In this document: piece by piece, positions 1-59,674 of the stretch
Layout of the letters: each line of letters opens with the position of its first letter
How positions within the stretch are numbered: position 1 is the first letter of the stretch
Assembly (NCBI GenBank): GCA_016781845.1
Contig: JADDPP010000104.1
Span: forward strand, 1-59,674
Reading direction: 5' to 3'
DNA: 59,674 bases
From: Rubrobacter sp.
GTDB taxonomy: Bacteria > Chloroflexota > Chloroflexia > Thermobaculales > Thermobaculaceae
Notes under the pieces: generated by a model
Database searches by the model: none
Told to the model about the DNA's origin: nothing
What the model saw: the letters and a program-made list of their open reading frames with translations, nothing else
Made by a program: the position numbers and the translations under genes

Positions 1-28
1 GACCTAAGCCGACGTTTGGGGGCACTCG

Positions 29-191
29 GTGTAGGGCCGCTCAACCGAGCGCCCTACACGGTTCTCGAACTTGCCTGACTCCGGGGTCAGGCCGCAGACG
101 CCAACCTGTTTCAAGCTCTGTTGGCCGCACGTCATCCCGAGCAGGAGCGCTCGGGTGATTCGCGCGAGAGTCCTCGCAAGCTCGGGATGAC
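29..191. repeat. Cluster of three hairpins in left-edge intergenic DNA
   Basis: Three inverted repeats follow each other. GTGTAGGGC at 29-37 pairs perfectly with GCCCTACAC at 51-59, with an inner GCTC/GAGC stem and an AACC loop. CCTGAC at 74-79 pairs with GTCAGG at 86-91. GTCATCCCGAGC at 131-142 pairs perfectly with GCTCGGGATGAC at 180-191. No convincing gene lies in bases 1-221; the 65-codon ORF there looks like chance. The region is downstream of the minus-strand gene at 222-983, so some of it may act in termination, but there is no T-tract. It could equally be a composite of small intergenic repeats. Confidence 0.6.
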
Positions 192-221
192 ACTGGAGCA
201 CCGCATCAGGCGCAGACCGGT

Positions 222-983
222 CTAGGGGGCAGCAGGGGCCCTGGAGGGGTTCAACTCTCTGTTGACAAATCTTGTGGCTCGCTCGCGCAGCTTCGCCTTG
301 ATCTTCGCCGCCCTCTTTTCGTTGAGGTCTCCGCGCTCGACCGCCTGGTCTATGCGCTTCCCGGTGTTGCTCACGATGAGATTGATGAGCCTGGGTGTTC
401 TCTCCGTGCCGGCGATCTCGGCCAGGCTCTTGCTCTCTCGAAGCTGCTCGCGCAGCTCGCTCGGCTGCAGCCCTAGAAAGGCACTGATCGCAGGGAACTC
501 GCCCAGGAACGGACGCCTGGCTATGTGCGCGGCGGGCAGGATGCGCACACGTTCGGCGACCAGGACGGCCCGGCTACCCTGCTCGCCCTTGACGACCAGT
601 CGGCTGCCGACGGGGATGCTGTCTGCACGGGCGGCCCCCCGCGAGCGCACCACGGTACTATTCCGAAGCTGCACCTTCCGCTCGCCACGGGGTGTCGCCA
701 GGGTCAAGGTATTGCCCTGCACCCTGGTTACCTCGCCCACGAGCGCACGCTGGCCACATCCGGAGCGACGCTGTGCGCCGCCGTGGGCGCCTTGCTTCCC
801 CTCTTTCTCTTTTGTTCGTGTCGCGAGGCTTCCCGAAGACTGGGTCGAGTAGGATACTCGCCCCTCTTTGTTCGCACCCTCGTCCGTATCCGGTTCCCCA
901 GCCATGCCCACAGCCGCGAGCGCCACCGCCAGCATCAGCGCAAGGGACAGCCCCGCCAGGAATGGCCTCGTGCTGTATCTCAT
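222..983 (-). CDS. Secreted DUF5666-like protein
   Basis: This 253-residue protein has an N-terminal signal peptide (basic start, hydrophobic stretch to about residue 25, AGE after it). A low-complexity linker follows. Residues about 78-150 look like a small beta-rich DUF5666/OB-like domain (VGEVTRVQGNTLTL, then VGSRLVVKG). The helical C-terminal part, residues 168-245, carries the pattern LGLQPSELREQL...SLAEIA, which recurs in secreted proteins of Gram-positive-like and Chloroflexota bacteria. It should be exported; its role is unknown. The ATG is preceded by a weak GAGG. It stands alone on the minus strand, and codon use looks like the neighbours. Confidence 0.75.
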   Translation of the reverse strand: MRYSTRPFLAGLSLALMLAVALAAVGMAGEPDTDEGANKEGRVSYSTQSSGSLATRTKEKEGKQGAHGGAQRRSGCGQRALVGEVTRVQGNTLTLATPRGERKVQLRNSTVVRSRGAARADSIPVGSRLVVKGEQGSRAVLVAERVRILPAAHIARRPFLGEFPAISAFLGLQPSELREQLRESKSLAEIAGTERTPRLINLIVSNTGKRIDQAVERGDLNEKRAAKIKAKLRERATRFVNRELNPSRAPAAP

Positions 984-1082
984 GCCCTGAGTACCTCGCC
1001 TTCTTTCAGAGAGAATGATGCGTCACTCGGTGACAAGGGTTGTCGTATCGGCGCTATGATCACCGGCGCGAGCTGCGGCATG

Positions 1083-1388
1083 CTACACGAGATCGTCCTC
1101 GTCCTCTTCGTGAAGCTCTCGGCGTCCGCTTTCGATCCTGCCCCACTTTCGGGTGAAGAAGTTTCCGCCGATGGCTCGGTCTATCCGTAACTCTTCGATT
1201 GCGCTGGCGCCGCGGGCGCCGGGCTCGAAGACTCGGGCGGGGATTCGCTCACCGAGGAAGCGGAGCGCCCACGCGCCCCTGTCCGCGGGCTGAGCGAGGC
1301 TCAGCAGATGGTCGAACCGCTCGAACTCCTCGTCACTCAACTCATACAGGTGCGGTCCCTCTGGACTGGCCACAAGCACGCGCTTCAT
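1083..1388 (-). CDS. Small hypothetical protein, acidic C-terminus
   Basis: I do not recognise this 101-residue protein. Support for it being real: the ATG has a good Shine-Dalgarno (GGGAGG about 6 bases upstream) and the reading frame has a soluble, charged, protein-like composition (ELSDEEFERFDHLL, WALRFLGERIP). It ends in an acidic run (LHEEDEDDLV). There is no signal peptide, membrane segment or known motif. It lies between the secreted DUF5666-like gene and the flippase, about 250 bases from the latter, with no obvious shared transcription unit. Bases 1389-1636 downstream of the flippase hold nothing I can identify. Confidence 0.55.
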   Translation of the reverse strand: MKRVLVASPEGPHLYELSDEEFERFDHLLSLAQPADRGAWALRFLGERIPARVFEPGARGASAIEELRIDRAIGGNFFTRKWGRIESGRRELHEEDEDDLV

Positions 1389-1636
1389 AGCACGCCTCCC
1401 GCTCGGTGGAAAGATGTTAGACCATCAATATAGAGGGGCATCCAGGGGGTTGCGCACCCCATTGATGTATGCGTCGTTCGGTGATAGCTCGACTCCATAG
1501 TTTTACCTTGAGCACCTCTATGCACATACCGGTGGCTTCCGCTGGAATGGCAGCATTGCGCATGCCGAGAGTTGCGACAGAGCCTGACAGCAAGCACGGG
1601 ACGGTGTATGTGATCGCACCCTCACCGGAGCGGCTA

Positions 1637-2986
1637 CTACGCTTCCGGGTCGAGTGCTTCTACTTCTATGGGGTCCTCTACATCCGGTGACTCCGCGGAC
1701 AGCGCGAGCCTATTGAGGGTGAGCCAGTGGAATGCTGCGAGCGCAAGCACAGTGCTCAGGGTGCCCGCGGCCAGGCCGTATGATACCCGCTCCAGCAGGT
1801 CCGCGCCGTCGAGGAGCCACGTAGCGAGCCCCGTTGCGCAGATGCCGAGGAGCCAGCCCATGGCCGCGAGGCGTGCCAGCCCTCGTGCGAACAGTACCTG
1901 ATTTAGCAGCTCCGCCACCAGGTAGAACGCCGCCACCACCGCCAGTACTGTGAGCAGCCCCCGACCGAGCCGGAACTCGCTGCCGAAGAACGGCATGATA
2001 CGCTCGCCCAACAGCCATGTGACGAGGATGAGAGCCGCTCCAGCGATGGACATTACACCCACAGCCCGGCGCACGAACAGGTCGAAGCCCTGGCGGTCGT
2101 TGAGCGCCGCGAGGCGGCTCAGGTGGGGAAGAAGGTTGGCTATGGTTGGGCTGAGGACGTACTGCGGAGCGCGAGTGAGTATCAGACCTGCGAACAGCAA
2201 ACCGGCCTGCCTCTTCGCCTCTGCGCCGCCAAGCGCCGAGACAAGCAGCGGTCCGCCGTTCGCCAGCGCCTGCGCGCACGCGCTGCACAGCAGCACCGGC
2301 GCAGCGAAGCCCAGCGCGCCCCCGATGCTGAACGAACTCCCCGGTCGCTTCGGTGGCTCGATAGAGCCGACCCGTATGATCCAGACGCTCAGGAGCGGCG
2401 CGAGCGCGATGCCCATCGCAGCCCCAACGGTTCCCGCACCCGCGGCGAGCAGTATCGCAGCTATAAGCACGCGGCCCGCTGACTCCACCACGAAAATCCC
2501 GCTGAGCCGCACGAATTGCCTGTGCCCGCTGAGGACACCGCGCCGATAGTAGCCATGCGCGTATCCGGCGATGGCAAGTACAAAGGCGGCAGTTAGCTTC
2601 CAGTCGCCGAATAACCGGATCAGCGCGGGACTGGCAACCGCCGTCGCGATCAGGAAGCCGCAAAGCAGGAGCAGCTGCAGGCGACGTGCGCTGAAGGTGA
2701 CCTCCTCCCAACCCTCGCCCCGAGCTTCTCGCTCCGCGATATGGCGACCAAGCATCTGTGTTATGCCCGTCCATAGCACCTGCGCGACCAGGAAGGTGGC
2801 CGACCAGAGCGTTGCGAGAGCGCCGTACCGCTCCAGGCCGAGCGACTGAGTGGAGATAAACTGAAATGCGTACGTGAGCAGCCCGGAGACGCCGACGGCC
2901 AGGATCAGATAGAGCGACCCGGAGCGAGCGCCCTTTCCGGACGAGAGACGGCGACGCGTCAGTTGTTGCGTTGAGAGGGATCTCAC
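1637..2986 (-). CDS. Polysaccharide flippase (Wzx/MOP-type)
   Basis: A 449-residue polytopic membrane protein with roughly twelve hydrophobic segments. Its opening segment, with FQFISTQSLGLERYGALATL soon after, is typical of the oligosaccharide flippase branch of the MOP superfamily, which moves lipid-linked glycans across the cytoplasmic membrane. The C-terminal tail (SPDVEDPIEVEALDPEA) is acidic and cytoplasmic. The start is a GTG only 16 bases after the stop of the glycosyltransferase gene upstream, so the two are co-transcribed; no clear ribosome binding site is visible and a slightly later start is possible. The context, a GT2 and several GT-C proteins, supports surface-glycan export. 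The substrate cannot be told from sequence. Confidence 0.82.
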   Translation of the reverse strand: MRSLSTQQLTRRRLSSGKGARSGSLYLILAVGVSGLLTYAFQFISTQSLGLERYGALATLWSATFLVAQVLWTGITQMLGRHIAEREARGEGWEEVTFSARRLQLLLLCGFLIATAVASPALIRLFGDWKLTAAFVLAIAGYAHGYYRRGVLSGHRQFVRLSGIFVVESAGRVLIAAILLAAGAGTVGAAMGIALAPLLSVWIIRVGSIEPPKRPGSSFSIGGALGFAAPVLLCSACAQALANGGPLLVSALGGAEAKRQAGLLFAGLILTRAPQYVLSPTIANLLPHLSRLAALNDRQGFDLFVRRAVGVMSIAGAALILVTWLLGERIMPFFGSEFRLGRGLLTVLAVVAAFYLVAELLNQVLFARGLARLAAMGWLLGICATGLATWLLDGADLLERVSYGLAAGTLSTVLALAAFHWLTLNRLALSAESPDVEDPIEVEALDPEA

Positions 2987-3002
2987 GAGAGGCGGGAGTG
3001 AC

Positions 3003-4052
3003 TCAGCGCAGCCACGTCTGGATGATGACGCGAAGGAAGCCGAGCGGATACCCCAGCCGCTTCGGCTTCTTGCTCTCGCCTTCGGCGCGGCGAAGGATGG
3101 TCACCGGCACCTCAAGGATGCGTAGCTTCTTCTTCGCAGCCTCCAGGATGAGTTCGGCTGTGCTGAAACGGTCCTCGCGCAGTTCGAGCCTTTCCAGAGC
3201 GCTGCCGCGGATCGCGCGGTAGCCGTTTGTGGAGTCCGTTATCCTGACGCCGCTGAGCACGGAGATGAGCCGTGAGAAGAACAGTATGCCTGCGTGCCTG
3301 GCGCCTCCCGCTTCCTCGTACTCTCCGAGGAAGCGGGACCCCATGACGAAGTCCGCCTCGTCACGGACGATGGGGGCGATCAGTTTCTCCAGTTCTTCCG
3401 GCTGGTGCTGGCCGTCCGCGTCCATATTTACTACTATCTCAGCGTGCTGCGCGCGCACTATCTCGAAGCCCGTGCGCAGGGCGTCTCCCTGCCCACGACG
3501 GAGGATGTGGGTGGCTACTGGGACGTTCAGGGATGTGGCTACGGCTTCTGTCGCATCCGTCGCGCCGTCCACCACGACAAGCGCGTCAACGGGGAGCCCG
3601 CAGATCTGTTGCGGTACGCGGGATAGCACCCCAGGTATGGCGTCCTGCTCGTTATATGCCGGAATGATGATGAGGACCTTCCCACGCAGCTGCGTGCTTC
3701 CCTCAGGGCTGGAGGGACCAAACCGCTCCTGGTACTGCCGCCTTGCGATGGCGCGCACTATCTCGCCGCTCCTGCGGCTGCTTGCCCGCACCTGACCGAG
3801 CAGATAGAAGACGAGACCAAAGAGGAGCAGGTTCGAGAACACGAGCAAGGCAAGCAGCCGGTTCTGCAAGCGGAACAGTGAAGTGAGGAGCCCACCAACT
3901 CCCGGATATACGGATACGATGGCGATGCCGCTTGCGATCAGCAGATTGAGCAGCAAGTCCGACTTCGCCCAACGCCCTCCGCGATACTTTGAGATGCCGT
4001 ATGCTGCGAACGCCACGGCAACGAGCACGCCGATCAGTCTAACGTTATCCAT
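3003..4052 (-). CDS. DUF2304-GT2 fusion glycosyltransferase
   Basis: This 349-residue protein has two parts. Residues 1 to about 90 hold three hydrophobic helices that match the small DUF2304 membrane family. From about residue 125 a family-2 glycosyltransferase follows, of the dolichyl-phosphate-mannose synthase type: PAYNE at 131-135, VDGATD at 161-166, and the metal-binding DADGQH at 211-216, then FVMGSRFLGE and TNGYRAIR. It probably transfers a nucleotide-sugar unit to polyprenyl phosphate at the inner membrane. DUF2304 genes often sit next to such transferases as separate genes; here they are one chain. AGGAAGTGG precedes the ATG and a TATACT -10-like box lies at about 4088-4093 upstream. 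Confidence 0.88.
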   Translation of the reverse strand: MDNVRLIGVLVAVAFAAYGISKYRGGRWAKSDLLLNLLIASGIAIVSVYPGVGGLLTSLFRLQNRLLALLVFSNLLLFGLVFYLLGQVRASSRRSGEIVRAIARRQYQERFGPSSPEGSTQLRGKVLIIIPAYNEQDAIPGVLSRVPQQICGLPVDALVVVDGATDATEAVATSLNVPVATHILRRGQGDALRTGFEIVRAQHAEIVVNMDADGQHQPEELEKLIAPIVRDEADFVMGSRFLGEYEEAGGARHAGILFFSRLISVLSGVRITDSTNGYRAIRGSALERLELREDRFSTAELILEAAKKKLRILEVPVTILRRAEGESKKPKRLGYPLGFLRVIIQTWLR

Positions 4053-4168
4053 CCACCACTTCCTGCCCCACGCTTCTCTCAGCCAGCAGTATACCGCAGG
4101 GAGGGAGTTATGGACACTGTTCGAGCACGCGGCACGCCGTGTCCAACCCCCAGGAACATCTCACCTGT

Positions 4169-4178
4169 GGCTGCTCCC
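4169..4178 (+). repeat. Target-site duplication, left copy
   Basis: GGCTGCTCCC lies immediately outside the left inverted repeat of the MITE and recurs exactly at 4330-4339 outside the right one. A 10-bp direct repeat flanking inverted ends is the expected mark of transposition. Confidence 0.75.
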
Positions 4179-4329
4179 CAGGGCGATTTCAAAGTCAGCA
4201 TGGGGGACCAGCGCCTCCCACTTCCGCCAAGTGTCTGGTGGTTACATCAGCGGATAGAAGGGAGATCGGGCGTAGAGACGTTGCACGCAACGTCTGCGCG
4301 GCCACCATCGGCGACTTTGAGATTGCCCT
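4179..4329 (+). mobile_element. 151-bp MITE with inverted ends and 10-bp target duplication
   Basis: The element begins (C)AGGGCGATTTCAAAGTC (4179-4196) and ends GACTTTGAGATTGCCCT (4313-4329). The two 17-base ends match at 15 positions as inverted repeats. GGCTGCTCCC flanks it directly on both sides (4169-4178 and 4330-4339). Inside lies the palindrome AGACGTTGC-AC-GCAACGTCT at about 4276-4295. It carries no ORF and so must be moved by a transposase encoded elsewhere. It lies between the GT2 operon and the DUF2723 gene. Related copies are at 31197-31277 and 41099-41212. Confidence 0.82.
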
Positions 4330-4339
4330 GGCTGCTCCC
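4330..4339 (+). repeat. Target-site duplication, right copy
   Basis: GGCTGCTCCC directly follows the right inverted repeat of the MITE and matches the copy at 4169-4178 at all ten bases. Confidence 0.75.
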
Positions 4340-4473
4340 TGAGCAACCATCGTCGTGAGCGAAAGGACGGACCTCGACGGGCACGCCTACGCAGAGCGGC
4401 GTGATCCCTCGCCGCTCGCCCGTGCAGTTGTGCGTCCGAAGTGGTTATCCTTTCGCTTGCTGTCGTGGCCCGC

Positions 4474-6054
4474 CTACGTCTCACTGAACTCACGACAATC
4501 AGGACTATCCGCCGGGGGGATACGGGGCTGCGCTGCTGGCTGCTGAGCAGCTCTGCTGACGCTCCAAAGACCGCGCACCCGCCGCGTCGGGTACTGATCG
4601 TGGAGCACCGCGGCATATTCCGGGCGCCCGAAGTCCCGGTAGAGGAGAAAGACCTTGCGGCCCGAGCGCAGGTCCTGCTCGAGACGCTCACGGACATTTT
4701 CGGGGGTAATCTGGCAAACGCCGAGGTCCTGCCTGCGGCGCTCCACGTGGTCCAGGTAGTCGAGGGTGGGGGTGAACCGTGTGTCATATAGAAGTGCGCC
4801 TTGCGGAAGCGCGACCACTCGCTCGATCTGCCGGCGCGCAATCAGGTTTTCACTCTGGTCCACAGCGGTCAGGTTCCCCCGCCAGCTCAGCCCTGCGTCC
4901 ATCAGCAGTACGACGCCGAGTAGAACCATGGCGGCCCGCCGCGCCTGCGAACTTCGAACCTCGCGGAGAAAGTCCAGGATCGCTCGCACGCCAAACGCGC
5001 TCCACACTGCCAGAGAGATGTACGTCGGGATGAAGTAGGCGTTGATGTCTGATATGTCGTACTCCAGCGCGTAAGCGAGCTGGCCGGTGAAGAGAGCTGC
5101 CAGGAATGCCGAGGCAGGGTGATCATGGCGAAAGCTCCAGAGTATCCCGACCAGCGCAAGAGGGAGCAGGAGCAGCGCGCCCTGGAGCCTCAGATCGGCC
5201 CAGTACAGTCCGAGCCGCTCTGGCAGCTCGCCCGGCCCGAACGCGAACATTCGGTCGGCGAACTGCCGACCTGTGACGAGGTAGAAGAACCTTTCCGGGG
5301 TGGACGGGTCGGTGTAGTTCATGGGCGGGTTCATCGAGGCGCGGATGGGAAGGTATGTGTATGGCAGCAGGCCTAGCGCGAAGAGTGCCGCCCCCTTCAG
5401 CGCCAGCCGCCAGTCCCTCAGCCGGCGGAGATCCGTCATCGCGATCCACAGCAGTCCCAATGGGATGAGCAGCCCGCTCGTCGCATGGTTCGTGAGCGAC
5501 AGGCCGCAGAGGAAGGCAGCGGCAAGCAGGTAGCGGTCGCGCCTCGTATCGCGCCACACCGCGAGCGCGAGCATCACCGCGCAGATAAAGAGGGCGTGGA
5601 GTGTGTACACCTCCGCGATGACGGCTTGCGACCAGTACGTTCTGCTCAGTCCGAAGCTGGCTGCGGCGACGAGCGCCGCGGGCACGCTCGCGGTCAGACG
5701 TATCGTTACGAGGTAGAGGAGGCTGACGGCCAGGGCGCCGTACACGGCCGACGAGAGGTTCACGCGGTATGCTACATCGCCCACCGGAAGGTACGTGAAG
5801 AGCTTGCCGAGCATGATGAAGGTGGGGTATCCCGTTGCATGGCCGATGTCGAGGGCGTACGCGCGCGCCTGGAAGCGACCCGGGTCACCGGGCAGCACCG
5901 TTGGCGCCAGTGTCAGGAGGTAACAAGCCAGGGTCGCGAGTCCGAGGAGCACTGCACCCAGCAGAGTGCTCAGCCGGCGATGAGTGGCGATTCTCGCAGT
6001 GCTAAGTGCCGCAGTGCTGTGACTGACGGTGTTCGTCGCGGTGCGCGCGTTCAT
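4474..6054 (-). CDS. DUF2723 family GT-C-type membrane protein
   Basis: A 526-residue protein with about ten or eleven transmembrane helices in its first 400 residues and a soluble C-terminal part. After the first helix comes the family signature TLAPTVLPGDPGRFQ (Asp at residue 57), followed by GHATGYPTFIMLGKLF; the acidic residue in the first extracytoplasmic loop corresponds to the catalytic position of GT-C transferases such as protein O-mannosyltransferases. It therefore probably uses a polyprenyl-phosphate sugar on the outer face of the membrane. Its ATG directly abuts the stop codon of the upstream gene (6055), so the two are translationally coupled. The acceptor is unknown. Confidence 0.85.
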   Translation of the reverse strand: MNARTATNTVSHSTAALSTARIATHRRLSTLLGAVLLGLATLACYLLTLAPTVLPGDPGRFQARAYALDIGHATGYPTFIMLGKLFTYLPVGDVAYRVNLSSAVYGALAVSLLYLVTIRLTASVPAALVAAASFGLSRTYWSQAVIAEVYTLHALFICAVMLALAVWRDTRRDRYLLAAAFLCGLSLTNHATSGLLIPLGLLWIAMTDLRRLRDWRLALKGAALFALGLLPYTYLPIRASMNPPMNYTDPSTPERFFYLVTGRQFADRMFAFGPGELPERLGLYWADLRLQGALLLLPLALVGILWSFRHDHPASAFLAALFTGQLAYALEYDISDINAYFIPTYISLAVWSAFGVRAILDFLREVRSSQARRAAMVLLGVVLLMDAGLSWRGNLTAVDQSENLIARRQIERVVALPQGALLYDTRFTPTLDYLDHVERRRQDLGVCQITPENVRERLEQDLRSGRKVFLLYRDFGRPEYAAVLHDQYPTRRVRGLWSVSRAAQQPAAQPRIPPADSPDCREFSET

Positions 6055-8202
6055 CTAGCCCTGTCCGCCCGTGTCTACGTGGAGGATAAGGACGTCCTCG
6101 TTCTCGAAGGCTACGCGGTACGGCCCTGTCCGCCGCTTGAACACCCTCCAGTCCACGCTTATCTTGTTTTCCCAGTAGCTGTTCTGACGGAAGCGCTTGT
6201 AAATCACCAGGTAGTCCGCGTCGTGTCTGCGGAGCAGTTGGAGGGTCTTCGTGGCGTACGGACGTTTCAGGATGGCCAGCACGTCCCGCGCCTCCTGTCG
6301 GTCGCGGTGGGGTACCGCCCTGGGGTCTCGGAGCTGTTTGGCGGTGTACGCTGTCAGTCCGGAGTAGTTGCCCATAGCGAGCATGGAGTTGGCGGGCACC
6401 TGGTTCCCTGCCGGGCTGACAACCAGCCGCCCACCCATGTTGTTCGCGCGGAGCCATTCGCCCGCCGCCTCGATGCCCGGCGTCATGTAGAGGTACGTGC
6501 TAGGCGCGGCTGCCTGTGCCAGAAGCCGGCCGCCGCTTATAACGCAGACGAGTGCCAGCAGCGAAGCGGCGGCTACGGAGGCCGGTCGGCGGACGGTAAC
6601 GGATCGCAGGACGAGCACTGCCGCAAGCGCGGCGAGAATGGAGAGCGGCACTCCCAGGTCGCGGTGGAAGCGCGTGGGAAAGCCGCTCAACGAGGTGAGG
6701 CTGCCCGCGAACATGATGAGGCACCACAGCGGCAACAGCGCGACCGCGAGCGCGCGGGGTCCCCTGATGTTCCTTAGCATCGCTGAGAGCACGAGCAGGC
6801 CAAAGAGGCCGAGCCAGAAGATGCCCTGTCCGAGACTTGTCGGCGCGGAGCGGAGTGGGACCGGCTTCTGGGTACCGATCGCCATGGAGGCATGGCTGGT
6901 CGTGCCCGTTTGCGAGGCGAGGCCCAGAAAGGCCGCTATCGTCCGGGGCACGTCGTACGGCGCCCACACATAAGCAAGGGCGAGCACCGCGAGAAGAGTC
7001 ATCGCCCCTGTCAGCACGAGTCCCCGTGGTCGGTCGCGCAGTAAAAGGTAGGGCAGCGCGACCAGTCCGAAGGCGGCGAGGAAAAGCGCGAGGTAGATGC
7101 TGGCGACCGAGTGAAACAGCGCCACGCCGGAGCCCAGGAGGGCGAAGAGTATCGCGTGACGTAGCGAGGGCGAGCACACGAGCAGAGCGAGGGCCAGCAC
7201 AACGAGCACGAGCAGGAACTGCGCGGCTATGAGGTCCGCGTACGTGCTGTTGCGGACGTAGTACCACGGACTCGTGAGCACCAGTCCCGCGAGCGCCGAG
7301 GCTCCTACCGCCGCCGCATGCCCAAACAGGCGAAGGGCGAGCGAGTACGAGGCGAGCGCAGGCAGCAGAATGAGCGCGGGTGCGAGCACGTAGTAGATGT
7401 TCAGGGGAGGCGTGTCGGTGAGACGCGCCAGCACCGCGGTGAGGACGTGCAGGCCGGGCGGGTACACAAGAAACTCGCTGGCGCTGCCGCTAGTGAGCAC
7501 CAGGTTCGCCATCACGCTGTGAGCATAGATGTCCTGGCCCCGAAGGTACGGCCAGTCATGCTGCACGGGGCCAGCGTAGCCGCGTGCGAGCACGAGAAGC
7601 AGCACCAGCCCGACGAAAGCGCGGGAGGCTACCAGGAGGGCGGGGCGGCGCGCGTCCGGGTGTCCGGGAGGTTCCGCAGGGTTCCCAACGGTCCCGCTCG
7701 TGGCATCGGAGCTGCACCTGCCCAGGGTGGGTATGTACAGGATCGCCGAGAGCAGCACTAGCAGCCCTACCGGCAGCACTGCACGTCGGCCCGGCAGCAG
7801 ACCGAGCGCCACCCCGAGCATCGGTACGGCCGCGGCGGTCAGGAGCGCAAGCGACCATCCGGGGAGCGGAGGCGGCTGGGGCGACACGGGCGCCCTCTGC
7901 GTCGTCCCAGAGCCGCCAAACCTTAGCCACGCCGCGATTCCAGTCACTGTCACCAGTACAATGGAGCTAACCGCGATGGGAAGCGTAATCCCTGGGCCGA
8001 ACGGGACGGAGAGGGCCAGGGCAGCCACCGGCACAAGGCAAAGCGAGAGCGCCACTGTAAGGGAGCACCGCTCTACGCGGTCGAGCGCTCCGAACAGAAC
8101 GCGTGACCAGGCGTAGCCAGGCACGCCTACGACGAGCAGCGCGACGGCTGCCACCTCGACAGCCCGAATCAGCACGCTCTTCTCCTCGTCGTTCTGCACC
8201 AC
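6055..8202 (-). CDS. Large GT-C-like integral membrane protein
   Basis: This 715-residue protein has around fifteen to seventeen predicted membrane segments and a C-terminal extracytoplasmic domain of about 150 residues (GRLVVSPAGNQVPANSM, HDADYLVIYKRF). The loop HDWPYLRGQDIYAHSVMANL followed by YPPGLHVLTAVLARL resembles membrane glycosyltransferases of the GT-C fold (DUF6541-like). I infer a role in transferring or polymerising surface sugars; no enzyme activity is shown. The start is GTG-GTG at 8202 without a clear ribosome binding site. It forms a two-gene operon with the DUF2723 gene and diverges from the YfhO-family gene across a 323-bp gap. Confidence 0.75.
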   Translation of the reverse strand: MVQNDEEKSVLIRAVEVAAVALLVVGVPGYAWSRVLFGALDRVERCSLTVALSLCLVPVAALALSVPFGPGITLPIAVSSIVLVTVTGIAAWLRFGGSGTTQRAPVSPQPPPLPGWSLALLTAAAVPMLGVALGLLPGRRAVLPVGLLVLLSAILYIPTLGRCSSDATSGTVGNPAEPPGHPDARRPALLVASRAFVGLVLLLVLARGYAGPVQHDWPYLRGQDIYAHSVMANLVLTSGSASEFLVYPPGLHVLTAVLARLTDTPPLNIYYVLAPALILLPALASYSLALRLFGHAAAVGASALAGLVLTSPWYYVRNSTYADLIAAQFLLVLVVLALALLVCSPSLRHAILFALLGSGVALFHSVASIYLALFLAAFGLVALPYLLLRDRPRGLVLTGAMTLLAVLALAYVWAPYDVPRTIAAFLGLASQTGTTSHASMAIGTQKPVPLRSAPTSLGQGIFWLGLFGLLVLSAMLRNIRGPRALAVALLPLWCLIMFAGSLTSLSGFPTRFHRDLGVPLSILAALAAVLVLRSVTVRRPASVAAASLLALVCVISGGRLLAQAAAPSTYLYMTPGIEAAGEWLRANNMGGRLVVSPAGNQVPANSMLAMGNYSGLTAYTAKQLRDPRAVPHRDRQEARDVLAILKRPYATKTLQLLRRHDADYLVIYKRFRQNSYWENKISVDWRVFKRRTGPYRVAFENEDVLILHVDTGGQG

Positions 8203-8490
8203 ATCGCGCAGACATGTGTCGGGACGAACGCGAACATCTCTTTACCTGCATGCGCTGTGACCGTTTTGATGTCCCCGATTGGACTTGCAACAGCACGGCC
8301 GAGGGCGCCCCCACCTGGATCCTTGGGGCCGGGAAGCCGCGACAGTTGGGCCGTTTCCGTCATCATCTCGGACTAGTCTACCCGCCACGCCTGCGGCGGC
8401 GCTATGGGCCCCCTCAGTCCCACGCTCGGGTTATATACTGTACCTGTCCGTCGCGCAGCGTGAGAGATATGGTCATTTGACGCCGCGCCT

Positions 8491-8519
8491 TTGAACCCGA
8501 ATCTGACATAACATATCTT
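8491..8519 (+). promoter_or_regulatory. Promoter for leaderless YfhO-family gene
   Basis: TTGAAC (8491-8496), a 17-base spacer, and TATCTT (8514-8519) lie directly before the GTG at 8526. Only six bases separate the -10 box from the start codon, so transcription should begin at or next to the GTG. No Shine-Dalgarno is present, consistent with a leaderless message. The rest of the divergent gap 8203-8490 shows no other clear feature. Confidence 0.5.
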
Positions 8520-8525
8520 CCGTCC

Positions 8526-11003
8526 GTGACGGTAGGGCGGGGACACATCGCGAGGTGCGCAGGGTACATGCTCAAGGAGCCTGAGGCCGCAGGGCGGGAT
8601 GGTGACGAGCCGCGGGTATCACAGATGGACAGGGCCGGGTCCGGGGCACGCGGTCAGGGGCGGTTCAGGCACTGGCCGATGCTGCTCGCCGTGGTGTTCG
8701 TTGTGGTGTGTACGCTCGTGCCGGAGGCGCCCCTGGTGTGGTCGGGTAATGTCCCGCTGCGGCGCGACAACCTGCACATCTTCTACCCCCTTAACGATCT
8801 GACTGGCAAGATCCTTCGGTCAGGCCAGTTGCCTGTGTGGAACCCGTATCAGATGGGTGGGATGCCGCTGATGGGGGACCCGGAGGCGGGGTGGGGCAGC
8901 CTGAGCAGTATGATCGCGTACGCGTTCCTTCCGCTTGGTTATGCGACGGCGGCTACCCTTGCCGCGCAAAAGGCGCTCGCTGCCGTTGGGACGCTGTTAT
9001 GGGTGCGGGCGACGGGGGCGAGCCTCCCCGGCGCTGTGCTCTCCGCGCTCGCGTACGGCTTGTCGGGTCCCCTGCTCGGTCCACTTACGAATACCTCGTA
9101 CGGCAACCTCTCGTACATCGGCACGTATGCCTGGTTCCCCTGGATGCTGCTGGGGGCGGAGATCGCACTGAGACAGCGGGGGCGGGCGCGGCTGGTCGGC
9201 TGGTGCCTCCTTGGGTTCGCGGGGTCGCAGGAGTTGAGCGTCTGGGCGGGGCAGGGCGCCTACTACGCTTTCCTCGGCACTGCAGCTTACGTGACGTTCC
9301 AGACCCTGCTTGGGTCCGCCGCCGGTGGGCTGGGGCTGCTGGCGCGAGTGCGCGCGCTGCTCGCGCACTCCGTCGTGATGGGCGCAGTAACTATCCTGCT
9401 GTCGGCGTGGACGCTCTTCCCCAGGCTCGAGTTCGTGCTTGCTTCCAACCTGCGCGGCGGTTACGACGAGGGGGAGCAGCAGTTCGGGCCCGGCGCCCTG
9501 GCCACGCTGCCTCTCAGGTTCTTCCAACTGGGCGGGGCATACGTGGGGGCGGGGGTAATCGCGCTCGCGATAGGCGCCCTGCTGCTCCGCCCTTCTCGAC
9601 TGCAGTGGTTCTACGCGGGCATGTTCCTGGTCACGTACCTGGCATCGCTCTGGTCGGTCGTGGAGATAGTGGAGTCTTCTTCGCTCCTGCGCTTCGTGTT
9701 CGGCCTCGTGCCGGGTGCGCTGCAGCTGCACTTTCACGATCCCCAGCGCATCGTGTTTGTAGGCTTGCTGTTCGGAGCCGCGCTTGCCGGATCCGCCCTC
9801 GACTCCGCTCTAACGGCAACAGGCGCACGCCGGGTGGGTATGCTTGCCGCCATGATGATGGCGGCAGGAGTTCCTGTCATCGTGGGGCCCGGAGCGCTCG
9901 CCCTCGACGGGTACTGGCTGTTCTACCTGGGCTCGACAGTGTTCGTTTCGCTTCTGCTGCTGGCGTGGAGGGGCGGGCCGTGGGCAAGAGCCGCGGCTCT
10001 CCTCATCGTCGTACTTACCGCGTCTGAGCTCATATATGCTGTCTTCACATTCCATGGGGGTTCCCTCGCCAGCATGGGCGACCCCAGGCGATACTATAAT
10101 GCCGCCAGCGTCCGTGCGAGTGTGGACCTGCTCTCCTCGATGCCACAGCAGCGCGCGAGGTACTTCGGATACTCTCCCCTCGCGCTGCAGAGGCGTCCGG
10201 ATGTTGTGTACCGCGCATATCTCTGGGTTCCCTGGTCGCTACGTCTGCTTGCCACTAGCCAGGCTACCGTACATCGCTTGGAGGACGTTCAGGGATACAA
10301 CCCCCTCCACCTGCAGGTCTACGACGCCCTTCTCTCGACTGCAAACGGCGGTCGGAGCGAGAACTACCGAAACGCGTACATCACCTCCGATGCGCTGCAC
10401 TCCCCGCTCCTGCAGATGCTCAACGTTCGGTACGTTCTGACAACGAGCGGGACGAAGCTGGGGCCGCCGTACGAGCTCAGGTCTCGACACAAGCAGACTT
10501 GGCTCTATGAGAACACCCGCGCGTTGCCGAGAGCGTGGGTTGTGCATGGTCTGCTGATGAGCGCCGATGGGGACAGGGCGTTGCAACTCATCAACGAGGG
10601 AGAAGTCGATCCTCGTGAGACGGGCGTCGTCTCCAGGCCGGTCAGCGGCGTGCGTCCTCGCGCTGGGGCGGACTCCACGGCCATAACCGAGTACCAGGCA
10701 GGGCGTATCACCGTGCGCGCACGCCTGGCTTCGACTGGCTTGCTAGTGCTGGCGGAGCTCGATTACCCTGCCTGGAAGGTCGAGGTGGACGGCAAGCCCG
10801 CGCAGGTCGTGCGGGCTAACGGTGCGTTGAGGGCGGTACGCGTGCCGGAGGGAACGCACACGGTGGTCTGGAGATTCGACTCAACGCCGACGAGGCTTGG
10901 ATTCGCACTCAGCACGCTAGGGGTGCTGGCTCTCGCGGCATTGTACTGGCTTATGCCCGGTCTGACCAGGGTGCGTGTTCTCTCTTTTATGCGCCTACCG
11001 TGA
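8526..11003 (+). CDS. YfhO-family membrane protein (GT-C-like)
   Basis: An 825-residue membrane protein of the YfhO family. The hallmark is the loop after the first helix, RRDNLHIFYPLNDL and then VWNPYQMGGMPLMGDPEAG, followed by about twelve further helices and a C-terminal extracytoplasmic part with a beta-rich domain (WKVEVDGKPAQVVRANGALRA) and a last helix. In Firmicutes YfhO relatives take part in glycosylating cell-wall polymers; that role is assumed here. The GTG at 8526 fits the promoter as a leaderless start, and an in-frame ATG at 8568 is an alternative. It is divergent from the two-gene GT-C operon and completes a cluster of three such proteins. Confidence 0.8.
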   Translation: MTVGRGHIARCAGYMLKEPEAAGRDGDEPRVSQMDRAGSGARGQGRFRHWPMLLAVVFVVVCTLVPEAPLVWSGNVPLRRDNLHIFYPLNDLTGKILRSGQLPVWNPYQMGGMPLMGDPEAGWGSLSSMIAYAFLPLGYATAATLAAQKALAAVGTLLWVRATGASLPGAVLSALAYGLSGPLLGPLTNTSYGNLSYIGTYAWFPWMLLGAEIALRQRGRARLVGWCLLGFAGSQELSVWAGQGAYYAFLGTAAYVTFQTLLGSAAGGLGLLARVRALLAHSVVMGAVTILLSAWTLFPRLEFVLASNLRGGYDEGEQQFGPGALATLPLRFFQLGGAYVGAGVIALAIGALLLRPSRLQWFYAGMFLVTYLASLWSVVEIVESSSLLRFVFGLVPGALQLHFHDPQRIVFVGLLFGAALAGSALDSALTATGARRVGMLAAMMMAAGVPVIVGPGALALDGYWLFYLGSTVFVSLLLLAWRGGPWARAAALLIVVLTASELIYAVFTFHGGSLASMGDPRRYYNAASVRASVDLLSSMPQQRARYFGYSPLALQRRPDVVYRAYLWVPWSLRLLATSQATVHRLEDVQGYNPLHLQVYDALLSTANGGRSENYRNAYITSDALHSPLLQMLNVRYVLTTSGTKLGPPYELRSRHKQTWLYENTRALPRAWVVHGLLMSADGDRALQLINEGEVDPRETGVVSRPVSGVRPRAGADSTAITEYQAGRITVRARLASTGLLVLAELDYPAWKVEVDGKPAQVVRANGALRAVRVPEGTHTVVWRFDSTPTRLGFALSTLGVLALAALYWLMPGLTRVRVLSFMRLP

Positions 11004-11174
11004 GAGCGGCGTCTGGCGGCGCAGGGGCTGGGTACGCTCGCATCCGTGTCACCGTGGAAGTTCTATGAGCGCCGGAGTGTTTTTGCTGGTCGTGCTCGCC
11101 ACATAGTGGTATTCTATCTCTCATTCCCGCCCTGGTTATGTATCTGCGTCGTGTACAGAGGAAGAGGGAGAGAG

Positions 11175-12314
11175 ATGTCCAGCCCGTTCACCATTGGCAT
11201 CGAGGAAGAGTTTCAGATAGTTGACCCTAAGAACTACCAGCTCAAGTCCCATGTCTCGGAGATGCTACAGCAAGGCGAGGGACTACTCGGCGACCAGATC
11301 AAGCCAGAGATGCTTCAGAGCGTTGTAGAGGTGGGCACAAAGGTCTGCAAGGACATCAAAGAGGCGCGTGAGGAGTTGATGCGGCTGCGGTGCGGCCTGG
11401 CGGCGCTGTCTTCCCAGGACGGGCTGGTGATCTCCGGCAGTGGCACGCATCCGCTGAGCGACTGGCGGGACCAGGACATCACCGAGATGGAGCGGTACAT
11501 TGAGCTCGTACACGATCTGGGTGACATCGCCCGCGCCTTGATCATCTGGGGGCTGCACGTTCACGTGTACGTTCCAGAGCGCGACATAGCCATGGATGTG
11601 TTCAACGAAGCGCGATACTTTCTGCCCCACCTGCTTGCGCTCTCGACGGCGTCCCCGTTCTGGGTAGGCAGATCCACCGGACTCAAGAGCTACCGGCACG
11701 TGGTGTGGAATCAGATGCCACGCACGGGGATACCGGATGCGTTCAAGTCTTGGGCCGACTACGAGTCGTTCGTGGACCTGCTCGTGCAGACTCACTGTAT
11801 CGAGGACGCCACGAAGATATGGTGGGATCTGCGGCCGCACCCGAAGTTCGGGACTCTGGAGTTCCGCATCTGTGACATGCAGAGCAACATCCAGGACACA
11901 CTCGCGCTGGCGGCGCTGAGTCAGGCGATAGTCGCGAAACTATACCTGATGCGATCCCAGAACTACGGCTTCCGGCAGTACCCTCGCGCGGCGCTCGCGG
12001 AAAACCGCTGGCGGGCGATGCGCTACGGGATAGACGGAAAGCTGATTGACTTCGGCAAGAGGGAGGAGGTCGAGGAGCGCAAGCTGATCGAGGAGCTGCT
12101 GCTGTTCGTGGACGACGTGGTGGACGACCTCAATAGCCGGGAGGAGATAGACCACATCGGCCGCATCCTCGAGACCGGCACTAGCGCCGACCGCCAACTG
12201 CGGGTCTGGGAGGAGACCCACGACATCAAGGCCGTGGCCCAGATGCTTGTCGAAGAGACCATGTCGGGACTGGAGCCTGCGGAGTGCGAGCTGCGGGGAA
12301 TAGTCCGTGTGTAG
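11175..12314 (+). CDS. YbdK-type carboxylate-amine ligase (GCS2 family)
   Basis: This 379-residue enzyme belongs to glutamate-cysteine ligase family 2, which joins a carboxylate to an amine with ATP, usually making gamma-glutamyl compounds. Seen directly: the N-terminal signature GIEEEFQIVD, the long HVHVYVPERDIAMDV segment, LRPHPKFGTLEFRICD, and a total length near the usual 370. The ORF extends 43 codons further upstream, but GAGGGAGAG lies just before the ATG at 11175 and the homologous region begins there, so I use that start. Without biochemical data, glutathione precursor synthesis is only one possibility. It is a single-gene unit, convergent with the large secreted-protein gene. Confidence 0.85.
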   Translation: MSSPFTIGIEEEFQIVDPKNYQLKSHVSEMLQQGEGLLGDQIKPEMLQSVVEVGTKVCKDIKEAREELMRLRCGLAALSSQDGLVISGSGTHPLSDWRDQDITEMERYIELVHDLGDIARALIIWGLHVHVYVPERDIAMDVFNEARYFLPHLLALSTASPFWVGRSTGLKSYRHVVWNQMPRTGIPDAFKSWADYESFVDLLVQTHCIEDATKIWWDLRPHPKFGTLEFRICDMQSNIQDTLALAALSQAIVAKLYLMRSQNYGFRQYPRAALAENRWRAMRYGIDGKLIDFGKREEVEERKLIEELLLFVDDVVDDLNSREEIDHIGRILETGTSADRQLRVWEETHDIKAVAQMLVEETMSGLEPAECELRGIVRV

Positions 12315-12475
12315 TTGGAATCGCCAGTAAGGCCACAGCGACCCGTCGAGGTGCGCAGGGCGAGAAAGAGCCTCGGCTCCGGGTACGATGCCTCCCGCGC
12401 GTTGTCACCCTTGCGGCTGGGACTACGACTGTCAGGCGCTCCGGGACAAACCGATGAAGCTCAGCGACGGGGACG

Positions 12476-15400
12476 TTACGGCCTGCCCGCAGGTGAGGGT
12501 GCGAGGGGCAGGCGCTTCTCGTATCCGCTGCCGAGCTCATTGCCCGCCAGGTCCCGAACCGTTGCCGGTATCGCGAGGTCGAGAGGCGCCGAGACACGGC
12601 TCGTGATCGTGTAGGTCGCTTCCACCGAACCGGGGGTGTAGCTCCAGCGACCCGCTGTCGGTTCGCCGTCGCTTGTGACCGAGACCTCACTCAAGCTATC
12701 CGCTGACACGGGCTCACTGAAGGTGACCGTCAGAACGCTGCCCATCAGGCGCGCGCCTCCAACCCGTGGGGGTGTCCGGTCTAGAACTATGGTGTCCGAG
12801 TAGGCCAGCCAGTTGCCCTCACGGTCTGTGAAGCGCACCCACACGGTCTTCATACCCTCCCCACCGCCCAGGTCCCACGGATGTAGCCCGCGCGCTTTGT
12901 CCCACCTGTGCCACGTCTCTCCGTCCTTGCTCCACTCTGCTCTTACCTCGCTCTCCGTACCATCCAGTGCGCTGGTGGCGACGGTGGTATTGCGGTCGTT
13001 CACGCTCAGGAGTCCGGCGTCGAGCGGCGCGTGGGCGGCGAGATACGCTACCTCGGCCGGGGTGAGTGGGTCTGTCCACAGGGAGACATCGCCTACAACC
13101 GCGTTGGGGTAAGCCGGACCCTTTGCAGGGCCGAGGGTGAGTTCGGCGCCCGGCTCAGGTCCCCCGGCATTCGCGCTGCCCATCAGCCCCCCACCCTGAT
13201 AGAAGCTGACCGTCTCGCCGTCCCAGGTCACCCCGTACGCCTGCGCTACTCCTGGCTTCCAGGGCGCCCTCGCGATCTCCTTGCCCCTGATCTGCAGTAC
13301 CGCCCAGGCACCGCGCAGGCGAATATGGGTGTACTCACCCAACTGGAGCAGCGTCGCGCCCACGGGCGCTCCACCCTCGGCCCGCGCCCAGTACAACAGG
13401 CTCCCCTGCTTGCCCCTGGTGCGCCCGTACGTCACAGACGCCCTCTCGCGCAACGAGCCGCTGGCGAATGGCTCGCCCTCCCATTGGTAGCCGGTCCCGA
13501 GGGAGCCATCAATGTACGAGCTTACGTGCTTGCCGCTCTCCATCTGTGCGCCGTCGAGGTAATAGACGCCACCTACCGGCATCTCTCCTGACGAGTAGAT
13601 TCCGTACAGACCAATCTTCTCCGTGGGCTGTATGGTGTAGTAGCCACGGTACCAGCCCCCGCCGACAGCCTCCCACCTCATCGCGGGGCGGTTCTTATCC
13701 GTCAGCGCGGGGACGTCAACCTCGTCCGGATCGTCCGTACCCTCGTAGTACCAGCCGCTCAGAAGGTCGTTCGTGACCGGCTTGCCGTCCTGCAGGCGCA
13801 CGTAAACGGAGTACGTATACGGCTTCCCTGGCAGCGTAGTGACCGGGGATACAGTCGCTGCGTTGCCCTCCTTGGCCTTGGTTACCATCAGCCCTTTACC
13901 GCCATAGCGAGCGTAGTCGGGGGATGCCACTACCTTTACCCAGGCATTCAGGCCGCTCCAACCCTGCTCCCCCAGCTCTATGCTGGAGTTGGGCACGTAG
14001 TTCCTGGCCGGACCTTCAAGCAGGACTCCATCCGCACGGTAAGCGGAGGCGGACCTGCCTTCTTCAAGCTGCAGGGCATCCCAGTAAACCTCGTAGCCCG
14101 AGAGACTGACGGTTGCGTCCGTGGCAGTGGGGCCGGACTGGAAGCTCAGGGAGAGTTGCTTCCAGTGCGAGGTGCTTTCCGACGTGGCGGTATGCAGTTG
14201 GAGCGGCTTGCTGGCGACGCCCTGGGTCTGCAGCTCCTGCACCTCAAGCTTGCCACTGTTGCCCTTGGCCCACGCCGAGAGCGTATACAGGGTGCTGGGC
14301 TTGAGTATCACCTTCTGCGTCAGCCTACCCTCAGGCTCATCCTCTCTGCTCGCGCTCATCAGCGCGAGCGCGACGTGGTACGCGCCGGTCTTCGGCTCGT
14401 ACACGTCGCGCGCCTCGTGACGCAGCTGCGTGTCCCAGCCATCCGGAATGCCGCCTGCCCACGCCTCGAAGCTGCTGTTTCGCAGCATGTTTGGGCCGAG
14501 TGGGCGGTACTGCAACTGCCCCTCCGTTTTCGCCTCGCGGCCTATGTTCGCCATCGTGTTGCCCGAGAGGTTCGCGTTCAGCAGCACGCGGGGATCCGGC
14601 GCAACAATCACGGAGCCAACCGGCGGGCGCTCCTCGAGCTTCACCTTCGTGCTTACCACGTCGCTCCACGCGCCCGACTCGTTCTTGAACCGGGTGTAGA
14701 CCGTCTTCTCACCATCACCGGGCAGCAGCGTCCACTGCTTCGTCTCGGCGTACGGCTCCTCGAACCCGTCAGTGAAGTGTGGGTTGTTCGAGAACATCAT
14801 GCCCACGACCTTCTCTTCGGCGTCCCGCGCGTCGATATTGAGCGTGACCCAGCGAGAGCCGGAGGTGTCGGGGTCCTGAACCACCTTGATGTTGCTCACG
14901 GTGGGGGCCGTAGAGGTAGGAGGCGCCTGATCGGTAAAGACTGGACCGGGGCCGAGCAGGGTGATGGTCTTGTTCGGTCCACCCTTCAGGTCGTTCTGCC
15001 TGAACGCCTCCTCCCTCGTTCCCGGCCAGAAGATGTCCACGTGCCATCCCTTCACGAGGTTGCCCGTGTCCTCCGCCACGAATACCTGGTCCCCGTAGCC
15101 CTCGATGTACATCCTCGTGCCCAGCGGGATGTACTCAGGGTCTACAGCGACAGCTCCCCAGTGCACCATGTTCCCGTTCCTCATGATGCCCCAGCCTGGG
15201 TCACCAGGACGCTTCCGGGTCTCTTCGAAGCTTGCCGTGAAGAAGGTGATGGTGGCGTTCTGCTTTCTGCCAGTCTCCACAGGCGGACGTGTCCCACCCA
15301 GTATCTCCACTCCCTTGATGGACGTGGGGCTGGAGTTGGCGACCATCGCAGCCTGCACCTCGCTTGCAAGGTACAGCCGGTCTATGCCCTTCGGTGTGCC

Positions 15401-16009
15401 GTCCGAGTACCAGTACCTTCTGTTGCCTGGTCCTCCCCAGACGTTCCCGTCGTACACGACGAAGTAGCGCGCATCGGAGGTCACTCCCTTGACCACTATC
15501 CAGTGGGGGGCGGCGAAGGAGTCGTAGCGGCCGGTGCGCAGGGTTGGGTCAGCAGACCTGCCTCCCACGTCCACGCCGGGGCTTATCTTGCGCATGTCCA
15601 GGTTTATGAGCGCTATGTTTCCACGCTTGAGCACCTCGCGGATGTCCTGCGCGTTCACGATGTTGCTCTGGTGCTTCACGCCCCACTTACTCAGGGAGCG
15701 TGTGATGTCCGAGTGGTAGGTGTAGCCGTTGTTGCCCGCCGCCCTGTTCCTGCCGATAAAGGTGCGGATGTCTTTGATGGGAACCGAGAGGTTGCGGCTG
15801 TGCTGGATAGCCATAGCGACGGAGGTGGGGCCGCAGTTGACGCGCTGGTTGCCGTACGAGTCGTAGCTGGAGGGCTCTCCCTGGTAGCGGTACCACGACC
15901 CAGTCTGCCCGTTCGCTTGTGCGTGCGCCGGTCGCGACTGTCCGGCGGGCAGGACACCTGCGAGCAGGGCGCAGACGATGAAGACAGCGAGGTAGCGTGC
16001 CAGTTTCAT
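12476..16009 (-). CDS. Secreted C39-like peptidase / 3D / LamG-like multidomain protein
   Basis: A 1177-residue exported protein. Signal peptide: residues 1-31 (hydrophobic run, ending AHA). Residues about 35-220 form a C39-like peptidase domain with the candidate catalytic Cys59 in VNCGPTSVAM, a His in APHWIVVKG and an Asp in VVYDGNVWGG. Around residues 255-345 lies a 3D (double-psi barrel) domain with IPLGTRMYIEGYG and VAEDTGNLVKGWHVDIF. Next are Ig-like and carbohydrate-binding-like beta domains (NSSFEAWAGGIPDGW is typical), a LamG-like domain (VVGDVSLWTDPLTPAEV) and a C-terminal SwmB/Ig-like domain (LTVTFSEPVSADSLS). No membrane anchor follows, so it is either free or bound through its glycan-binding domains. 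Likely peptidoglycan- or matrix-directed. The ATG lies next to AAGGG. Confidence 0.82.
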   Translation of the reverse strand: MKLARYLAVFIVCALLAGVLPAGQSRPAHAQANGQTGSWYRYQGEPSSYDSYGNQRVNCGPTSVAMAIQHSRNLSVPIKDIRTFIGRNRAAGNNGYTYHSDITRSLSKWGVKHQSNIVNAQDIREVLKRGNIALINLDMRKISPGVDVGGRSADPTLRTGRYDSFAAPHWIVVKGVTSDARYFVVYDGNVWGGPGNRRYWYSDGTPKGIDRLYLASEVQAAMVANSSPTSIKGVEILGGTRPPVETGRKQNATITFFTASFEETRKRPGDPGWGIMRNGNMVHWGAVAVDPEYIPLGTRMYIEGYGDQVFVAEDTGNLVKGWHVDIFWPGTREEAFRQNDLKGGPNKTITLLGPGPVFTDQAPPTSTAPTVSNIKVVQDPDTSGSRWVTLNIDARDAEEKVVGMMFSNNPHFTDGFEEPYAETKQWTLLPGDGEKTVYTRFKNESGAWSDVVSTKVKLEERPPVGSVIVAPDPRVLLNANLSGNTMANIGREAKTEGQLQYRPLGPNMLRNSSFEAWAGGIPDGWDTQLRHEARDVYEPKTGAYHVALALMSASREDEPEGRLTQKVILKPSTLYTLSAWAKGNSGKLEVQELQTQGVASKPLQLHTATSESTSHWKQLSLSFQSGPTATDATVSLSGYEVYWDALQLEEGRSASAYRADGVLLEGPARNYVPNSSIELGEQGWSGLNAWVKVVASPDYARYGGKGLMVTKAKEGNAATVSPVTTLPGKPYTYSVYVRLQDGKPVTNDLLSGWYYEGTDDPDEVDVPALTDKNRPAMRWEAVGGGWYRGYYTIQPTEKIGLYGIYSSGEMPVGGVYYLDGAQMESGKHVSSYIDGSLGTGYQWEGEPFASGSLRERASVTYGRTRGKQGSLLYWARAEGGAPVGATLLQLGEYTHIRLRGAWAVLQIRGKEIARAPWKPGVAQAYGVTWDGETVSFYQGGGLMGSANAGGPEPGAELTLGPAKGPAYPNAVVGDVSLWTDPLTPAEVAYLAAHAPLDAGLLSVNDRNTTVATSALDGTESEVRAEWSKDGETWHRWDKARGLHPWDLGGGEGMKTVWVRFTDREGNWLAYSDTIVLDRTPPRVGGARLMGSVLTVTFSEPVSADSLSEVSVTSDGEPTAGRWSYTPGSVEATYTITSRVSAPLDLAIPATVRDLAGNELGSGYEKRLPLAPSPAGRP

Positions 16010-16311
16010 GCCCTTGCGTGAATCCTATTCTATGCTCACGTCTTATCCGAGGGCATGATGCCCGCGGCGCCCGGCCGGGGAATGTACGTTACCACTACTT
16101 CAGCCGCGCCTAACGCAGTATACAAAACCACGTCGGTTCCGCCTATACCTAAAATGCGGTAAATCTGTGCTTAGTTTGGCTCGAAGCGCTGGTGACTTGT
16201 TCCATCTGGTGGTATGCTGATACGCTTCCCGGCCGTGCCGTATCATCGCCGTGCTGGCGTCCAGCGCAGGGTTCGGAAGTTTCTTTGGACATGAGGCTGG
16301 GTGGGTAGCTC

Positions 16312-19083
16312 CTATCGCCTGCCCGCTCGGCGCTTGGCGGTGCGCAGCCGCTCCATCGCGTCAGGTCCCGCTGGCGGTTTGGACTCAGCCTGGGGCTCCG
16401 GGTTGGAGGCGGTTGGAGCGGGGGCGGGCGCGCGGGTCGTGCTGGTGTCGCCGAGGGAGGCCGACGCAGGAGAAACGGGCGGCTCACTCTTTCGCGGCGA
16501 CCGGGCCTGGGCGCGCATAACCGGTACTGCCGGAAGGGCGCTCAGCTTGAGTCGGCGCACCGCGACCTCGATCGGGAGCAGCAGGAGGCTGAGCAGCATC
16601 AGGGGCCACCACAGGGGGCGGGTGGAGAGTACGGCGGGCAGGTCGTCTGACCATACTTCGGCTGGGGAGCGCAGCTCACGCCCGCCTGTCAACGAGGCAA
16701 TCCTCGTGAGCGCCGCTCTGTTGGGTCCGAGGGACCGGTACTCGGGGGAGTAGCCAACCGCGAAGCCTGTCGTGGGCGCCTGCAGGAGCTGGCCCTCACC
16801 CGCGAGCGAGACCGACGCGATGTGCGAGCCGGGTTCGGTCGCGGGAACTCGTGCCTCGTAGTGCCCTGGCGCGGTCTGCGTCAGCGCGACCTCCGAGACT
16901 GTGCCACTCGGCGAGACCACCGAGACCTTCGCCTGCGCGCCGTTGAGGTACGAGCCATCGGGACGAAGGGCGTCCACATCCACGCGAGCCTCGCCATTCG
17001 CCTGCGAGATCTCGACCTGCACGTTCTCGGAAGGTCGCGCGAGCACCCAGCCCACGGCCTGCGACCACAGCCGCGCGTACTCGGCCGTGCCTATCCAGTT
17101 ACGCGACCACCGGCTCTTCGCGTCGGAGGTCCACGCGACGCTGCGGCCGAGCCCGTACTGCCACTGGGCGAGCACCGGTTCGCGCTCCCCCGACGAGAGG
17201 ACCACGGAGGCCGTCGGTTTTGGGGAGGTGCTGACGTAGCCGAGCAGGCTGGGTACGCTTGTGAGACCCTTCAGAACCGGGCTGGGAGCCGTGATGGAGG
17301 GCACGAACTCTCTTTCCTGTATGTACCGGCGCAGGCGCGTCTGCGTCTCTTTGACGACTATTTTCGGTATCTCCGAGCTGTCATTCGCCACGTAGAACTG
17401 CCCCCCGCCCTTCTGTGCTACGGACCGCAGCAGTTCAGGCGAGCCACCTGCGGCGGAGACAGTGCTTACGGTGATATTGGCGGCGCGGGCTTCCGCCAGC
17501 AGCTTATTGTAGTTGCCGACGTTGCTCCAGCCGTCCGTCAGCAGGATGACGTGCTTCAGGCTCGCCTTGCTGGACTTGAGGCTCTCGACAGCCTCCGCTA
17601 GCCCGCCATAGATGTTCGTGCCGCCGCTGCCCTGGATTCCTGAGACACGGTTGCCGACGTCGCCGGTAGTCGCGAGGGGAGCGGGCCTGATGACCCAGCG
17701 CGCGGCGGTGTCGAAAGCGACCACGCCGAACTCATCGTCCGGGCCCAGCAGTTGGGCGCTCTCGACCGCCGCCGCCTTCGCCACGTCCACCTTCGGGACA
17801 TCCCCGCCGCCCTCGCTCGCGTGGCTCGCTGCCATGCTGCCGGATTTGTCTATCGCCATCACCATCGCGACGGCCGGGTCCTCCTGCTTGTTCCTGGGGC
17901 GGGAGTCAAGCGGCAGGGCGGCTTCCAGCGGCGAGTTGAAGTAGGCGCCGAGACCGTAGGAGTCCTCGCCGCCGACGGCGACGAGCCCCTTTCCGAGGTC
18001 GCGGACGTAGCTCTGGAGGAGCTTGCCGCCATCCGGCAGCGCCGAAAGCGGCACGTCGGCGAGCACGACTGCGGAGTACTCTCCCAGCTCGGTCAGGCTG
18101 CGGGGCAGGGCCGACACGCCGACAAGCTCCGTCTCCAGTCCTGTGGCGGTGAGGGCGGCCTTGAGGTTCCTCCCCTCGCCCGGTTCGCCCTCGGCAACGA
18201 GCACGCGGGGCGGGGACTCGACGTAAGTGAAGCCGTCCCCCTCGTTGTTCTGCGAGACCGTATCCCCACCAGCAAGCACCCGCGCCCGCCAGCGCTTGAA
18301 GCCGCGCGGCTGCGGCCCCACGCCCACGACGTAGCGGTTCTGGCCAGCCTTCAGGTCCACCGGGCGCTGCGCGAGGACTTTCCCGTCGCCGAGCACCTCC
18401 AGCGTGCCGGACCCCGGCTCGGTGCTGTTGACGAGCACCTCCACCTCGAAACTCTCCCCGGCGCGCACCCTGGGGGGGGCCTGTACGCTCTCGACGAGCA
18501 CGTCGCTGTCTCCCCGCGCGCCGAGCGAGTGTGTCTGTATCTGCACTCCTGCGGCTGCGGCAAGCCGGGCGGCCTCGTCCAGGTCCCCCGAGTTGTTGTT
18601 GCCGTCGCTGAGAAGGACTATGCGCTTCTGTGCGCCTTCCGGGAAGAGCGCGAGGGCGAGACGAATGGCCGCAGGTATGTCGGTCGCGGTCGCGTCGGGG
18701 CGAGAGAGCAGCGGACCGAGCTCGCCCACTGAGCCTACGTCCTGCTCGACGAGCGGCTCCTTGCCGAAGAGGATGAGCCCGGCCCTCTCCGTGCTGCCGG
18801 CTGCGCCGTACGCCTGGCGCACCCAAGCTTCAGCTTCCTGCCTGCCCAACGCGCTGAGACTGTCTGAGGCGTCCAGCAGGAACACGACGGAGAGGTTCCG
18901 CTCCGGCAGACCGAGCGAGGTCCCGGCGAGCGCGAGGATAAGCAAGGTCACGGCGACGGCCCGTAGCGTGACGATGATGCGCGAGCGCCGGGTTGGGGGC
19001 AGGGTGCGCAGGCCGAGCCACACGAGCGCGGGCACAAGCAGAAGGGCAAGCAGAACGAGCGGCTGCGCGAAGAGGAGCCTCAT
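16312..19083 (-). CDS. VWA-GATase-like-VWA membrane protein
   Basis: A 923-residue protein with two N-terminal membrane helices, a first VWA domain (MIDAS-like DASDS at about 71-75, with SDGNNNSGD later), an Ig-like segment, a glutamine-amidotransferase-like domain (VVLADVPLS, GLVAVGGEDSYGLGAYFNSPL), a second VWA domain with a canonical MIDAS (DKSGSM at about 412), and a last helix (LWWPLMLLSLLLLP). The tail is basic, Ala/Pro/Ser-rich and cytoplasmic. The ORF runs 32 codons further upstream, but the ATG at 19083 overlaps the upstream stop by ATGA and starts the membrane segment, so I use it. Last gene of the MoxR operon; it probably acts on extracytoplasmic substrates. Confidence 0.85.
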   Translation of the reverse strand: MRLLFAQPLVLLALLLVPALVWLGLRTLPPTRRSRIIVTLRAVAVTLLILALAGTSLGLPERNLSVVFLLDASDSLSALGRQEAEAWVRQAYGAAGSTERAGLILFGKEPLVEQDVGSVGELGPLLSRPDATATDIPAAIRLALALFPEGAQKRIVLLSDGNNNSGDLDEAARLAAAAGVQIQTHSLGARGDSDVLVESVQAPPRVRAGESFEVEVLVNSTEPGSGTLEVLGDGKVLAQRPVDLKAGQNRYVVGVGPQPRGFKRWRARVLAGGDTVSQNNEGDGFTYVESPPRVLVAEGEPGEGRNLKAALTATGLETELVGVSALPRSLTELGEYSAVVLADVPLSALPDGGKLLQSYVRDLGKGLVAVGGEDSYGLGAYFNSPLEAALPLDSRPRNKQEDPAVAMVMAIDKSGSMAASHASEGGGDVPKVDVAKAAAVESAQLLGPDDEFGVVAFDTAARWVIRPAPLATTGDVGNRVSGIQGSGGTNIYGGLAEAVESLKSSKASLKHVILLTDGWSNVGNYNKLLAEARAANITVSTVSAAGGSPELLRSVAQKGGGQFYVANDSSEIPKIVVKETQTRLRRYIQEREFVPSITAPSPVLKGLTSVPSLLGYVSTSPKPTASVVLSSGEREPVLAQWQYGLGRSVAWTSDAKSRWSRNWIGTAEYARLWSQAVGWVLARPSENVQVEISQANGEARVDVDALRPDGSYLNGAQAKVSVVSPSGTVSEVALTQTAPGHYEARVPATEPGSHIASVSLAGEGQLLQAPTTGFAVGYSPEYRSLGPNRAALTRIASLTGGRELRSPAEVWSDDLPAVLSTRPLWWPLMLLSLLLLPIEVAVRRLKLSALPAVPVMRAQARSPRKSEPPVSPASASLGDTSTTRAPAPAPTASNPEPQAESKPPAGPDAMERLRTAKRRAGRR

Positions 19084-20909
19084 GCCAGTCTCCGCACCCG
19101 GCGCGTCCGGGACTGCAAGCGATTGTACAGCCACCACTCGGCGAGCAGCACCAGCAGGGCGAGCAGCGCCAGCGGCCACCAGCGCTCCGCTCCACCGGGC
19201 CGCTGTGGTGCGTCAGGACGCGCGCCGTCCGTCCTGAGTGGTGTCTGGCTGCTCTCCGTGATGCGCGACTCGTTAGCGCTGCCCGCGTTGACGGCGAAGC
19301 GAGATACTACTGCGCCACGCTGGTTCCGCACCTCGTACACTCCGGGCAGGGAGGTGGCCGCGTAGGCGCCTGTGCCGGCTGCAATGCGCGCGTGTCGCCC
19401 GTCGGGGGACACAACGGTGAGGGGTTGCTGCGGCGCGGGAAGTTGCACGGTCTCACCGGGCCGGACGGCTCCTGACACCGCGGGGGGCTGTGGCCTCAGG
19501 TGGCGCATCAGGTTGTCGACGAGCACCGGGAAGGCCACCTGCAGAGGCAGGTCGGAGTTTTCCGGGGAGAACGCGAGCGCCACGACCTTCCGTCCCTGGG
19601 TTTCTCCGGCCACGAGCAGGGGCACGTCCCCGGAAGAGGCGAGCGTCTCCATCCAGTCTGGGAGAGAGAGTCGGCTGGCCCGCGCGATGCTCGTGTTCGA
19701 GAGGTCCACGAAGCGCAGCAGGAGGCTGTCCTCCTTCTGGGAGGTCACCGGCAGCCCCTCCATCTCGCCTCGAACTGGCAGGAGAGCACTGTTCTTCGGT
19801 CCGAGCAGAAGCACGTTGCCGGGCGGGAGCTGGGCGGGAGCGTCACCATTGAACACGTAGATGTCGTACCCTGGCTCATGCGGGGCGCCTGACTTCCCTT
19901 TGAATACCTGCACATCGGGCAGCAACGAGAGGGCTCGCTCCAGGAAGCGGCTCTCCTGACCAAGCAGCAGCACACGTGCGGGTGGCCCCTGTGCGTCAAC
20001 GTGCCACGCCGTGTTGTCAGCTTCCAGTGAGTCCTGCACGTCCAGCTTCGCCTGAATGACGGCGCCGGGCGGAAGGTCGTCGCGCGCCACCCCCGTTACG
20101 GTGTCGGCAGGCAACTGGACCTTGGCGGCGTCCACGAGCTTACCGTCCACCGAGAACGAGAGCGTCGCGGCGCGCGCGGGGCCGTAGTTGCCGATCGACA
20201 CCCAGAGCTGCCTTCCTGTAGCCCCGGAGCGTGTGGAGAGACCAAGGATGCCTGCGTTCGCGCCCGTGCCCTTGACGGGGTCGAAGCGCACCGTATAGGG
20301 CACGGGCGCCGCCTCAGACGCGACGGGACCGCCGTCACCGACGAGCAGTATTGTAGGCTCCTTGAGCCGTCCGGCAACGGAGCGCGCGAGTATCGCAGCG
20401 TCGCGCAGGTTCGAATCGCCGTGGGGCGCGCCCAGGTCGGAGAGCGCGTTCGCAACAGCGGTCTTATCGGCGGTCGGGCCGGCGAGCAGACGCGGCGTGG
20501 GACCGGCGGTGACGACCGCGACGCGGCTGCCAACGCCGGCGTTCTGTGCCAGCTCGCGCACCCGGTGTACTGCGGCCTCCCACCGCGAGGGGCGGACATC
20601 CGTGGCCGCCATGCTCTGGGAGGTGTCGAGGATTAGCACGAGGTCGCCTCCGGGAGCGATGCCTGAGTTCAGAAGTGGGCGGGCAAGCGCGAGCACGAGC
20701 AGTGACAGGATGATGAGCTGGAGTAGAAGCAGCAGGTTACGCTTAAGTTTCTGCCAGGGCGCGTTCGCCTGCACCTCCTCCAGTGCCTGCCGCCACAGGA
20801 ACGTGCTCGGCACCACCCGCTCCTCGCGCCGCGGTTTGAGCAGGTAGAGCAGTACGAGCGGCACGGAGAGCAGCCCGAGAGCGAGGGCGAGGGGCGCTGC
20901 GAAGCTCAT
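19080..20909 (-). CDS. BatA-type aerotolerance/VWA membrane protein
   Basis: This 609-residue protein starts with the BatA N-terminal pattern: helix, then LLKPRREERVVPSTFLWRQA, then a second helix. A VWA domain follows with DTSQSM (Asp95) and the later GDSNLRDAA. The rest is extracytoplasmic, with Ig-like beta segments and a GATase-like stretch (DIYVFNGDAPAQL), and a single C-terminal helix (WWPLALLALLVLLAEWW). VWA domains with a MIDAS bind a metal and a protein ligand; MoxR ATPases commonly act on such partners. Its start ATG overlaps the DUF58 stop by one base (TGATG), and its stop overlaps the next start, so translation is coupled both ways. Confidence 0.87.
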   Translation of the reverse strand: MSFAAPLALALGLLSVPLVLLYLLKPRREERVVPSTFLWRQALEEVQANAPWQKLKRNLLLLLQLIILSLLVLALARPLLNSGIAPGGDLVLILDTSQSMAATDVRPSRWEAAVHRVRELAQNAGVGSRVAVVTAGPTPRLLAGPTADKTAVANALSDLGAPHGDSNLRDAAILARSVAGRLKEPTILLVGDGGPVASEAAPVPYTVRFDPVKGTGANAGILGLSTRSGATGRQLWVSIGNYGPARAATLSFSVDGKLVDAAKVQLPADTVTGVARDDLPPGAVIQAKLDVQDSLEADNTAWHVDAQGPPARVLLLGQESRFLERALSLLPDVQVFKGKSGAPHEPGYDIYVFNGDAPAQLPPGNVLLLGPKNSALLPVRGEMEGLPVTSQKEDSLLLRFVDLSNTSIARASRLSLPDWMETLASSGDVPLLVAGETQGRKVVALAFSPENSDLPLQVAFPVLVDNLMRHLRPQPPAVSGAVRPGETVQLPAPQQPLTVVSPDGRHARIAAGTGAYAATSLPGVYEVRNQRGAVVSRFAVNAGSANESRITESSQTPLRTDGARPDAPQRPGGAERWWPLALLALLVLLAEWWLYNRLQSRTRRVRRLA

Positions 20910-21805
20910 CAGGACACCAGGACCTGCGCCTGCCGGAGCTGCCCAAAGAGCGTCTGCTCCGTCGGCGTCTCGGCCTCAATAAGGCAGTACGTCGCGTTCA
21001 CCGCGCCGCAGTCACGCTTGAGCTCCCCGAGCCACTCTTCCAGCCTGCGCTCGTACGCTGCCAGAGCGTTCGCGTCGAGCGTCATAGGCTGCCTGTCGCA
21101 GCTCTCGGAGTCCACAAGCTCCAGGTCACCGATGAGCGTGGGTGACAACTCCTCGCGGGTGAGGACGTGCAGGACGGATATCTCGTGACCGCGGGCACCT
21201 AGCGCTCGGAGGCCGTGGCGGATGCCGTCGGGGTCCAGCAGGTCGCTGATGAGTATGAGCAGGCCGGCACCAGTCCCTCGGCCCGCGTATTCCGACAGGC
21301 TGCGGTTCAGTGCGGACTGTCCCCCGGCCTGCAGACCTGACAGAAACCCGAGCATCGTTGTCACCCCTCCCGTGCCGCGCAGGGGCCTGAGCGAGCCGAT
21401 GCCGCCCCCGCCGAGCTCCGCGACGTGGAGGCGGTCGAGCTCGTGGAGCGCGACGTAGCCGAGCCCGGCGGCGAGGCATTGCGCGGTCTCTAGCTTGGAG
21501 GGCGAGCCAAAGGCCATGGATGCGCTGGTATCTATGAGCAGATGCACGGCTCGGTCTTCTTCCTCCTCGTACACCTTCAGAAAGAGCTTGTCCGTCCGGG
21601 CGTACAGGTTCCAGTCCACGCGGCGGAGGTCATCCCCCGGCGCGTACGTGCGGTAGTCCGCGAATTCGACGCTGGAACCACGCTTCGTGGAGCGCCTGTC
21701 TCCCCGCAGCTTCCCGGCACGCCGAAACCTGCTGCCGAGCTCCAGCCCCTGGAGCCGCCGGGCGAGCTCGGGCGGCAGCAGCTCAGCGGTGCTCCTTGCC
21801 AGCAT
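20909..21805 (-). CDS. DUF58 domain protein
   Basis: About 298 residues of the DUF58 family, a VWA-like protein that almost always accompanies MoxR ATPases. Visible signatures are the conserved block RGSSVEFADYRTYAPGDDLR then VDWNLYARTDKLFLKVYEEE, followed by the VWA strand HLLIDTSASM and LLILISDLLDP. Unlike many DUF58 proteins it lacks N-terminal membrane helices, so it is the short, cytoplasmic form. Two starts are possible: ATG at 21826, two bases after the Uma2 stop, or ATG at 21805 with GGAGAGGGAGG just before it; I use 21805. Presumably it couples MoxR to the membrane VWA proteins encoded downstream. Confidence 0.87.
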   Translation of the reverse strand: MLARSTAELLPPELARRLQGLELGSRFRRAGKLRGDRRSTKRGSSVEFADYRTYAPGDDLRRVDWNLYARTDKLFLKVYEEEEDRAVHLLIDTSASMAFGSPSKLETAQCLAAGLGYVALHELDRLHVAELGGGGIGSLRPLRGTGGVTTMLGFLSGLQAGGQSALNRSLSEYAGRGTGAGLLILISDLLDPDGIRHGLRALGARGHEISVLHVLTREELSPTLIGDLELVDSESCDRQPMTLDANALAAYERRLEEWLGELKRDCGAVNATYCLIEAETPTEQTLFGQLRQAQVLVS

Positions 21806-21828
21806 GGCCTCCCTCTCCGGACCCATGA

Positions 21829-22443
21829 CTACGAGGAGGACCCAGAGGATGCCCTACCGAGCACCGAGTCCACCGGGAGGGTTAGTTCGGCGAGGACCGA
21901 TGACCGAACGGTCTCGCCCAGGCCGAACCACGCCACGCTCCGGTACGCGCCCGTCTCCGTGTCGGGATCGCCGTGCCGCTCAACGCTCGTTCCTGATGGA
22001 TCAGCTATCCATGTCTCGGGTATTCCCGCTCGGGCGTATATCGGGAACTTAACTCCCCTGTCGTACACCAGGCTTGTGTCGGCCACCTCGATCAAAAGCA
22101 GCACGTCGGCAGGGGTTGGGTGGCTCTGATCGTAGTCATCCTCGCGTGCTCGCACCAGGGCTAAGTCCGGTTCAGGCTCATCGTAATCCGGGATCGCTAC
22201 GGGCAGCTGCACTCGCAGCTGCACTCCGTCGCTGAGTACGGGCAGCAGGAGTCGGGTGAGCCGCTGAACGCGCCCGGCACGCCTGGCGCCCATTGCAGCC
22301 ATCTGGACTACCTCCCCACCTATCAGCTCCACGCGGTCGTCCTCGCCGAGGATACCTACCTCGGCCATCGCGTGATAGTCATCCAGAATGAACCGATGAC
22401 GAGGACGGTCCAGTTGAGCCGCTCCATAAATCTGCGTGGTCAT
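21829..22443 (-). CDS. Uma2 family (DUF820) PD-(D/E)xK nuclease-like protein
   Basis: A 204-residue Uma2/DUF820 protein. The restriction-endonuclease-like core is visible: PEPDLALVRA (Asp93), LLLIEVADTSL (Glu119), then DRGVKFPIYARAGI (Lys132), which fits a PD-(D/E)xK active site with all key residues kept. The N-terminal part carries RVELIGGEVVQMAAMG. The biological function of this family is not established; it is amplified in cyanobacteria and Chloroflexota genomes. The gene sits inside the MoxR operon, 41 bases after the MoxR stop and directly before DUF58. As MoxR and DUF58 genes are normally adjacent, this gene was probably inserted between them. Confidence 0.87.
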   Translation of the reverse strand: MTTQIYGAAQLDRPRHRFILDDYHAMAEVGILGEDDRVELIGGEVVQMAAMGARRAGRVQRLTRLLLPVLSDGVQLRVQLPVAIPDYDEPEPDLALVRAREDDYDQSHPTPADVLLLIEVADTSLVYDRGVKFPIYARAGIPETWIADPSGTSVERHGDPDTETGAYRSVAWFGLGETVRSSVLAELTLPVDSVLGRASSGSSS

Positions 22444-22484
22444 ACCGTTCCTCCGTAACTCGCACCCGGTTTCCTGAGAGTGGT

Positions 22485-23489
22485 TTATAGCCTCGCGGCC
22501 GCGGCGGTAAGCGTCTCCGTCACCTCCTGCACGATCTGGTCGGGAGTGATGCCCTCGCTCTCGCCCTCGTAGTTGCGGATGAGGCGATGGCGCAGAGCAG
22601 GCAGGGAGACGGCGTTGATGTCCTCTATTGATGCATTGTAGCGGCCGTCGAGCAGGGCGTTCACCTTCGCGCCCAGCACGAGCGCCTGTGCGCCGCGGGG
22701 GCTCGCGCCGAACCGGACGTAGCGGCGGACTATCTGCGGGGCGCGTGGATTCTCTGGGTGTGTGAGCAGCACCAGCTCCGCCGCGTGCTCCAGGACGTGT
22801 TCAGCGACCGGCACGTGTCGGGCGAGCGCCGCCATCCGCAGCACCGTGGGAGCATCTCCCACCTTCCGGGTCGCCGAGCCGAGACCGGCAGTGGTGCGTT
22901 CCAGTATCTGCACGAGGTCGCGAGCGTTGGGGAAGGGCACGAGCAGCTTGTACAGGAAGCGGTCGAGCTGCGCCTCGGGGAGCGGGTACGTCCCCTCCAT
23001 GTCAACCGGGTTCTGCGTGGCGAGCACGAAGAATGGCTCGGGCAGTGGGTAACGCGCGTTGCCCACAGTGACCGCCTTCTCCTGCATCGCCTCAAGCAGC
23101 GCAGACTGCGTCTTCGGGGTAGCGCGGTTCACCTCATCCGCGAGCACGAGGTTCGCGAACACGGGGCCGGACTGGAAGCGGAAATCACGGCGGCCCTCCT
23201 CATCCTCGTGAATGATGTTCGTGCCTGTGATGTCGGACGGCATCAGGTCCGGTGTGAACTGGATGCGGCTGAACTCCAGGTCAAGCACCTCACCGAGTGC
23301 GCGCACCGTGGCGGTCTTGCCGAGGCCGGGGACGCCCTCCAGCAGGGCGTGGCCGCCGGTGATGACGCAGGTAAGAACGCCGCGCAGCAACTCGGCCTGC
23401 CCGACGATGCTCTTGCCGACCTCGGCCTCGATTGCCTGGGCGGTCTCGATAAAGTGCTCCGGTGTCATCTGTAAGGTATCTGCTGTCAC
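22485..23489 (-). CDS. MoxR-family AAA+ ATPase
   Basis: A 334-residue AAA+ ATPase of the MoxR class: GQAELLRGVL, Walker A GVPGLGKT (about residues 52-59), the MoxR sensor segment FTPDLMPSDITGTN, Walker B LVLADEVNRA, TQNPVDMEGTYPLPEAQLDRF, and a C-terminal lid with RRYVRFGASPRGAQAL. MoxR ATPases act as chaperones that remodel or insert cofactors into VWA-domain partners, which are encoded downstream here. The ORF runs 33 codons upstream of my start; I chose the GTG at 23489 because AGAGG lies eight bases before it and homology begins soon after. An ATG at 23468 is another choice. Bases 23490-23662 hold no gene. Confidence 0.88.
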   Translation of the reverse strand: MTADTLQMTPEHFIETAQAIEAEVGKSIVGQAELLRGVLTCVITGGHALLEGVPGLGKTATVRALGEVLDLEFSRIQFTPDLMPSDITGTNIIHEDEEGRRDFRFQSGPVFANLVLADEVNRATPKTQSALLEAMQEKAVTVGNARYPLPEPFFVLATQNPVDMEGTYPLPEAQLDRFLYKLLVPFPNARDLVQILERTTAGLGSATRKVGDAPTVLRMAALARHVPVAEHVLEHAAELVLLTHPENPRAPQIVRRYVRFGASPRGAQALVLGAKVNALLDGRYNASIEDINAVSLPALRHRLIRNYEGESEGITPDQIVQEVTETLTAAAARL

Positions 23490-23662
23490 GATAGCCTCTA
23501 CATTTTCCTTGTGAGTGGTAGGGCGCGATAAGTCACGCCGCTGGTTTCGATTGGGGGCGCACGGCTGGTCGGTGCGCGGCCCGCTCACAACATATCCCGA
23601 AAGCTAAACAAACACATCTCCACATCCATGCGCCGCTGTGGACCAGGAACTCCAACTTCGCC

Positions 23663-25405
23663 TCATTTCTGTTTCGGCGCTATCTCGGCGAAGTAGTCGC
23701 GGACGTAGCCCTTCAGGGTGATGGGGATGTAGTGTTCGTCGAGGTAGCTCGTGGCCGCGTTCTCGTACTCGGCATACGCTTCGCCATAGGGCCGGGTCGG
23801 AGCGCTCGCCTGGCCCGGAGCCGCGGGGCCCTGTCCCTGGCGCACGCGCCCGCCACTCTTCCTGCCGCTCGCGCGCACGAGATCCCCCTCGCCGTTCGTG
23901 CTCGACGGAGCGTACGTCTGCTCGTGCGCGCCTATCTGCTCGCGGCCCTGCTGGCTGCCACCTCCCTCGCCAGTGTTCTTTGTGCCACCGCTCCCCTTGC
24001 CTGAGCCTGATGTTGCACCACTTCCGCCACTTCCACCAGTTGCAGCGCCACCTCTTCCCTGTCCCTGCCCGGCGCCCTGACCTTGACCGGCAGCCTGTCC
24101 CTGACCAGAGCCCTGTCCCTGGCCCGAACCCTGCCCTTGTCCCTGTCCCTGGCCTTGCCCTGCGCCGGGGGCGCCAGCGGGAAGGGGGGTGCCAGACATG
24201 GCTACCGGCGTTCCAAGCGGTGCGGGCGTGCCTGAGGGGGACTGCGCGACCGTCTGGCTCTGCGCGCCTGCGCTCGCAATCTGGCTCTTGCTGTCCTGTA
24301 GTTGCGAGAGCGCGCCCTCCATTGCCTGTGCTGTCTGCGCGCTTGCAGCAGCCGCGCTGAGCTGATCCGAGAGATCGCTAGCGCTCTGTGCCGTGCCCGA
24401 GGAGGCCGCCTGGAGCGCGGAGGATAGCTCGGGCGAGAGCTGGCCCACGGACGCGGCAGCCGCGTTCAACGTGTTCTCCGCCTGTGCGCGCTGCTCGGGC
24501 GACATCTTCGCCATCTCGTCCGCAAGCTTCTGAGCCTGCTTCTGTATCTCCGCCCTGTTACCCGCCGCGGCAGCACTCGCGAGTGCGGAGGTCTGGGGGT
24601 TGGCCGCCAGCATCGAGGTCGCCTTCTGCAGCGCGGCGCGGCTCCGGGCGGGGCCTGTGCTGCTCGCCTCCTGGATAGTCGTCTCGGCCTTGCTCAGTCG
24701 CGCGGCAGCCTTCTCGCGGTTCAGGTTGCCTCGCCGGAGGTCCTGCTCGAGCCTTGCCAGCTCCTCAAGCGCCTTGCGTGCAGCGGCGTCCTGTTTCGGG
24801 GCGCGTTGCTCCAGCTTCTTCGCCGTCTGGCGCACGGCCTCAGCCTGCTGCTTCTGGGCAGACGCGACCGCCCGGTTCTCCCTCAGAGTATCTAGCTGTG
24901 GATTGGGCAACCAGAGCAGTGCCACGAGGGCTGTCAGTAGCGCTGGAGCGAGCAGGAGAGCGAGGCGGGGCGCGCGTTGGGGCACGGCATCCACCCAGTC
25001 CACCGAGCGCGCGCGCAGCGCCGCGTCATGCAGCTGCTCAGGCGCGAGCGGCGTGCCCTCCCCCCTCAGGTGCAGGGCAGTGCTCAAGCGGGACTTCAGC
25101 CCGAGACGAAGCTCCGCCGCGACGAGCACCCGTGCTGCGTCTACGGGCCACAGCGCCGCCACCAATGGCGCGGCAACGGAGCAGGCAAGCAGCACGCTGA
25201 GCGAGAGACGCAGCAGTTCTGAGGCGTCCAGGACAGGCGTCAGACGGGCGCCGACGGCCAGCAGCAGTGCCAGCGCTAGCCCGGCGGCGATTCCCCACGG
25301 CAGCCAGTAGAGTGCGCGCACGAGCCGGACGCGCCGCACCAGTCGGCGCTGGGCGCCACGCACCTCGTTGAGCTCCCGAGCGTAGTGGGCCTGGCTATTC
25401 TTCAT
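23663..25405 (-). CDS. Coiled-coil membrane protein with Gly-Gln repeats (DUF4175-like)
   Basis: A 580-residue protein. Two membrane helices lie at about 33-55 and 65-90 and a third at about 145-168. Residues about 175-300 are Ala/Gln/Lys/Glu-rich and predicted coiled coil. A low-complexity tract follows at about 390-480, dominated by GQ and GS repeats (GQGQGQGQGSGQGQG). The last 45 residues have a conserved-looking block, YAEYENAATSYLDEHYIP and then VRDYFAEI, which I associate with membrane proteins beside MoxR/VWA genes. The general plan resembles DUF4175 proteins. It probably acts as an envelope scaffold; this is inference. The ATG is 33 bases after the permease stop. Confidence 0.75.
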   Translation of the reverse strand: MKNSQAHYARELNEVRGAQRRLVRRVRLVRALYWLPWGIAAGLALALLLAVGARLTPVLDASELLRLSLSVLLACSVAAPLVAALWPVDAARVLVAAELRLGLKSRLSTALHLRGEGTPLAPEQLHDAALRARSVDWVDAVPQRAPRLALLLAPALLTALVALLWLPNPQLDTLRENRAVASAQKQQAEAVRQTAKKLEQRAPKQDAAARKALEELARLEQDLRRGNLNREKAAARLSKAETTIQEASSTGPARSRAALQKATSMLAANPQTSALASAAAAGNRAEIQKQAQKLADEMAKMSPEQRAQAENTLNAAAASVGQLSPELSSALQAASSGTAQSASDLSDQLSAAAASAQTAQAMEGALSQLQDSKSQIASAGAQSQTVAQSPSGTPAPLGTPVAMSGTPLPAGAPGAGQGQGQGQGQGSGQGQGSGQGQAAGQGQGAGQGQGRGGAATGGSGGSGATSGSGKGSGGTKNTGEGGGSQQGREQIGAHEQTYAPSSTNGEGDLVRASGRKSGGRVRQGQGPAAPGQASAPTRPYGEAYAEYENAATSYLDEHYIPITLKGYVRDYFAEIAPKQK

Positions 25406-25438
25406 GTTCGTCCGTCTCGCAGCAAGCCGTCGCCTGCA

Positions 25439-26467
25439 TCATGTACCCTCCTGCGCGGCGGAGGGTGGCAGGTCTACGCGCCGTGGCGGGGGCGGTGGGG
25501 GTAGACCTTCCTCGCGGAGCACCGGGGGGCGCGAAGGGTTGTTAGGGTTGCGCGCGGTCGTGGGGCGGACGTAGCGCATGCTAAGAAAGATTACCAGCGC
25601 GGAGAGTCCGAGGTAGATGACGGAGTAGACCAGCCACGGGCTTACGATGAAGTAGCCGTTGGGGTGGCCGGGTATACCTTCGCCCTCACCCAGGCGGAAC
25701 CAGAAGGTGCCTTCCCCGGTGTTCAGTGCTACCGCAGTCAGCCCGCCCGCCGTCAGGGGGCTCAGCGACACCAGAAGGAGCGCGAGGTATACGGCCCAAG
25801 TCTTTGGCGCGGCCTGATCCGGCGGTCCCTCGAAGAATATCCCGAGTGGGCCGCCAATGCCTATGATGCTGGAGATCAGGGCCACGAAGAGCGCCCCAAT
25901 GAGGCTCATCGCGACGACGATGTAGCTGAATAGGCTCGCCGTGGTCGTCGTTTTCATGACGGAGGAGAAGAAGAGGCTAACGGAAGCGTAGAAGACAGTT
26001 GCGACGATCAGAGTCCAGAAGCCGAGCAGTAGCTCCGTCAGCGTCAGCCCGCCGAAGAGCAGTGCGAGCACCTGCACCGGCAGCGCCACGAAGATCAGCA
26101 GCAGTACATACGAGATACCGGAGGCGAGCTTTCCGAGCACGAAGTCCCGCCCTCTAATGGGAGTGGTCATAACGAGGTCGAACGTCTGTCGCTCGCGCTC
26201 TCCAGCGATAGCGCCAGCGGTGAACGAGGGGGCAAGCGGCGCGATGAGCAGAAGCTCGACGAGGGTAACGCCGTAGAAGAGTATCTTGCCCAAGGGCGGG
26301 GGCGGGCCTCCCGCGTCGAACGGGTTGGGGTTGGCGATGGTCCTCGCAGTGAAACCGTAGATGACTACGACAAGGCAGGAGAGCAGGAGCAGGTACACGG
26401 TGAGCACGCCGAAGGCTCGTCCTCCCCGCATTCGGCTCCGAAGCTCTTTGGTAGCGATTGCCTGCAT
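25439..26467 (-). CDS. ABC-2 type transporter permease
   Basis: This 342-residue permease has six predicted helices, and the ABC-2 hallmark block AGAIAGERERQTFDLVMTTPI followed by FVLGKLASGISYVLLL. Such permeases work with one ATPase, here encoded by the gene directly upstream with two bases between stop and start. The C-terminal tail is Pro/Arg-rich (LPPPPPPRRVDLPP) and probably cytoplasmic; it is an unusual addition. The pair with the 796-residue exported protein upstream resembles GldA/GldF-type and other export systems, but the substrate is unknown. Confidence 0.88.
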   Translation of the reverse strand: MQAIATKELRSRMRGGRAFGVLTVYLLLLSCLVVVIYGFTARTIANPNPFDAGGPPPPLGKILFYGVTLVELLLIAPLAPSFTAGAIAGERERQTFDLVMTTPIRGRDFVLGKLASGISYVLLLIFVALPVQVLALLFGGLTLTELLLGFWTLIVATVFYASVSLFFSSVMKTTTTASLFSYIVVAMSLIGALFVALISSIIGIGGPLGIFFEGPPDQAAPKTWAVYLALLLVSLSPLTAGGLTAVALNTGEGTFWFRLGEGEGIPGHPNGYFIVSPWLVYSVIYLGLSALVIFLSMRYVRPTTARNPNNPSRPPVLREEGLPPPPPPRRVDLPPSAAQEGT

Positions 26468-26469
26468 CC

Positions 26470-27432
26470 TTACTGCACCTGGCCTTTCGTTATCTGCAGG
26501 AAGACATCCTCCAGGTCGCCCGACTCTTCAGCGAACGCACGCACAGGCACGCCGGAGCTCACAAGCTGAGTGAGCACCGCGGACTCATCCTGCACTTCCT
26601 CCGTGAGACCGAAGGCCAGCGCCGCGGGCTGCTCATCCGTCTCGGGCGCGGAGCCCTCGAAGCTGGCGTCCACCACGCCGGGGAAGCCGGAGAGCACCCG
26701 GTGGGCGGTGAGCGGCTTCGAGGATACGCGCATCCTGACCCGCTTGCGGACGCTGAGACGCCCAATCATCTCCTCAACTCGGCCCGAAGCGAGCAGCCTC
26801 CCGCGCTCAATGATGCCGATATGGGTGCAGACATCCGCCAGTTCCGCCAGGATGTGGGACGAGAGAATAATCGTCTTGCCCATCGTGCGCAGCTCCTTGA
26901 GGAGCTCACGCATCTCGACGCGGGCGCGGGGGTCGAGCCCGGAGGCCGGCTCATCGAGCACGAGGAGGGCGGGGTCGTGGACGAGGGTGCGCGCGAGGCA
27001 GAGCCGCTGCTTCATGCCGCGCGAGAGCGACTCGACGTACGCGTTCTTCTTCTCACCGAGGTCCACAAGCTCCAACAGCTCGTCCGTCAGTCCGGGACGC
27101 TTGCTCGCGGGCACGTCGTAGCAGCGGGCGAAGAAGTCCATGTACTCCCACACCTTCATGTCCTCGTACACGCCGAAGAAGTCGGGCATGTAGCCGATGC
27201 GGTTTCGAACGCGGTCGGGCTCGTCGCGCACGCTGTGACCGTCTATCCACGCCTCACCGGAAGAGGGCTGCAGCAGGGTGCAGATAATCCGTATGGAGGT
27301 GGTCTTGCCCGCGCCGTTCGGGCCGACGAAGCCGAAGATGCTGTTGCGCTCGACGCTGAGGTTCATCGAGTCGAGAGCTACAAGGTTGTCGTAGCGCTTT
27401 GTGAGCGCCTGCGTCTGGACGAGCGCATCCAT
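26470..27432 (-). CDS. ABC transporter ATP-binding protein
   Basis: A 320-residue ATPase partner of the ABC-2 permease. Walker A GPNGAGKT is at residues 37-44, the signature LSRGMKQRL at about 134, Walker B and D-loop LLVLDEPASGLDPRAR at about 155, and the switch histidine in IILSSHILAEL. The C-terminal 100 residues form the domain usual for ABC-2 exporters of the NatA/GldA/CcmA type, with a basic strand VRKRVRMRVSS. Its ATG directly abuts the TAG of the preceding gene, so the three proteins are made together. Function: ATP-driven export or membrane-protein extrusion; substrate unknown. Confidence 0.9.
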   Translation of the reverse strand: MDALVQTQALTKRYDNLVALDSMNLSVERNSIFGFVGPNGAGKTTSIRIICTLLQPSSGEAWIDGHSVRDEPDRVRNRIGYMPDFFGVYEDMKVWEYMDFFARCYDVPASKRPGLTDELLELVDLGEKKNAYVESLSRGMKQRLCLARTLVHDPALLVLDEPASGLDPRARVEMRELLKELRTMGKTIILSSHILAELADVCTHIGIIERGRLLASGRVEEMIGRLSVRKRVRMRVSSKPLTAHRVLSGFPGVVDASFEGSAPETDEQPAALAFGLTEEVQDESAVLTQLVSSGVPVRAFAEESGDLEDVFLQITKGQVQ

Positions 27433-29823
27433 CTATTGCTTCCTTCCTATGACCTTGAGCCGGAGCCATTCGGGCGGACCTGCAGGGTGACCGCTGAGTC
27501 GCATCGTTATCGTGCCGTCCTCGTCTACGAACCGGGCGGCTTTCTCCACCTTGATCGGCGCACCATCCGGCGAGGATTTGGGGGTAACGTCCGTCCACCC
27601 TCCGGTTCCCGGTTCCCGCACCTCGACCTTCCTCACGCTTCTGAAGAAGTCCTGAGGCATTCCGGGCATCGGCATCGCCACACCTTCCTCCCCCACAACG
27701 TTGCCCTGGTCGTCGAAGATGGGTTGGCCGAAGCCTTCGTCGGGTCCGGACTGCCTCACGGTCAGACTGATGCTGTCGGGGGTGACGCCCTGCGGCATGT
27801 GGAATCTCAACTCCGCCTGGTCTGTCTCGTCGAAGCCGGCCATCCTCTGCGCCTGAAGCTCAAGCTCAACAGGGCCGGGCTTCAGCTCGTAGCTGCTGTG
27901 CAGGATGGTGAGGCGGTCGCTGATTGACTGCGCGCGAGCGTCGAGCACGCTGACGGGAGCGCCGGGCTGCTTCTGCCACGCGAGCACGAGCACGTCGGTC
28001 GGGGCGAGTCCGACTGGTCGTTCGCCCCCAGGGGCCACCCCGGGTCCTGGGCCTTCGATTCCTCCGCCCATCAACCGGTCGTAAACTCCCAGCACGATTT
28101 GCTGCCGATCCCAGTCCTTCGGTGGACCAGAGCCTTCCCATCCGTGCGACAGGGACGGTGTACTGCGGTCCAGAGGGCCTGACTCACCGGGCCGAAGCGG
28201 ACCGACCTCATGCACCCCTGACTGGTCAATGAAGTACATATTGTCCAGCGGAGCGCCGGAAACGTTCCTGACCTGTCCGGAGAAGCCTGTGCCGTTGCCG
28301 GTGACCGTCGCCTCGATAACGGGGGCCTGGCCCGCCGACACGCTCTGCGCGGAGAAATTGCGCAAGGAGTACACGTCCGCTTGCAGGTCCTGGAGCACAG
28401 GCCGCTCGCCTGCCTGCACCGTGAAGAGCGGCCCGGAGTTGCTCCCAGGGCTGGGGCCCGGACCGCCCATAGGACCGTCGAACTCTGGGTTGGGTCCCCT
28501 CACCGAGAGGCCTGGAGCGAGCGCGAGGTCGTAGCTGCGCCTGCTGGGGCTGAAGAGGGTCGCGTAAGTGGTTACTCGCTGTGCCGTCGCCGAAGGGTAG
28601 ACATCAACAACCTCGAGGGTGCGGAGGGTAACGCCGTTCCCCCGTACGAGGAAGTTCGCGCCGTACGCTATGCCGCTGAACAGCAGCGTTATGGCGGGTA
28701 CCAGCACCCAGGCAAGCTCCCGCCGGTCCCGGCGCTTGAGGATGAAGTAGAGCAGGGGGCCGATAACGAGCGAGTACACCAGGAGGAACGCGGCAACGAG
28801 GATCGTGGGGGGCAGCTGCGCGCCCGCGATGTTGCTGAGGAACCGATTGACTGTCCAGCTGTCCAGCGGCCTGCCCACGGCGTTGTTACCCACGGAACCC
28901 GAAAGGTTGCGTAGAAGCTGCGGCGTGCCGGGCCAGCCCCGGAAGGGCTGGGCGGTAGGGCTCCAGGCCAGCCAGCTGACGCTCCCCTGTCCGGAGCTCC
29001 GGGTTACGACCAGCGGGCCCTGCGGGGAGGACGCGCCTACAGTCGCGCCCTGTAGCGGGGTAGCCTGGGTGATTACGCCGCCCCTGGGCGCGACCTGCCC
29101 GCCGGAGAGCTGTGCCAGCGCCTCGAGGTCACCTGCGTTCTGTTGGCCGCCGAGTGAGACGGGCATCAGCGAGGAGAGGCCAGCGGCGTTGCGCGCTGCG
29201 TCCGCACCTCCGGCGATGATGAGCTGGCCTCCGAGGTTCACCCAGGCCGCGAGGGCTTTGGTCTGCGCCTGGGACAGGCGGCTGGTGTCCGCGCCGTCCA
29301 CTATCACGCTTGCGAGTGGAAGTAGCGCGTCGGCGCGCTCCGGCAGGCTCTCCGGCCTCAGCAGGGCAACCGATGCCTCGACGGGGCCGGTTCGGTTCGA
29401 GAGGGCAGCGTACGCGCTCGTGTCGGCGGCGAGCACGCCGTACAGAAGGTCGTCGTTGTCCAGGCGCGCGAGCTTGTCCTCACCCTTTCCTACAACTGCG
29501 TTGCCGTCCAGCACGCGCACCTCCGCCCTCGTGGCGAGGCCGTCGTACTGTGGAAAGAGGGTTATGACCTTCGAGCTGTTCTGGGGCAGGTCCAGCTCCT
29601 GGAAGTGGAGAATCCGTCCCCCCTGCGATGGCGCTTCCAGCTCGACCCTCGCTCGGACGCTGTTTCCAGGGTTGGTGAGCCGTACGCGAACAGGAGTGGG
29701 ACCGGCGCCCGAGTAGAGGCCGTCGTATCCGGCGTCCACCTCCACGAGTACTCCTCCCTGGGCGCTGGCTGGTGAGGCCAGGAGGAGCAAGATGAGCGCG
29801 ACGAGGGTACAGGCAGTCTTCAA
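27433..29823 (-). CDS. Large exported membrane protein, first gene of the ABC/MoxR operon
   Basis: A 796-residue protein with a signal peptide (LVALILLLLASPASA, residues 7-21), an Ig-like start (VRVRLTNPGNSVRARVELEA), a Rossmann/GATase-like middle (LAAWVNLGGQLIIAGGADAARN, about 205-225), two helices at about 340-390 (LVYSLVIGPLLYFILKRRDR), and a C-terminal extracytoplasmic beta-rich half with Gly/Pro-rich linkers. The pattern resembles the GATase-like membrane proteins found with ABC-2 exporters in several phyla. The start is TTG at 29823 with GAGGAAG about six bases upstream. It opens the 13.5-kb minus-strand operon. Bases 29824-30123 upstream hold no gene; a TATAAA sequence lies there. Confidence 0.75.
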   Translation of the reverse strand: MKTACTLVALILLLLASPASAQGGVLVEVDAGYDGLYSGAGPTPVRVRLTNPGNSVRARVELEAPSQGGRILHFQELDLPQNSSKVITLFPQYDGLATRAEVRVLDGNAVVGKGEDKLARLDNDDLLYGVLAADTSAYAALSNRTGPVEASVALLRPESLPERADALLPLASVIVDGADTSRLSQAQTKALAAWVNLGGQLIIAGGADAARNAAGLSSLMPVSLGGQQNAGDLEALAQLSGGQVAPRGGVITQATPLQGATVGASSPQGPLVVTRSSGQGSVSWLAWSPTAQPFRGWPGTPQLLRNLSGSVGNNAVGRPLDSWTVNRFLSNIAGAQLPPTILVAAFLLVYSLVIGPLLYFILKRRDRRELAWVLVPAITLLFSGIAYGANFLVRGNGVTLRTLEVVDVYPSATAQRVTTYATLFSPSRRSYDLALAPGLSVRGPNPEFDGPMGGPGPSPGSNSGPLFTVQAGERPVLQDLQADVYSLRNFSAQSVSAGQAPVIEATVTGNGTGFSGQVRNVSGAPLDNMYFIDQSGVHEVGPLRPGESGPLDRSTPSLSHGWEGSGPPKDWDRQQIVLGVYDRLMGGGIEGPGPGVAPGGERPVGLAPTDVLVLAWQKQPGAPVSVLDARAQSISDRLTILHSSYELKPGPVELELQAQRMAGFDETDQAELRFHMPQGVTPDSISLTVRQSGPDEGFGQPIFDDQGNVVGEEGVAMPMPGMPQDFFRSVRKVEVREPGTGGWTDVTPKSSPDGAPIKVEKAARFVDEDGTITMRLSGHPAGPPEWLRLKVIGRKQ

Positions 29824-30123
29824 GTGGGCTTCCTCTCTAGGAATACTATCATCGCCTGCCTTTATAACGCCCGGCGAGGCGCGCAGGTTTCAGCGCGGCT
29901 GGGCTGGCTGCAGTATATCAGAGGGCAGGTGCGAACCTTTCTGGCTGAACGTTCCACCATATTAGTTGCTTCCGGTCGCAGAAAGGTTCACCAGTGTGCA
30001 CGGTTTCTAACGATATGCTGACGCTCGCAGGTGAGTGTCCCTGCTGTCGGCCCCCGGATTGCGGTGACAGGCAGCGCATAGGACGAGTCAGACTTCGTAA
30101 CGGTCATAGAGTTGGAGGGACAG

Positions 30124-31134
30124 ATGGTACATGTTGCGCTGGTGGGGTGTGCGCACATCCACACGCCGGGGTTCATCAAGCGGCTGCAGGCGAGGCCGGA
30201 CGTGCGCGTGAAGAGCGTCTGGGACCACGACCGGGCGCGGGCGGAGAAGCGCGCCACTGAGCTGGGTGCTGAAGTCGCGCCGGAGCCGCAGGCTGTCTGG
30301 GAGGACGGGGAAGTCGCTGCCGTTATTATCTGCTCCGAGACGGAGCGCCACGGGGAGCTTGTGACCGCGGGCGCGGCGGCTGGGAAGCACCTGTTCGTGG
30401 AGAAGCCGCTTGGGATGAAGGCGGCGGATGCGTACGAGATGGCGGAGGCGATAGAGCGGGCGGGAGTGCTGTTCCAGACGGGATACTTCATGCGCGGCAA
30501 CGCGGTGAATCGCTTCCTGAAGGAGGAGATTGAGCGGGGCGCCTTCGGCGTCATTACCCGCATTCGCGCGTCTGTCGTTCACGCGGGCTCGCTCCGCGGG
30601 TGGTTCGACACGGAGTGGCGCTGGATGGCCGACCCCGCGCAGGCGGGCCTCGGAGGCTTCGGGGACCTCGGAACACACGCGCTCGACCTCCTCCTGTGGA
30701 TGTCGGGCGAGCCGGAGGTAGAGAGCGCGACCGCAAGCATCGGCTCGGCAACGGGGCGGTATGGGGACGTGGACGAGTATGGCGAGGGCATGCTCCGATA
30801 CGCGGGGAGTACCGTGGCCACGCTTGCCGCGGGCTGGGTGGACCTGGCGAACCCCGTGCAGACGCTCGTGGCCGGCACAAAGGCGCACGCCCTGGTGCTG
30901 AATGGGAAGCTGTACCTGAAGAGCGATGATATCGAGGGGGCGACCGGTGAGGAACCCTGGACCCAGCTCCCTGAGCAGTTGCCCCATGCGTTCGAGCTGT
31001 TCCTGGATGCAGTCTCAGGCAAGGAGGGCGTGCCGCTCGTGACCCCGCGCGAGGCCGCTGTGCGGAGCGCTGTCATGGAGGCTATGTACGAGGGCGCGGC
31101 GCGGCGGGAGTGGGTGAGTCCACGGGTGCGGTAG
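30124..31134 (+). CDS. Gfo/Idh/MocA family oxidoreductase
   Basis: A 336-residue NAD(P)-dependent sugar-type dehydrogenase. The N-terminal Rossmann fold is VHVALVGCAHIHTPGFI (an altered glycine motif, GCAHIH in place of the common GxGxxG), and the family block EKPLGMKAADAYEMAEA contains the conserved EKP lysine. The C-terminal substrate domain has WMADPAQAGLGGFGDLGTHALDL, with the usual histidine. The ATG at 30124 has GGAGGG five bases upstream and is preferred to the TTG four codons earlier. The substrate, probably a sugar or inositol derivative, cannot be read from sequence. It stands alone between the divergent ABC operon and a repeat element. Confidence 0.88.
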   Translation: MVHVALVGCAHIHTPGFIKRLQARPDVRVKSVWDHDRARAEKRATELGAEVAPEPQAVWEDGEVAAVIICSETERHGELVTAGAAAGKHLFVEKPLGMKAADAYEMAEAIERAGVLFQTGYFMRGNAVNRFLKEEIERGAFGVITRIRASVVHAGSLRGWFDTEWRWMADPAQAGLGGFGDLGTHALDLLLWMSGEPEVESATASIGSATGRYGDVDEYGEGMLRYAGSTVATLAAGWVDLANPVQTLVAGTKAHALVLNGKLYLKSDDIEGATGEEPWTQLPEQLPHAFELFLDAVSGKEGVPLVTPREAAVRSAVMEAMYEGAARREWVSPRVR

Positions 31135-31196
31135 TGCGGGCACGCTCACCGCATAGCACGCGAAGGGGCAGAGAGAGCAAGGGACGGCGAGACAAC

Positions 31197-31277
31197 CGTA
31201 GAGACGTTGCACGCAACGTCTGCGCGGCGTCCGCGCAAACTGTCCACGTCCACGAATAGCGACCTTGAAATAACCCT
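31197..31277 (+). repeat. MITE-related repeat, copy B
   Basis: The 26-base core CGTAGAGACGTTGCACGCAA-CGTCTG (31197-31222) is identical to the core inside the MITE at 4179-4329. GACCTTGAAATAACCCT (31261-31277) corresponds to its right inverted end. I could not find a matching left end or target duplication, so this copy looks truncated. It lies between the convergent oxidoreductase and DUF503 genes. Confidence 0.7.
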
Positions 31278-31297
31278 GCGAGCCCCTGGAACGCGCA

Positions 31298-31594
31298 TCA
31301 GAGGTCTATGAGCTCGGTGTACGCTTCGAGGAGCTCGACGGGGAAGTGGTAGCCCTCGGTGAAGGCGACTACCTTGGAGAGAACTTCCTCCGCGTGGCGG
31401 GAATCGCTGGCGGCCAGGGTCACGAGGATCTCCGTGACCTGCCACTTATCCTGGTCGCCCGTCTCAGCCACGGAGACATTGTAGGTGTTGCGCAGGCGCG
31501 CCTGCAGGGAGCGGATAACCTGGCGCTTGTCCTTGAGGGACTGGCTCTCGGGCAGGCGCAGCGTGAGGCGGCAGGCGCCGATTATGGCTGGCAT
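31298..31594 (-). CDS. DUF503 family protein (YlxP-like)
   Basis: A 98-residue protein that matches DUF503 along its full length: CRLTLRLPESQSLKDKR then VIRSLQARLRNTYNVSVAE, with a C-terminal helix ending AYTELIDL. The fold is a small ferredoxin-like domain. Family members are often near ribosome-associated factors such as rbfA in Firmicutes, but the function is unproved and no such neighbour is here. It lacks a clear Shine-Dalgarno. Bases 31595-31732 before the Clp-N gene contain no other gene. Confidence 0.85.
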   Translation of the reverse strand: MPAIIGACRLTLRLPESQSLKDKRQVIRSLQARLRNTYNVSVAETGDQDKWQVTEILVTLAASDSRHAEEVLSKVVAFTEGYHFPVELLEAYTELIDL

Positions 31595-31732
31595 CGCAGG
31601 CTTGTTGGGAGCGGTCCCGTCCCGGCCGGTCGTCGTGTGTGCATCACGTGTAGTGTATCCGACGCGGTGGTGCGGGCGCGATACGTCACTGCGCGACAGA
31701 GATTGGGGCGTCGTGAATAGCCCCTCTCCTTG

Positions 31733-32524
31733 TCAGGCGTCATCCTCTTCTTGAGCGGCCTGGTCGTCGAGAAGCCGCAGCAACCGGTACTCCTGGGCCC
31801 TCCAGTTCGTCGCCGCCTCGTCATCTCCGGCATCGAGGGCTGCCTGCGTCCACAGACGCACACTCGCAAGCTGCTCGTGTAGCAGACGCTCCCTGTCCGT
31901 ACCGTAATCAGTCGGGTCTCGACGGCTGTACGCACTGCTCTGGTTGATGATCTGGATAACACGGGCGCGCACCGCCTCCAGGCGTATACCCAAGCTCTCG
32001 AGCACCCCAGCGCCGATGCCCTCCCCCTCTCGCACGAGTCCTAGCAGTAGATGCTCCGTACCCAGGTAGTGGTGGTTCTGTCGCCTCGCCTCGTCGAAGG
32101 CCAGTTCTATTACGCGCCTTGCACGCGGTGTGAGCCCTATCTCGCCCTGAGGCGCACCCTCTCCAAGTCCTATGATGAACTCTACGGCGCTGCGTGCCTT
32201 CGGCAGGTCTACTCTCATATCACTCAGGACTCGCGCCGCTACGCCGTCTCCCTCGCGGATGAGACCCAGCAGCAGGTGCTCCGTGCCTATGTAGTTGTGG
32301 TTGAAGCGCGCCGCTTCCTCGTGCGCGAGGCTCAACACCCTGCGAGCGCGCTCCGTGAACTTGTCGAATCGTTCGTTGGGGCTATCACTCAAGAGATGCT
32401 CCCTACCACGCATCCAGCCCCGTCGTGTTCGCCACCGCCACGGCAGCACGCGCCGCAGGAGACGGGCCGGAGCCGTAACCATTAGCCGGATCAGATTTAT
32501 CCAGGGGGTGCCCGATGTCTCCAT
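31733..32524 (-). CDS. Clp N-domain protein without AAA+ domains
   Basis: About 263 residues. After a hydrophobic/basic N-terminal segment (LIRLMVTAPARLLRRVLPWRW) come two Clp R repeats: FTERARRVLSLAHEEA then HNYIGTEHLLLGLIREGDG, and LTPRARRVIELAFDEA then HHYLGTEHLLLGLVREGEG. These form the substrate/adaptor-binding domain of ClpC. The C-terminal part (RERLLHEQLASVRLWTQAALD) is a helical UVR-like segment. There is no ATPase domain, so it cannot unfold proteins alone; it may compete with or adapt for ClpC. I use the ATG at 32524, which has GGGAGGG four bases upstream, rather than the ORF start at 32641. Confidence 0.83.
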   Translation of the reverse strand: METSGTPWINLIRLMVTAPARLLRRVLPWRWRTRRGWMRGREHLLSDSPNERFDKFTERARRVLSLAHEEAARFNHNYIGTEHLLLGLIREGDGVAARVLSDMRVDLPKARSAVEFIIGLGEGAPQGEIGLTPRARRVIELAFDEARRQNHHYLGTEHLLLGLVREGEGIGAGVLESLGIRLEAVRARVIQIINQSSAYSRRDPTDYGTDRERLLHEQLASVRLWTQAALDAGDDEAATNWRAQEYRLLRLLDDQAAQEEDDA

Positions 32525-32675
32525 TCGGCCCTCCCTCTCTTCACGCGTCTCAAGCGCGGTTCCTGGCCGCATCGGGCGCGGTCGTGAACTAAACGCAGGA
32601 CCGAGGCTTGAAGTCACTGAGCCGAACCGCCGATGTGACACCGGGGGCGGTCATTATACAGCACGGGTGCGGGAG

Positions 32676-33491
32676 TCAGTCGGGAAGGTACGAGGCCCAG
32701 CCGACGTACGAGAGGTCGGAGTAGATGGGATCTACGGAGATGCCCTTCTTGCTCATCCGGGCGCTGAGGTATCGGGAATCACCGAGGTAGATGCCGACGT
32801 GATCTATGTAGTCATGGTGCGGCTGCTGGAAGAAAACGAGGTCCCCCGGTCGCGCGCCATCGAGCGCGCCCTGGGTCTTTCGTGGGGCCATCGTGAACTG
32901 GTCGTCCGCGTCCCTCGGTATGCACAGTCCCGCGCGCTGGTACGTGCGGTACGTAAGGCCGGAGCAGTCGGGACCGGCTGCACTGCTGGTTCCGCCCCAG
33001 ACGTACGGCTGGTGCTTCCATATCCCAAGAACGCGCAGGATGGTGTCTCGACCGGCTGTCGGGAGGGGCCACCGAGCGACATCGGCTGCCCACACGTGGC
33101 CCTCGCCGCAGGATGGCAGCCGAATGGGTACCGTATCGGAGTCGGGGCCGTGCTCAGGGAGCAGTGAGCCGATTGGGAGCTCCGCGACGATGCGGCCGGT
33201 TCCGTCGCGCACCGGCGCGCGCTCGACAACGGTCTGCCAGCAGGGAAGCTCGTCCGATTCGCGCAAGGCGTCCTCCGGCAGCCACCCGGGATAGCCCACA
33301 GGATGCAGGCGGGTGGGTTGCAGCGGGAGCGAGACGTGTGCCCAGCCGCCCGACATCTCGAGAACCTGCACGGGCTCGCCCAGAACCGCCTCCGTGACCC
33401 GCGTGGAGGCCGCTGTTGGCTGCTCTCGTAGAGCGACGGAGACTGCGGCTATTCGGTGCCGCGAGTCCGTGAAGGCGCGAGTGTTGTCCAT
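32676..33491 (-). CDS. NlpC/P60 peptidase with SH3-like domains
   Basis: A 271-residue C40 peptidase resembling the YkfC gamma-glutamyl dipeptidyl-peptidases. Two SH3-like domains come first (AVLGEPVQVLEMSGGWAHV, then GYPGWLPEDAL), then the NlpC/P60 domain with Cys176 in PDCSGLTYRT, His231 in IDHVGIYLGD, and the usual YVWGGTS. There is no signal peptide, suggesting a cytoplasmic enzyme that trims recycled muropeptides rather than a wall hydrolase. The start is the ATG at 33491; a TGTTATAAT extended -10 lies nine bases before it, so the mRNA should be leaderless and the 16 upstream codons of the ORF are not translated. Confidence 0.86.
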   Translation of the reverse strand: MDNTRAFTDSRHRIAAVSVALREQPTAASTRVTEAVLGEPVQVLEMSGGWAHVSLPLQPTRLHPVGYPGWLPEDALRESDELPCWQTVVERAPVRDGTGRIVAELPIGSLLPEHGPDSDTVPIRLPSCGEGHVWAADVARWPLPTAGRDTILRVLGIWKHQPYVWGGTSSAAGPDCSGLTYRTYQRAGLCIPRDADDQFTMAPRKTQGALDGARPGDLVFFQQPHHDYIDHVGIYLGDSRYLSARMSKKGISVDPIYSDLSYVGWASYLPD

Positions 33492-33500
33492 TGCGGCCTG

Positions 33501-33509
33501 ATTATAACA
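33501..33509 (-). promoter_or_regulatory. Extended -10 promoter of the NlpC/P60 gene
   Basis: On the minus strand TGTTATAAT (TG-N-TATAAT) ends nine bases before the ATG at 33491, giving a predicted leader of zero to about three bases. No recognisable -35 box is present, as is usual for extended -10 promoters. There is no Shine-Dalgarno before this ATG. Confidence 0.6.
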
Positions 33510-33539
33510 GCTCACCGAGGTTTGCCGGGATATGAGCAA

Positions 33540-33565
33540 GGGCGGGGCGCAGTCGCGCCCCGCCC
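33540..33565 (-). terminator. Strong GC hairpin after the 88-residue hypothetical gene
   Basis: GGGCGGGGCGC (33540-33550), loop AGTC, and GCGCCCCGCCC (33555-33565) make a perfect 11-bp stem. It lies 33 bases past the stop of the minus-strand gene at 33599. The bases that follow on the minus strand (TTGCTCAT) are only weakly T-rich, so termination is likely but not certain. Confidence 0.6.
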
Positions 33566-33598
33566 TGCCACGGTCTCCGTAGGCTGTGACTGAGCCGC

Positions 33599-33865
33599 CT
33601 ACTGATCTACGGATATAACCTGCTTGGCGTCCTCGCCAACGCCCACAAACTCGCAGTCGAGCAGGGTGAAGAAAATGGCGCGCCGCAGGAGGCGAACCTG
33701 GTCCTCATCCAGATGGCCGAGGTCGGCCTGCTTGTTAAGGTCGTACAGCCTGTGCAACCTGTCCAAGTAGAATAGCTGCCACCGGTTGTACGTCCTGATG
33801 GAGCCCTGCGTGCGGTCTTCGTTCGGCTGCGTCTGGTCGCGCTCTTCGGCGTTGCGGCTGGTCAT
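33599..33865 (-). CDS. Small hypothetical protein
   Basis: An 88-residue soluble protein I do not recognise. The body reads as a helical domain (NRWQLFYLDRLHRLYDLNKQ, then VRLLRRAIFFTLLDCEFVGVG) after a polar, charged N-terminus. It is likely real: it has an extended -10 promoter upstream (TGCTATAAT), GGAAG five bases before the ATG at 33865, and a strong hairpin after its stop. A TTG start four codons earlier is possible. It is divergent from the DUF1015 gene. Confidence 0.65.
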   Translation of the reverse strand: MTSRNAEERDQTQPNEDRTQGSIRTYNRWQLFYLDRLHRLYDLNKQADLGHLDEDQVRLLRRAIFFTLLDCEFVGVGEDAKQVISVDQ

Positions 33866-33912
33866 AGCATCTTCCAATCTAAGGAACTGGGTGTCATCTT
33901 TTTGCTACTGCC

Positions 33913-33921
33913 ATTATAGCA
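33913..33921 (-). promoter_or_regulatory. Extended -10 promoter of the small hypothetical gene
   Basis: TGCTATAAT on the minus strand is a perfect extended -10 element, about 48 bases before the ATG at 33865. It leaves room for a short leader with the GGAAG ribosome binding site. Confidence 0.6.
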
Positions 33922-33969
33922 GTGGCACGAACCATACCACGCTGCATATCGAGGTGTGTGACCCTTTTC

Positions 33970-33999
33970 TGGACACCCCGGAGCCGCGAACACTACAAT
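33970..33999 (+). promoter_or_regulatory. Promoter of the DUF1015 / his gene run
   Basis: TGGACA (33970-33975), an 18-base spacer, and TACAAT (33994-33999) form a good sigma-70-type promoter. Transcription would start near 34006, about 39 bases before the TTG start at 34045. The same TGGACA-18-TAnnnT layout precedes hemW and mutS2. It may also drive the his genes downstream. Confidence 0.6.
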
Positions 34000-34044
34000 G
34001 GCGCTCAGAGAAGCCCCACAGCATACGTAGTAGCGAGGATTCCT

Positions 34045-35358
34045 TTGGCTGAGCTCAGGCCGATAAAGCCGCTCCTGTACAACCCCAGCGTGGTGGGCGA
34101 TGTCTCCAACGTCATCACCCCGCCTTACGATGTCATCTCTCCCGCGGAGCAGGACATGTACCGGACGCGGAGTCCGTACAGCGCGATACACATCGAGCTG
34201 CCCGTGGAGGGAGGCGGCGTCGGGCGCTACGAGTACGCGGCGCAGCTGGTACAGCTATGGCAGCAGCAGGGCGCACTGCGGCCGCGCGAGGAGGCGGCTT
34301 TCTTTGTACACCGGCAGGAGTTTGAGGTTCAGGGCGAGGGCTACGCGCGCACCGCACTGCTGGCGGGGGTGAGGCTGGAGCCATGGGAGGCAGGGGTAGT
34401 TCTGCCTCACGAGCGTACCTTCCGCGGTCCGAAGCAGGACCGCCTCGAGCTGCTGCGCGCCACGGCAGTGACCCCCAGCTCCGTGTTCAGCCTGTATGAG
34501 CAGCCTGCAGCTGTGCGGCAGGTTATCGAAGCCACGACGAGGACGGAACCCATCTACACCGCAACCGAAGGTGGCGTGGCTCACTCGCTTTGGGCAGTGG
34601 CGGACCCTGCCCAGGTGGACGCTATATCGGATGCCATGGCCGATCGGCAGCTGTACATCGCGGATGGTCACCACCGGTACGAGACGGCGCTGTCGTACCG
34701 CGACGAGCGGCGCGCGTCGGACGGTGTTACCGACCCAGATTGCGCGTACAACTTCCTTGCGATGAGCCTCGTGGCCTTCGATGATCCGGGTTTGGTGGTG
34801 CTGCCCACGCATCGTCTGGTGTCGGGGGTGTCGCAGAACCTGGTGGAGCGCCTGGCGGACTCGCTGTCCAGAGCCTTCCACGTGGAGGTGCTGGATGGGT
34901 ACGCGCGCACTGAGGACAGCCTGAGCGAGTTGCTTGGAGATGGTGCGCCGTACGCATTCGTGTTGTACGATGGCCGGCGGGCGTTGCGCGTGACGGGGGG
35001 CGAGGGCGTGCGGGAGCAGTTGCCGGAGGGACGCTCGGAGGCGTGGCGGGCGCTGGACCTCGCGGCGCTGCACGAGCTGGTGCTGGGCCGGGCGCTGGGA
35101 GTGCCAGCCGACAGACTCGAGGAGCACGTGCGCTACACGCGGGACGTGTCGGGGGCGTTCGGGCAGGTAGACGCTGGACAGGCGCAGCTCGCGGCGTTCG
35201 TCCGTCCGACGAGCGTACACCAGTTGCGCGCGGTGGCGGATGCTCACGACAAGATGCCGCAGAAGAGCACTTACTTCTACCCGAAGTTCCCGGCTGGCCT
35301 GGTCATCAACCGGCTGGACCTGCGGCTGCCCGCCCTGGCCGCGCGGGTGGGCTCATGA
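34045..35358 (+). CDS. DUF1015 family protein
   Basis: A 437-residue protein matching DUF1015 throughout: ITPPYDVISPAEQD near the start, AAFFVHRQEF, LPHERTFRGPKQDRLELLRAT, the histidine-rich DGHHRYETALSYRDE, and YFYPKFPAGLVI at the end. Family members are often annotated as uncharacterised or as putative SerC-related proteins; the conserved His cluster suggests a metal site. The ORF begins at 33922, inside its promoter, so the true start is downstream; I use the TTG at 34045, with GAGGA before it. Its TGA overlaps the start of the following small ORF (ATGA), and hisG comes next. Confidence 0.85.
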   Translation: MAELRPIKPLLYNPSVVGDVSNVITPPYDVISPAEQDMYRTRSPYSAIHIELPVEGGGVGRYEYAAQLVQLWQQQGALRPREEAAFFVHRQEFEVQGEGYARTALLAGVRLEPWEAGVVLPHERTFRGPKQDRLELLRATAVTPSSVFSLYEQPAAVRQVIEATTRTEPIYTATEGGVAHSLWAVADPAQVDAISDAMADRQLYIADGHHRYETALSYRDERRASDGVTDPDCAYNFLAMSLVAFDDPGLVVLPTHRLVSGVSQNLVERLADSLSRAFHVEVLDGYARTEDSLSELLGDGAPYAFVLYDGRRALRVTGGEGVREQLPEGRSEAWRALDLAALHELVLGRALGVPADRLEEHVRYTRDVSGAFGQVDAGQAQLAAFVRPTSVHQLRAVADAHDKMPQKSTYFYPKFPAGLVINRLDLRLPALAARVGS

Positions 35359-35486
35359 GCCGAAGGCCGCCGAGGCGCGAGCCAGCTCTCCTCGGTGCGG
35401 GCAGGATAGCGGCGATAGTGCTTGTCCTCGTGCTCGTACTCTCTCTCCTGGCGCAGACGTGCGCGCCTGCGACTGTCGGAGCCTGA
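35355..35486 (+). CDS. 43-residue single-pass membrane ORF
   Basis: This short ORF is too small for the supplied track as a separate gene; there it appears only as the tail of a shadow ORF. Its ATG overlaps the DUF1015 stop (ATGA, 35355-35358) and its TGA ends four bases before the GTG of hisG. It has a basic N-terminus (MSRRPPRREP) then one hydrophobic helix (IAAIVLVLVLVLSLLAQTCA). The coupling on both sides and the clean membrane segment argue that it is translated. The cysteine does not fit a lipobox well. Function unknown. Confidence 0.55.
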   Translation: MSRRPPRREPALLGAGRIAAIVLVLVLVLSLLAQTCAPATVGA

Positions 35487-35490
35487 CGCG

Positions 35491-36363
35491 GTGGGTGAAG
35501 CGCGCAGGATACGCCTGGCGATGCAGCGACAGGGGCGGCTCACCGAGGGCACCCTGAGCCTGCTGCGCGGCGTCGGGCTGCAGTTCGAGAGCTACCAGCA
35601 GCGGCTGCTCACGCCGTGCCGCAACTTCCCGCTCGACATCCTGTATGGGCGCGACGACGATATACCGGAGTACGTCGCGGATGGGACGGTTGACCTCGGC
35701 ATAGTCGGGCGCAACATAATCGCGGAGAAGGGGGCGCACGTCGAGGAGCTGCTGAGCCTGGGGTTCGGTTACTGCTCGCTCGTCGTGGCGGTGCCCAACG
35801 AGTCGTCAGTGCAGTGCGCGGAGGAGCTGGCAGGGCATCGCATCGCCACTTCGTATCCCCATTCCTCTCAGGCGTACTTCGAGCGGCTGGGCGTGGATGT
35901 GGAGCTCGTGGAGCTATCCGGCTCCGTTGAGGTCGCGCCCGCCCTGGGCATCGCGTCCGCCATCGTGGACCTGACCGCGACCGGGAGCACTCTCGTCCTG
36001 AACGACCTGCGGCAGATAGCGACGGTGCTGGAGTCGGAGGCGGTGCTGGTCGCGAACCCGGCGAGTCTGGGGGATCCGGGCGTCGAGCGGGAGATAGACC
36101 GGCTGCTTCTCAGGATACGGAGCTCGCTCGCAGCGAAGCGGTACAAGTACATCCTGATGAACGCACCCGTGGCCTCGCTGCCGGCCATACGCGAGATCAC
36201 ACCCGGCCTCAAGATGCCCACGGTGGTTCCGCTTGCCGACCCCCAGTGGGTCGCGGTACACACGGTCATCGCGGAGAACGAGTTCTGGGAGATTATCGAG
36301 CGGCTGCGGGAGGCGGGGGCGTCCGAGATACTTGTGATGCCCGTCGAGAAGCTGTTGATGTAG
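35491..36363 (+). CDS. hisG: ATP phosphoribosyltransferase, long form
   Basis: First committed enzyme of histidine synthesis: joins ATP and PRPP. The 290-residue length and a C-terminal ACT-like part (IAENEFWEIIERLREAGASEILVMPVEKL) show the long form, which is feedback-inhibited by histidine and does not need HisZ. Visible motifs are IRLAMQRQGRLTEGTLSLLR, VDLGIVGRNI, and DLTATGSTLVLNDLRQI at the PRPP loop. The ORF runs upstream to 35422, but homology starts at the GTG at 35491, four bases after the small membrane ORF. It opens the his gene run, which is hisG-D-C-B-H-A-F-I. The 122 bases to hisD hold no obvious feature. Confidence 0.93.
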   Translation: MGEARRIRLAMQRQGRLTEGTLSLLRGVGLQFESYQQRLLTPCRNFPLDILYGRDDDIPEYVADGTVDLGIVGRNIIAEKGAHVEELLSLGFGYCSLVVAVPNESSVQCAEELAGHRIATSYPHSSQAYFERLGVDVELVELSGSVEVAPALGIASAIVDLTATGSTLVLNDLRQIATVLESEAVLVANPASLGDPGVEREIDRLLLRIRSSLAAKRYKYILMNAPVASLPAIREITPGLKMPTVVPLADPQWVAVHTVIAENEFWEIIERLREAGASEILVMPVEKLLM

Positions 36364-36485
36364 GCGTGTGAGTTCGGCATGGCGTGGCGGGGTTGCTGTG
36401 GTGCAGGCGTCGGGCTCTCTACCGAACGTAGGTGGCGAGATACGGGCTGGATTGTTAGCTTCTGTAAAGAGGGTGGAAGAGATAT

Positions 36486-37787
36486 TTGGCGGCTGCGGTA
36501 GCGATTTCGATTGATAGACTGAGTACACTCGCAGCGGTGGAGCGCCAACGGCTGCTCAGGCGGGCGGGGACGATGCCGGGGCACGTGCTGCCAGCGGTGC
36601 GCGAGATCGTCCGCGGCGTGCGGGAGCGGGGGGACGAAGCGCTGCTTGAGTACACGCATCGCTTCGACGGGGTCCATCTGGAGCGGCTGGAGGTCGGGCC
36701 GGACGAGTACGAGGATGCGATTCGGGCGGTCGAGCCGGGCGTGCTGAGCGCGCTTCAGGTGGCTATGGACAACATCCAGACCTTCCACGAGGCGCAGTTG
36801 CAGCCGCAGCCGGTGGTGGAGACACGGCCCGGTGTGCGGGTCTGGCGTGAGTGGCGTCCGATAGACCGCGTCGGCGTGTACGTGCCGGGCGGCGGGGCGG
36901 TGTATCCCTCCTCGGTGCTGATGAACGCGGTGCCAGCGCGCGTGGCGGGCTGTCCGCAAATAATAGCCTGCTCTCCCCCGAACGAGTACGGCCAGATTCC
37001 GCCGGAGACCCTGGCGGCGGCGAGCATGGCGGGGGTAACGCGCTTCTTCAAGCTGGGCGGCGCGCAGGCGGTGGCGGCGATGGCGTACGGCACCCAGACC
37101 GTGCCCCAGTGCCTCAAGCTGTACGGCGCGGGCAGCATCTGGGTCACGGCGGCGAAGCTGGAGGTGTTCGGAGACGCGGACATTGACGCGCCCGCCGGGC
37201 CGTCCGAGATACTCATCGTCGCGGATGAGACGCCGGACCCCAGCATGCTGGCGGCGGACCTGCTGGCGCAGAGCGAGCACGGGCCGGACTCGGCCTCGGT
37301 GCTCGTCACCACATCGGTCGAGCTCGGAGAGGCCGTCGCAGCCGAGGTAGGGCGCCAGTTGCAGGAGCTGCCGCTGCGAGAACGGACGGCGGAGGCGCTG
37401 CGGAAGTACGGCCGTATCCTGCTCGTGGACACGCTCCACGAGGCGGTGGAGTTCGCCAACGAGTACGCGCCAGAGCACCTGGAGGTTGCGACCGAAGAGC
37501 CAGAGAGTCTGCTGCCGCTCATCAGGAACGCGGGCTCGATCTTTCTGGGCACGCACGCGCCCGTGGCGAGTGGGGATTACGCGACGGGCGCCAACCACGT
37601 GCTTCCCACGGGCGGCGCAGCCAAAACCTTCGGCCCCCTCTCGGTCGAGAGCTTCGGACGGTGGGTCCAGGTGCAGAGCGTATCGCGCGAGGGCCTGATG
37701 GGGCTGCGCGAGGCGCTTGTGGCGCTCGCCGAGGCGGAGGGACTCGACGGGCACGCACGGTCGGTGGATATGAGGTTCGAGCGGTAG
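36486..37787 (+). CDS. hisD: Histidinol dehydrogenase
   Basis: Zinc-dependent enzyme that oxidises L-histidinol to histidine in two NAD-dependent steps. The 433-residue length is normal. Motifs seen: YVPGGGAVYPSSVLMNAVPA (nucleotide region), GPSEILIVADE, DLLAQSEHGPDSASVLVT with the zinc-binding histidine, EYAPEHLEV, and NHVLPTGGAAKTFGPLSVE. The start is a TTG with GGTGG and GGAAGAG upstream; ATT or a later start cannot be excluded. It lies between hisG and hisC and is separated from hisC by about 98 bases. Confidence 0.94.
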   Translation: MAAAVAISIDRLSTLAAVERQRLLRRAGTMPGHVLPAVREIVRGVRERGDEALLEYTHRFDGVHLERLEVGPDEYEDAIRAVEPGVLSALQVAMDNIQTFHEAQLQPQPVVETRPGVRVWREWRPIDRVGVYVPGGGAVYPSSVLMNAVPARVAGCPQIIACSPPNEYGQIPPETLAAASMAGVTRFFKLGGAQAVAAMAYGTQTVPQCLKLYGAGSIWVTAAKLEVFGDADIDAPAGPSEILIVADETPDPSMLAADLLAQSEHGPDSASVLVTTSVELGEAVAAEVGRQLQELPLRERTAEALRKYGRILLVDTLHEAVEFANEYAPEHLEVATEEPESLLPLIRNAGSIFLGTHAPVASGDYATGANHVLPTGGAAKTFGPLSVESFGRWVQVQSVSREGLMGLREALVALAEAEGLDGHARSVDMRFER

Positions 37788-37885
37788 GGACCGAGGTGAG
37801 ATGGGCGCGCGGGGCGCCGCCTGCAACCGCGATGTTCGCAGTGGCGTACTATCCATGAGTTATGAGCTGTCGGTGAGGTAAAGAG

Positions 37886-39010
37886 GTGATTGAACAGGGA
37901 TCAGGGCTGGAGTCATATTTCAGGAGGCACGTGAGGGAGCTGCAGCCGTACGTGCCCCCCGAAGCGCTGGAGATTCTCGCGCGGCGGCACGGGCTGGACC
38001 CGGACCATGTGGCGAAGCTGGACTTCAACGAGAACCCGTACGGGCCATCGCCGCTCGTCCTCGAGGCGCTGGCGAACCTGCGCCATCTTCACCTTTACCC
38101 TGACCCTGTTGCCGGGGAGCTGAGGGCGGAAGTGTCAGACTACGCGGACGTGGACTCGGACCGGATACTCGTCGGCGCAGGAGCGGACGAGATTATCAGC
38201 CTGCTCGTACACCTCTTCGTGGAGCCGGGCGACGCGGTCCTCGACGTGACGCCCACATACAGTATGTACGGCGGCGTGACGCTGCAGAACGCGGGCAGGG
38301 TGGTGCATGTACCGCGCGGGGATCGCTTCGAGGTGGATGTCCCGGCGACACTCGAGGCGATGGAGCGGGAGCGCGTCAAGATGGTGTGGGTCTGCTCGCC
38401 AAACAACCCCACCGGGAACCTCGCGACGGAGGCAGAGGTGCTGCCCCTGCTGGAGACCGGTGTGCCAGTCGTGGTGGATGAGGCGTACCACGAGTTCAGC
38501 GGGCACACCTTCGCGCGCTTCCTCGACAAGTACCCGAACCTCATCATCATGCGCACCTTCAGCAAGCTGGCGGGGCTGGCAGGGCTTCGGGTCGGGTACG
38601 TGCTGGCGAACGAGGAAGTCATCGCCCACGCGAACAAGATCAAGCTGCCCTTCAACGTGACCCTTGCCGGACAGGTCGCGGCGCTCGCAGCGTTGCGGGA
38701 CCGGGAGCGGCTGCGGGCGAACCTTCAGGCGCTCCTGTCCGAGCGCGAGCGTATGGTGGCGTTGTTGCGGGAGCAGGGGGAGTTGAAGCCTTATCCGTCA
38801 GATGCGAACTTCATCCTTTGCGAGGCGCGGGGTGGGAACGCGAAGGCGCTGCACGCGCAGCTGGCGGGGGAGGGCGTGTTCGTGCGCTACTTCCCGAAGC
38901 CACGCATAGACACCTGCCTTCGCATCTCCGTGGGCAGGCCGCAGGACACGGACCGGCTGCTGGCGGCGGTATCGAGGCTGCGGCCTGCCAAAGAGGCGGT
39001 GCGTGTATGA
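37886..39010 (+). CDS. hisC: Histidinol-phosphate aminotransferase
   Basis: PLP enzyme that makes L-histidinol phosphate from imidazole acetol phosphate and glutamate. It has 374 residues and fold-type I motifs: DFNENPYGPSP at 46-56, GAGADEII, CSPNNPTGN at 170-178, VVVDEAYHEF (Asp198), and the PLP lysine in TFSKLAGLAGLRVGY (Lys227). The GTG start has GAGG seven bases upstream. Its stop overlaps the hisB start by ATGA, so hisC and hisB are translationally coupled. Confidence 0.93.
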   Translation: MIEQGSGLESYFRRHVRELQPYVPPEALEILARRHGLDPDHVAKLDFNENPYGPSPLVLEALANLRHLHLYPDPVAGELRAEVSDYADVDSDRILVGAGADEIISLLVHLFVEPGDAVLDVTPTYSMYGGVTLQNAGRVVHVPRGDRFEVDVPATLEAMERERVKMVWVCSPNNPTGNLATEAEVLPLLETGVPVVVDEAYHEFSGHTFARFLDKYPNLIIMRTFSKLAGLAGLRVGYVLANEEVIAHANKIKLPFNVTLAGQVAALAALRDRERLRANLQALLSERERMVALLREQGELKPYPSDANFILCEARGGNAKALHAQLAGEGVFVRYFPKPRIDTCLRISVGRPQDTDRLLAAVSRLRPAKEAVRV

Positions 39011-39606
39011 TCGAGCAAGCGGCGCCCAGAACGGGGGGAGCGGAGCGGAGCACGTCGGAAACCGACGTGCGAGCGAGTGTGAACCTCGACGGGAAGGGTG
39101 AGGCGTCGGTGAGCACTGGCGTGCCGTTCCTCGACCATATGCTTCACGCACTCTCAAAGCACTCCCGCATCAGCATCAGTGTACAGGCGCGCGGTGATGT
39201 GGAGATAGATGACCATCACACTGTAGAGGACGTGGCGCTGACGCTCGGACGGGCGCTGCGGGGGGCGCTGGGTGACAGGACCGGTATCGCCCGGTTCGGC
39301 CATGCTTATGCGCCACTGGACGAGGCGCTGGCGCGGGTGGTCGTGGACATCTCGGGGCGGCCGTACGCGGTGTACCGCGCCGATGGCTTAGGGCCGTACG
39401 TGGGAACCTTCCAGACGTACCTGGCCGCGCACTTCTTCCGCTCGCTGGCGCAGGAGGCAGGTATGGCACTCCACGTCGAGCTTCTGTACGGCGCAGACCC
39501 GCATCACTCCATCGAGGCGATGTTCAAGGCGCTCGCGCTCGCGCTGAAGGCCGCTGTCGCGGTGGTAGGGGGCGGGGTGCCCTCAACGAAGGGGGCTCTG
39601 GATTGA
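39007..39606 (+). CDS. hisB: Imidazoleglycerol-phosphate dehydratase
   Basis: Makes imidazole acetol phosphate. This 199-residue protein is the monofunctional form, without the histidinol-phosphatase domain of enteric HisB. The two manganese-binding motifs are present: DHMLHALSKHS, DDHHTVEDVALTLG, and the second-half HFFRSLAQEAG and DPHHSIEAMFKALA. The ORF track shows a frame running upstream to 38818, but that region lies inside hisC; the ATG at 39007, overlapping the hisC stop by ATGA, is the start. A histinol-phosphate phosphatase is not seen in this window. Confidence 0.94.
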   Translation: MIEQAAPRTGGAERSTSETDVRASVNLDGKGEASVSTGVPFLDHMLHALSKHSRISISVQARGDVEIDDHHTVEDVALTLGRALRGALGDRTGIARFGHAYAPLDEALARVVVDISGRPYAVYRADGLGPYVGTFQTYLAAHFFRSLAQEAGMALHVELLYGADPHHSIEAMFKALALALKAAVAVVGGGVPSTKGALD

Positions 39607-40214
39607 AGAGGGTCGCGGTCCTCGACTACGGTGCGGGCAATGTGTACAGCGTGTGCCGGGCACTTGAAAAGGCGGGTGCGAGCGTCGTGCTTACGGGCGA
39701 CGCGGAGGTGCTGCGCGCGGCGGACGGTATCGTGTTCCCTGGGCAGGGGTCCGCGGCGTCCGCGATGGAAGGGCTGAACGCCTCGGGGCTGTCAGACGTG
39801 CTGCGCGAGCACGTGAGGGCGGACAGGCCCTTACTGGGAGTGTGCCTCGGGATGCAGATCTTCTTCGGAGCGAACGAGGAAGGCCCGAGCCGCGGACTCG
39901 AACTGCTTCCCGGTGAGGTGGTTCTGATGCGCGGAGAGCGCCGGGTGCCTCACATGGGCTGGAACAACCTGCGCGTCTGTAATGGCTCACAGTTGCTGCG
40001 GGGTATTCCGGACGGAAGCTACGCATACTGGGCGCACTCCTACCAGGTTGTGCCGTCCGAACAGTCAGACATCATCGCGACCAGCGATTACGAGGGCGAG
40101 GTTGTGGCGATAGTCGGTCGCGGCAACCTTGTAGGCACCCAGTTTCATCCTGAGAAGAGCGGTGAGGTTGGCCTCCGCATGTACGAGAACTTCGTAGAGA
40201 TGCTCGGGCGATGA
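39603..40214 (+). CDS. hisH: Imidazole glycerol phosphate synthase, glutaminase subunit
   Basis: Class-I glutaminase that supplies ammonia to HisF. The triad is visible in 203 residues: Cys81 in LLGVCLGMQIFF, His182 and Glu184 in GTQFHPEKSG. It begins LDYGAGNVYSV. The start is a TTG whose last bases overlap the hisB TGA (TTGA, 39603-39606), and its own stop overlaps hisA by ATGA. Coupling of hisH and its partner hisF is broken here by hisA and a repeat element. Confidence 0.94.
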   Translation: MKRVAVLDYGAGNVYSVCRALEKAGASVVLTGDAEVLRAADGIVFPGQGSAASAMEGLNASGLSDVLREHVRADRPLLGVCLGMQIFFGANEEGPSRGLELLPGEVVLMRGERRVPHMGWNNLRVCNGSQLLRGIPDGSYAYWAHSYQVVPSEQSDIIATSDYEGEVVAIVGRGNLVGTQFHPEKSGEVGLRMYENFVEMLGR

Positions 40215-40939
40215 TACTCATCCCAGCAGTGGACATCTTGGGTGGCAAGCCCGTGCGCCTCCTCCGCGGCGAGTACGACCGCGTGACGCAGTACGGCGAG
40301 AGCCCGCTCGACGCGGCGCTCCGCTGGAAGGCGGCTGGTGCGCGGTGGCTGCACGTCGTGGACCTCGACGCCGCTCGCACTGGAGATGGGGAGGCCGTGA
40401 ACGGGGAGTCCGTGCGCTCCCTGGTGCAGGAGAGCGGGCTGTGGGTCCAGGTAGGTGGCGGCCTGCGCACGGATGCCGATGTGGAGCGCGTGCTTGGATG
40501 GGGCGCCGAAAGGGCGGTCATCGGAACGGCCGCGGTTGAGGACCCGGAGTTTCTTCGGCGGCTGTGCAAGCGGTATCCTGGCCGTATAGTCGTCGCGTTG
40601 GACTCCAGAGGCGGTGAGGTGACGATGCGCGGCTGGATGGAGAGGTCAGGTAGAAACGTTCACGAGGTAGCGCGGCAGGTGGAGGATGCGGGCGCTTCTC
40701 GCATCCTGTTCACAGTTATCGAGGTGGACGGTGGCCTTGGGGGACCGGACATCGCCGCAATCGAGGAACTGCTCTCGGTGGTTGATGTGCCCATCATAGC
40801 GAGCGGCGGCGTGGGCACGGTCGAGCACCTGGAGTCGCTGGAGCGTACCGGCGTGGAGTCGGTCATCGTTGGCCGGGCGCTGTACGAGGGAACGGTGCCG
40901 GCGGACGTAGTGGCGCAGTATGCGAGCGGTGCGCGGTAG
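40211..40939 (+). CDS. hisA: ProFAR isomerase
   Basis: The (beta-alpha)8 isomerase that converts ProFAR to PRFAR. The 242-residue protein has the HisA signature IPAVDILGGKPVRLLRGEYD with catalytic Asp8, the internal half-repeat VALDSRGGEVTMRGW, and the phosphate sites GGGLRT and SGGVGT. It starts at an ATG overlapping the hisH stop. The next gene, hisF, starts 361 bases on, and the gap holds a MITE-related repeat, an unusual break in a normally tight pair. Confidence 0.93.
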   Translation: MILIPAVDILGGKPVRLLRGEYDRVTQYGESPLDAALRWKAAGARWLHVVDLDAARTGDGEAVNGESVRSLVQESGLWVQVGGGLRTDADVERVLGWGAERAVIGTAAVEDPEFLRRLCKRYPGRIVVALDSRGGEVTMRGWMERSGRNVHEVARQVEDAGASRILFTVIEVDGGLGGPDIAAIEELLSVVDVPIIASGGVGTVEHLESLERTGVESVIVGRALYEGTVPADVVAQYASGAR

Positions 40940-41098
40940 CACGGTATCGTTCGCAGCTTGAGCGGTATCCTCGTTTCGTCCGCACTCTCGCCCGTGGGGT
41001 CGCCCGTTTGAGCAGAGAACTCGCGGATCGCGACCTTTATCCGGAGCGTACCTCGTATCGTCGGTGCTGATAACCTGCGCCCGAAGAGCATTCGTATC

Positions 41099-41212
41099 AG
41101 GCCATTTTCAAGTTGCTGTGGGGGGGAGCGTCTGCCCAGACCCCTGCCAGACGTTGCGTGCAACGTCTCTACGGTCGTGATCCCGCTCAACTGCTGGTCA
41201 TGGGATCGCCCT
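41099..41212 (-). repeat. MITE-related repeat, copy C, inside the his gene run
   Basis: The 26-base core is present in inverse orientation at 41148-41173 (CAGACGTTGCGTGCAACGTC...) and is an exact reverse complement of that in copies A and B. AGGCCATTTTCAAGTTG (41099-41115) corresponds to one end of the MITE. GGTCATGGGATCGCCCT (41196-41212) ends in the same eight outer bases as the other. No target duplication is visible, so this is an old copy. It lies between hisA and hisF. Confidence 0.65.
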
Positions 41213-41300
41213 GCATGCTTCGTGGTATATGATTTAATGTCCCCAGGATGTTATCCCGAAGCTGGGTACGAGATGTTTGTAATCCGGGAGTCAGGTGCAG

Positions 41301-42062
41301 ATGCTCACTAAACGGGTGATACCGTGCATGGATGTGCGCGACGGCAAGGTGGTGAAGAACCTTCGGTATTTCATCGCGCTTCCTGACGCGGGAGACCCGG
41401 TAACGCTGGCGGCGGAGTACAACGCGCAGGGGGCGGATGAGCTGATGTTCCTGGACATCAACGCCTCGCACGAGGGGAGGAAGCTGACGCTGGACCTCGT
41501 CCGGCGGACCGCTGATGAGGTGTTCATACCGCTCACCGTCGCGGGGGGTATCAGCTCCGTCGAGGACATGAGCAACGTGCTGCAGGCAGGCGGCGATAAG
41601 GTGGGAGTCGTGACCGCGGCCGCGGTGAACCCGGCACTCATCACCGAGGGCGCGGTGAGGTTTGGGAGCCAGTGCATCGTCGTGGGTATAGATGCCAGGC
41701 GAGAGGACGACGGTGACTGGTGGGTGTACACGCACGGCGGTCGCAGGGCGGCAGGGCGCAGGGCAGTGCAGTGGGCACGCGAGGCGCAGGAGCGGGGCGC
41801 GGGAGAGTTGCTGGTGACTAGCATGGACCGCGATGGCACCGGCGAGGGTTACGACGTGGAGCTGCTCCGCCGCATCACGGAGGCGGTGACGATTCCCGTG
41901 ATAGCTTCGGGCGGGGTGTCGAGGCCGGAGCACTTCGTGGATGTGGTGCGAAAGGCAAACGTGGACGCGGTGCTCGCGGCCTCCATGTTCCACTACGGAC
42001 ACTACACCGTCGGGCAGGCCAAGGAGTGCATGCGTGACGAGCAGGTGCCGGTGCGCTTGTGA
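41301..42062 (+). CDS. hisF: Imidazole glycerol phosphate synthase, cyclase subunit
   Basis: Cyclase partner of HisH. In 253 residues it keeps the catalytic Asp11 (IPCMDVRDGKVVK) and Asp131 (VGIDARRE), LTSMDRDGTGEGYD and IASGGVSRPEHF. Some usually constant places differ: RYFIALPDAGDP follows the first strand, TVAGGISS replaces the common TVGGGIRS, and VGVVTAAAVNP replaces VSINSAAVxNP in the phosphate-binding region. The ORF begins with GTG-CAG-ATG; I use the ATG at 41301. A TATGAT box lies at 41228-41233 and may provide a separate promoter. The stop overlaps the hisI start. Confidence 0.92.
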   Translation: MLTKRVIPCMDVRDGKVVKNLRYFIALPDAGDPVTLAAEYNAQGADELMFLDINASHEGRKLTLDLVRRTADEVFIPLTVAGGISSVEDMSNVLQAGGDKVGVVTAAAVNPALITEGAVRFGSQCIVVGIDARREDDGDWWVYTHGGRRAAGRRAVQWAREAQERGAGELLVTSMDRDGTGEGYDVELLRRITEAVTIPVIASGGVSRPEHFVDVVRKANVDAVLAASMFHYGHYTVGQAKECMRDEQVPVRL

Positions 42063-42955
42063 GGCTGGCTGAAGAGCTGCGCTTTGGGCCCGGTGGGCTT
42101 GTGCCCGCGGTGCTGCAGGACCACGAGTCGCTTGAGGTGCTCATAGTCGCCTTCATGAACGCGGAGGCGGTGGAGCGCACACAGGACACGGGGCTTGTGC
42201 ATCTGTGGAGTCGTAGCAGGCAGGAGTTGTGGCTGAAGGGCGAGACATCGGGCCGGCTGCAGCACGTGGTGGAGATACGGCCGAACTGCGAGATGGACTC
42301 TCTGCTCGTGCTCGTGTGCCAGGACCTGCCCGGCGCCTGCCACACGGGCCATTCGAGCTGCTACTATCGCCGAGTCACCGCACAGGGGCTGGAGGAGACA
42401 TCCCCGCCGCTGTTCGATCCCAAGAGGATCTATCGTGATCTGCCGTCCGTAGAGTCAGTCCGGGAGTTGTTGGACGCCTACGCATGGCTGCGCGACCAGC
42501 CGGTCGTCCCGGAATCGGGCACCTCACGCCTGCTGCATGGGGAAGGCCCGGACCCGCTATCGCGGTTGCGGGAGGAGTGGGAAGAGTTCTTCGGCGTGCT
42601 CGACGGTACGCACGTACACTCAGGCTTCGATGAGGACGCACTTCTCGAGCTGTACCAGGCGCTGTACTGGACGTGTATGTATCAGGTCCTGCACGGGTTG
42701 GGCGACGCCGATGCAGCGCATGCCCAGCTTACGGATGGGTACAACTCGGGAGTGGACCCACGTCAGGCACTCGCCCAGGCTCTTGGTTCGGAGAACACAA
42801 GCGAGCAGCTCAGGGGTTTGTGGTATTCCTGGGGAAGCGGCTGCAGGGCGGCCGGTCTGCGAGCGGCGGCGGCGGTGGAGCGCGACCTGGATGAGCTCAG
42901 GGCGAAGCCCTACATGGTGGCGTACTTCAAGGGGGGCGGCCCTGCCGCGGCGTGA
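42059..42955 (+). CDS. hisI: Phosphoribosyl-AMP cyclohydrolase fused to a MazG/HisE-like domain
   Basis: Residues 1 to about 110 are HisI: WSRSRQELWLKGETSG and GACHTGHSSCYYR, with zinc-type cysteines 77, 94 and 101. The usual DCDxD metal motif reads NCEMD (76-80). Residues about 165-290 form an unfamiliar helical domain with REEWEEFFGVLDG and LLELYQALYWTCMYQVL, similar in pattern to the EExxE/ExxD helices of HisE/MazG pyrophosphohydrolases, but with the second acidic motif changed. A HisIE bifunctional role fits the pathway, as no other hisE is seen here; the activity of the second domain is not proven. The GTG at 42059 overlaps the hisF stop (GTGA). Confidence 0.85.
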   Translation: MRLAEELRFGPGGLVPAVLQDHESLEVLIVAFMNAEAVERTQDTGLVHLWSRSRQELWLKGETSGRLQHVVEIRPNCEMDSLLVLVCQDLPGACHTGHSSCYYRRVTAQGLEETSPPLFDPKRIYRDLPSVESVRELLDAYAWLRDQPVVPESGTSRLLHGEGPDPLSRLREEWEEFFGVLDGTHVHSGFDEDALLELYQALYWTCMYQVLHGLGDADAAHAQLTDGYNSGVDPRQALAQALGSENTSEQLRGLWYSWGSGCRAAGLRAAAAVERDLDELRAKPYMVAYFKGGGPAAA

Positions 42956-42961
42956 TATAAT
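42953..42961 (+). promoter_or_regulatory. Extended -10 promoter of tatA
   Basis: TGATATAAT (TG-N-TATAAT) starts exactly on the TGA stop codon of hisI. A start site near 42968 would lead straight into AGGAGG at 42969-42974 and the tatA ATG at 42982. So tatA can be transcribed separately from the his genes. Confidence 0.6.
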
Positions 42962-42981
42962 CTGTACCAGGAGGTGCGGTA

Positions 42982-43281
42982 ATGTTCGGCATCGGTCCCT
43001 TTGAGTTGGTAGCTATTTTGGCCCTCGCGCTGATATTGCTCGGGCCGACGAAGTTTCCGGAAGCAGGTCGGGCGGTCGGCAAGGCGATGCGGGAGTTCAG
43101 GCAGGTAACCGGCGATCTTTCCCGCAGCATCAACCTCGACGACGTGGACGAGACGCCCCGGCGCAGGTACTCGACGAATACCATCGAAGCTCAGAGTCCG
43201 GAACCGACTCTGGATGACCGTCCTTCGATAGAGAACGGCGAGGTTAAGAAGCCCGACGAGAACGAGCCGGGTCCCGTCTAG
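42982..43281 (+). CDS. tatA: TatA/E family Sec-independent translocase protein
   Basis: A 99-residue twin-arginine translocase component. It has the short N-terminal helix FELVAILALALILLGPTKFPEAG with the FGP-like hinge (here LGPTKFPE), an amphipathic helix (AVGKAMREFRQVTGD) and a polar acidic tail. This matches TatA/TatB-type proteins; TatA is the more likely name, given the length. No tatC is in the window. The start has a strong AGGAGG seven bases upstream. Bases 43282-43522 to the convergent gene show only a short CCGGA/TCCGG hairpin near 43353 and no gene. Confidence 0.9.
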   Translation: MFGIGPFELVAILALALILLGPTKFPEAGRAVGKAMREFRQVTGDLSRSINLDDVDETPRRRYSTNTIEAQSPEPTLDDRPSIENGEVKKPDENEPGPV

Positions 43282-43522
43282 AGCGATTCAGGGTTCACTT
43301 CGAGCCGATAACAGCAGCACGAGAGTGTATGATGGCCGCCCCTGTGCGAAATCCGGAGTTCCTTCCGGTTCGCGCGGGGGTGTGCGGTTTTAGCGCCTGG
43401 CGGAGAGTAATACCCAACCAGCGTTCACCCGGCCGAGTGAGATGCGTCGCAACAGGCTTGGCCTTCCGGATTCCCCTGATAGCCGTATTGGGCCTATCGC
43501 TTGTGTGTCAGAATTGGCGCCC

Positions 43523-44527
43523 CTAGTCCGTGAACTCCTGGGTGAACATCTGGCCGTACAGACCGCCCTTGATGACGCCGATGCCTACACGCTTGTACAG
43601 GAGTGACATAATATTCTTCCGGTGGCCGGGGCTGTTCATCAGCTCGCGATGCGCTGTGACCACGTTCGGCTGGTAGGCGAGGTTCTCCCCGGCAACCAGG
43701 TACGAGATGTTATTGCGGTCGAGACGGTCCTGGGGAGTGCCTGTGCGTCGCGACTCGTGGGAGAAGTAGGAGAGCCTGAACATCTCCTCGCTGTGCGCTC
43801 TCGCGACCTGGACCAGCTCTGCATCCATTACCAGTGGTTGCAGTCCCTCCCTGGCGCGATCGCGGTTTATGAGCTGCAGCATCTTCCGTTCGGCCCCAGG
43901 GTCGGGGGAAAGACGCAGGTTTCTCGGGAAGTTTAGCTTCGTGCGGGGGCCAGTGCCGGGGACTTCGACCCGGAGCACGGGCTGTTGTTGTCCAAGCGAG
44001 ACGAACCGCTCCATGCGCGGCGCGAGCAGCGCGGTCGCCCGGCGCAGCTGCGATGCGAGCACACTTTCCTCTGCCTGTGCAGCAAGCGAGCCGTTGAGAG
44101 GTAACAGGGCGAGGGCGGTGGAGAGCAAGCCCGCCATGACCGCTCCGTGTACCAGTCCTGGCCCCAGGCCGAGCAAGCGGACGAGCCTGCTGCGCCGGGC
44201 AAGTTTGCCTGCGGGCCTCAGGGCTAGAAGGAACGGGTACGAGATGAGGCTGTAAAGCGCGCTGGCGACGAGCACCAGTATGAAAAAGGCAACGACCTGC
44301 GCCACCTCGTCCCTCAGCGGAGCCAGGCGCTCGAGGACTGGGGCGATCCCGCGATACCCGGCGAAGCTAATGACCAGCACGATGATCAGGCCCGCGAGAT
44401 CCGCCATGCCCAGCACCAGGCCGCGCCGCATGCCTCGTACCGCGTACAGCAGCAGTACCACGATGATGACGATGTCGAGTGCGTTCATTGGCTGTAAAGG
44501 CAGGCCGGTTCCATCGCTACCGGTCAC
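43523..44527 (-). CDS. CvpA-CAP/SCP fusion protein
   Basis: A 334-residue protein. Residues about 14-165 form a four-helix CvpA-type membrane domain (LDIVIIVVLLLYAVRGMRRG). From about 225 a CAP/SCP-like (SCP-PR1) domain follows: LINRDRAREGL, ARAHSEEMFRLSYFSH, ENLAYQPN, and NSPGHRKNIM near the end. CAP domains of this kind are extracytoplasmic in bacteria, so the fusion should hold one outside the membrane. The GTG start at 44527 overlaps the end of the upstream synthase gene by 11 bases; an ATG 13 codons in has no better ribosome binding site. Confidence 0.83.
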   Translation of the reverse strand: MTGSDGTGLPLQPMNALDIVIIVVLLLYAVRGMRRGLVLGMADLAGLIIVLVISFAGYRGIAPVLERLAPLRDEVAQVVAFFILVLVASALYSLISYPFLLALRPAGKLARRSRLVRLLGLGPGLVHGAVMAGLLSTALALLPLNGSLAAQAEESVLASQLRRATALLAPRMERFVSLGQQQPVLRVEVPGTGPRTKLNFPRNLRLSPDPGAERKMLQLINRDRAREGLQPLVMDAELVQVARAHSEEMFRLSYFSHESRRTGTPQDRLDRNNISYLVAGENLAYQPNVVTAHRELMNSPGHRKNIMSLLYKRVGIGVIKGGLYGQMFTQEFTD

Positions 44528-45491
44528 GTTCCAGTACGTACTCTCCGAGATCGTAGAGCGCGTTGCGCGCCTCTCCCGAGGGCAGCTCCAGGAGCGCGGC
44601 GCACGCCTCGTCTACCAGCTTGCGAGCCTCGTCGTGAGCCAGCCTCACCGCGTCCGAGTCGCGAACAAGCTGCAGGGCATGTGCGGGGTCGGCGCCTTCT
44701 GCGCCCGTCAGTGCGTCCAGTACTACAGTAGCGTGCCCATTCGCGCCCGCCAGGTCCTCCAGGTAGATAATGGTGGGCAGGGTGGCGGTGCCGTGCAGGA
44801 GGTCGCCCCCAACGGGCTTGCCGGCCTGGGCGCTTGTGGCGGTGAAGTCCAGGATATCGTCAATTACCTGGTACGCCTGCCCCAGCTTTTCTCCGTAAGT
44901 CCGCAGTGCCGAGCGGTGAGATTGCGGCGCATCGGAGAGCAGTGCGCCGATCTCCGTTGAGCACGCGAAGAGGGCCGCGGTCTTCTCGTAGATCCGCCTG
45001 TAGTACTCCTCCCGGTTGAAGGTGAGCCTGTGGTTTCCGAGCGCCTGGCGTAGCTCACCGTCGCAGATGTCCCGCAGAGTGCTGGCGAAGACGGAGACGA
45101 CCTCCGGGCTGCCCGGTTTCGCGGCGTACATCGCGGACTGTGCGAAGATGTAGTCGCCAATGAGGATTGCAACGCTGTCGGGCAGAAAGGAGTTGACCGT
45201 GGGTTTGCCTCGGCGGAGGTCCGCGCGGTCAATAGTGTCGTCGTGGACGAGGGTTGCGGTGTGCAGTAGCTCCGCAGCCACGGCACCCTCAACCAGGCGG
45301 GGCAGGTCGTAGCTGTTGAAGCGGGCGGAGAGCAGCACGAGCGCCGGACGGATACGCTTGCCTCCCGCGCTTACCAGTCCCGCGATGATAGCACCTAGCT
45401 CCGGATACTCCTGGGGTGCGACCTCGAGCAGCGCTTCCTCGACCTTGAGCAGGTCATCTCCAACGGTGGTCAGCGCTGCGGAGTATGCCAC
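44517..45491 (-). CDS. Polyprenyl diphosphate synthase
   Basis: A 324-residue trans-prenyltransferase that extends allylic diphosphates with IPP, probably to a C35-C50 chain for quinones or similar. Both aspartate-rich motifs are present: first LVHDDTIDRADLRRG (DDTID, residues 84-88), second QVIDDILDF, plus GGKRIRPALVLL. Exact chain length cannot be told. The GTG at 45491 has GAGGT about seven bases upstream. A good promoter lies just before. The CvpA-CAP gene overlaps its 3' end, so the two are coupled. Confidence 0.9.
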   Translation of the reverse strand: MAYSAALTTVGDDLLKVEEALLEVAPQEYPELGAIIAGLVSAGGKRIRPALVLLSARFNSYDLPRLVEGAVAAELLHTATLVHDDTIDRADLRRGKPTVNSFLPDSVAILIGDYIFAQSAMYAAKPGSPEVVSVFASTLRDICDGELRQALGNHRLTFNREEYYRRIYEKTAALFACSTEIGALLSDAPQSHRSALRTYGEKLGQAYQVIDDILDFTATSAQAGKPVGGDLLHGTATLPTIIYLEDLAGANGHATVVLDALTGAEGADPAHALQLVRDSDAVRLAHDEARKLVDEACAALLELPSGEARNALYDLGEYVLERDR

Positions 45492-45530
45492 TCACGTACC
45501 TCGCCTAACTTTGTACATTCTTTCACAAAC

Positions 45531-45559
45531 ATTATACTCCCAACCCTTCCGGGCTGCAA
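45531..45559 (-). promoter_or_regulatory. Promoter of the polyprenyl synthase operon
   Basis: On the minus strand TTGCAG (45554-45559), a 17-base spacer and a perfect TATAAT (45531-45536) precede the gene by about 40 bases. The remaining intergenic DNA up to 45854 shows no gene. Confidence 0.65.
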
Positions 45560-45854
45560 AGCAGCTCGCCAGTGCGGATTCCGGCTCGGCCGGGCTGCTC
45601 GTACCGATGCGCAGGATATCATTTCAACTCTTCTCCTCGCTCGCGCATAGAATACGCGAAGCATACCAGTAGGTGCATGCCTCCTCACCGATGAGCTTCC
45701 TCGCGAGGGCGGAACGGCAAGCCCGCGCTCTGCCCAACTCATCTGCCGCCCCGGACCGGCAGGATGCATACCGCGCCTGCGCGAGCCGGGCCTGCTGGAC
45801 AGCGGGCAACGACTGCTCACCTGCGCGCCGGTAGTACGTTTCGAGGGTATGCCA

Positions 45855-47357
45855 CTACTGCTCGACCGGCACGCCGCGCTCGCCGACGGTCTGCGCGAGC
45901 TGGGTGAGGGTTGCCACAGCGACACCAGTGGGCCCCTTGGAAACGTACGGCAGGTCTCTGTCATTGCGCGCGGTTCCGGCGATGTCGAGATGTATCCACG
46001 GCGAATCGCCCGCGAAGTCCTGCAGGAAGGCCGCTGCCGTGCATGCCCCGCCCTCCCGGCCGCCCGCGTTCGCGATGTCCGCGATGTCGCTATTCATTCT
46101 CTCCCGGTACTCGGCCCCGACCGGCATCTGCCACATGGCCTCGCCAGTGTGCCTCGCCGCCTCCAGCAGCGCGTCGGTCCACGGTTGGGAGGAGCCGAAC
46201 ACTCCCGTGTTAGTAGTGCCAAGTGCGACGACGCACGCGCCCGTGAGCGTGGCGACATCCACCAGGTGCGTCGCGCCCTCGCTCTTCGCGTGGACGAGGC
46301 CGTCGGCGAGCACGAGTCTTCCTTCGGCGTCGGTGTTGATAATCTCAATCGTCTCGCCGTTGCCTGCGGTGAGTATATCGCCGGGCTTCATCGCTGTGGG
46401 GCCGGGCAGGTTCTCGGCGAGGCAGAGCACGGCGACGACGTTCACGCTGGGCCGAAGCTGGGCTATCGCCTGCATCGCCCCAAGCACAGCCGCCGCACCG
46501 GACATGTCCGTCTTCATCAGGTGCATGCGCTCCGCGGGCTTGATGGAGATGCCGCCCGAGTCGAACGTGATACCCTTACCCACGAGTCCGAGGGTGGGCG
46601 CGGATTCGTCTTCCGCCCGATAGCGCAGCGTGACCATCCTCGCGGGCTCATCGCTTCCTCGCGACGTGCCGAGGATAGCGCCGTAGCCTCGCCGCTCCAG
46701 CTCCGCCTCGTCCAGAATCTCGCAGCCGAGACCGTGGGCATCCGCCACTTCCTGCGCCCTCTGGGCGAAGATGGTGGGAGTAAGCTTGTTGCCGGGCTCG
46801 TTCGCGAGGGAGCGAGCGAGGTTTGCTGCGTCGCCTATGACCCGGGATTTCTGGGTCACGGTGGTGAGGTCCTGCGGCGCGCCCGCGACGAGCAGCTGGA
46901 GATGCTGGAACTCTGTCTCGTCCTCGCCTCGCGTCTTGTACTGCGCGACGGAGAAGTCCGCCAGCACCGCTCCGTGTACCGCGGCGGCCGCGCTCGCGAC
47001 GAGATCCCCAGCGGGAGGCACGTACAGCGTTGCCGCCGCCTGTCCGCTGCTCTTCAGGTGCCGAATCGCCGTCCCCGCGGTAGTGCGCGCCCGCTTCGCA
47101 TCCCACTCAGCCTGCTTTCCCGCGCCGACAAGCAGCACCCGACGGACGGGGAGCTTGCCGAGTGAGAGGACGCTGGATGCCCGGTGCAGCTTGCTGGAGA
47201 CGTCGGCGCTTGACAGGGCGGCTGTCAGCGCGCCGTCCAGCCTGGCATCGAGGTCGGACAGAAACGGGTCTGCGTCGAAACCGTCCTCGAATACGGGCGC
47301 GACGAGTACGTCGGTCTTCACCGAGTCCAACGCTCCATTTACCACGGAGACCTGCAT
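45855..47357 (-). CDS. pepA: Leucyl aminopeptidase (M17)
   Basis: A 500-residue cytoplasmic M17 aminopeptidase that removes N-terminal residues with two metal ions. The catalytic half has GKGITFDSGGISIKPAE, MKTDMSGAAAVLG, and the family signature NTDAEGRLVLADG; a flexible N-terminal domain precedes it (VLVAPVFEDGFDADPFL). The ORF in the track is much longer (to 48215) because it runs open through the opposite-strand hemW gene; the true start is the ATG at 47357, with GAGGAG before it. It is divergent from hemW over 78 bases, and GCCGCCGCGGGCGGC in that gap can form a hairpin. Confidence 0.93.
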   Translation of the reverse strand: MQVSVVNGALDSVKTDVLVAPVFEDGFDADPFLSDLDARLDGALTAALSSADVSSKLHRASSVLSLGKLPVRRVLLVGAGKQAEWDAKRARTTAGTAIRHLKSSGQAAATLYVPPAGDLVASAAAAVHGAVLADFSVAQYKTRGEDETEFQHLQLLVAGAPQDLTTVTQKSRVIGDAANLARSLANEPGNKLTPTIFAQRAQEVADAHGLGCEILDEAELERRGYGAILGTSRGSDEPARMVTLRYRAEDESAPTLGLVGKGITFDSGGISIKPAERMHLMKTDMSGAAAVLGAMQAIAQLRPSVNVVAVLCLAENLPGPTAMKPGDILTAGNGETIEIINTDAEGRLVLADGLVHAKSEGATHLVDVATLTGACVVALGTTNTGVFGSSQPWTDALLEAARHTGEAMWQMPVGAEYRERMNSDIADIANAGGREGGACTAAAFLQDFAGDSPWIHLDIAGTARNDRDLPYVSKGPTGVAVATLTQLAQTVGERGVPVEQ

Positions 47358-47399
47358 GTAAGAACACTCCTCTATGTGTGCGCCGCCGCGGGCGGCTGC

Positions 47400-47429
47400 T
47401 GGACAGTGGCTATCCCCGATAGATAGCAT
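47400..47429 (+). promoter_or_regulatory. Promoter of hemW, predicted leaderless
   Basis: TGGACA (47400-47405), an 18-base spacer and TAGCAT (47424-47429) end six bases before the GTG at 47436. Transcription would begin at about the start codon. No Shine-Dalgarno precedes the GTG. If the ATG at 47448 were used, the leader would be about 12 bases. Confidence 0.5.
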
Positions 47430-47435
47430 GTAGTC

Positions 47436-48605
47436 GTGAATGCTGTAATGATACCCGACAGAACGCCGCTGACTCATGCCGACGCGGGCCTGTACGTCCA
47501 CATACCTTTCTGCAAGACGAAGTGTACGTACTGCGACTTCAACTGCTATGCGGGACAGAACCGCCTCATCCCCGCCTACGTGGAGGCGCTGTGTCGGGAG
47601 TTGGAGCTGTACGGCGAGCAGGGATGGCACGCTACCACGCTCTACTTCGGGGGGGGCACCCCTAGTCTCCTGACCCCTCGGCAGGTTGGCGCGGTCGTGG
47701 GGACGGCACGCTCCGCACTGCAGCTCGGCGAGACCGAGGTAACGCTGGAGGCGAACCCCGGATCGGTGGACGAGGAGTACTTCCGGCGGCTGCTCGATGA
47801 AGGGGTGAACCGGGTCAGTATCGGTATGCAGAGCTTTCGCGACTCGGACCTGAAGCGGCTCGCGCGGCATCACACCGTGCAGGAGGCGGTTGAAGCGTTC
47901 GAGGCGGCTCGCAAGGCGCGGGTACCCAGCATCAGCCTGGACCTTATATACGGGCTGCCGGACCAGACGCTCGCCGCGTGGGAGGAGAACGTCGTCCGCG
48001 CGCTGGAGCTGGAGCCGGAGCACGTGTCGCTGTACGGGCTGGTTGTGGAGGAGGGGACCCCGCTCGCGAGGCAGGTTGCGAGGGGCAAGGTGCGCCCGCC
48101 CGATGACGATCTGATGGCCGACATGTACGAGAAGGCGCACGAGCTTATGAGCGCTGCCGGGCTGCAGCGGTACGAGATAAGCAGCTGGGCGCTGCCGGGC
48201 CACCGTTCCTGCCACAACCTAGTGTACTGGAGGAATCAACCGTACATCGGGGCCGGTGCGGGTGCGCATGGCTGCCTGTGCGGGGCGCGATATTACAACG
48301 AGCTGCTGCCTGCCCGCTACATACGCATGCTGCAAGGGGGCGATCTGTCCGAGGTGGAGCGGGAGCAGATCGAGCCCGAGCTTGAGCGCGCGGAGACAGT
48401 CATTCTCGGTCTCAGGTTGGAGGACGGCATCAGCAGGCGGGAGATGACGGAGCGGTACGGCGAGGACATCCTCGCATCGCATGAGGGCGTGTTCGGGCAG
48501 ATGGAGGCAATGGGGCTGCTGGAGCGGCGAGGCGACCGGGTGCAGCTTACCGACCGTGGCAGGCTGCTCTCAAACGAGGTGTTTCAGCGGCTGCTGCCGG
48601 AGTAG
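47436..48605 (+). CDS. hemW: Radical SAM heme chaperone HemW
   Basis: A 389-residue radical SAM protein of the HemW/HemN-like family. The 4Fe-4S motif CxxxCxxC is HIPFCKTKCTYCDFN (Cys26, 30, 33), followed by TLYFGGGTPSLL, EANPGSV, NRVSIGMQSF and DLIYGLPDQTL, and the C-terminal HemW domain with winged-helix part. HemW is a heme-binding protein that delivers heme to targets rather than a coproporphyrinogen oxidase. The usual GTG start is directly preceded by a promoter. yggT follows 44 bases on. Confidence 0.92.
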   Translation: MNAVMIPDRTPLTHADAGLYVHIPFCKTKCTYCDFNCYAGQNRLIPAYVEALCRELELYGEQGWHATTLYFGGGTPSLLTPRQVGAVVGTARSALQLGETEVTLEANPGSVDEEYFRRLLDEGVNRVSIGMQSFRDSDLKRLARHHTVQEAVEAFEAARKARVPSISLDLIYGLPDQTLAAWEENVVRALELEPEHVSLYGLVVEEGTPLARQVARGKVRPPDDDLMADMYEKAHELMSAAGLQRYEISSWALPGHRSCHNLVYWRNQPYIGAGAGAHGCLCGARYYNELLPARYIRMLQGGDLSEVEREQIEPELERAETVILGLRLEDGISRREMTERYGEDILASHEGVFGQMEAMGLLERRGDRVQLTDRGRLLSNEVFQRLLPE

Positions 48606-48609
48606 TCTC

Positions 48610-48618
48610 TGCTAGAAT
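48610..48618 (+). promoter_or_regulatory. Extended -10 promoter of yggT
   Basis: TGCTAGAAT (TG-N-TAGAAT) lies five bases after the hemW stop and about 31 bases before the yggT ATG, allowing a short leader that holds the GGGAGG ribosome binding site. Confidence 0.5.
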
Positions 48619-48649
48619 AGGTGCGTAAGTTGCTGCCGGGAGGTCGTCA

Positions 48650-48901
48650 ATGACGGAGTTCGTATTCACCTTCATCAACATACTGATCAACGTGCTAATT
48701 TACGCTATTATCGGTCGCGCTCTGATCTCGTGGTTTGATCCGGGGTTCACAAATCCCGTGTCCCGATTCTTGCGTGAGGTGACGGACCCGATTCTCCTGC
48801 CTATACGCCGGCTCATGCCTGGCGGTATGATGATCGACTTCTCGCCGATGATCGCTATCTTCCTGCTCTACTTCCTGCAGGCAATGCTCGTACCTCGCTA
48901 G
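48650..48901 (+). CDS. YggT family membrane protein
   Basis: An 83-residue protein with two hydrophobic helices and the YggT signature: ISWFDPGFTNPVSRFLREVTDP and then ILLPIRRLMP. Family members are implicated in osmotic-shock tolerance and, in Gram-positive bacteria and cyanobacteria, division/FtsZ-associated placement; no function is shown here. The ATG has GGGAGG six bases upstream. Its 3' end overlaps the stop of the convergent PSP1-like gene by four bases. Confidence 0.9.
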   Translation: MTEFVFTFINILINVLIYAIIGRALISWFDPGFTNPVSRFLREVTDPILLPIRRLMPGGMMIDFSPMIAIFLLYFLQAMLVPR

Positions 48902-49482
48902 ACGAGCTCCGACAGAGGTACGTCAAACGTCTCGCCGCTCGCATCCCGCAGGGTAACGGTACCCCGGAAGACGCTGATCCTCACGACCGTGACCCTCTTG
49001 TCTCCGTACGTGATCTCCTGCATCAGCTCCGGAAGGGGCGGCTCCGGTAACCTGTCGCTGTGATTCCGGACAACAACTGGGACTTCCAGTGCGGCGCTTA
49101 GTTCCCCGGCGACCCGTCCGGCCAGCTCAGGTGTGTCGGCCAGCAACGTCACTCGGCTGCCGTCCGGGGCGACGGAGGCACGAACCCCGTGCAGGGCGCG
49201 CAGATACTCTTCTACCCGGTCACGCAGCGCGGCGGCGGGCTCCACGGTAAGCGCCTCATCCTCCGACAGTTCGTGCAGTAGCAGGTGGCCGGAGAGGGGA
49301 GAGGCCATGGTGAGAACGTGCTGTGGTGCTACCATGACGCGCGCGGAGCGGTCTCCGCCAGGCGTGTGCAGCAGGGAGAGGGACCCTGGTTGTAGCTCGG
49401 ATACCGCGCACTCCACCCAGAGCAGTGGACCCGAGGGTTGCAGGCGGATGCCCGCAACGGGACGCAGGGGCAGGTCTGTCAC
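48898..49482 (-). CDS. Degenerate PSP1/RicT-like protein
   Basis: A 194-residue protein directly after holB, overlapping its end by four bases. This is the place where PSP1 (RicT) genes usually sit. The N-terminal stretch VAGIRLQPSGPLLWVECAVSELQPGS, then VMVAPQHVL, follows the PSP1 pattern of a beta-rich start, and LLADTPELAGRVAGELSAAL echoes its second part. But the length is shorter than usual and the conserved Cys and Gly-rich residues of RicT are missing, and the C-terminus (VRISVFRGTVTLRDASGETF) is different. I call it PSP1-like with moderate confidence. Confidence 0.5.
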   Translation of the reverse strand: MTDLPLRPVAGIRLQPSGPLLWVECAVSELQPGSLSLLHTPGGDRSARVMVAPQHVLTMASPLSGHLLLHELSEDEALTVEPAAALRDRVEEYLRALHGVRASVAPDGSRVTLLADTPELAGRVAGELSAALEVPVVVRNHSDRLPEPPLPELMQEITYGDKRVTVVRISVFRGTVTLRDASGETFDVPLSELV

Positions 49483-50522
49483 GGCAGGTCGAGCAGCAGA
49501 GTCTCGATCGTCATGCGCGTGTTGACGTTCGCGTCGAGGTGTCCCACAGCCTCAAGCGTGCGGGAGGCGGCCTTGCCTGCGGTCTCTACCCCCTTCGCTG
49601 AGAGGCGCTCCAGCTCCGGCTGATGGGAGGGGTGCATCGCCGGCCCCTCTGAGGTATGCGCCGCAGCGAGCATCACGTCCCGCCAGAAGCCGAGCCAGTC
49701 GAAGAGCGTGGCGTACACCTCGTCTCTGTGCCCGGCGGTCCAGCGCTTTCCCATCCTCTCCGCAAGCGCGAGCCTGGCTGTCGCGCCTCCCCTGAGAGCC
49801 TCGACCAGCGCCGACACGTTCGCGTCGTGCGTCTCCAGCAGCGACGAATCCGAAGCGGCCTGAAGCGCCCAGCCGGGCCTGCCCTCGGCGAGTGCTGCAA
49901 GCCGTGTTATCGTCTCGGCCGGCAGTTGCGTCCGCGAGCGCAGCAACCCCTCTATCTCGGTGGTTGCAACGGCGTGCAGCCGGACAGGCGCGCAGCGGGA
50001 CCGGATGGTCTCGGGAAGACTGCTGTCGTCAACACCCAGGAGTATGAGCGTCGCATACGACGGGGGCTCTTCGAGCGTCTTGAGTAGCCCGTTCGCGGCC
50101 TCCTCGGTGAGCGTGTCTGCGTCCTCGATGAGGTACACCTTGCGTTCGGCCTCGAACGGCAGAAGGTCTATCTCCCGGACTATCTCGCGCACCGTATCAA
50201 TTCCAAGCTCGCGGGACGCGTTTGTTCTGGCGCTTGCCTGTGCCTGGCGGGCAAGACTGTACGCTTGCACGTCAGGGTGGGTTCCGTGGGCCACTCGCAC
50301 GCATACCCGGCACTCGCCGCACGGTTCGGTTTCTCCTGGCCGCCGCCGTTCACAGAGCAGGGCCTGCGCAAGCCAGAGTGCGAGGGTTCGTTTGCCGACC
50401 TGAGGCGGGCCAGTAAACAGGTAAGCGTGGGGTAGCCGTCCGGAGGTGATTGCCGCGCGGAGGGCGCGCAATGCGGGGGCGTTCCCGGTGAACTGGGGCC
50501 GCGCCGGGGCCTGCTGGGACAT
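49479..50522 (-). CDS. holB: DNA polymerase III subunit delta'
   Basis: A 347-residue clamp-loader ATPase-like subunit. Walker-A-like GPPQVGKRT is at residues 38-46; a zinc module with four cysteines follows (Cys57, 68, 71, 74; CGECRVC); then the conserved ERKVYLIEDADTLTEEAANG and LLKTLEEPPSYATLIL, and the SRC motif in IRSRCAPV. It loads the beta clamp with DnaX and HolA, neither seen here. Its ATG overlaps the NERD stop by one base, and its stop overlaps the next start by four, so three genes are coupled. Confidence 0.92.
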   Translation of the reverse strand: MSQQAPARPQFTGNAPALRALRAAITSGRLPHAYLFTGPPQVGKRTLALWLAQALLCERRRPGETEPCGECRVCVRVAHGTHPDVQAYSLARQAQASARTNASRELGIDTVREIVREIDLLPFEAERKVYLIEDADTLTEEAANGLLKTLEEPPSYATLILLGVDDSSLPETIRSRCAPVRLHAVATTEIEGLLRSRTQLPAETITRLAALAEGRPGWALQAASDSSLLETHDANVSALVEALRGGATARLALAERMGKRWTAGHRDEVYATLFDWLGFWRDVMLAAAHTSEGPAMHPSHQPELERLSAKGVETAGKAASRTLEAVGHLDANVNTRMTIETLLLDLP

Positions 50523-51277
50523 CAGCGCACTGGCGCCTTGGGTCGGGCGGAGCCGGTTGGGGCGCCGCCGGGTATGCGGCTCGCGTACCGTTCGATTACC
50601 TGCAGGCGCACTGAGTCCGGTATGACCTCGGTCGAGGGCGAGTTTCTACGTTTCGCCGCCCAGCTCTCGAGTTGAGCCAGCGTCATCGCTGTCTGAGAGC
50701 ACTCGTCGAGATTCAGCGCCACGCCGGGCGCGGTGAAGACGACGGCGCCCGAGACCGGCACGTCCTGCAGTCCTGCCTCGTCGAGGTCGTTGCGGACAGC
50801 GTCCATTGTCGCCGCGATGTCGCGGCTCGGGTCGCCCAACGGGGGTATTGGACCGAAGAGCCGTGAGAAGATGCCAGCTTTGCGCCGCCACCTGCCCCTG
50901 ACACAGCTTATCTCACCAGGGTGGTTGCGGGCTTCCAGCACCAGGACACCTTCGGGTCCGACCAGGAGCTGATCCACCACGTACTTGCCCACAGGTACGT
51001 ACGCGCCGAGCCAGTAGCGGTTGTTCAGGGGCTTCAGAGCCTGCGCGAGCCGCTCGTCCGCCTGCATTCCCGGGCCCCAGTTGAACTGCAGCTGCTTGCT
51101 GGCGTTTGTCAGGACGAACACGAGGAAGAAGAGCGGCCACAGGAATACAACTGCTTGGCTGTCGATGAAGAAGGGCAGCAACATCACCGCTATGAGCAGT
51201 CCGAAGGAGGCCAGAGAGACACGCGCTCGCAGTCTCTTGCGGCTGGTTACATACTCCTCGTTCCTCGTTATCTGCAT
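50522..51277 (-). CDS. Membrane-anchored NERD domain protein
   Basis: A 251-residue protein with two N-terminal helices (about residues 18-60; VMLLPFFIDSQAVVFLWPLF), then a NERD (nuclease-related) domain: VVDQLLVGPEGVLVLEARNHPG and RGRWRRK. In NERD the active-site strand usually reads E-x-K; here it reads EAR, so the catalytic lysine is replaced by arginine. The C-terminus is a short basic tail. The ORF continues 69 codons upstream into fabF; the ATG at 51277 is the real start. It sits between fabF and holB with near-zero spacing. A DNA/RNA-binding or nuclease role is inferred only. Confidence 0.78.
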   Translation of the reverse strand: MQITRNEEYVTSRKRLRARVSLASFGLLIAVMLLPFFIDSQAVVFLWPLFFLVFVLTNASKQLQFNWGPGMQADERLAQALKPLNNRYWLGAYVPVGKYVVDQLLVGPEGVLVLEARNHPGEISCVRGRWRRKAGIFSRLFGPIPPLGDPSRDIAATMDAVRNDLDEAGLQDVPVSGAVVFTAPGVALNLDECSQTAMTLAQLESWAAKRRNSPSTEVIPDSVRLQVIERYASRIPGGAPTGSARPKAPVR

Positions 51278-51284
51278 AGCCAGC

Positions 51285-52712
51285 CTAGCCCTGGTACTCG
51301 CGCAGCACCAGCACCGCGTTCTGCCCGCCGAAGCCGGAGGAGTTGGACATCGCCACGCGCACATCAGTGGCGCGCGCCTCGTTCGGCACGTAATCCAGGT
51401 CGCACTCCGGGTCCGGGTTCTGGTAGTTGATAGTCGGCGGGATGATGTTCGTGTGTACCGCCATGACGGAGGCGATGGCTTCAATCGCCCCCGCTGCGCC
51501 GAGAAGATGCCCGGTCATGGACTTTGTGCTGCTGACAGGCACCTGGGGTGCGTACTCCTGGAAGACGTGCTTTATCGCTGCGGTCTCAGCAGCATCGCCG
51601 AGCTGCGTGCTTGTAGCGTGCGCGTTGATATAGTCCACCTCGAGAGGCTGCACCCCCGCGTTTCGCAGCGCGGTTTCCATCGCGCGCGTCAAGCCCATAC
51701 CCTTCGGCTCCGGCATCACGACGTGGTACGCATCGGAGCTGGCGGCGTAGCCGATAACCTCGGCGTAGATAGTCGCCTCGCGCTCGAGCGCGTGTTGCAG
51801 CGACTCCAGCACGAGCACCCCCGAGCCCTCCGAGGGGATGAAGCCGTCGCGCTCTTTGTCGTAAGGGCGGCTCGCCGCCGCAGGATCATCGTTGCGGGTG
51901 CTGAGCGCGTGCATCACGCAGAACGCCGCCAGGCCAAGCTCACAGATAGGCGCCTCTGTGCCGCCAGCCAGCATCACGTCCGCGTCGCCGCGCCGTATGA
52001 TCTCGTACGCATCCCCGACCGCCTGGGTGCCCGCGGCGCATGCAGTGACCACCGTATTGTTATAACCTTGCAGCTTCAGGTGCATCGCTACCTGGCCGGT
52101 TGGCATGTTCGGGAGGCTGACGGGCGCGAAGAACGGGCTGATGCGCATCGGCCCGCGGCTGACAAGCGTGCGCATCGCGGCCTCGGTGTCGGGGAAGCTG
52201 GACGTGCCAGTTCCCAGAATGACGCCTACGTTCGGGTTTTCCTCACCAAGGGGGAGCTTTGCGTGCGCTACAGCCTCGCGCGCCGCCGTAACCGCGAACT
52301 GACCCGCGCGCGACATCTTCCGCGCAGCCCTGCCGTCGAGGTGCTCTTCCGGCTTCCAGTTCTTCACCTCGCCCGCGATGCGGGTGGGGTAGCCGGTGGT
52401 GTCGCACAGAGTGATGAGGTCAACACCGGAGCGGCCGTTCGTAAGCGCGTCCCAGTAGGCATGCAGACCGACGCCGACGGGGGAGACTATGCCCATGCCG
52501 GTGACTACGACCCGATTGTTGTGCTGCTCTGGAGTGACGCGTACCCGCTGCGGCTGGGTCTGCGGCGGCGCATCCTCCATCATGTCGGCCACTATCTGCT
52601 CGAGCTGCTCGTCAACGCGCTCGCTCACGAGCTCATCCTCGTCGTCAATCGCAACGGAGGGAATGAGGGTGTCGTCTTGCGTGGTCCTTGGATCGGTGCC
52701 TTCCGTCGTCAT
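51285..52712 (-). CDS. fabF: Beta-ketoacyl-ACP synthase II-type with N-terminal extension
   Basis: A 475-residue condensing enzyme of fatty acid synthesis. The KAS core starts at residue 67 (NNRVVVTGMGIVSPVG), with the catalytic cysteine in VTACAAGT (Cys225), the histidines in NAHATST and TGHLLGAAG, and SNSSGFGGQN at the end. The first 66 residues are an acidic, polar extension (IDDEDELVSERVDEQLEQIV) not normal for FabF. The ATG has AGGGGAG before it. It follows gcvPB by 40 bases. Fatty acid elongation is likely, but a secondary-metabolism KS cannot be excluded; no ACP or KR gene is nearby. Confidence 0.87.
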   Translation of the reverse strand: MTTEGTDPRTTQDDTLIPSVAIDDEDELVSERVDEQLEQIVADMMEDAPPQTQPQRVRVTPEQHNNRVVVTGMGIVSPVGVGLHAYWDALTNGRSGVDLITLCDTTGYPTRIAGEVKNWKPEEHLDGRAARKMSRAGQFAVTAAREAVAHAKLPLGEENPNVGVILGTGTSSFPDTEAAMRTLVSRGPMRISPFFAPVSLPNMPTGQVAMHLKLQGYNNTVVTACAAGTQAVGDAYEIIRRGDADVMLAGGTEAPICELGLAAFCVMHALSTRNDDPAAASRPYDKERDGFIPSEGSGVLVLESLQHALEREATIYAEVIGYAASSDAYHVVMPEPKGMGLTRAMETALRNAGVQPLEVDYINAHATSTQLGDAAETAAIKHVFQEYAPQVPVSSTKSMTGHLLGAAGAIEAIASVMAVHTNIIPPTINYQNPDPECDLDYVPNEARATDVRVAMSNSSGFGGQNAVLVLREYQG

Positions 52713-52752
52713 GCTCTCCCCTGATATGTACTGACTGCTATCTCTCGTCTTC

Positions 52753-54207
52753 TTACGCCGCCGTGGTCCTGTACGCGAGGTCCGGCCGCCGGGCGGCGGT
52801 GGTCTCGTCGAGGCGCCGCAGATCCGTCTCGTGCGGGGCGGACGTTATCTTCTCCGGCTCGGTCTGCGCCTCGCGAGCAATGGTGCGCATGGCCTCCGCG
52901 AACGCATCGAGGGTCTGCTTGTTCTCCGTCTCCGTTGGCTCTATAAGCATGGACTCCTCGACTATGAGCGGGAAGTAAATGGTGGGCGGGTGGTAGCCGA
53001 AGTCCATGATGCGCTTCGCGATGTCGAGCGTGCGCGCGCCCTGCTTCTTCTGGCGGGCGCCGGAGAGCACGAACTCGTGCATGCACGGCCGGTCGTAGCG
53101 CAGCTCGTACGCGTCCTTGAGCAGCGCCGCTAGGTAGTTCGCGTTCAGGATGGCGTGTTCGCTGTTCGAGCGCAGCCCCTCCGCGCCGTGGTGGCGGATG
53201 TAGGTGTACGCGCGTGCGAGCACTGCGTAGTTGCCCCACAGGGAGCGCACCTTGCCGATGCTGGCCCCTGGCGTAGTGAGCCTGTATGTGCTGAATCCGT
53301 CCTCGTCATCCGCGGTCGTTACCACGGGGTCAGGTAGGTAGGAGGCAAGATAATCGCGGACAGCGATGGGACCGGCGCCAGGGCCGCCCCCGCCGTGTGG
53401 GGTGGAGAACGTCTTGTGGAGGTTGAAGTGCAGCACGTCGAAACCGAGGTCGCCGGGGCGCGCTATGCCCGTGATCGCGTTCATGTTCGCCCCATCACCG
53501 TACATCAGCCCGCCGGCCTCGTGAACCGTTCGGCAGACCTCCTCTATGTTCTCGTCGAACAGCCCGAGCGTATTAGGGTTAGTCAACATCATGCCCGCGG
53601 TGTCGGGGCCGACCAGGCTCCTGAGCTGGCCCAGGTCTACGTTGCCACGCGCGTCGCTCCTGACGGTAACAACCTCGTACCCGGCCATTGCCGCCGTTGC
53701 GGGATTGGTGCCGTGGGCGGAATCCGGCACGATGACCTTGTGCCAGCCCGTATCGCCCCGGCTGAGGTGGTGCGCGCGGATCACGAGCATCCCGGTAAGC
53801 TCCCCGTGCGCCCCGGCCGCGGGCTGGAGGCTAACGGCGGGAAGCCCCGCGATCTCCGCTAGCAGACCCTGGAGCTCGTACATCACCTGCAAGGCACCCT
53901 GCACCTCACTGTCCGGGGTGTACGGGTGTACTCGGCGCACGCCGCGCTGCGATGCTACCTCCTCGTTCACTTTCGGGTTGTACTTCATCGTGCAGGAGCC
54001 GAGGGGGTAGAAGTTGGTATCTATGGAGAAGTTTTCCTGCGAGAGCCGCACGTAGTGGCGGATAACGTCGAGCTCGCTCACCTCCGGCAGGTCGAGATCC
54101 GCGCGGCGAAGCTCCTCCGGCAGCTCGGCATCGGGAGTCTCGCTCCTGGGCAGGCTGAACGCGCGCCGTCCCTCGACACTTAGTTCGAAGATCAGGGGTT
54201 CGGGCAT
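52753..54207 (-). CDS. gcvPB: Glycine dehydrogenase (decarboxylating) subunit 2
   Basis: The C-terminal half of split P-protein, a PLP enzyme of the glycine cleavage system. 484 residues. The PLP lysine is Lys265 in [18 protein letters not shown]; also visible are [27 protein letters not shown] and GDGANMNAI. The ORF extends upstream to 54363, but the ATG at 54207 has AGGAG about ten bases before it and starts the homologous region. gcvPA, gcvT and gcvH are absent from this window, so the rest of the system is elsewhere. It shares a bidirectional promoter region with mutS2. Confidence 0.93.
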
Positions 54208-54270
54208 GCGGCAAAGTCTCCTGTCGGCCCGTGCGGGCGATCTCATCGTTTCGTAGTAGAATAGCCTTGA

Positions 54271-54279
54271 ATTATAGCA
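54271..54279 (-). promoter_or_regulatory. Extended -10 promoter of gcvPB
   Basis: TGCTATAAT (TG-N-TATAAT) on the minus strand lies about 63 bases before the gcvPB ATG, leaving a leader that contains AGGAG. It is within the 131-bp gap shared with the divergent mutS2 promoter. Confidence 0.6.
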
Positions 54280-54299
54280 TGATGGGCTGGACGCCCCGA

Positions 54300-54329
54300 T
54301 GGACAGCCCTGCCCGCACACGGGTACACT
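54300..54329 (+). promoter_or_regulatory. Promoter of mutS2, predicted leaderless
   Basis: TGGACA (54300-54305), an 18-base spacer and TACACT (54324-54329) end nine bases before the ATG at 54339. The layout matches that before hemW and DUF1015. No Shine-Dalgarno is seen, so a leaderless or nearly leaderless mRNA is predicted. Confidence 0.55.
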
Positions 54330-54338
54330 GTTGGCGAC

Positions 54339-56774
54339 ATGAACGATAGAACACTTGGCACACTCGAATACAACAAGATAATCGTTGCTCTCGCCGACCG
54401 TACCTCCTTTAGCGCGAGCCGGGAGCTTGCGGAGGCACTTGTGCCTTTTACGGACCCGAATGCAGTGCAGCGCGCCCAGTCAGAGACTGCGGAAGCGCGG
54501 CGAGTACTGGAGTTGCGGCCGGAGATTACGACTGGGGGCGCCAGGGATGTCCGCCCTGCCGTGGCGCGCGCCGACCTGGGCGGCATCATCGAGCCGCTGG
54601 ATCTGCTAACGATAGGGGCCACCCTGGCTGCTGCGCGCGGAATGAAGCGGATTATCCTGAAGCTCAACGAGGTGACCGGCGAGATACCGCTCATCGCCGG
54701 TATGGCACACAGGCTGGAGGAGCTGCCGGAGGTCGAGGACCGGATACGCACCTCCGTCAGCGAGCGGGGAGAGGTGCTCGACTCTGCGAGTCCCGCGCTG
54801 GGGCGCGTGCGCTCGGAGCTGCGGATAGCGCACGACAGGCTGCTCGGACTGCTGCGCTCCATCCTCAACTCGGGCCAGTACGCACAGGCGATCCAGGATC
54901 CACTGATTATGCAGCGCGAGGGGCGGTACGTGATACCCGTCAAGGCCGACTTCCGAGCGCGGCTGCCTGGGATAGTACACGATGCCTCGAACAGCGGGCA
55001 GACCTTGTTCGTTGAGCCGCTGGGCGCGGTCGAGGCGGGCAACAGGTGGCGGGAGCTGCAGGCGCGCGAGGCCGAGGAGGTCGAGCGCGTGCTGATGGAG
55101 CTTGCCGGCGTCGTTGCGCGCTACGCCGGGGAGCTACGCCGCACGGTGGACGCGCTGGCGTGGATAGACTTCTCGCTTGCAAAGGCGCGCTACGCGAACG
55201 CGCTCTCGGGCGTGCGTCCTGAGATAGTAGTCGCCTCGAAGGCGCCACGCGACGAACCGGTGCTGAGGTTGCCCCAGGCTCGACACCCGTTGCTGCGGGG
55301 GCATGTGGTGCCCATCAGCGTCGAGCTCGGCGGGCCGTACAGAGTGCTCGTCATAACTGGCCCGAACACGGGTGGGAAGACGGTTGCGCTCAAGACCGTG
55401 GGGTTGCTCTCGCTTATGGCGCAGAGCGGGCTACAGGTACCCGCGATGCCGGGCGCGAGGCTGCCGGTGCTGCAACGGGTGTACGCGGACATCGGTGACG
55501 AGCAGAGCATCGAGCAGAGCCTGTCCACGTTCTCGTCGCACATTCGCAACATCGTAGGCATGCTCGGTGAGCTGGACGCGGACTCGCTCGTGCTTCTTGA
55601 TGAGGTGGGCGCGGGTACGGACCCCGAGGAGGGGAGCGCGCTCGCCAGGGCTATTATTGACTACCTGTTGGAACGCCGCTGCCTGGCGGTCACGACCACC
55701 CACTACAGCGACCTGAAGGGATACGCCCACAACACGCCTGGAGTACGCAACGCCTCTGTCGAGTTCGACGAGGCGAGCCTGTCGCCTACATACCGGCTAC
55801 TGGTGGGGCTGCCAGGAAGGAGTAACGCGCTCTCGATAGCGGGCAGGCTGGGGATGCCTCGGGACATACTGGAGCGCGCGCAGGAGCGGGTGCGGCCGGA
55901 GAGCCGGGAGCTGAACGACCTGCTGCAGCAGATACAGGACGAGCGAGACGCGGCGGCCCAGGCTCGGGCGAGGGTTGACGCCGAGCGCGAGGAGGCTCGC
56001 AAGCTGGCCGACCGGACGCGAAGGGAGTTGCAGGAGGCCGAGGCACGCAAGGCGGACGCGGTGGACGAGGGCCGGAGGCAGGCGCAGGAGGAGCTGGAGG
56101 AGTTTCGCCGCGAGATGGCGGAGCTGCGCAGGCAGCTGCAGCGTGCCGCGACGGAACGTGCGGCGGCTGGGACCCGGGAAGCGGCAGCGCAGGCCGTGGC
56201 GCAGGTGCAGGACGCGGAGGGGCATCTCCGCGAGCTGACTCGGCGTGCGAGCACCCGAACGCGGCGCGTCACGACGGTGACGCAAGCTCCCGACCGTCCG
56301 CTAGCGCCGGGCGACACCGTCCTGCTTCGGACACTCGGCTCCACCGGACGGGTCTTGAGCATCGCGGACGGCAGCGCGGAGGTGCAGCTCGGCAACCTGA
56401 AGACGCGAGTGCCCCTCGACGAGTTGCAGCTGCAAGCGCCAGAGCCACAGCGTGAGAGGGGACGAGCGGGCGCGTCTGGGCGGACAGCCGGGCGGACCCG
56501 GTACAACGTTGAGACCCGCTCTGCGCCGCCGCTGGAGTTGGACCTGCGCGGCCAGCGCGCGGAAGCGGTGACGGAGCAGCTCGACCGATATATAGACGAC
56601 GCTTACCTGGCCGGGATGCCGATGTTGCGAATCATCCACGGTAAGGGGACCGGAGTGCTTCGGCAGATAGTGCGCGACTTCCTCTCGAGCAGCCCGCTTG
56701 TGGAGTCCATAGAGAGCGGCGGCGAGAAGGGTGGCGGGGAAGGCGTGACAGTGGCGACGCTGTCGAACCGGTAA
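54339..56774 (+). CDS. mutS2: MutS2 (DNA-binding ATPase with Smr domain)
   Basis: An 811-residue MutS2 protein. Domains in order: helical core with [17 protein letters not shown], ATPase domain with Walker A GPNTGGKT (about residues 341-348), Walker [17 protein letters not shown] and [12 protein letters not shown], then a long coiled coil (about 490-640), and a C-terminal Smr nuclease domain ([12 protein letters not shown], then [11 protein letters not shown]). MutS2 suppresses homologous recombination and, in some bacteria, splits collided ribosomes. The ORF starts upstream at 54231, but the ATG at 54339 follows the promoter and begins the conserved TLEYNKII. Confidence 0.93.
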
Positions 56775-56838
56775 GGACGCCTGCTGCCGCCAGCGACGGT
56801 TGTGTACAGCGGGCAGACCCCTGCAAGACAAGTTGAGA

Positions 56839-56871
56839 TCGGCGCCAATGGGGGCCGAGCGACCGCTTTTT
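56839..56871 (+). terminator. Possible terminator after mutS2
   Basis: TCGGCGCC (56839-56846), loop AATG and GGGGCCGA (56851-56858) form a stem with one mismatch, followed after eight bases by TTTTT (56867-56871). The T-tract is separated from the stem, so this is a weak candidate. The remainder of the 377-bp gap to 57151 holds no gene I can support. Confidence 0.35.
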
Positions 56872-57151
56872 GTATGCGAGCTTGTCGCGGCTTCCGCAGC
56901 TGCCAGCAGGTATTCCGGCGCCCCGCCCTGGTGCGCCTGCAGCGGCGGGCTTTGTCGTTCGCCCTCCCGCGGGCGGTGCTGCAAAGCTCAACTGTACTGC
57001 CCACGACGAGAACGAGTGATGTGAGGTCAGGAGCCATTCGTTCCGCATCTTGTCCAACCGAAAACAGATGTAAGATCGGCTCTACGTCGGGTGGTATCCT
57101 GTGTCGTGAGGAGCGATTCGTCGGCCAGCGAGCCAGCATTGGGGGAGCAGT

Positions 57152-57718
57152 ATGGGGGAGGCGCGCGATCGTCGGGCCGCAGATGTGTTGGCCGTTCCCT
57201 CCGGCCGTCGCAGCGTGCGGAGTTTCCTGGCCCGCTGGAGCCGTGAGGTCTTCACCATCATTGGTGAGATGATCGGATTCACCGTGCCTCAACCGGTTCG
57301 AGAGGACGCGAAGAGGGTTGAGTCAGCCCGTGGGCGGCGGGAGAAGAGGTTTGCTCCCGAGGTACTGGCGCTGCTCGGCAGTGCCCACTCGGTAGAGATA
57401 GAGACCCGGAGGGCGCCGGGCGCGCCGCCGTACCGCGCACCCATCCTGATGATGGTGGACGACGATGGCCGGGTGTACTCGCGCTGTTTGGAGGGAACGG
57501 CGGGCTACTGGTACCGGCGCATCCTGATAAATCCAGGCGTCGAGCTGCACACCGAGGGTGGGACTGTATACGCCCGTGCCGTGCCCGCCGCTGATGAGCG
57601 CACGGTGGCGCTCGTGTCGGAGCTGTATCGGCAGAAGTACGGCCCCGACGACCCTGACACTCAGCGGTTGCTACATGAGGACGTACAGATTGCTACCGTG
57701 CGCTTCCAGCCGATTTGA
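57152..57718 (+). CDS. DUF2255 family protein
   Basis: A 188-residue protein. From about residue 78 it follows the DUF2255 pattern: VEIETRRAPGAPPYRAPIL, VYSRCLEGTAGYWYRRIL, then ELYRQKYG and QIATVRFQP near the end. The fold resembles the split-barrel flavin/deazaflavin-binding proteins, so a redox role is possible but unproved. The first 75 residues are polar and helical and not part of the family. The ATG has GGGGGAG five bases upstream. It is a monocistronic unit whose 3' end overlaps a small antisense ORF. Confidence 0.72.
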   Translation: MGEARDRRAADVLAVPSGRRSVRSFLARWSREVFTIIGEMIGFTVPQPVREDAKRVESARGRREKRFAPEVLALLGSAHSVEIETRRAPGAPPYRAPILMMVDDDGRVYSRCLEGTAGYWYRRILINPGVELHTEGGTVYARAVPAADERTVALVSELYRQKYGPDDPDTQRLLHEDVQIATVRFQPI

Positions 57719-57939
57719 ACCCCGGCGTCCCTTGCGATCAGCTGCCTTTCTCCTTTGTCTGCTGCGGCGAAGTCCCTGCTGCAGAGAGCGCGCTTGCCGC
57801 GACTGGCTACGCACTTGAAGATGTCCAGATAGGTGAGTCCAGGATGTGCCTGGAGAATCTGTTCGTACGTGTGTCCATCGCTTATCAACCTCAACACCAG
57901 CAGGGCGTCTGCGGAGAGCTGGCTCCGCCTGTTTGCCAT
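57661..57939 (-). CDS. Small DUF433-like protein
   Basis: A 92-residue ORF directly downstream of the HerA gene, 16 bases past its stop, on the same strand. The central stretch ISDGHTYEQILQAHPGLTYLDIFKC matches the short helix-turn-helix-like core of DUF433 antitoxin-type proteins. AAGGAAGG lies about nine bases before the ATG at 57939; the ORF upstream is longer, to 58005. The C-terminal half is cysteine-rich and unlike the family, and the end overlaps the DUF2255 gene by 58 bases antisense, which lowers confidence. Confidence 0.4.
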   Translation of the reverse strand: MANRRSQLSADALLVLRLISDGHTYEQILQAHPGLTYLDIFKCVASRGKRALCSRDFAAADKGERQLIARDAGVQIGWKRTVAICTSSCSNR

Positions 57940-57955
57940 AGAGCGTGCCTTCCTT

Positions 57956-59662
57956 TCAAGCGAGCCGCATTCTCTCCAACTGTACGAAAGCGTCCTCCTC
58001 CTCACGGTCGCCCTTCGACTCGGGAGCCTTCACCTTGACCAGCACGGGGAAGTTGATGAGTTGACCCGAGAGGATAGCCTCCCCCACATCGAGGTCTGGC
58101 AGCATCCTGGCCTCGTCCTCGCCCAGAGTCTCTATGACTCGTCGGACGAAGCGCTGGTCGTCCGGGTTGACCATCCGCATCACGATATAGGAATTGCACA
58201 TGGACAGCGTGGTCTCGTCCAGACGCGAAGGCCGCTGGCTGATGACGAGCAGCCCAACACCGAACTTCCTGCCCTCCTGCGCTATCTGCTTCGTGGTCGC
58301 GATGGCGTGCTGCTCAGACGGCATCGTTGCTCTGGCGGGGGCGAAGTTGTGCGCCTCCTCGAGGAGGAATAGAACCGGGAGTTTCAGCTCGCTCGATACC
58401 TTCGCACTGAATATCTGCTCCGCGATGAGACTGTAGATAGTCGCCTGAAAGTCGCTGGTGTATCCGGCGAGGGCGACGACGCTTATCTGCCCGTATTTGA
58501 CGAGCTCGGTCCGGTCTGTGGGAAGGGGCTCACTCGTCTTTGCAGCCTTCTTGCTGATTTCCTCCATCTGCCGCAGGCGCTTCGCCCCTCTGCGCAGGTT
58601 GTTGGGCAGGTTCTCCAGCCAGCCCGCCGTCTGCTTAGTCATTCGCAGTGACTCCTGGCCACCCCAGTCCACCAACTGCTTGACGGCCTCCCTATCTTCC
58701 GACTTGCCGGCTTTGACCACCGCCTGCACGAAGTCGGCGAGGAAGAACAGGTCTGACTTCAAGCCATACCGCTTGATGTTGCTCTTGCCCAGATAAGCGC
58801 TTAACCAGTCCGTGCGCGTGGGTAGCTCGTCTGCGTCTGACAGGAACGTTCGTGCGCCCTCGAAAAGCACGTCGAAGTGGCTCTTGTGAGTGTTAGCCAT
58901 CTCCCAGCCTAGAGCCTCGACTACTGTCATGACCGTCTCCGAGCTCTGCTCGAACACGGGGAACTGAGCAAAGTAACGGCGCACCTTGCCCTGAAGACCT
59001 GACGCCTCCGCTAACCCCGTATAATCGCCGTGCGGGTCGAAGATGACTATGGGGTAGTTCTTCTGCGCGAGCTGCTCGATGATGCGGCGTGCAGTCCAGC
59101 TCTTGCCAGCGCCGGTCATGGCAAGGTGGCGGGTGACTATTGCATGTCCGTCCACGGTCACGTCCACCTCGGGACGGTTGGACAGAGTGGCGATGTCGAG
59201 GGCTCGGTTTTGCTTCGTCTCCAACTCTCCGAGCACGACGCGCGCTATGTCCCTGGAGGCGGGGCGGTACGCGCTGGAGGCGGGTCGGGGTGGGTAGCGG
59301 AGGTGGTCGAGCTTGCCGCCCGCGCCTTCGAGCGGTTCCGCGCCCAGCACCTGGCACACAGCCGTCACCATCTCGTGGCTAAGGGAGAGGACAGTGTCGA
59401 ACGGGTCAGTTCGGGTCGCCGCGAGCTCGTGCCCGGCCTCGGTCGGGAACAGCGGGTTCAACCGCTCGATGCGCTGTACCTTCGCCCAGACCCGTATCTG
59501 CTGCGGCGCATGTCCTGAGTCGGGCTCCCGCAGCTCGGCGTCCACAGCGATGATGTCCTGCTCGCGTATCGTCTCGTGTGCCACTGCCAGCCGAAACTCC
59601 CCACTCGTGCTCTCGCCTACGAGCGTGCCGACATAGTAAAGCTTCCGTGCCTGCTCTGCCAC
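57956..59662 (-). CDS. HerA-type (DUF87) DNA translocase ATPase
   Basis: A 568-residue ATPase of the HerA/FtsK superfamily, possibly incomplete at the 5' end because its frame stays open to the window edge. An N-terminal HAS-barrel-like part (YVGTLVGESTSGEFRLAV) precedes the ATPase. Walker A is MTGAGKSWTAR (residues about 183-192), IVIFDPHGDY follows, and Walker B is PVLFLLEEAHNFAP; the sensor is LLVISQRPSRLDE. HerA works with nucleases in DNA end resection or in defence pairs such as Sir2-HerA; no nuclease gene is visible on this side. The GTG at 59662 is the first start in the window. Confidence 0.87.
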   Translation of the reverse strand: MAEQARKLYYVGTLVGESTSGEFRLAVAHETIREQDIIAVDAELREPDSGHAPQQIRVWAKVQRIERLNPLFPTEAGHELAATRTDPFDTVLSLSHEMVTAVCQVLGAEPLEGAGGKLDHLRYPPRPASSAYRPASRDIARVVLGELETKQNRALDIATLSNRPEVDVTVDGHAIVTRHLAMTGAGKSWTARRIIEQLAQKNYPIVIFDPHGDYTGLAEASGLQGKVRRYFAQFPVFEQSSETVMTVVEALGWEMANTHKSHFDVLFEGARTFLSDADELPTRTDWLSAYLGKSNIKRYGLKSDLFFLADFVQAVVKAGKSEDREAVKQLVDWGGQESLRMTKQTAGWLENLPNNLRRGAKRLRQMEEISKKAAKTSEPLPTDRTELVKYGQISVVALAGYTSDFQATIYSLIAEQIFSAKVSSELKLPVLFLLEEAHNFAPARATMPSEQHAIATTKQIAQEGRKFGVGLLVISQRPSRLDETTLSMCNSYIVMRMVNPDDQRFVRRVIETLGEDEARMLPDLDVGEAILSGQLINFPVLVKVKAPESKGDREEEDAFVQLERMRLA

Positions 59663-59674
59663 CTGGATACTCGC

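Follow-up and report, generated by a model that had tools for sequence, protein, structure and literature searches.

An intact MITE between two genes of the same strand

The window, the whole stretch of 59,674 nucleotides analysed here, is contig C331 of a 3.58-Mb assembly in 502 contigs. Between two genes of its minus strand lies a full-length MITE of 152 bp (4179-4330, plus strand; CAGGG...CCCTG), recognised from its inverted ends and flanking direct repeat and from BLAST and body-model matches. The MITE is intergenic, 126 bp upstream of the start of a DUF2304/family-2 glycosyltransferase gene (3003-4052, minus strand) and 143 bp downstream of the stop of a gene for a TMEM260-like (PF11028) membrane protein (4474-6054, minus strand), both named from Pfam. 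It has no coding capacity of its own, the open reading frames across it being spurious overlaps. As no promoter or terminator was predicted at the MITE, we claim no effect on the neighbouring genes. Among the relatives searched, none has both neighbouring genes together, and there was no synteny for an empty site.

The left inverted end, CAGGGCGATTTCAAAGTC (4179-4196, plus strand), and the right end, GACTTTGAGATTGCCCTG (4313-4330; listed on the minus strand as CAGGGCAATCTCAAAGTC), are identical at 16 of 18 bases, which extends the 15 of 17 matches given by the original prediction. That prediction also described a 151-bp element with a 10-bp repeat directly outside each end. A single intact element and a flanking repeat are indeed present, GGCTGCTCCC occurring at 4169-4178 and again at 4330-4339, but the tenth base of the repeated GGCTGCTCCC is the MITE's own terminal G. 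Because this last G (4330) is the partner of the C that opens the left end, we take the element to be 152 bp long and the target duplication 9 bp, with copies of GCTGCTCCC at 4170-4178 and 4331-4339; duplications are also found at other copies of the MITE. Within the ends, the element consists of a left body (4197-4271, plus strand; about 79% column identity in an alignment of copies), a GTAG-headed hairpin (4272-4295) and a right spacer leading to the right end (4296-4312, plus strand). In alignments, this spacer varies in length from copy to copy through short CAACGTCTGCG-type repeats. Five copies have a variable number of these just after the hairpin, and this variation accounts for much of the difference in length between copies.

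The end sequence was found three times in the window against 0.03 expected from shuffles (at most 3 mismatches), and the hairpin pattern three times against 0.00 expected. A second, left-truncated copy of the MITE at 31181-31278 (plus strand) retains the REP (as we classify the hairpin below), the right spacer and the right end (CAGGGTTATTTCAAGGTC on the minus strand); its hairpin is intact and its right end degraded. The third hairpin of the window, at 41149-41172 (minus strand), has its GTAG head as CTAC on the plus strand and showed no MITE part in our flank test. The whole-element model matches weakly there, the match resting mainly on the hairpin.

A family of dispersed copies

We used BLAST, a profile of the body without ends or palindrome, and the end sequence itself to follow the MITE through the genome. 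BLAST gave 57 matches and the body-only profile 73 places, while the end sequence occurs 47 times in forward and 45 times in reverse orientation (at most 3 mismatches), compared with none for a reversed-pattern control. We were able to delimit 24 full-length copies with paired ends, ranging from 151 to 278 bp. The search for other copies flanked by direct repeats that had been suggested in the original prediction was fruitful: 10 of the 24 show a duplication of 9 or 10 bp (at most 1 mismatch), against a mean of 0.35 by chance when right flanks are shuffled at random among copies. The remaining 14 have no clear duplication. Where the other MITE copies do have one, its most frequent length is 9 bp. 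Consistent with these paired ends and direct repeats, and as originally proposed, the window MITE is an intact non-autonomous transposable element, unable to move by itself.

The family comes in two forms. Short copies (mostly 151-184 bp), like the window copy, have one hairpin. The long ones (246-278 bp) contain a pair of oppositely oriented hairpins, with compensatory changes in the second (AGACGTAGC/GCTACGTCT). Hairpin aside, the family was present in the window's own genome and was not found in the relatives searched; a plasmid search with the MITE gave no match.

Evidence for an ISAs1-family parent

A non-autonomous element calls for a parent supplying transposase, and the original prediction placed such a parent elsewhere in the genome. 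The ISAs1 transposase model has no match in the window's own assembly, and the case for a parent in this genome therefore rests on fragments at contig ends. A variant end, CAGGGTCATGTCAAAGTC, is found at eight sites of the genome where the contig breaks off after a further 25-48 bp, and in each case it points outwards. The sequence that follows it at these eight contig ends is the left or right end of a 1207-bp ISAs1 element. We found that element by scanning GTDB genomes for CAGGGTCATGTCAAAGTC; it lies in the Chloroflexia MAG YX1bin4 (L124, 6744-7950), which we infer to be of the same family as the window's genome, and the eight contig ends are 92-97% identical to its ends over 25-48 bp. Its product matches NF033564 (ISAs1 transposase) with E=4e-40, the match in YX1bin4 spanning profile positions 42-288, the same positions as in the family member with which we tentatively equate this MAG, and also matches PF01609 (DDE_Tnp_1). 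Thus the same ends do occur on a transposase-bearing element, and the predicted type of parent exists. This particular copy carries a frameshift and lacks a target duplication, so it may not itself be active. We also found a truncated copy of the insertion sequence (IS) at C239:55313-55442, which is 77% identical over 130 bp to the first 130 bp of the L124 element. The IS bodies have apparently been lost from the window's assembly, collapsed as repeats at contig ends.

The duplications of the MITE, at 9 (9-10) bp, are in line with the ISAs1 elements of relatives. The intact ISAs1 elements found in the class have CAGGG ends, in some cases of the form CAGGG...CAAAGTC, and six of them have 10-bp duplications. 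Thermobaculum sp. LB3_1 and Chloroflexia YX1bin4 have related MITEs that share these ends and are flanked by 9-bp duplications. These comparisons support an ISAs1-family insertion sequence as the putative parent of the MITE.

Other MITE families, of 154-174 bp (five loci) and 164 bp (two loci), were seen in Thermobaculum sp. LB3_1 and other Chloroflexia MAGs. Their ends are nearly the same ISAs1-type ends, and most have 9-10-bp duplications.

The palindrome is a GTAG-REP dispersed in its own right

The internal palindrome AGACGTTGC/GCAACGTCT (4276-4295) is perfect, as originally described, and is directly preceded by GTAG, so that the unit as a whole (4272-4295, plus strand) reads as a GTAG head followed by the hairpin AGACGTTGC-AC-GCAACGTCT. 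REPs are built in this way, with GTAG beside a short palindrome, and have dedicated transposases (REP-associated tyrosine transposases, RAYTs) that are themselves flanked by REPs (PMC2817692, PMC3733652). We classify the unit as a GTAG-REP from its conservation, its copy number and its retention of GTAG; the original prediction had not recognised the palindrome as a separately dispersed repeat of this kind.

In the alignment of MITE copies the hairpin is 98% conserved, compared with 79% for the body. Another way to view this conservation is through copies selected by their body, without reference to the palindrome. In 45 such copies divergence is 4.4% in the hairpin, 22% in the body and 18% in the ends; 27 of the hairpins are perfect, where the body divergence of the individual copies would predict 0.6, and 40 copies retain GTAG. 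Template-switch repair was considered as a sufficient cause of this conservation and rejected by reasoning, as it would keep the arms complementary and not identical to the consensus.

The hairpin is also found well beyond the MITE. The genome holds 167 exact hairpins, often without any MITE; in other genomes of the class we counted 0-7, often different in sequence. We sampled the context of 59 hairpins in 424 kb of the genome, 51 of which are flanked by GTAG on one side or both. The MITE body was detectable at 27 and some part of the MITE at 36, leaving 23 without a detectable body, right end or long-form middle; the hairpin is also kept in copies whose ends are gone. We read the REP as a dispersed repeat in its own right, nested in an ISAs1 MITE. 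A literature search for the palindrome sequence returned one unrelated paper on a hepatitis D-like virus.

A RAYT-like gene bordered by the same hairpin

Scans for RAYT and ISAs1 motifs covered 1.16 Mb of the 3.58 Mb, a portion holding 118 hairpin matches. Within it, the sole gene for an MPNHxH-type tyrosine transposase is L239 771-1508 (C335:771-1508). Its protein matches NF047646 (REP_Tyr_transpos) with E=9e-17 and 61.3 bits, and Y1_Tnp weakly. Because the NF047646 score falls below the curated NCBIfam cut-off of 80, we regard the name RAYT as probable, not certain. GTAG-hairpins border the gene on both sides, at 883 (5') and at 1509 (3'), and the TAG in the GTAG of the 3' REP doubles as the gene's stop codon; one hairpin lies within the reading frame. 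An imperfect copy at about 1540-1563 makes the 3' REP one half of an inverted doublet. Two opposite REPs at short distance were found only here, 3' of the RAYT-like gene, and in the long form of the MITE. The REP is probably the substrate of the resident RAYT-like protein, by which it would be cleaved or moved.

Explanations for the nested arrangement

We consider it very likely that the element is an ISAs1-mobilised MITE carrying a separately dispersed GTAG-REP, the latter probably a substrate of RAYT. An ISAs1-family transposase, acting in trans, would recognise the 18-bp CAGGG... ends, cut the MITE out and reinsert it elsewhere; a staggered cut of 9 bp (9-10) at the target would leave GCTGCTCCC duplicated. 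At the REP, RAYT would cut single-stranded DNA at the GTAG beside the hairpin. Such mobilisation in trans is what the sequences suggest, the MITE having its ends in common with an ISAs1 element. Many of the solo REPs could be remnants of decayed MITEs. A more elaborate version of this reading makes the MITE a composite, in which the ends answer to the DDE (ISAs1) transposase and a live REP core answers to the HUH tyrosine transposase (RAYT), such that REPs hitch-hike in MITEs while RAYT keeps the MITE cores intact. We put this forward tentatively, as a conjecture that is more likely wrong than right.

The principal challenge to the role of RAYT comes from the view that the hairpin is merely a part of the MITE, kept for MITE transposition (for example as a site for a host protein or the transposase), with solo hairpins being decayed MITEs and RAYT having no role. 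Such decay has a precedent in Coxiella, where the small copies of QMITE2 have been interpreted as truncated MITEs (PMC5896051), and the body (27/59) or some other part (36/59 in all) does accompany many of our sampled hairpins. However, 23/59 lack any MITE part, the hairpin persists where the ends are gone, and the RAYT-like gene has hairpins at both borders. GTAG is moreover kept together with the hairpin, as in REPs generally (PMC3733652). We therefore think this explanation unlikely, though it deserves to be taken seriously, and prefer the reading of a nested, separately dispersed REP.

Selection at the level of the transcript, with the hairpin acting as a terminator or an mRNA-stabilising stem, would fit the strong fold of the whole MITE on both strands (z of -6.1 and -5.1), yet scans gave neither a terminator-like site (there is no T run) nor an Rfam family. 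Across copies the fold of the body is not supported by covariation, pairing being confined to the ends and the hairpin, and what is conserved is the sequence itself and its GTAG, beyond pairing. An RNA element is accordingly improbable. We also rejected an RNA structure of the element as a whole, which is strong in the window copy but has no covariation across copies. The strong fold is also the one point in favour of there being no transposon at all, in which case the inverted repeat would be due to chance or the sequence would be one domain of a structured RNA gene. This is refuted by the dozens of copies dispersed in the genome, with their paired ends and direct repeats, and copy number and target duplications together leave it next to no chance.

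Relation to known systems

Like other IS-derived MITEs, the family is short and non-coding, with IS-like inverted ends, target duplications and many diverged copies; it differs in that its parent is of ISAs1 type, and in the literature searched we found no description of an ISAs1-derived MITE. With ISAs1-family insertion sequences it has in common the CAGGG ends and the duplications, 10 bp in the relatives of the class and 9-10 bp in the MITEs, but unlike them it has no transposase gene. The known GTAG-REP/RAYT systems, or REPtrons (PMC2817692, PMC3733652), share the GTAG head, the short hairpin, more than 100 copies and a rayt gene bordered by REPs, and GTAG repeats have been reported in Chloroflexi (PMC2817692, PMC3733652). 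What sets the present case apart from them is that many of its REPs lie inside an ISAs1 MITE and that its RAYT-like gene also has a REP inside the reading frame. The combination of a MITE with a GTAG-REP has a precedent in QMITE2 of Coxiella burnetii, in which truncated copies are reduced to the REP (PMC5896051). QMITE2 is, however, unrelated in sequence and host, while the present family can be assigned to a parent IS type, its REP also flanks a RAYT-like gene, and its long form has two REPs in opposite orientation.

The significance of the family is that it links MITEs to their type of parent IS in a little-studied lineage of the Chloroflexota, and offers a well-populated case of a REP nested in a MITE. 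It also makes testable the question of whether REPs spread not only through their own RAYT but also as passengers of DDE transposons. Finally, three relatives of the same family contain several copies of a different palindrome, AGACGTTATATATAACGTCT, which may be another REP or MITE core.
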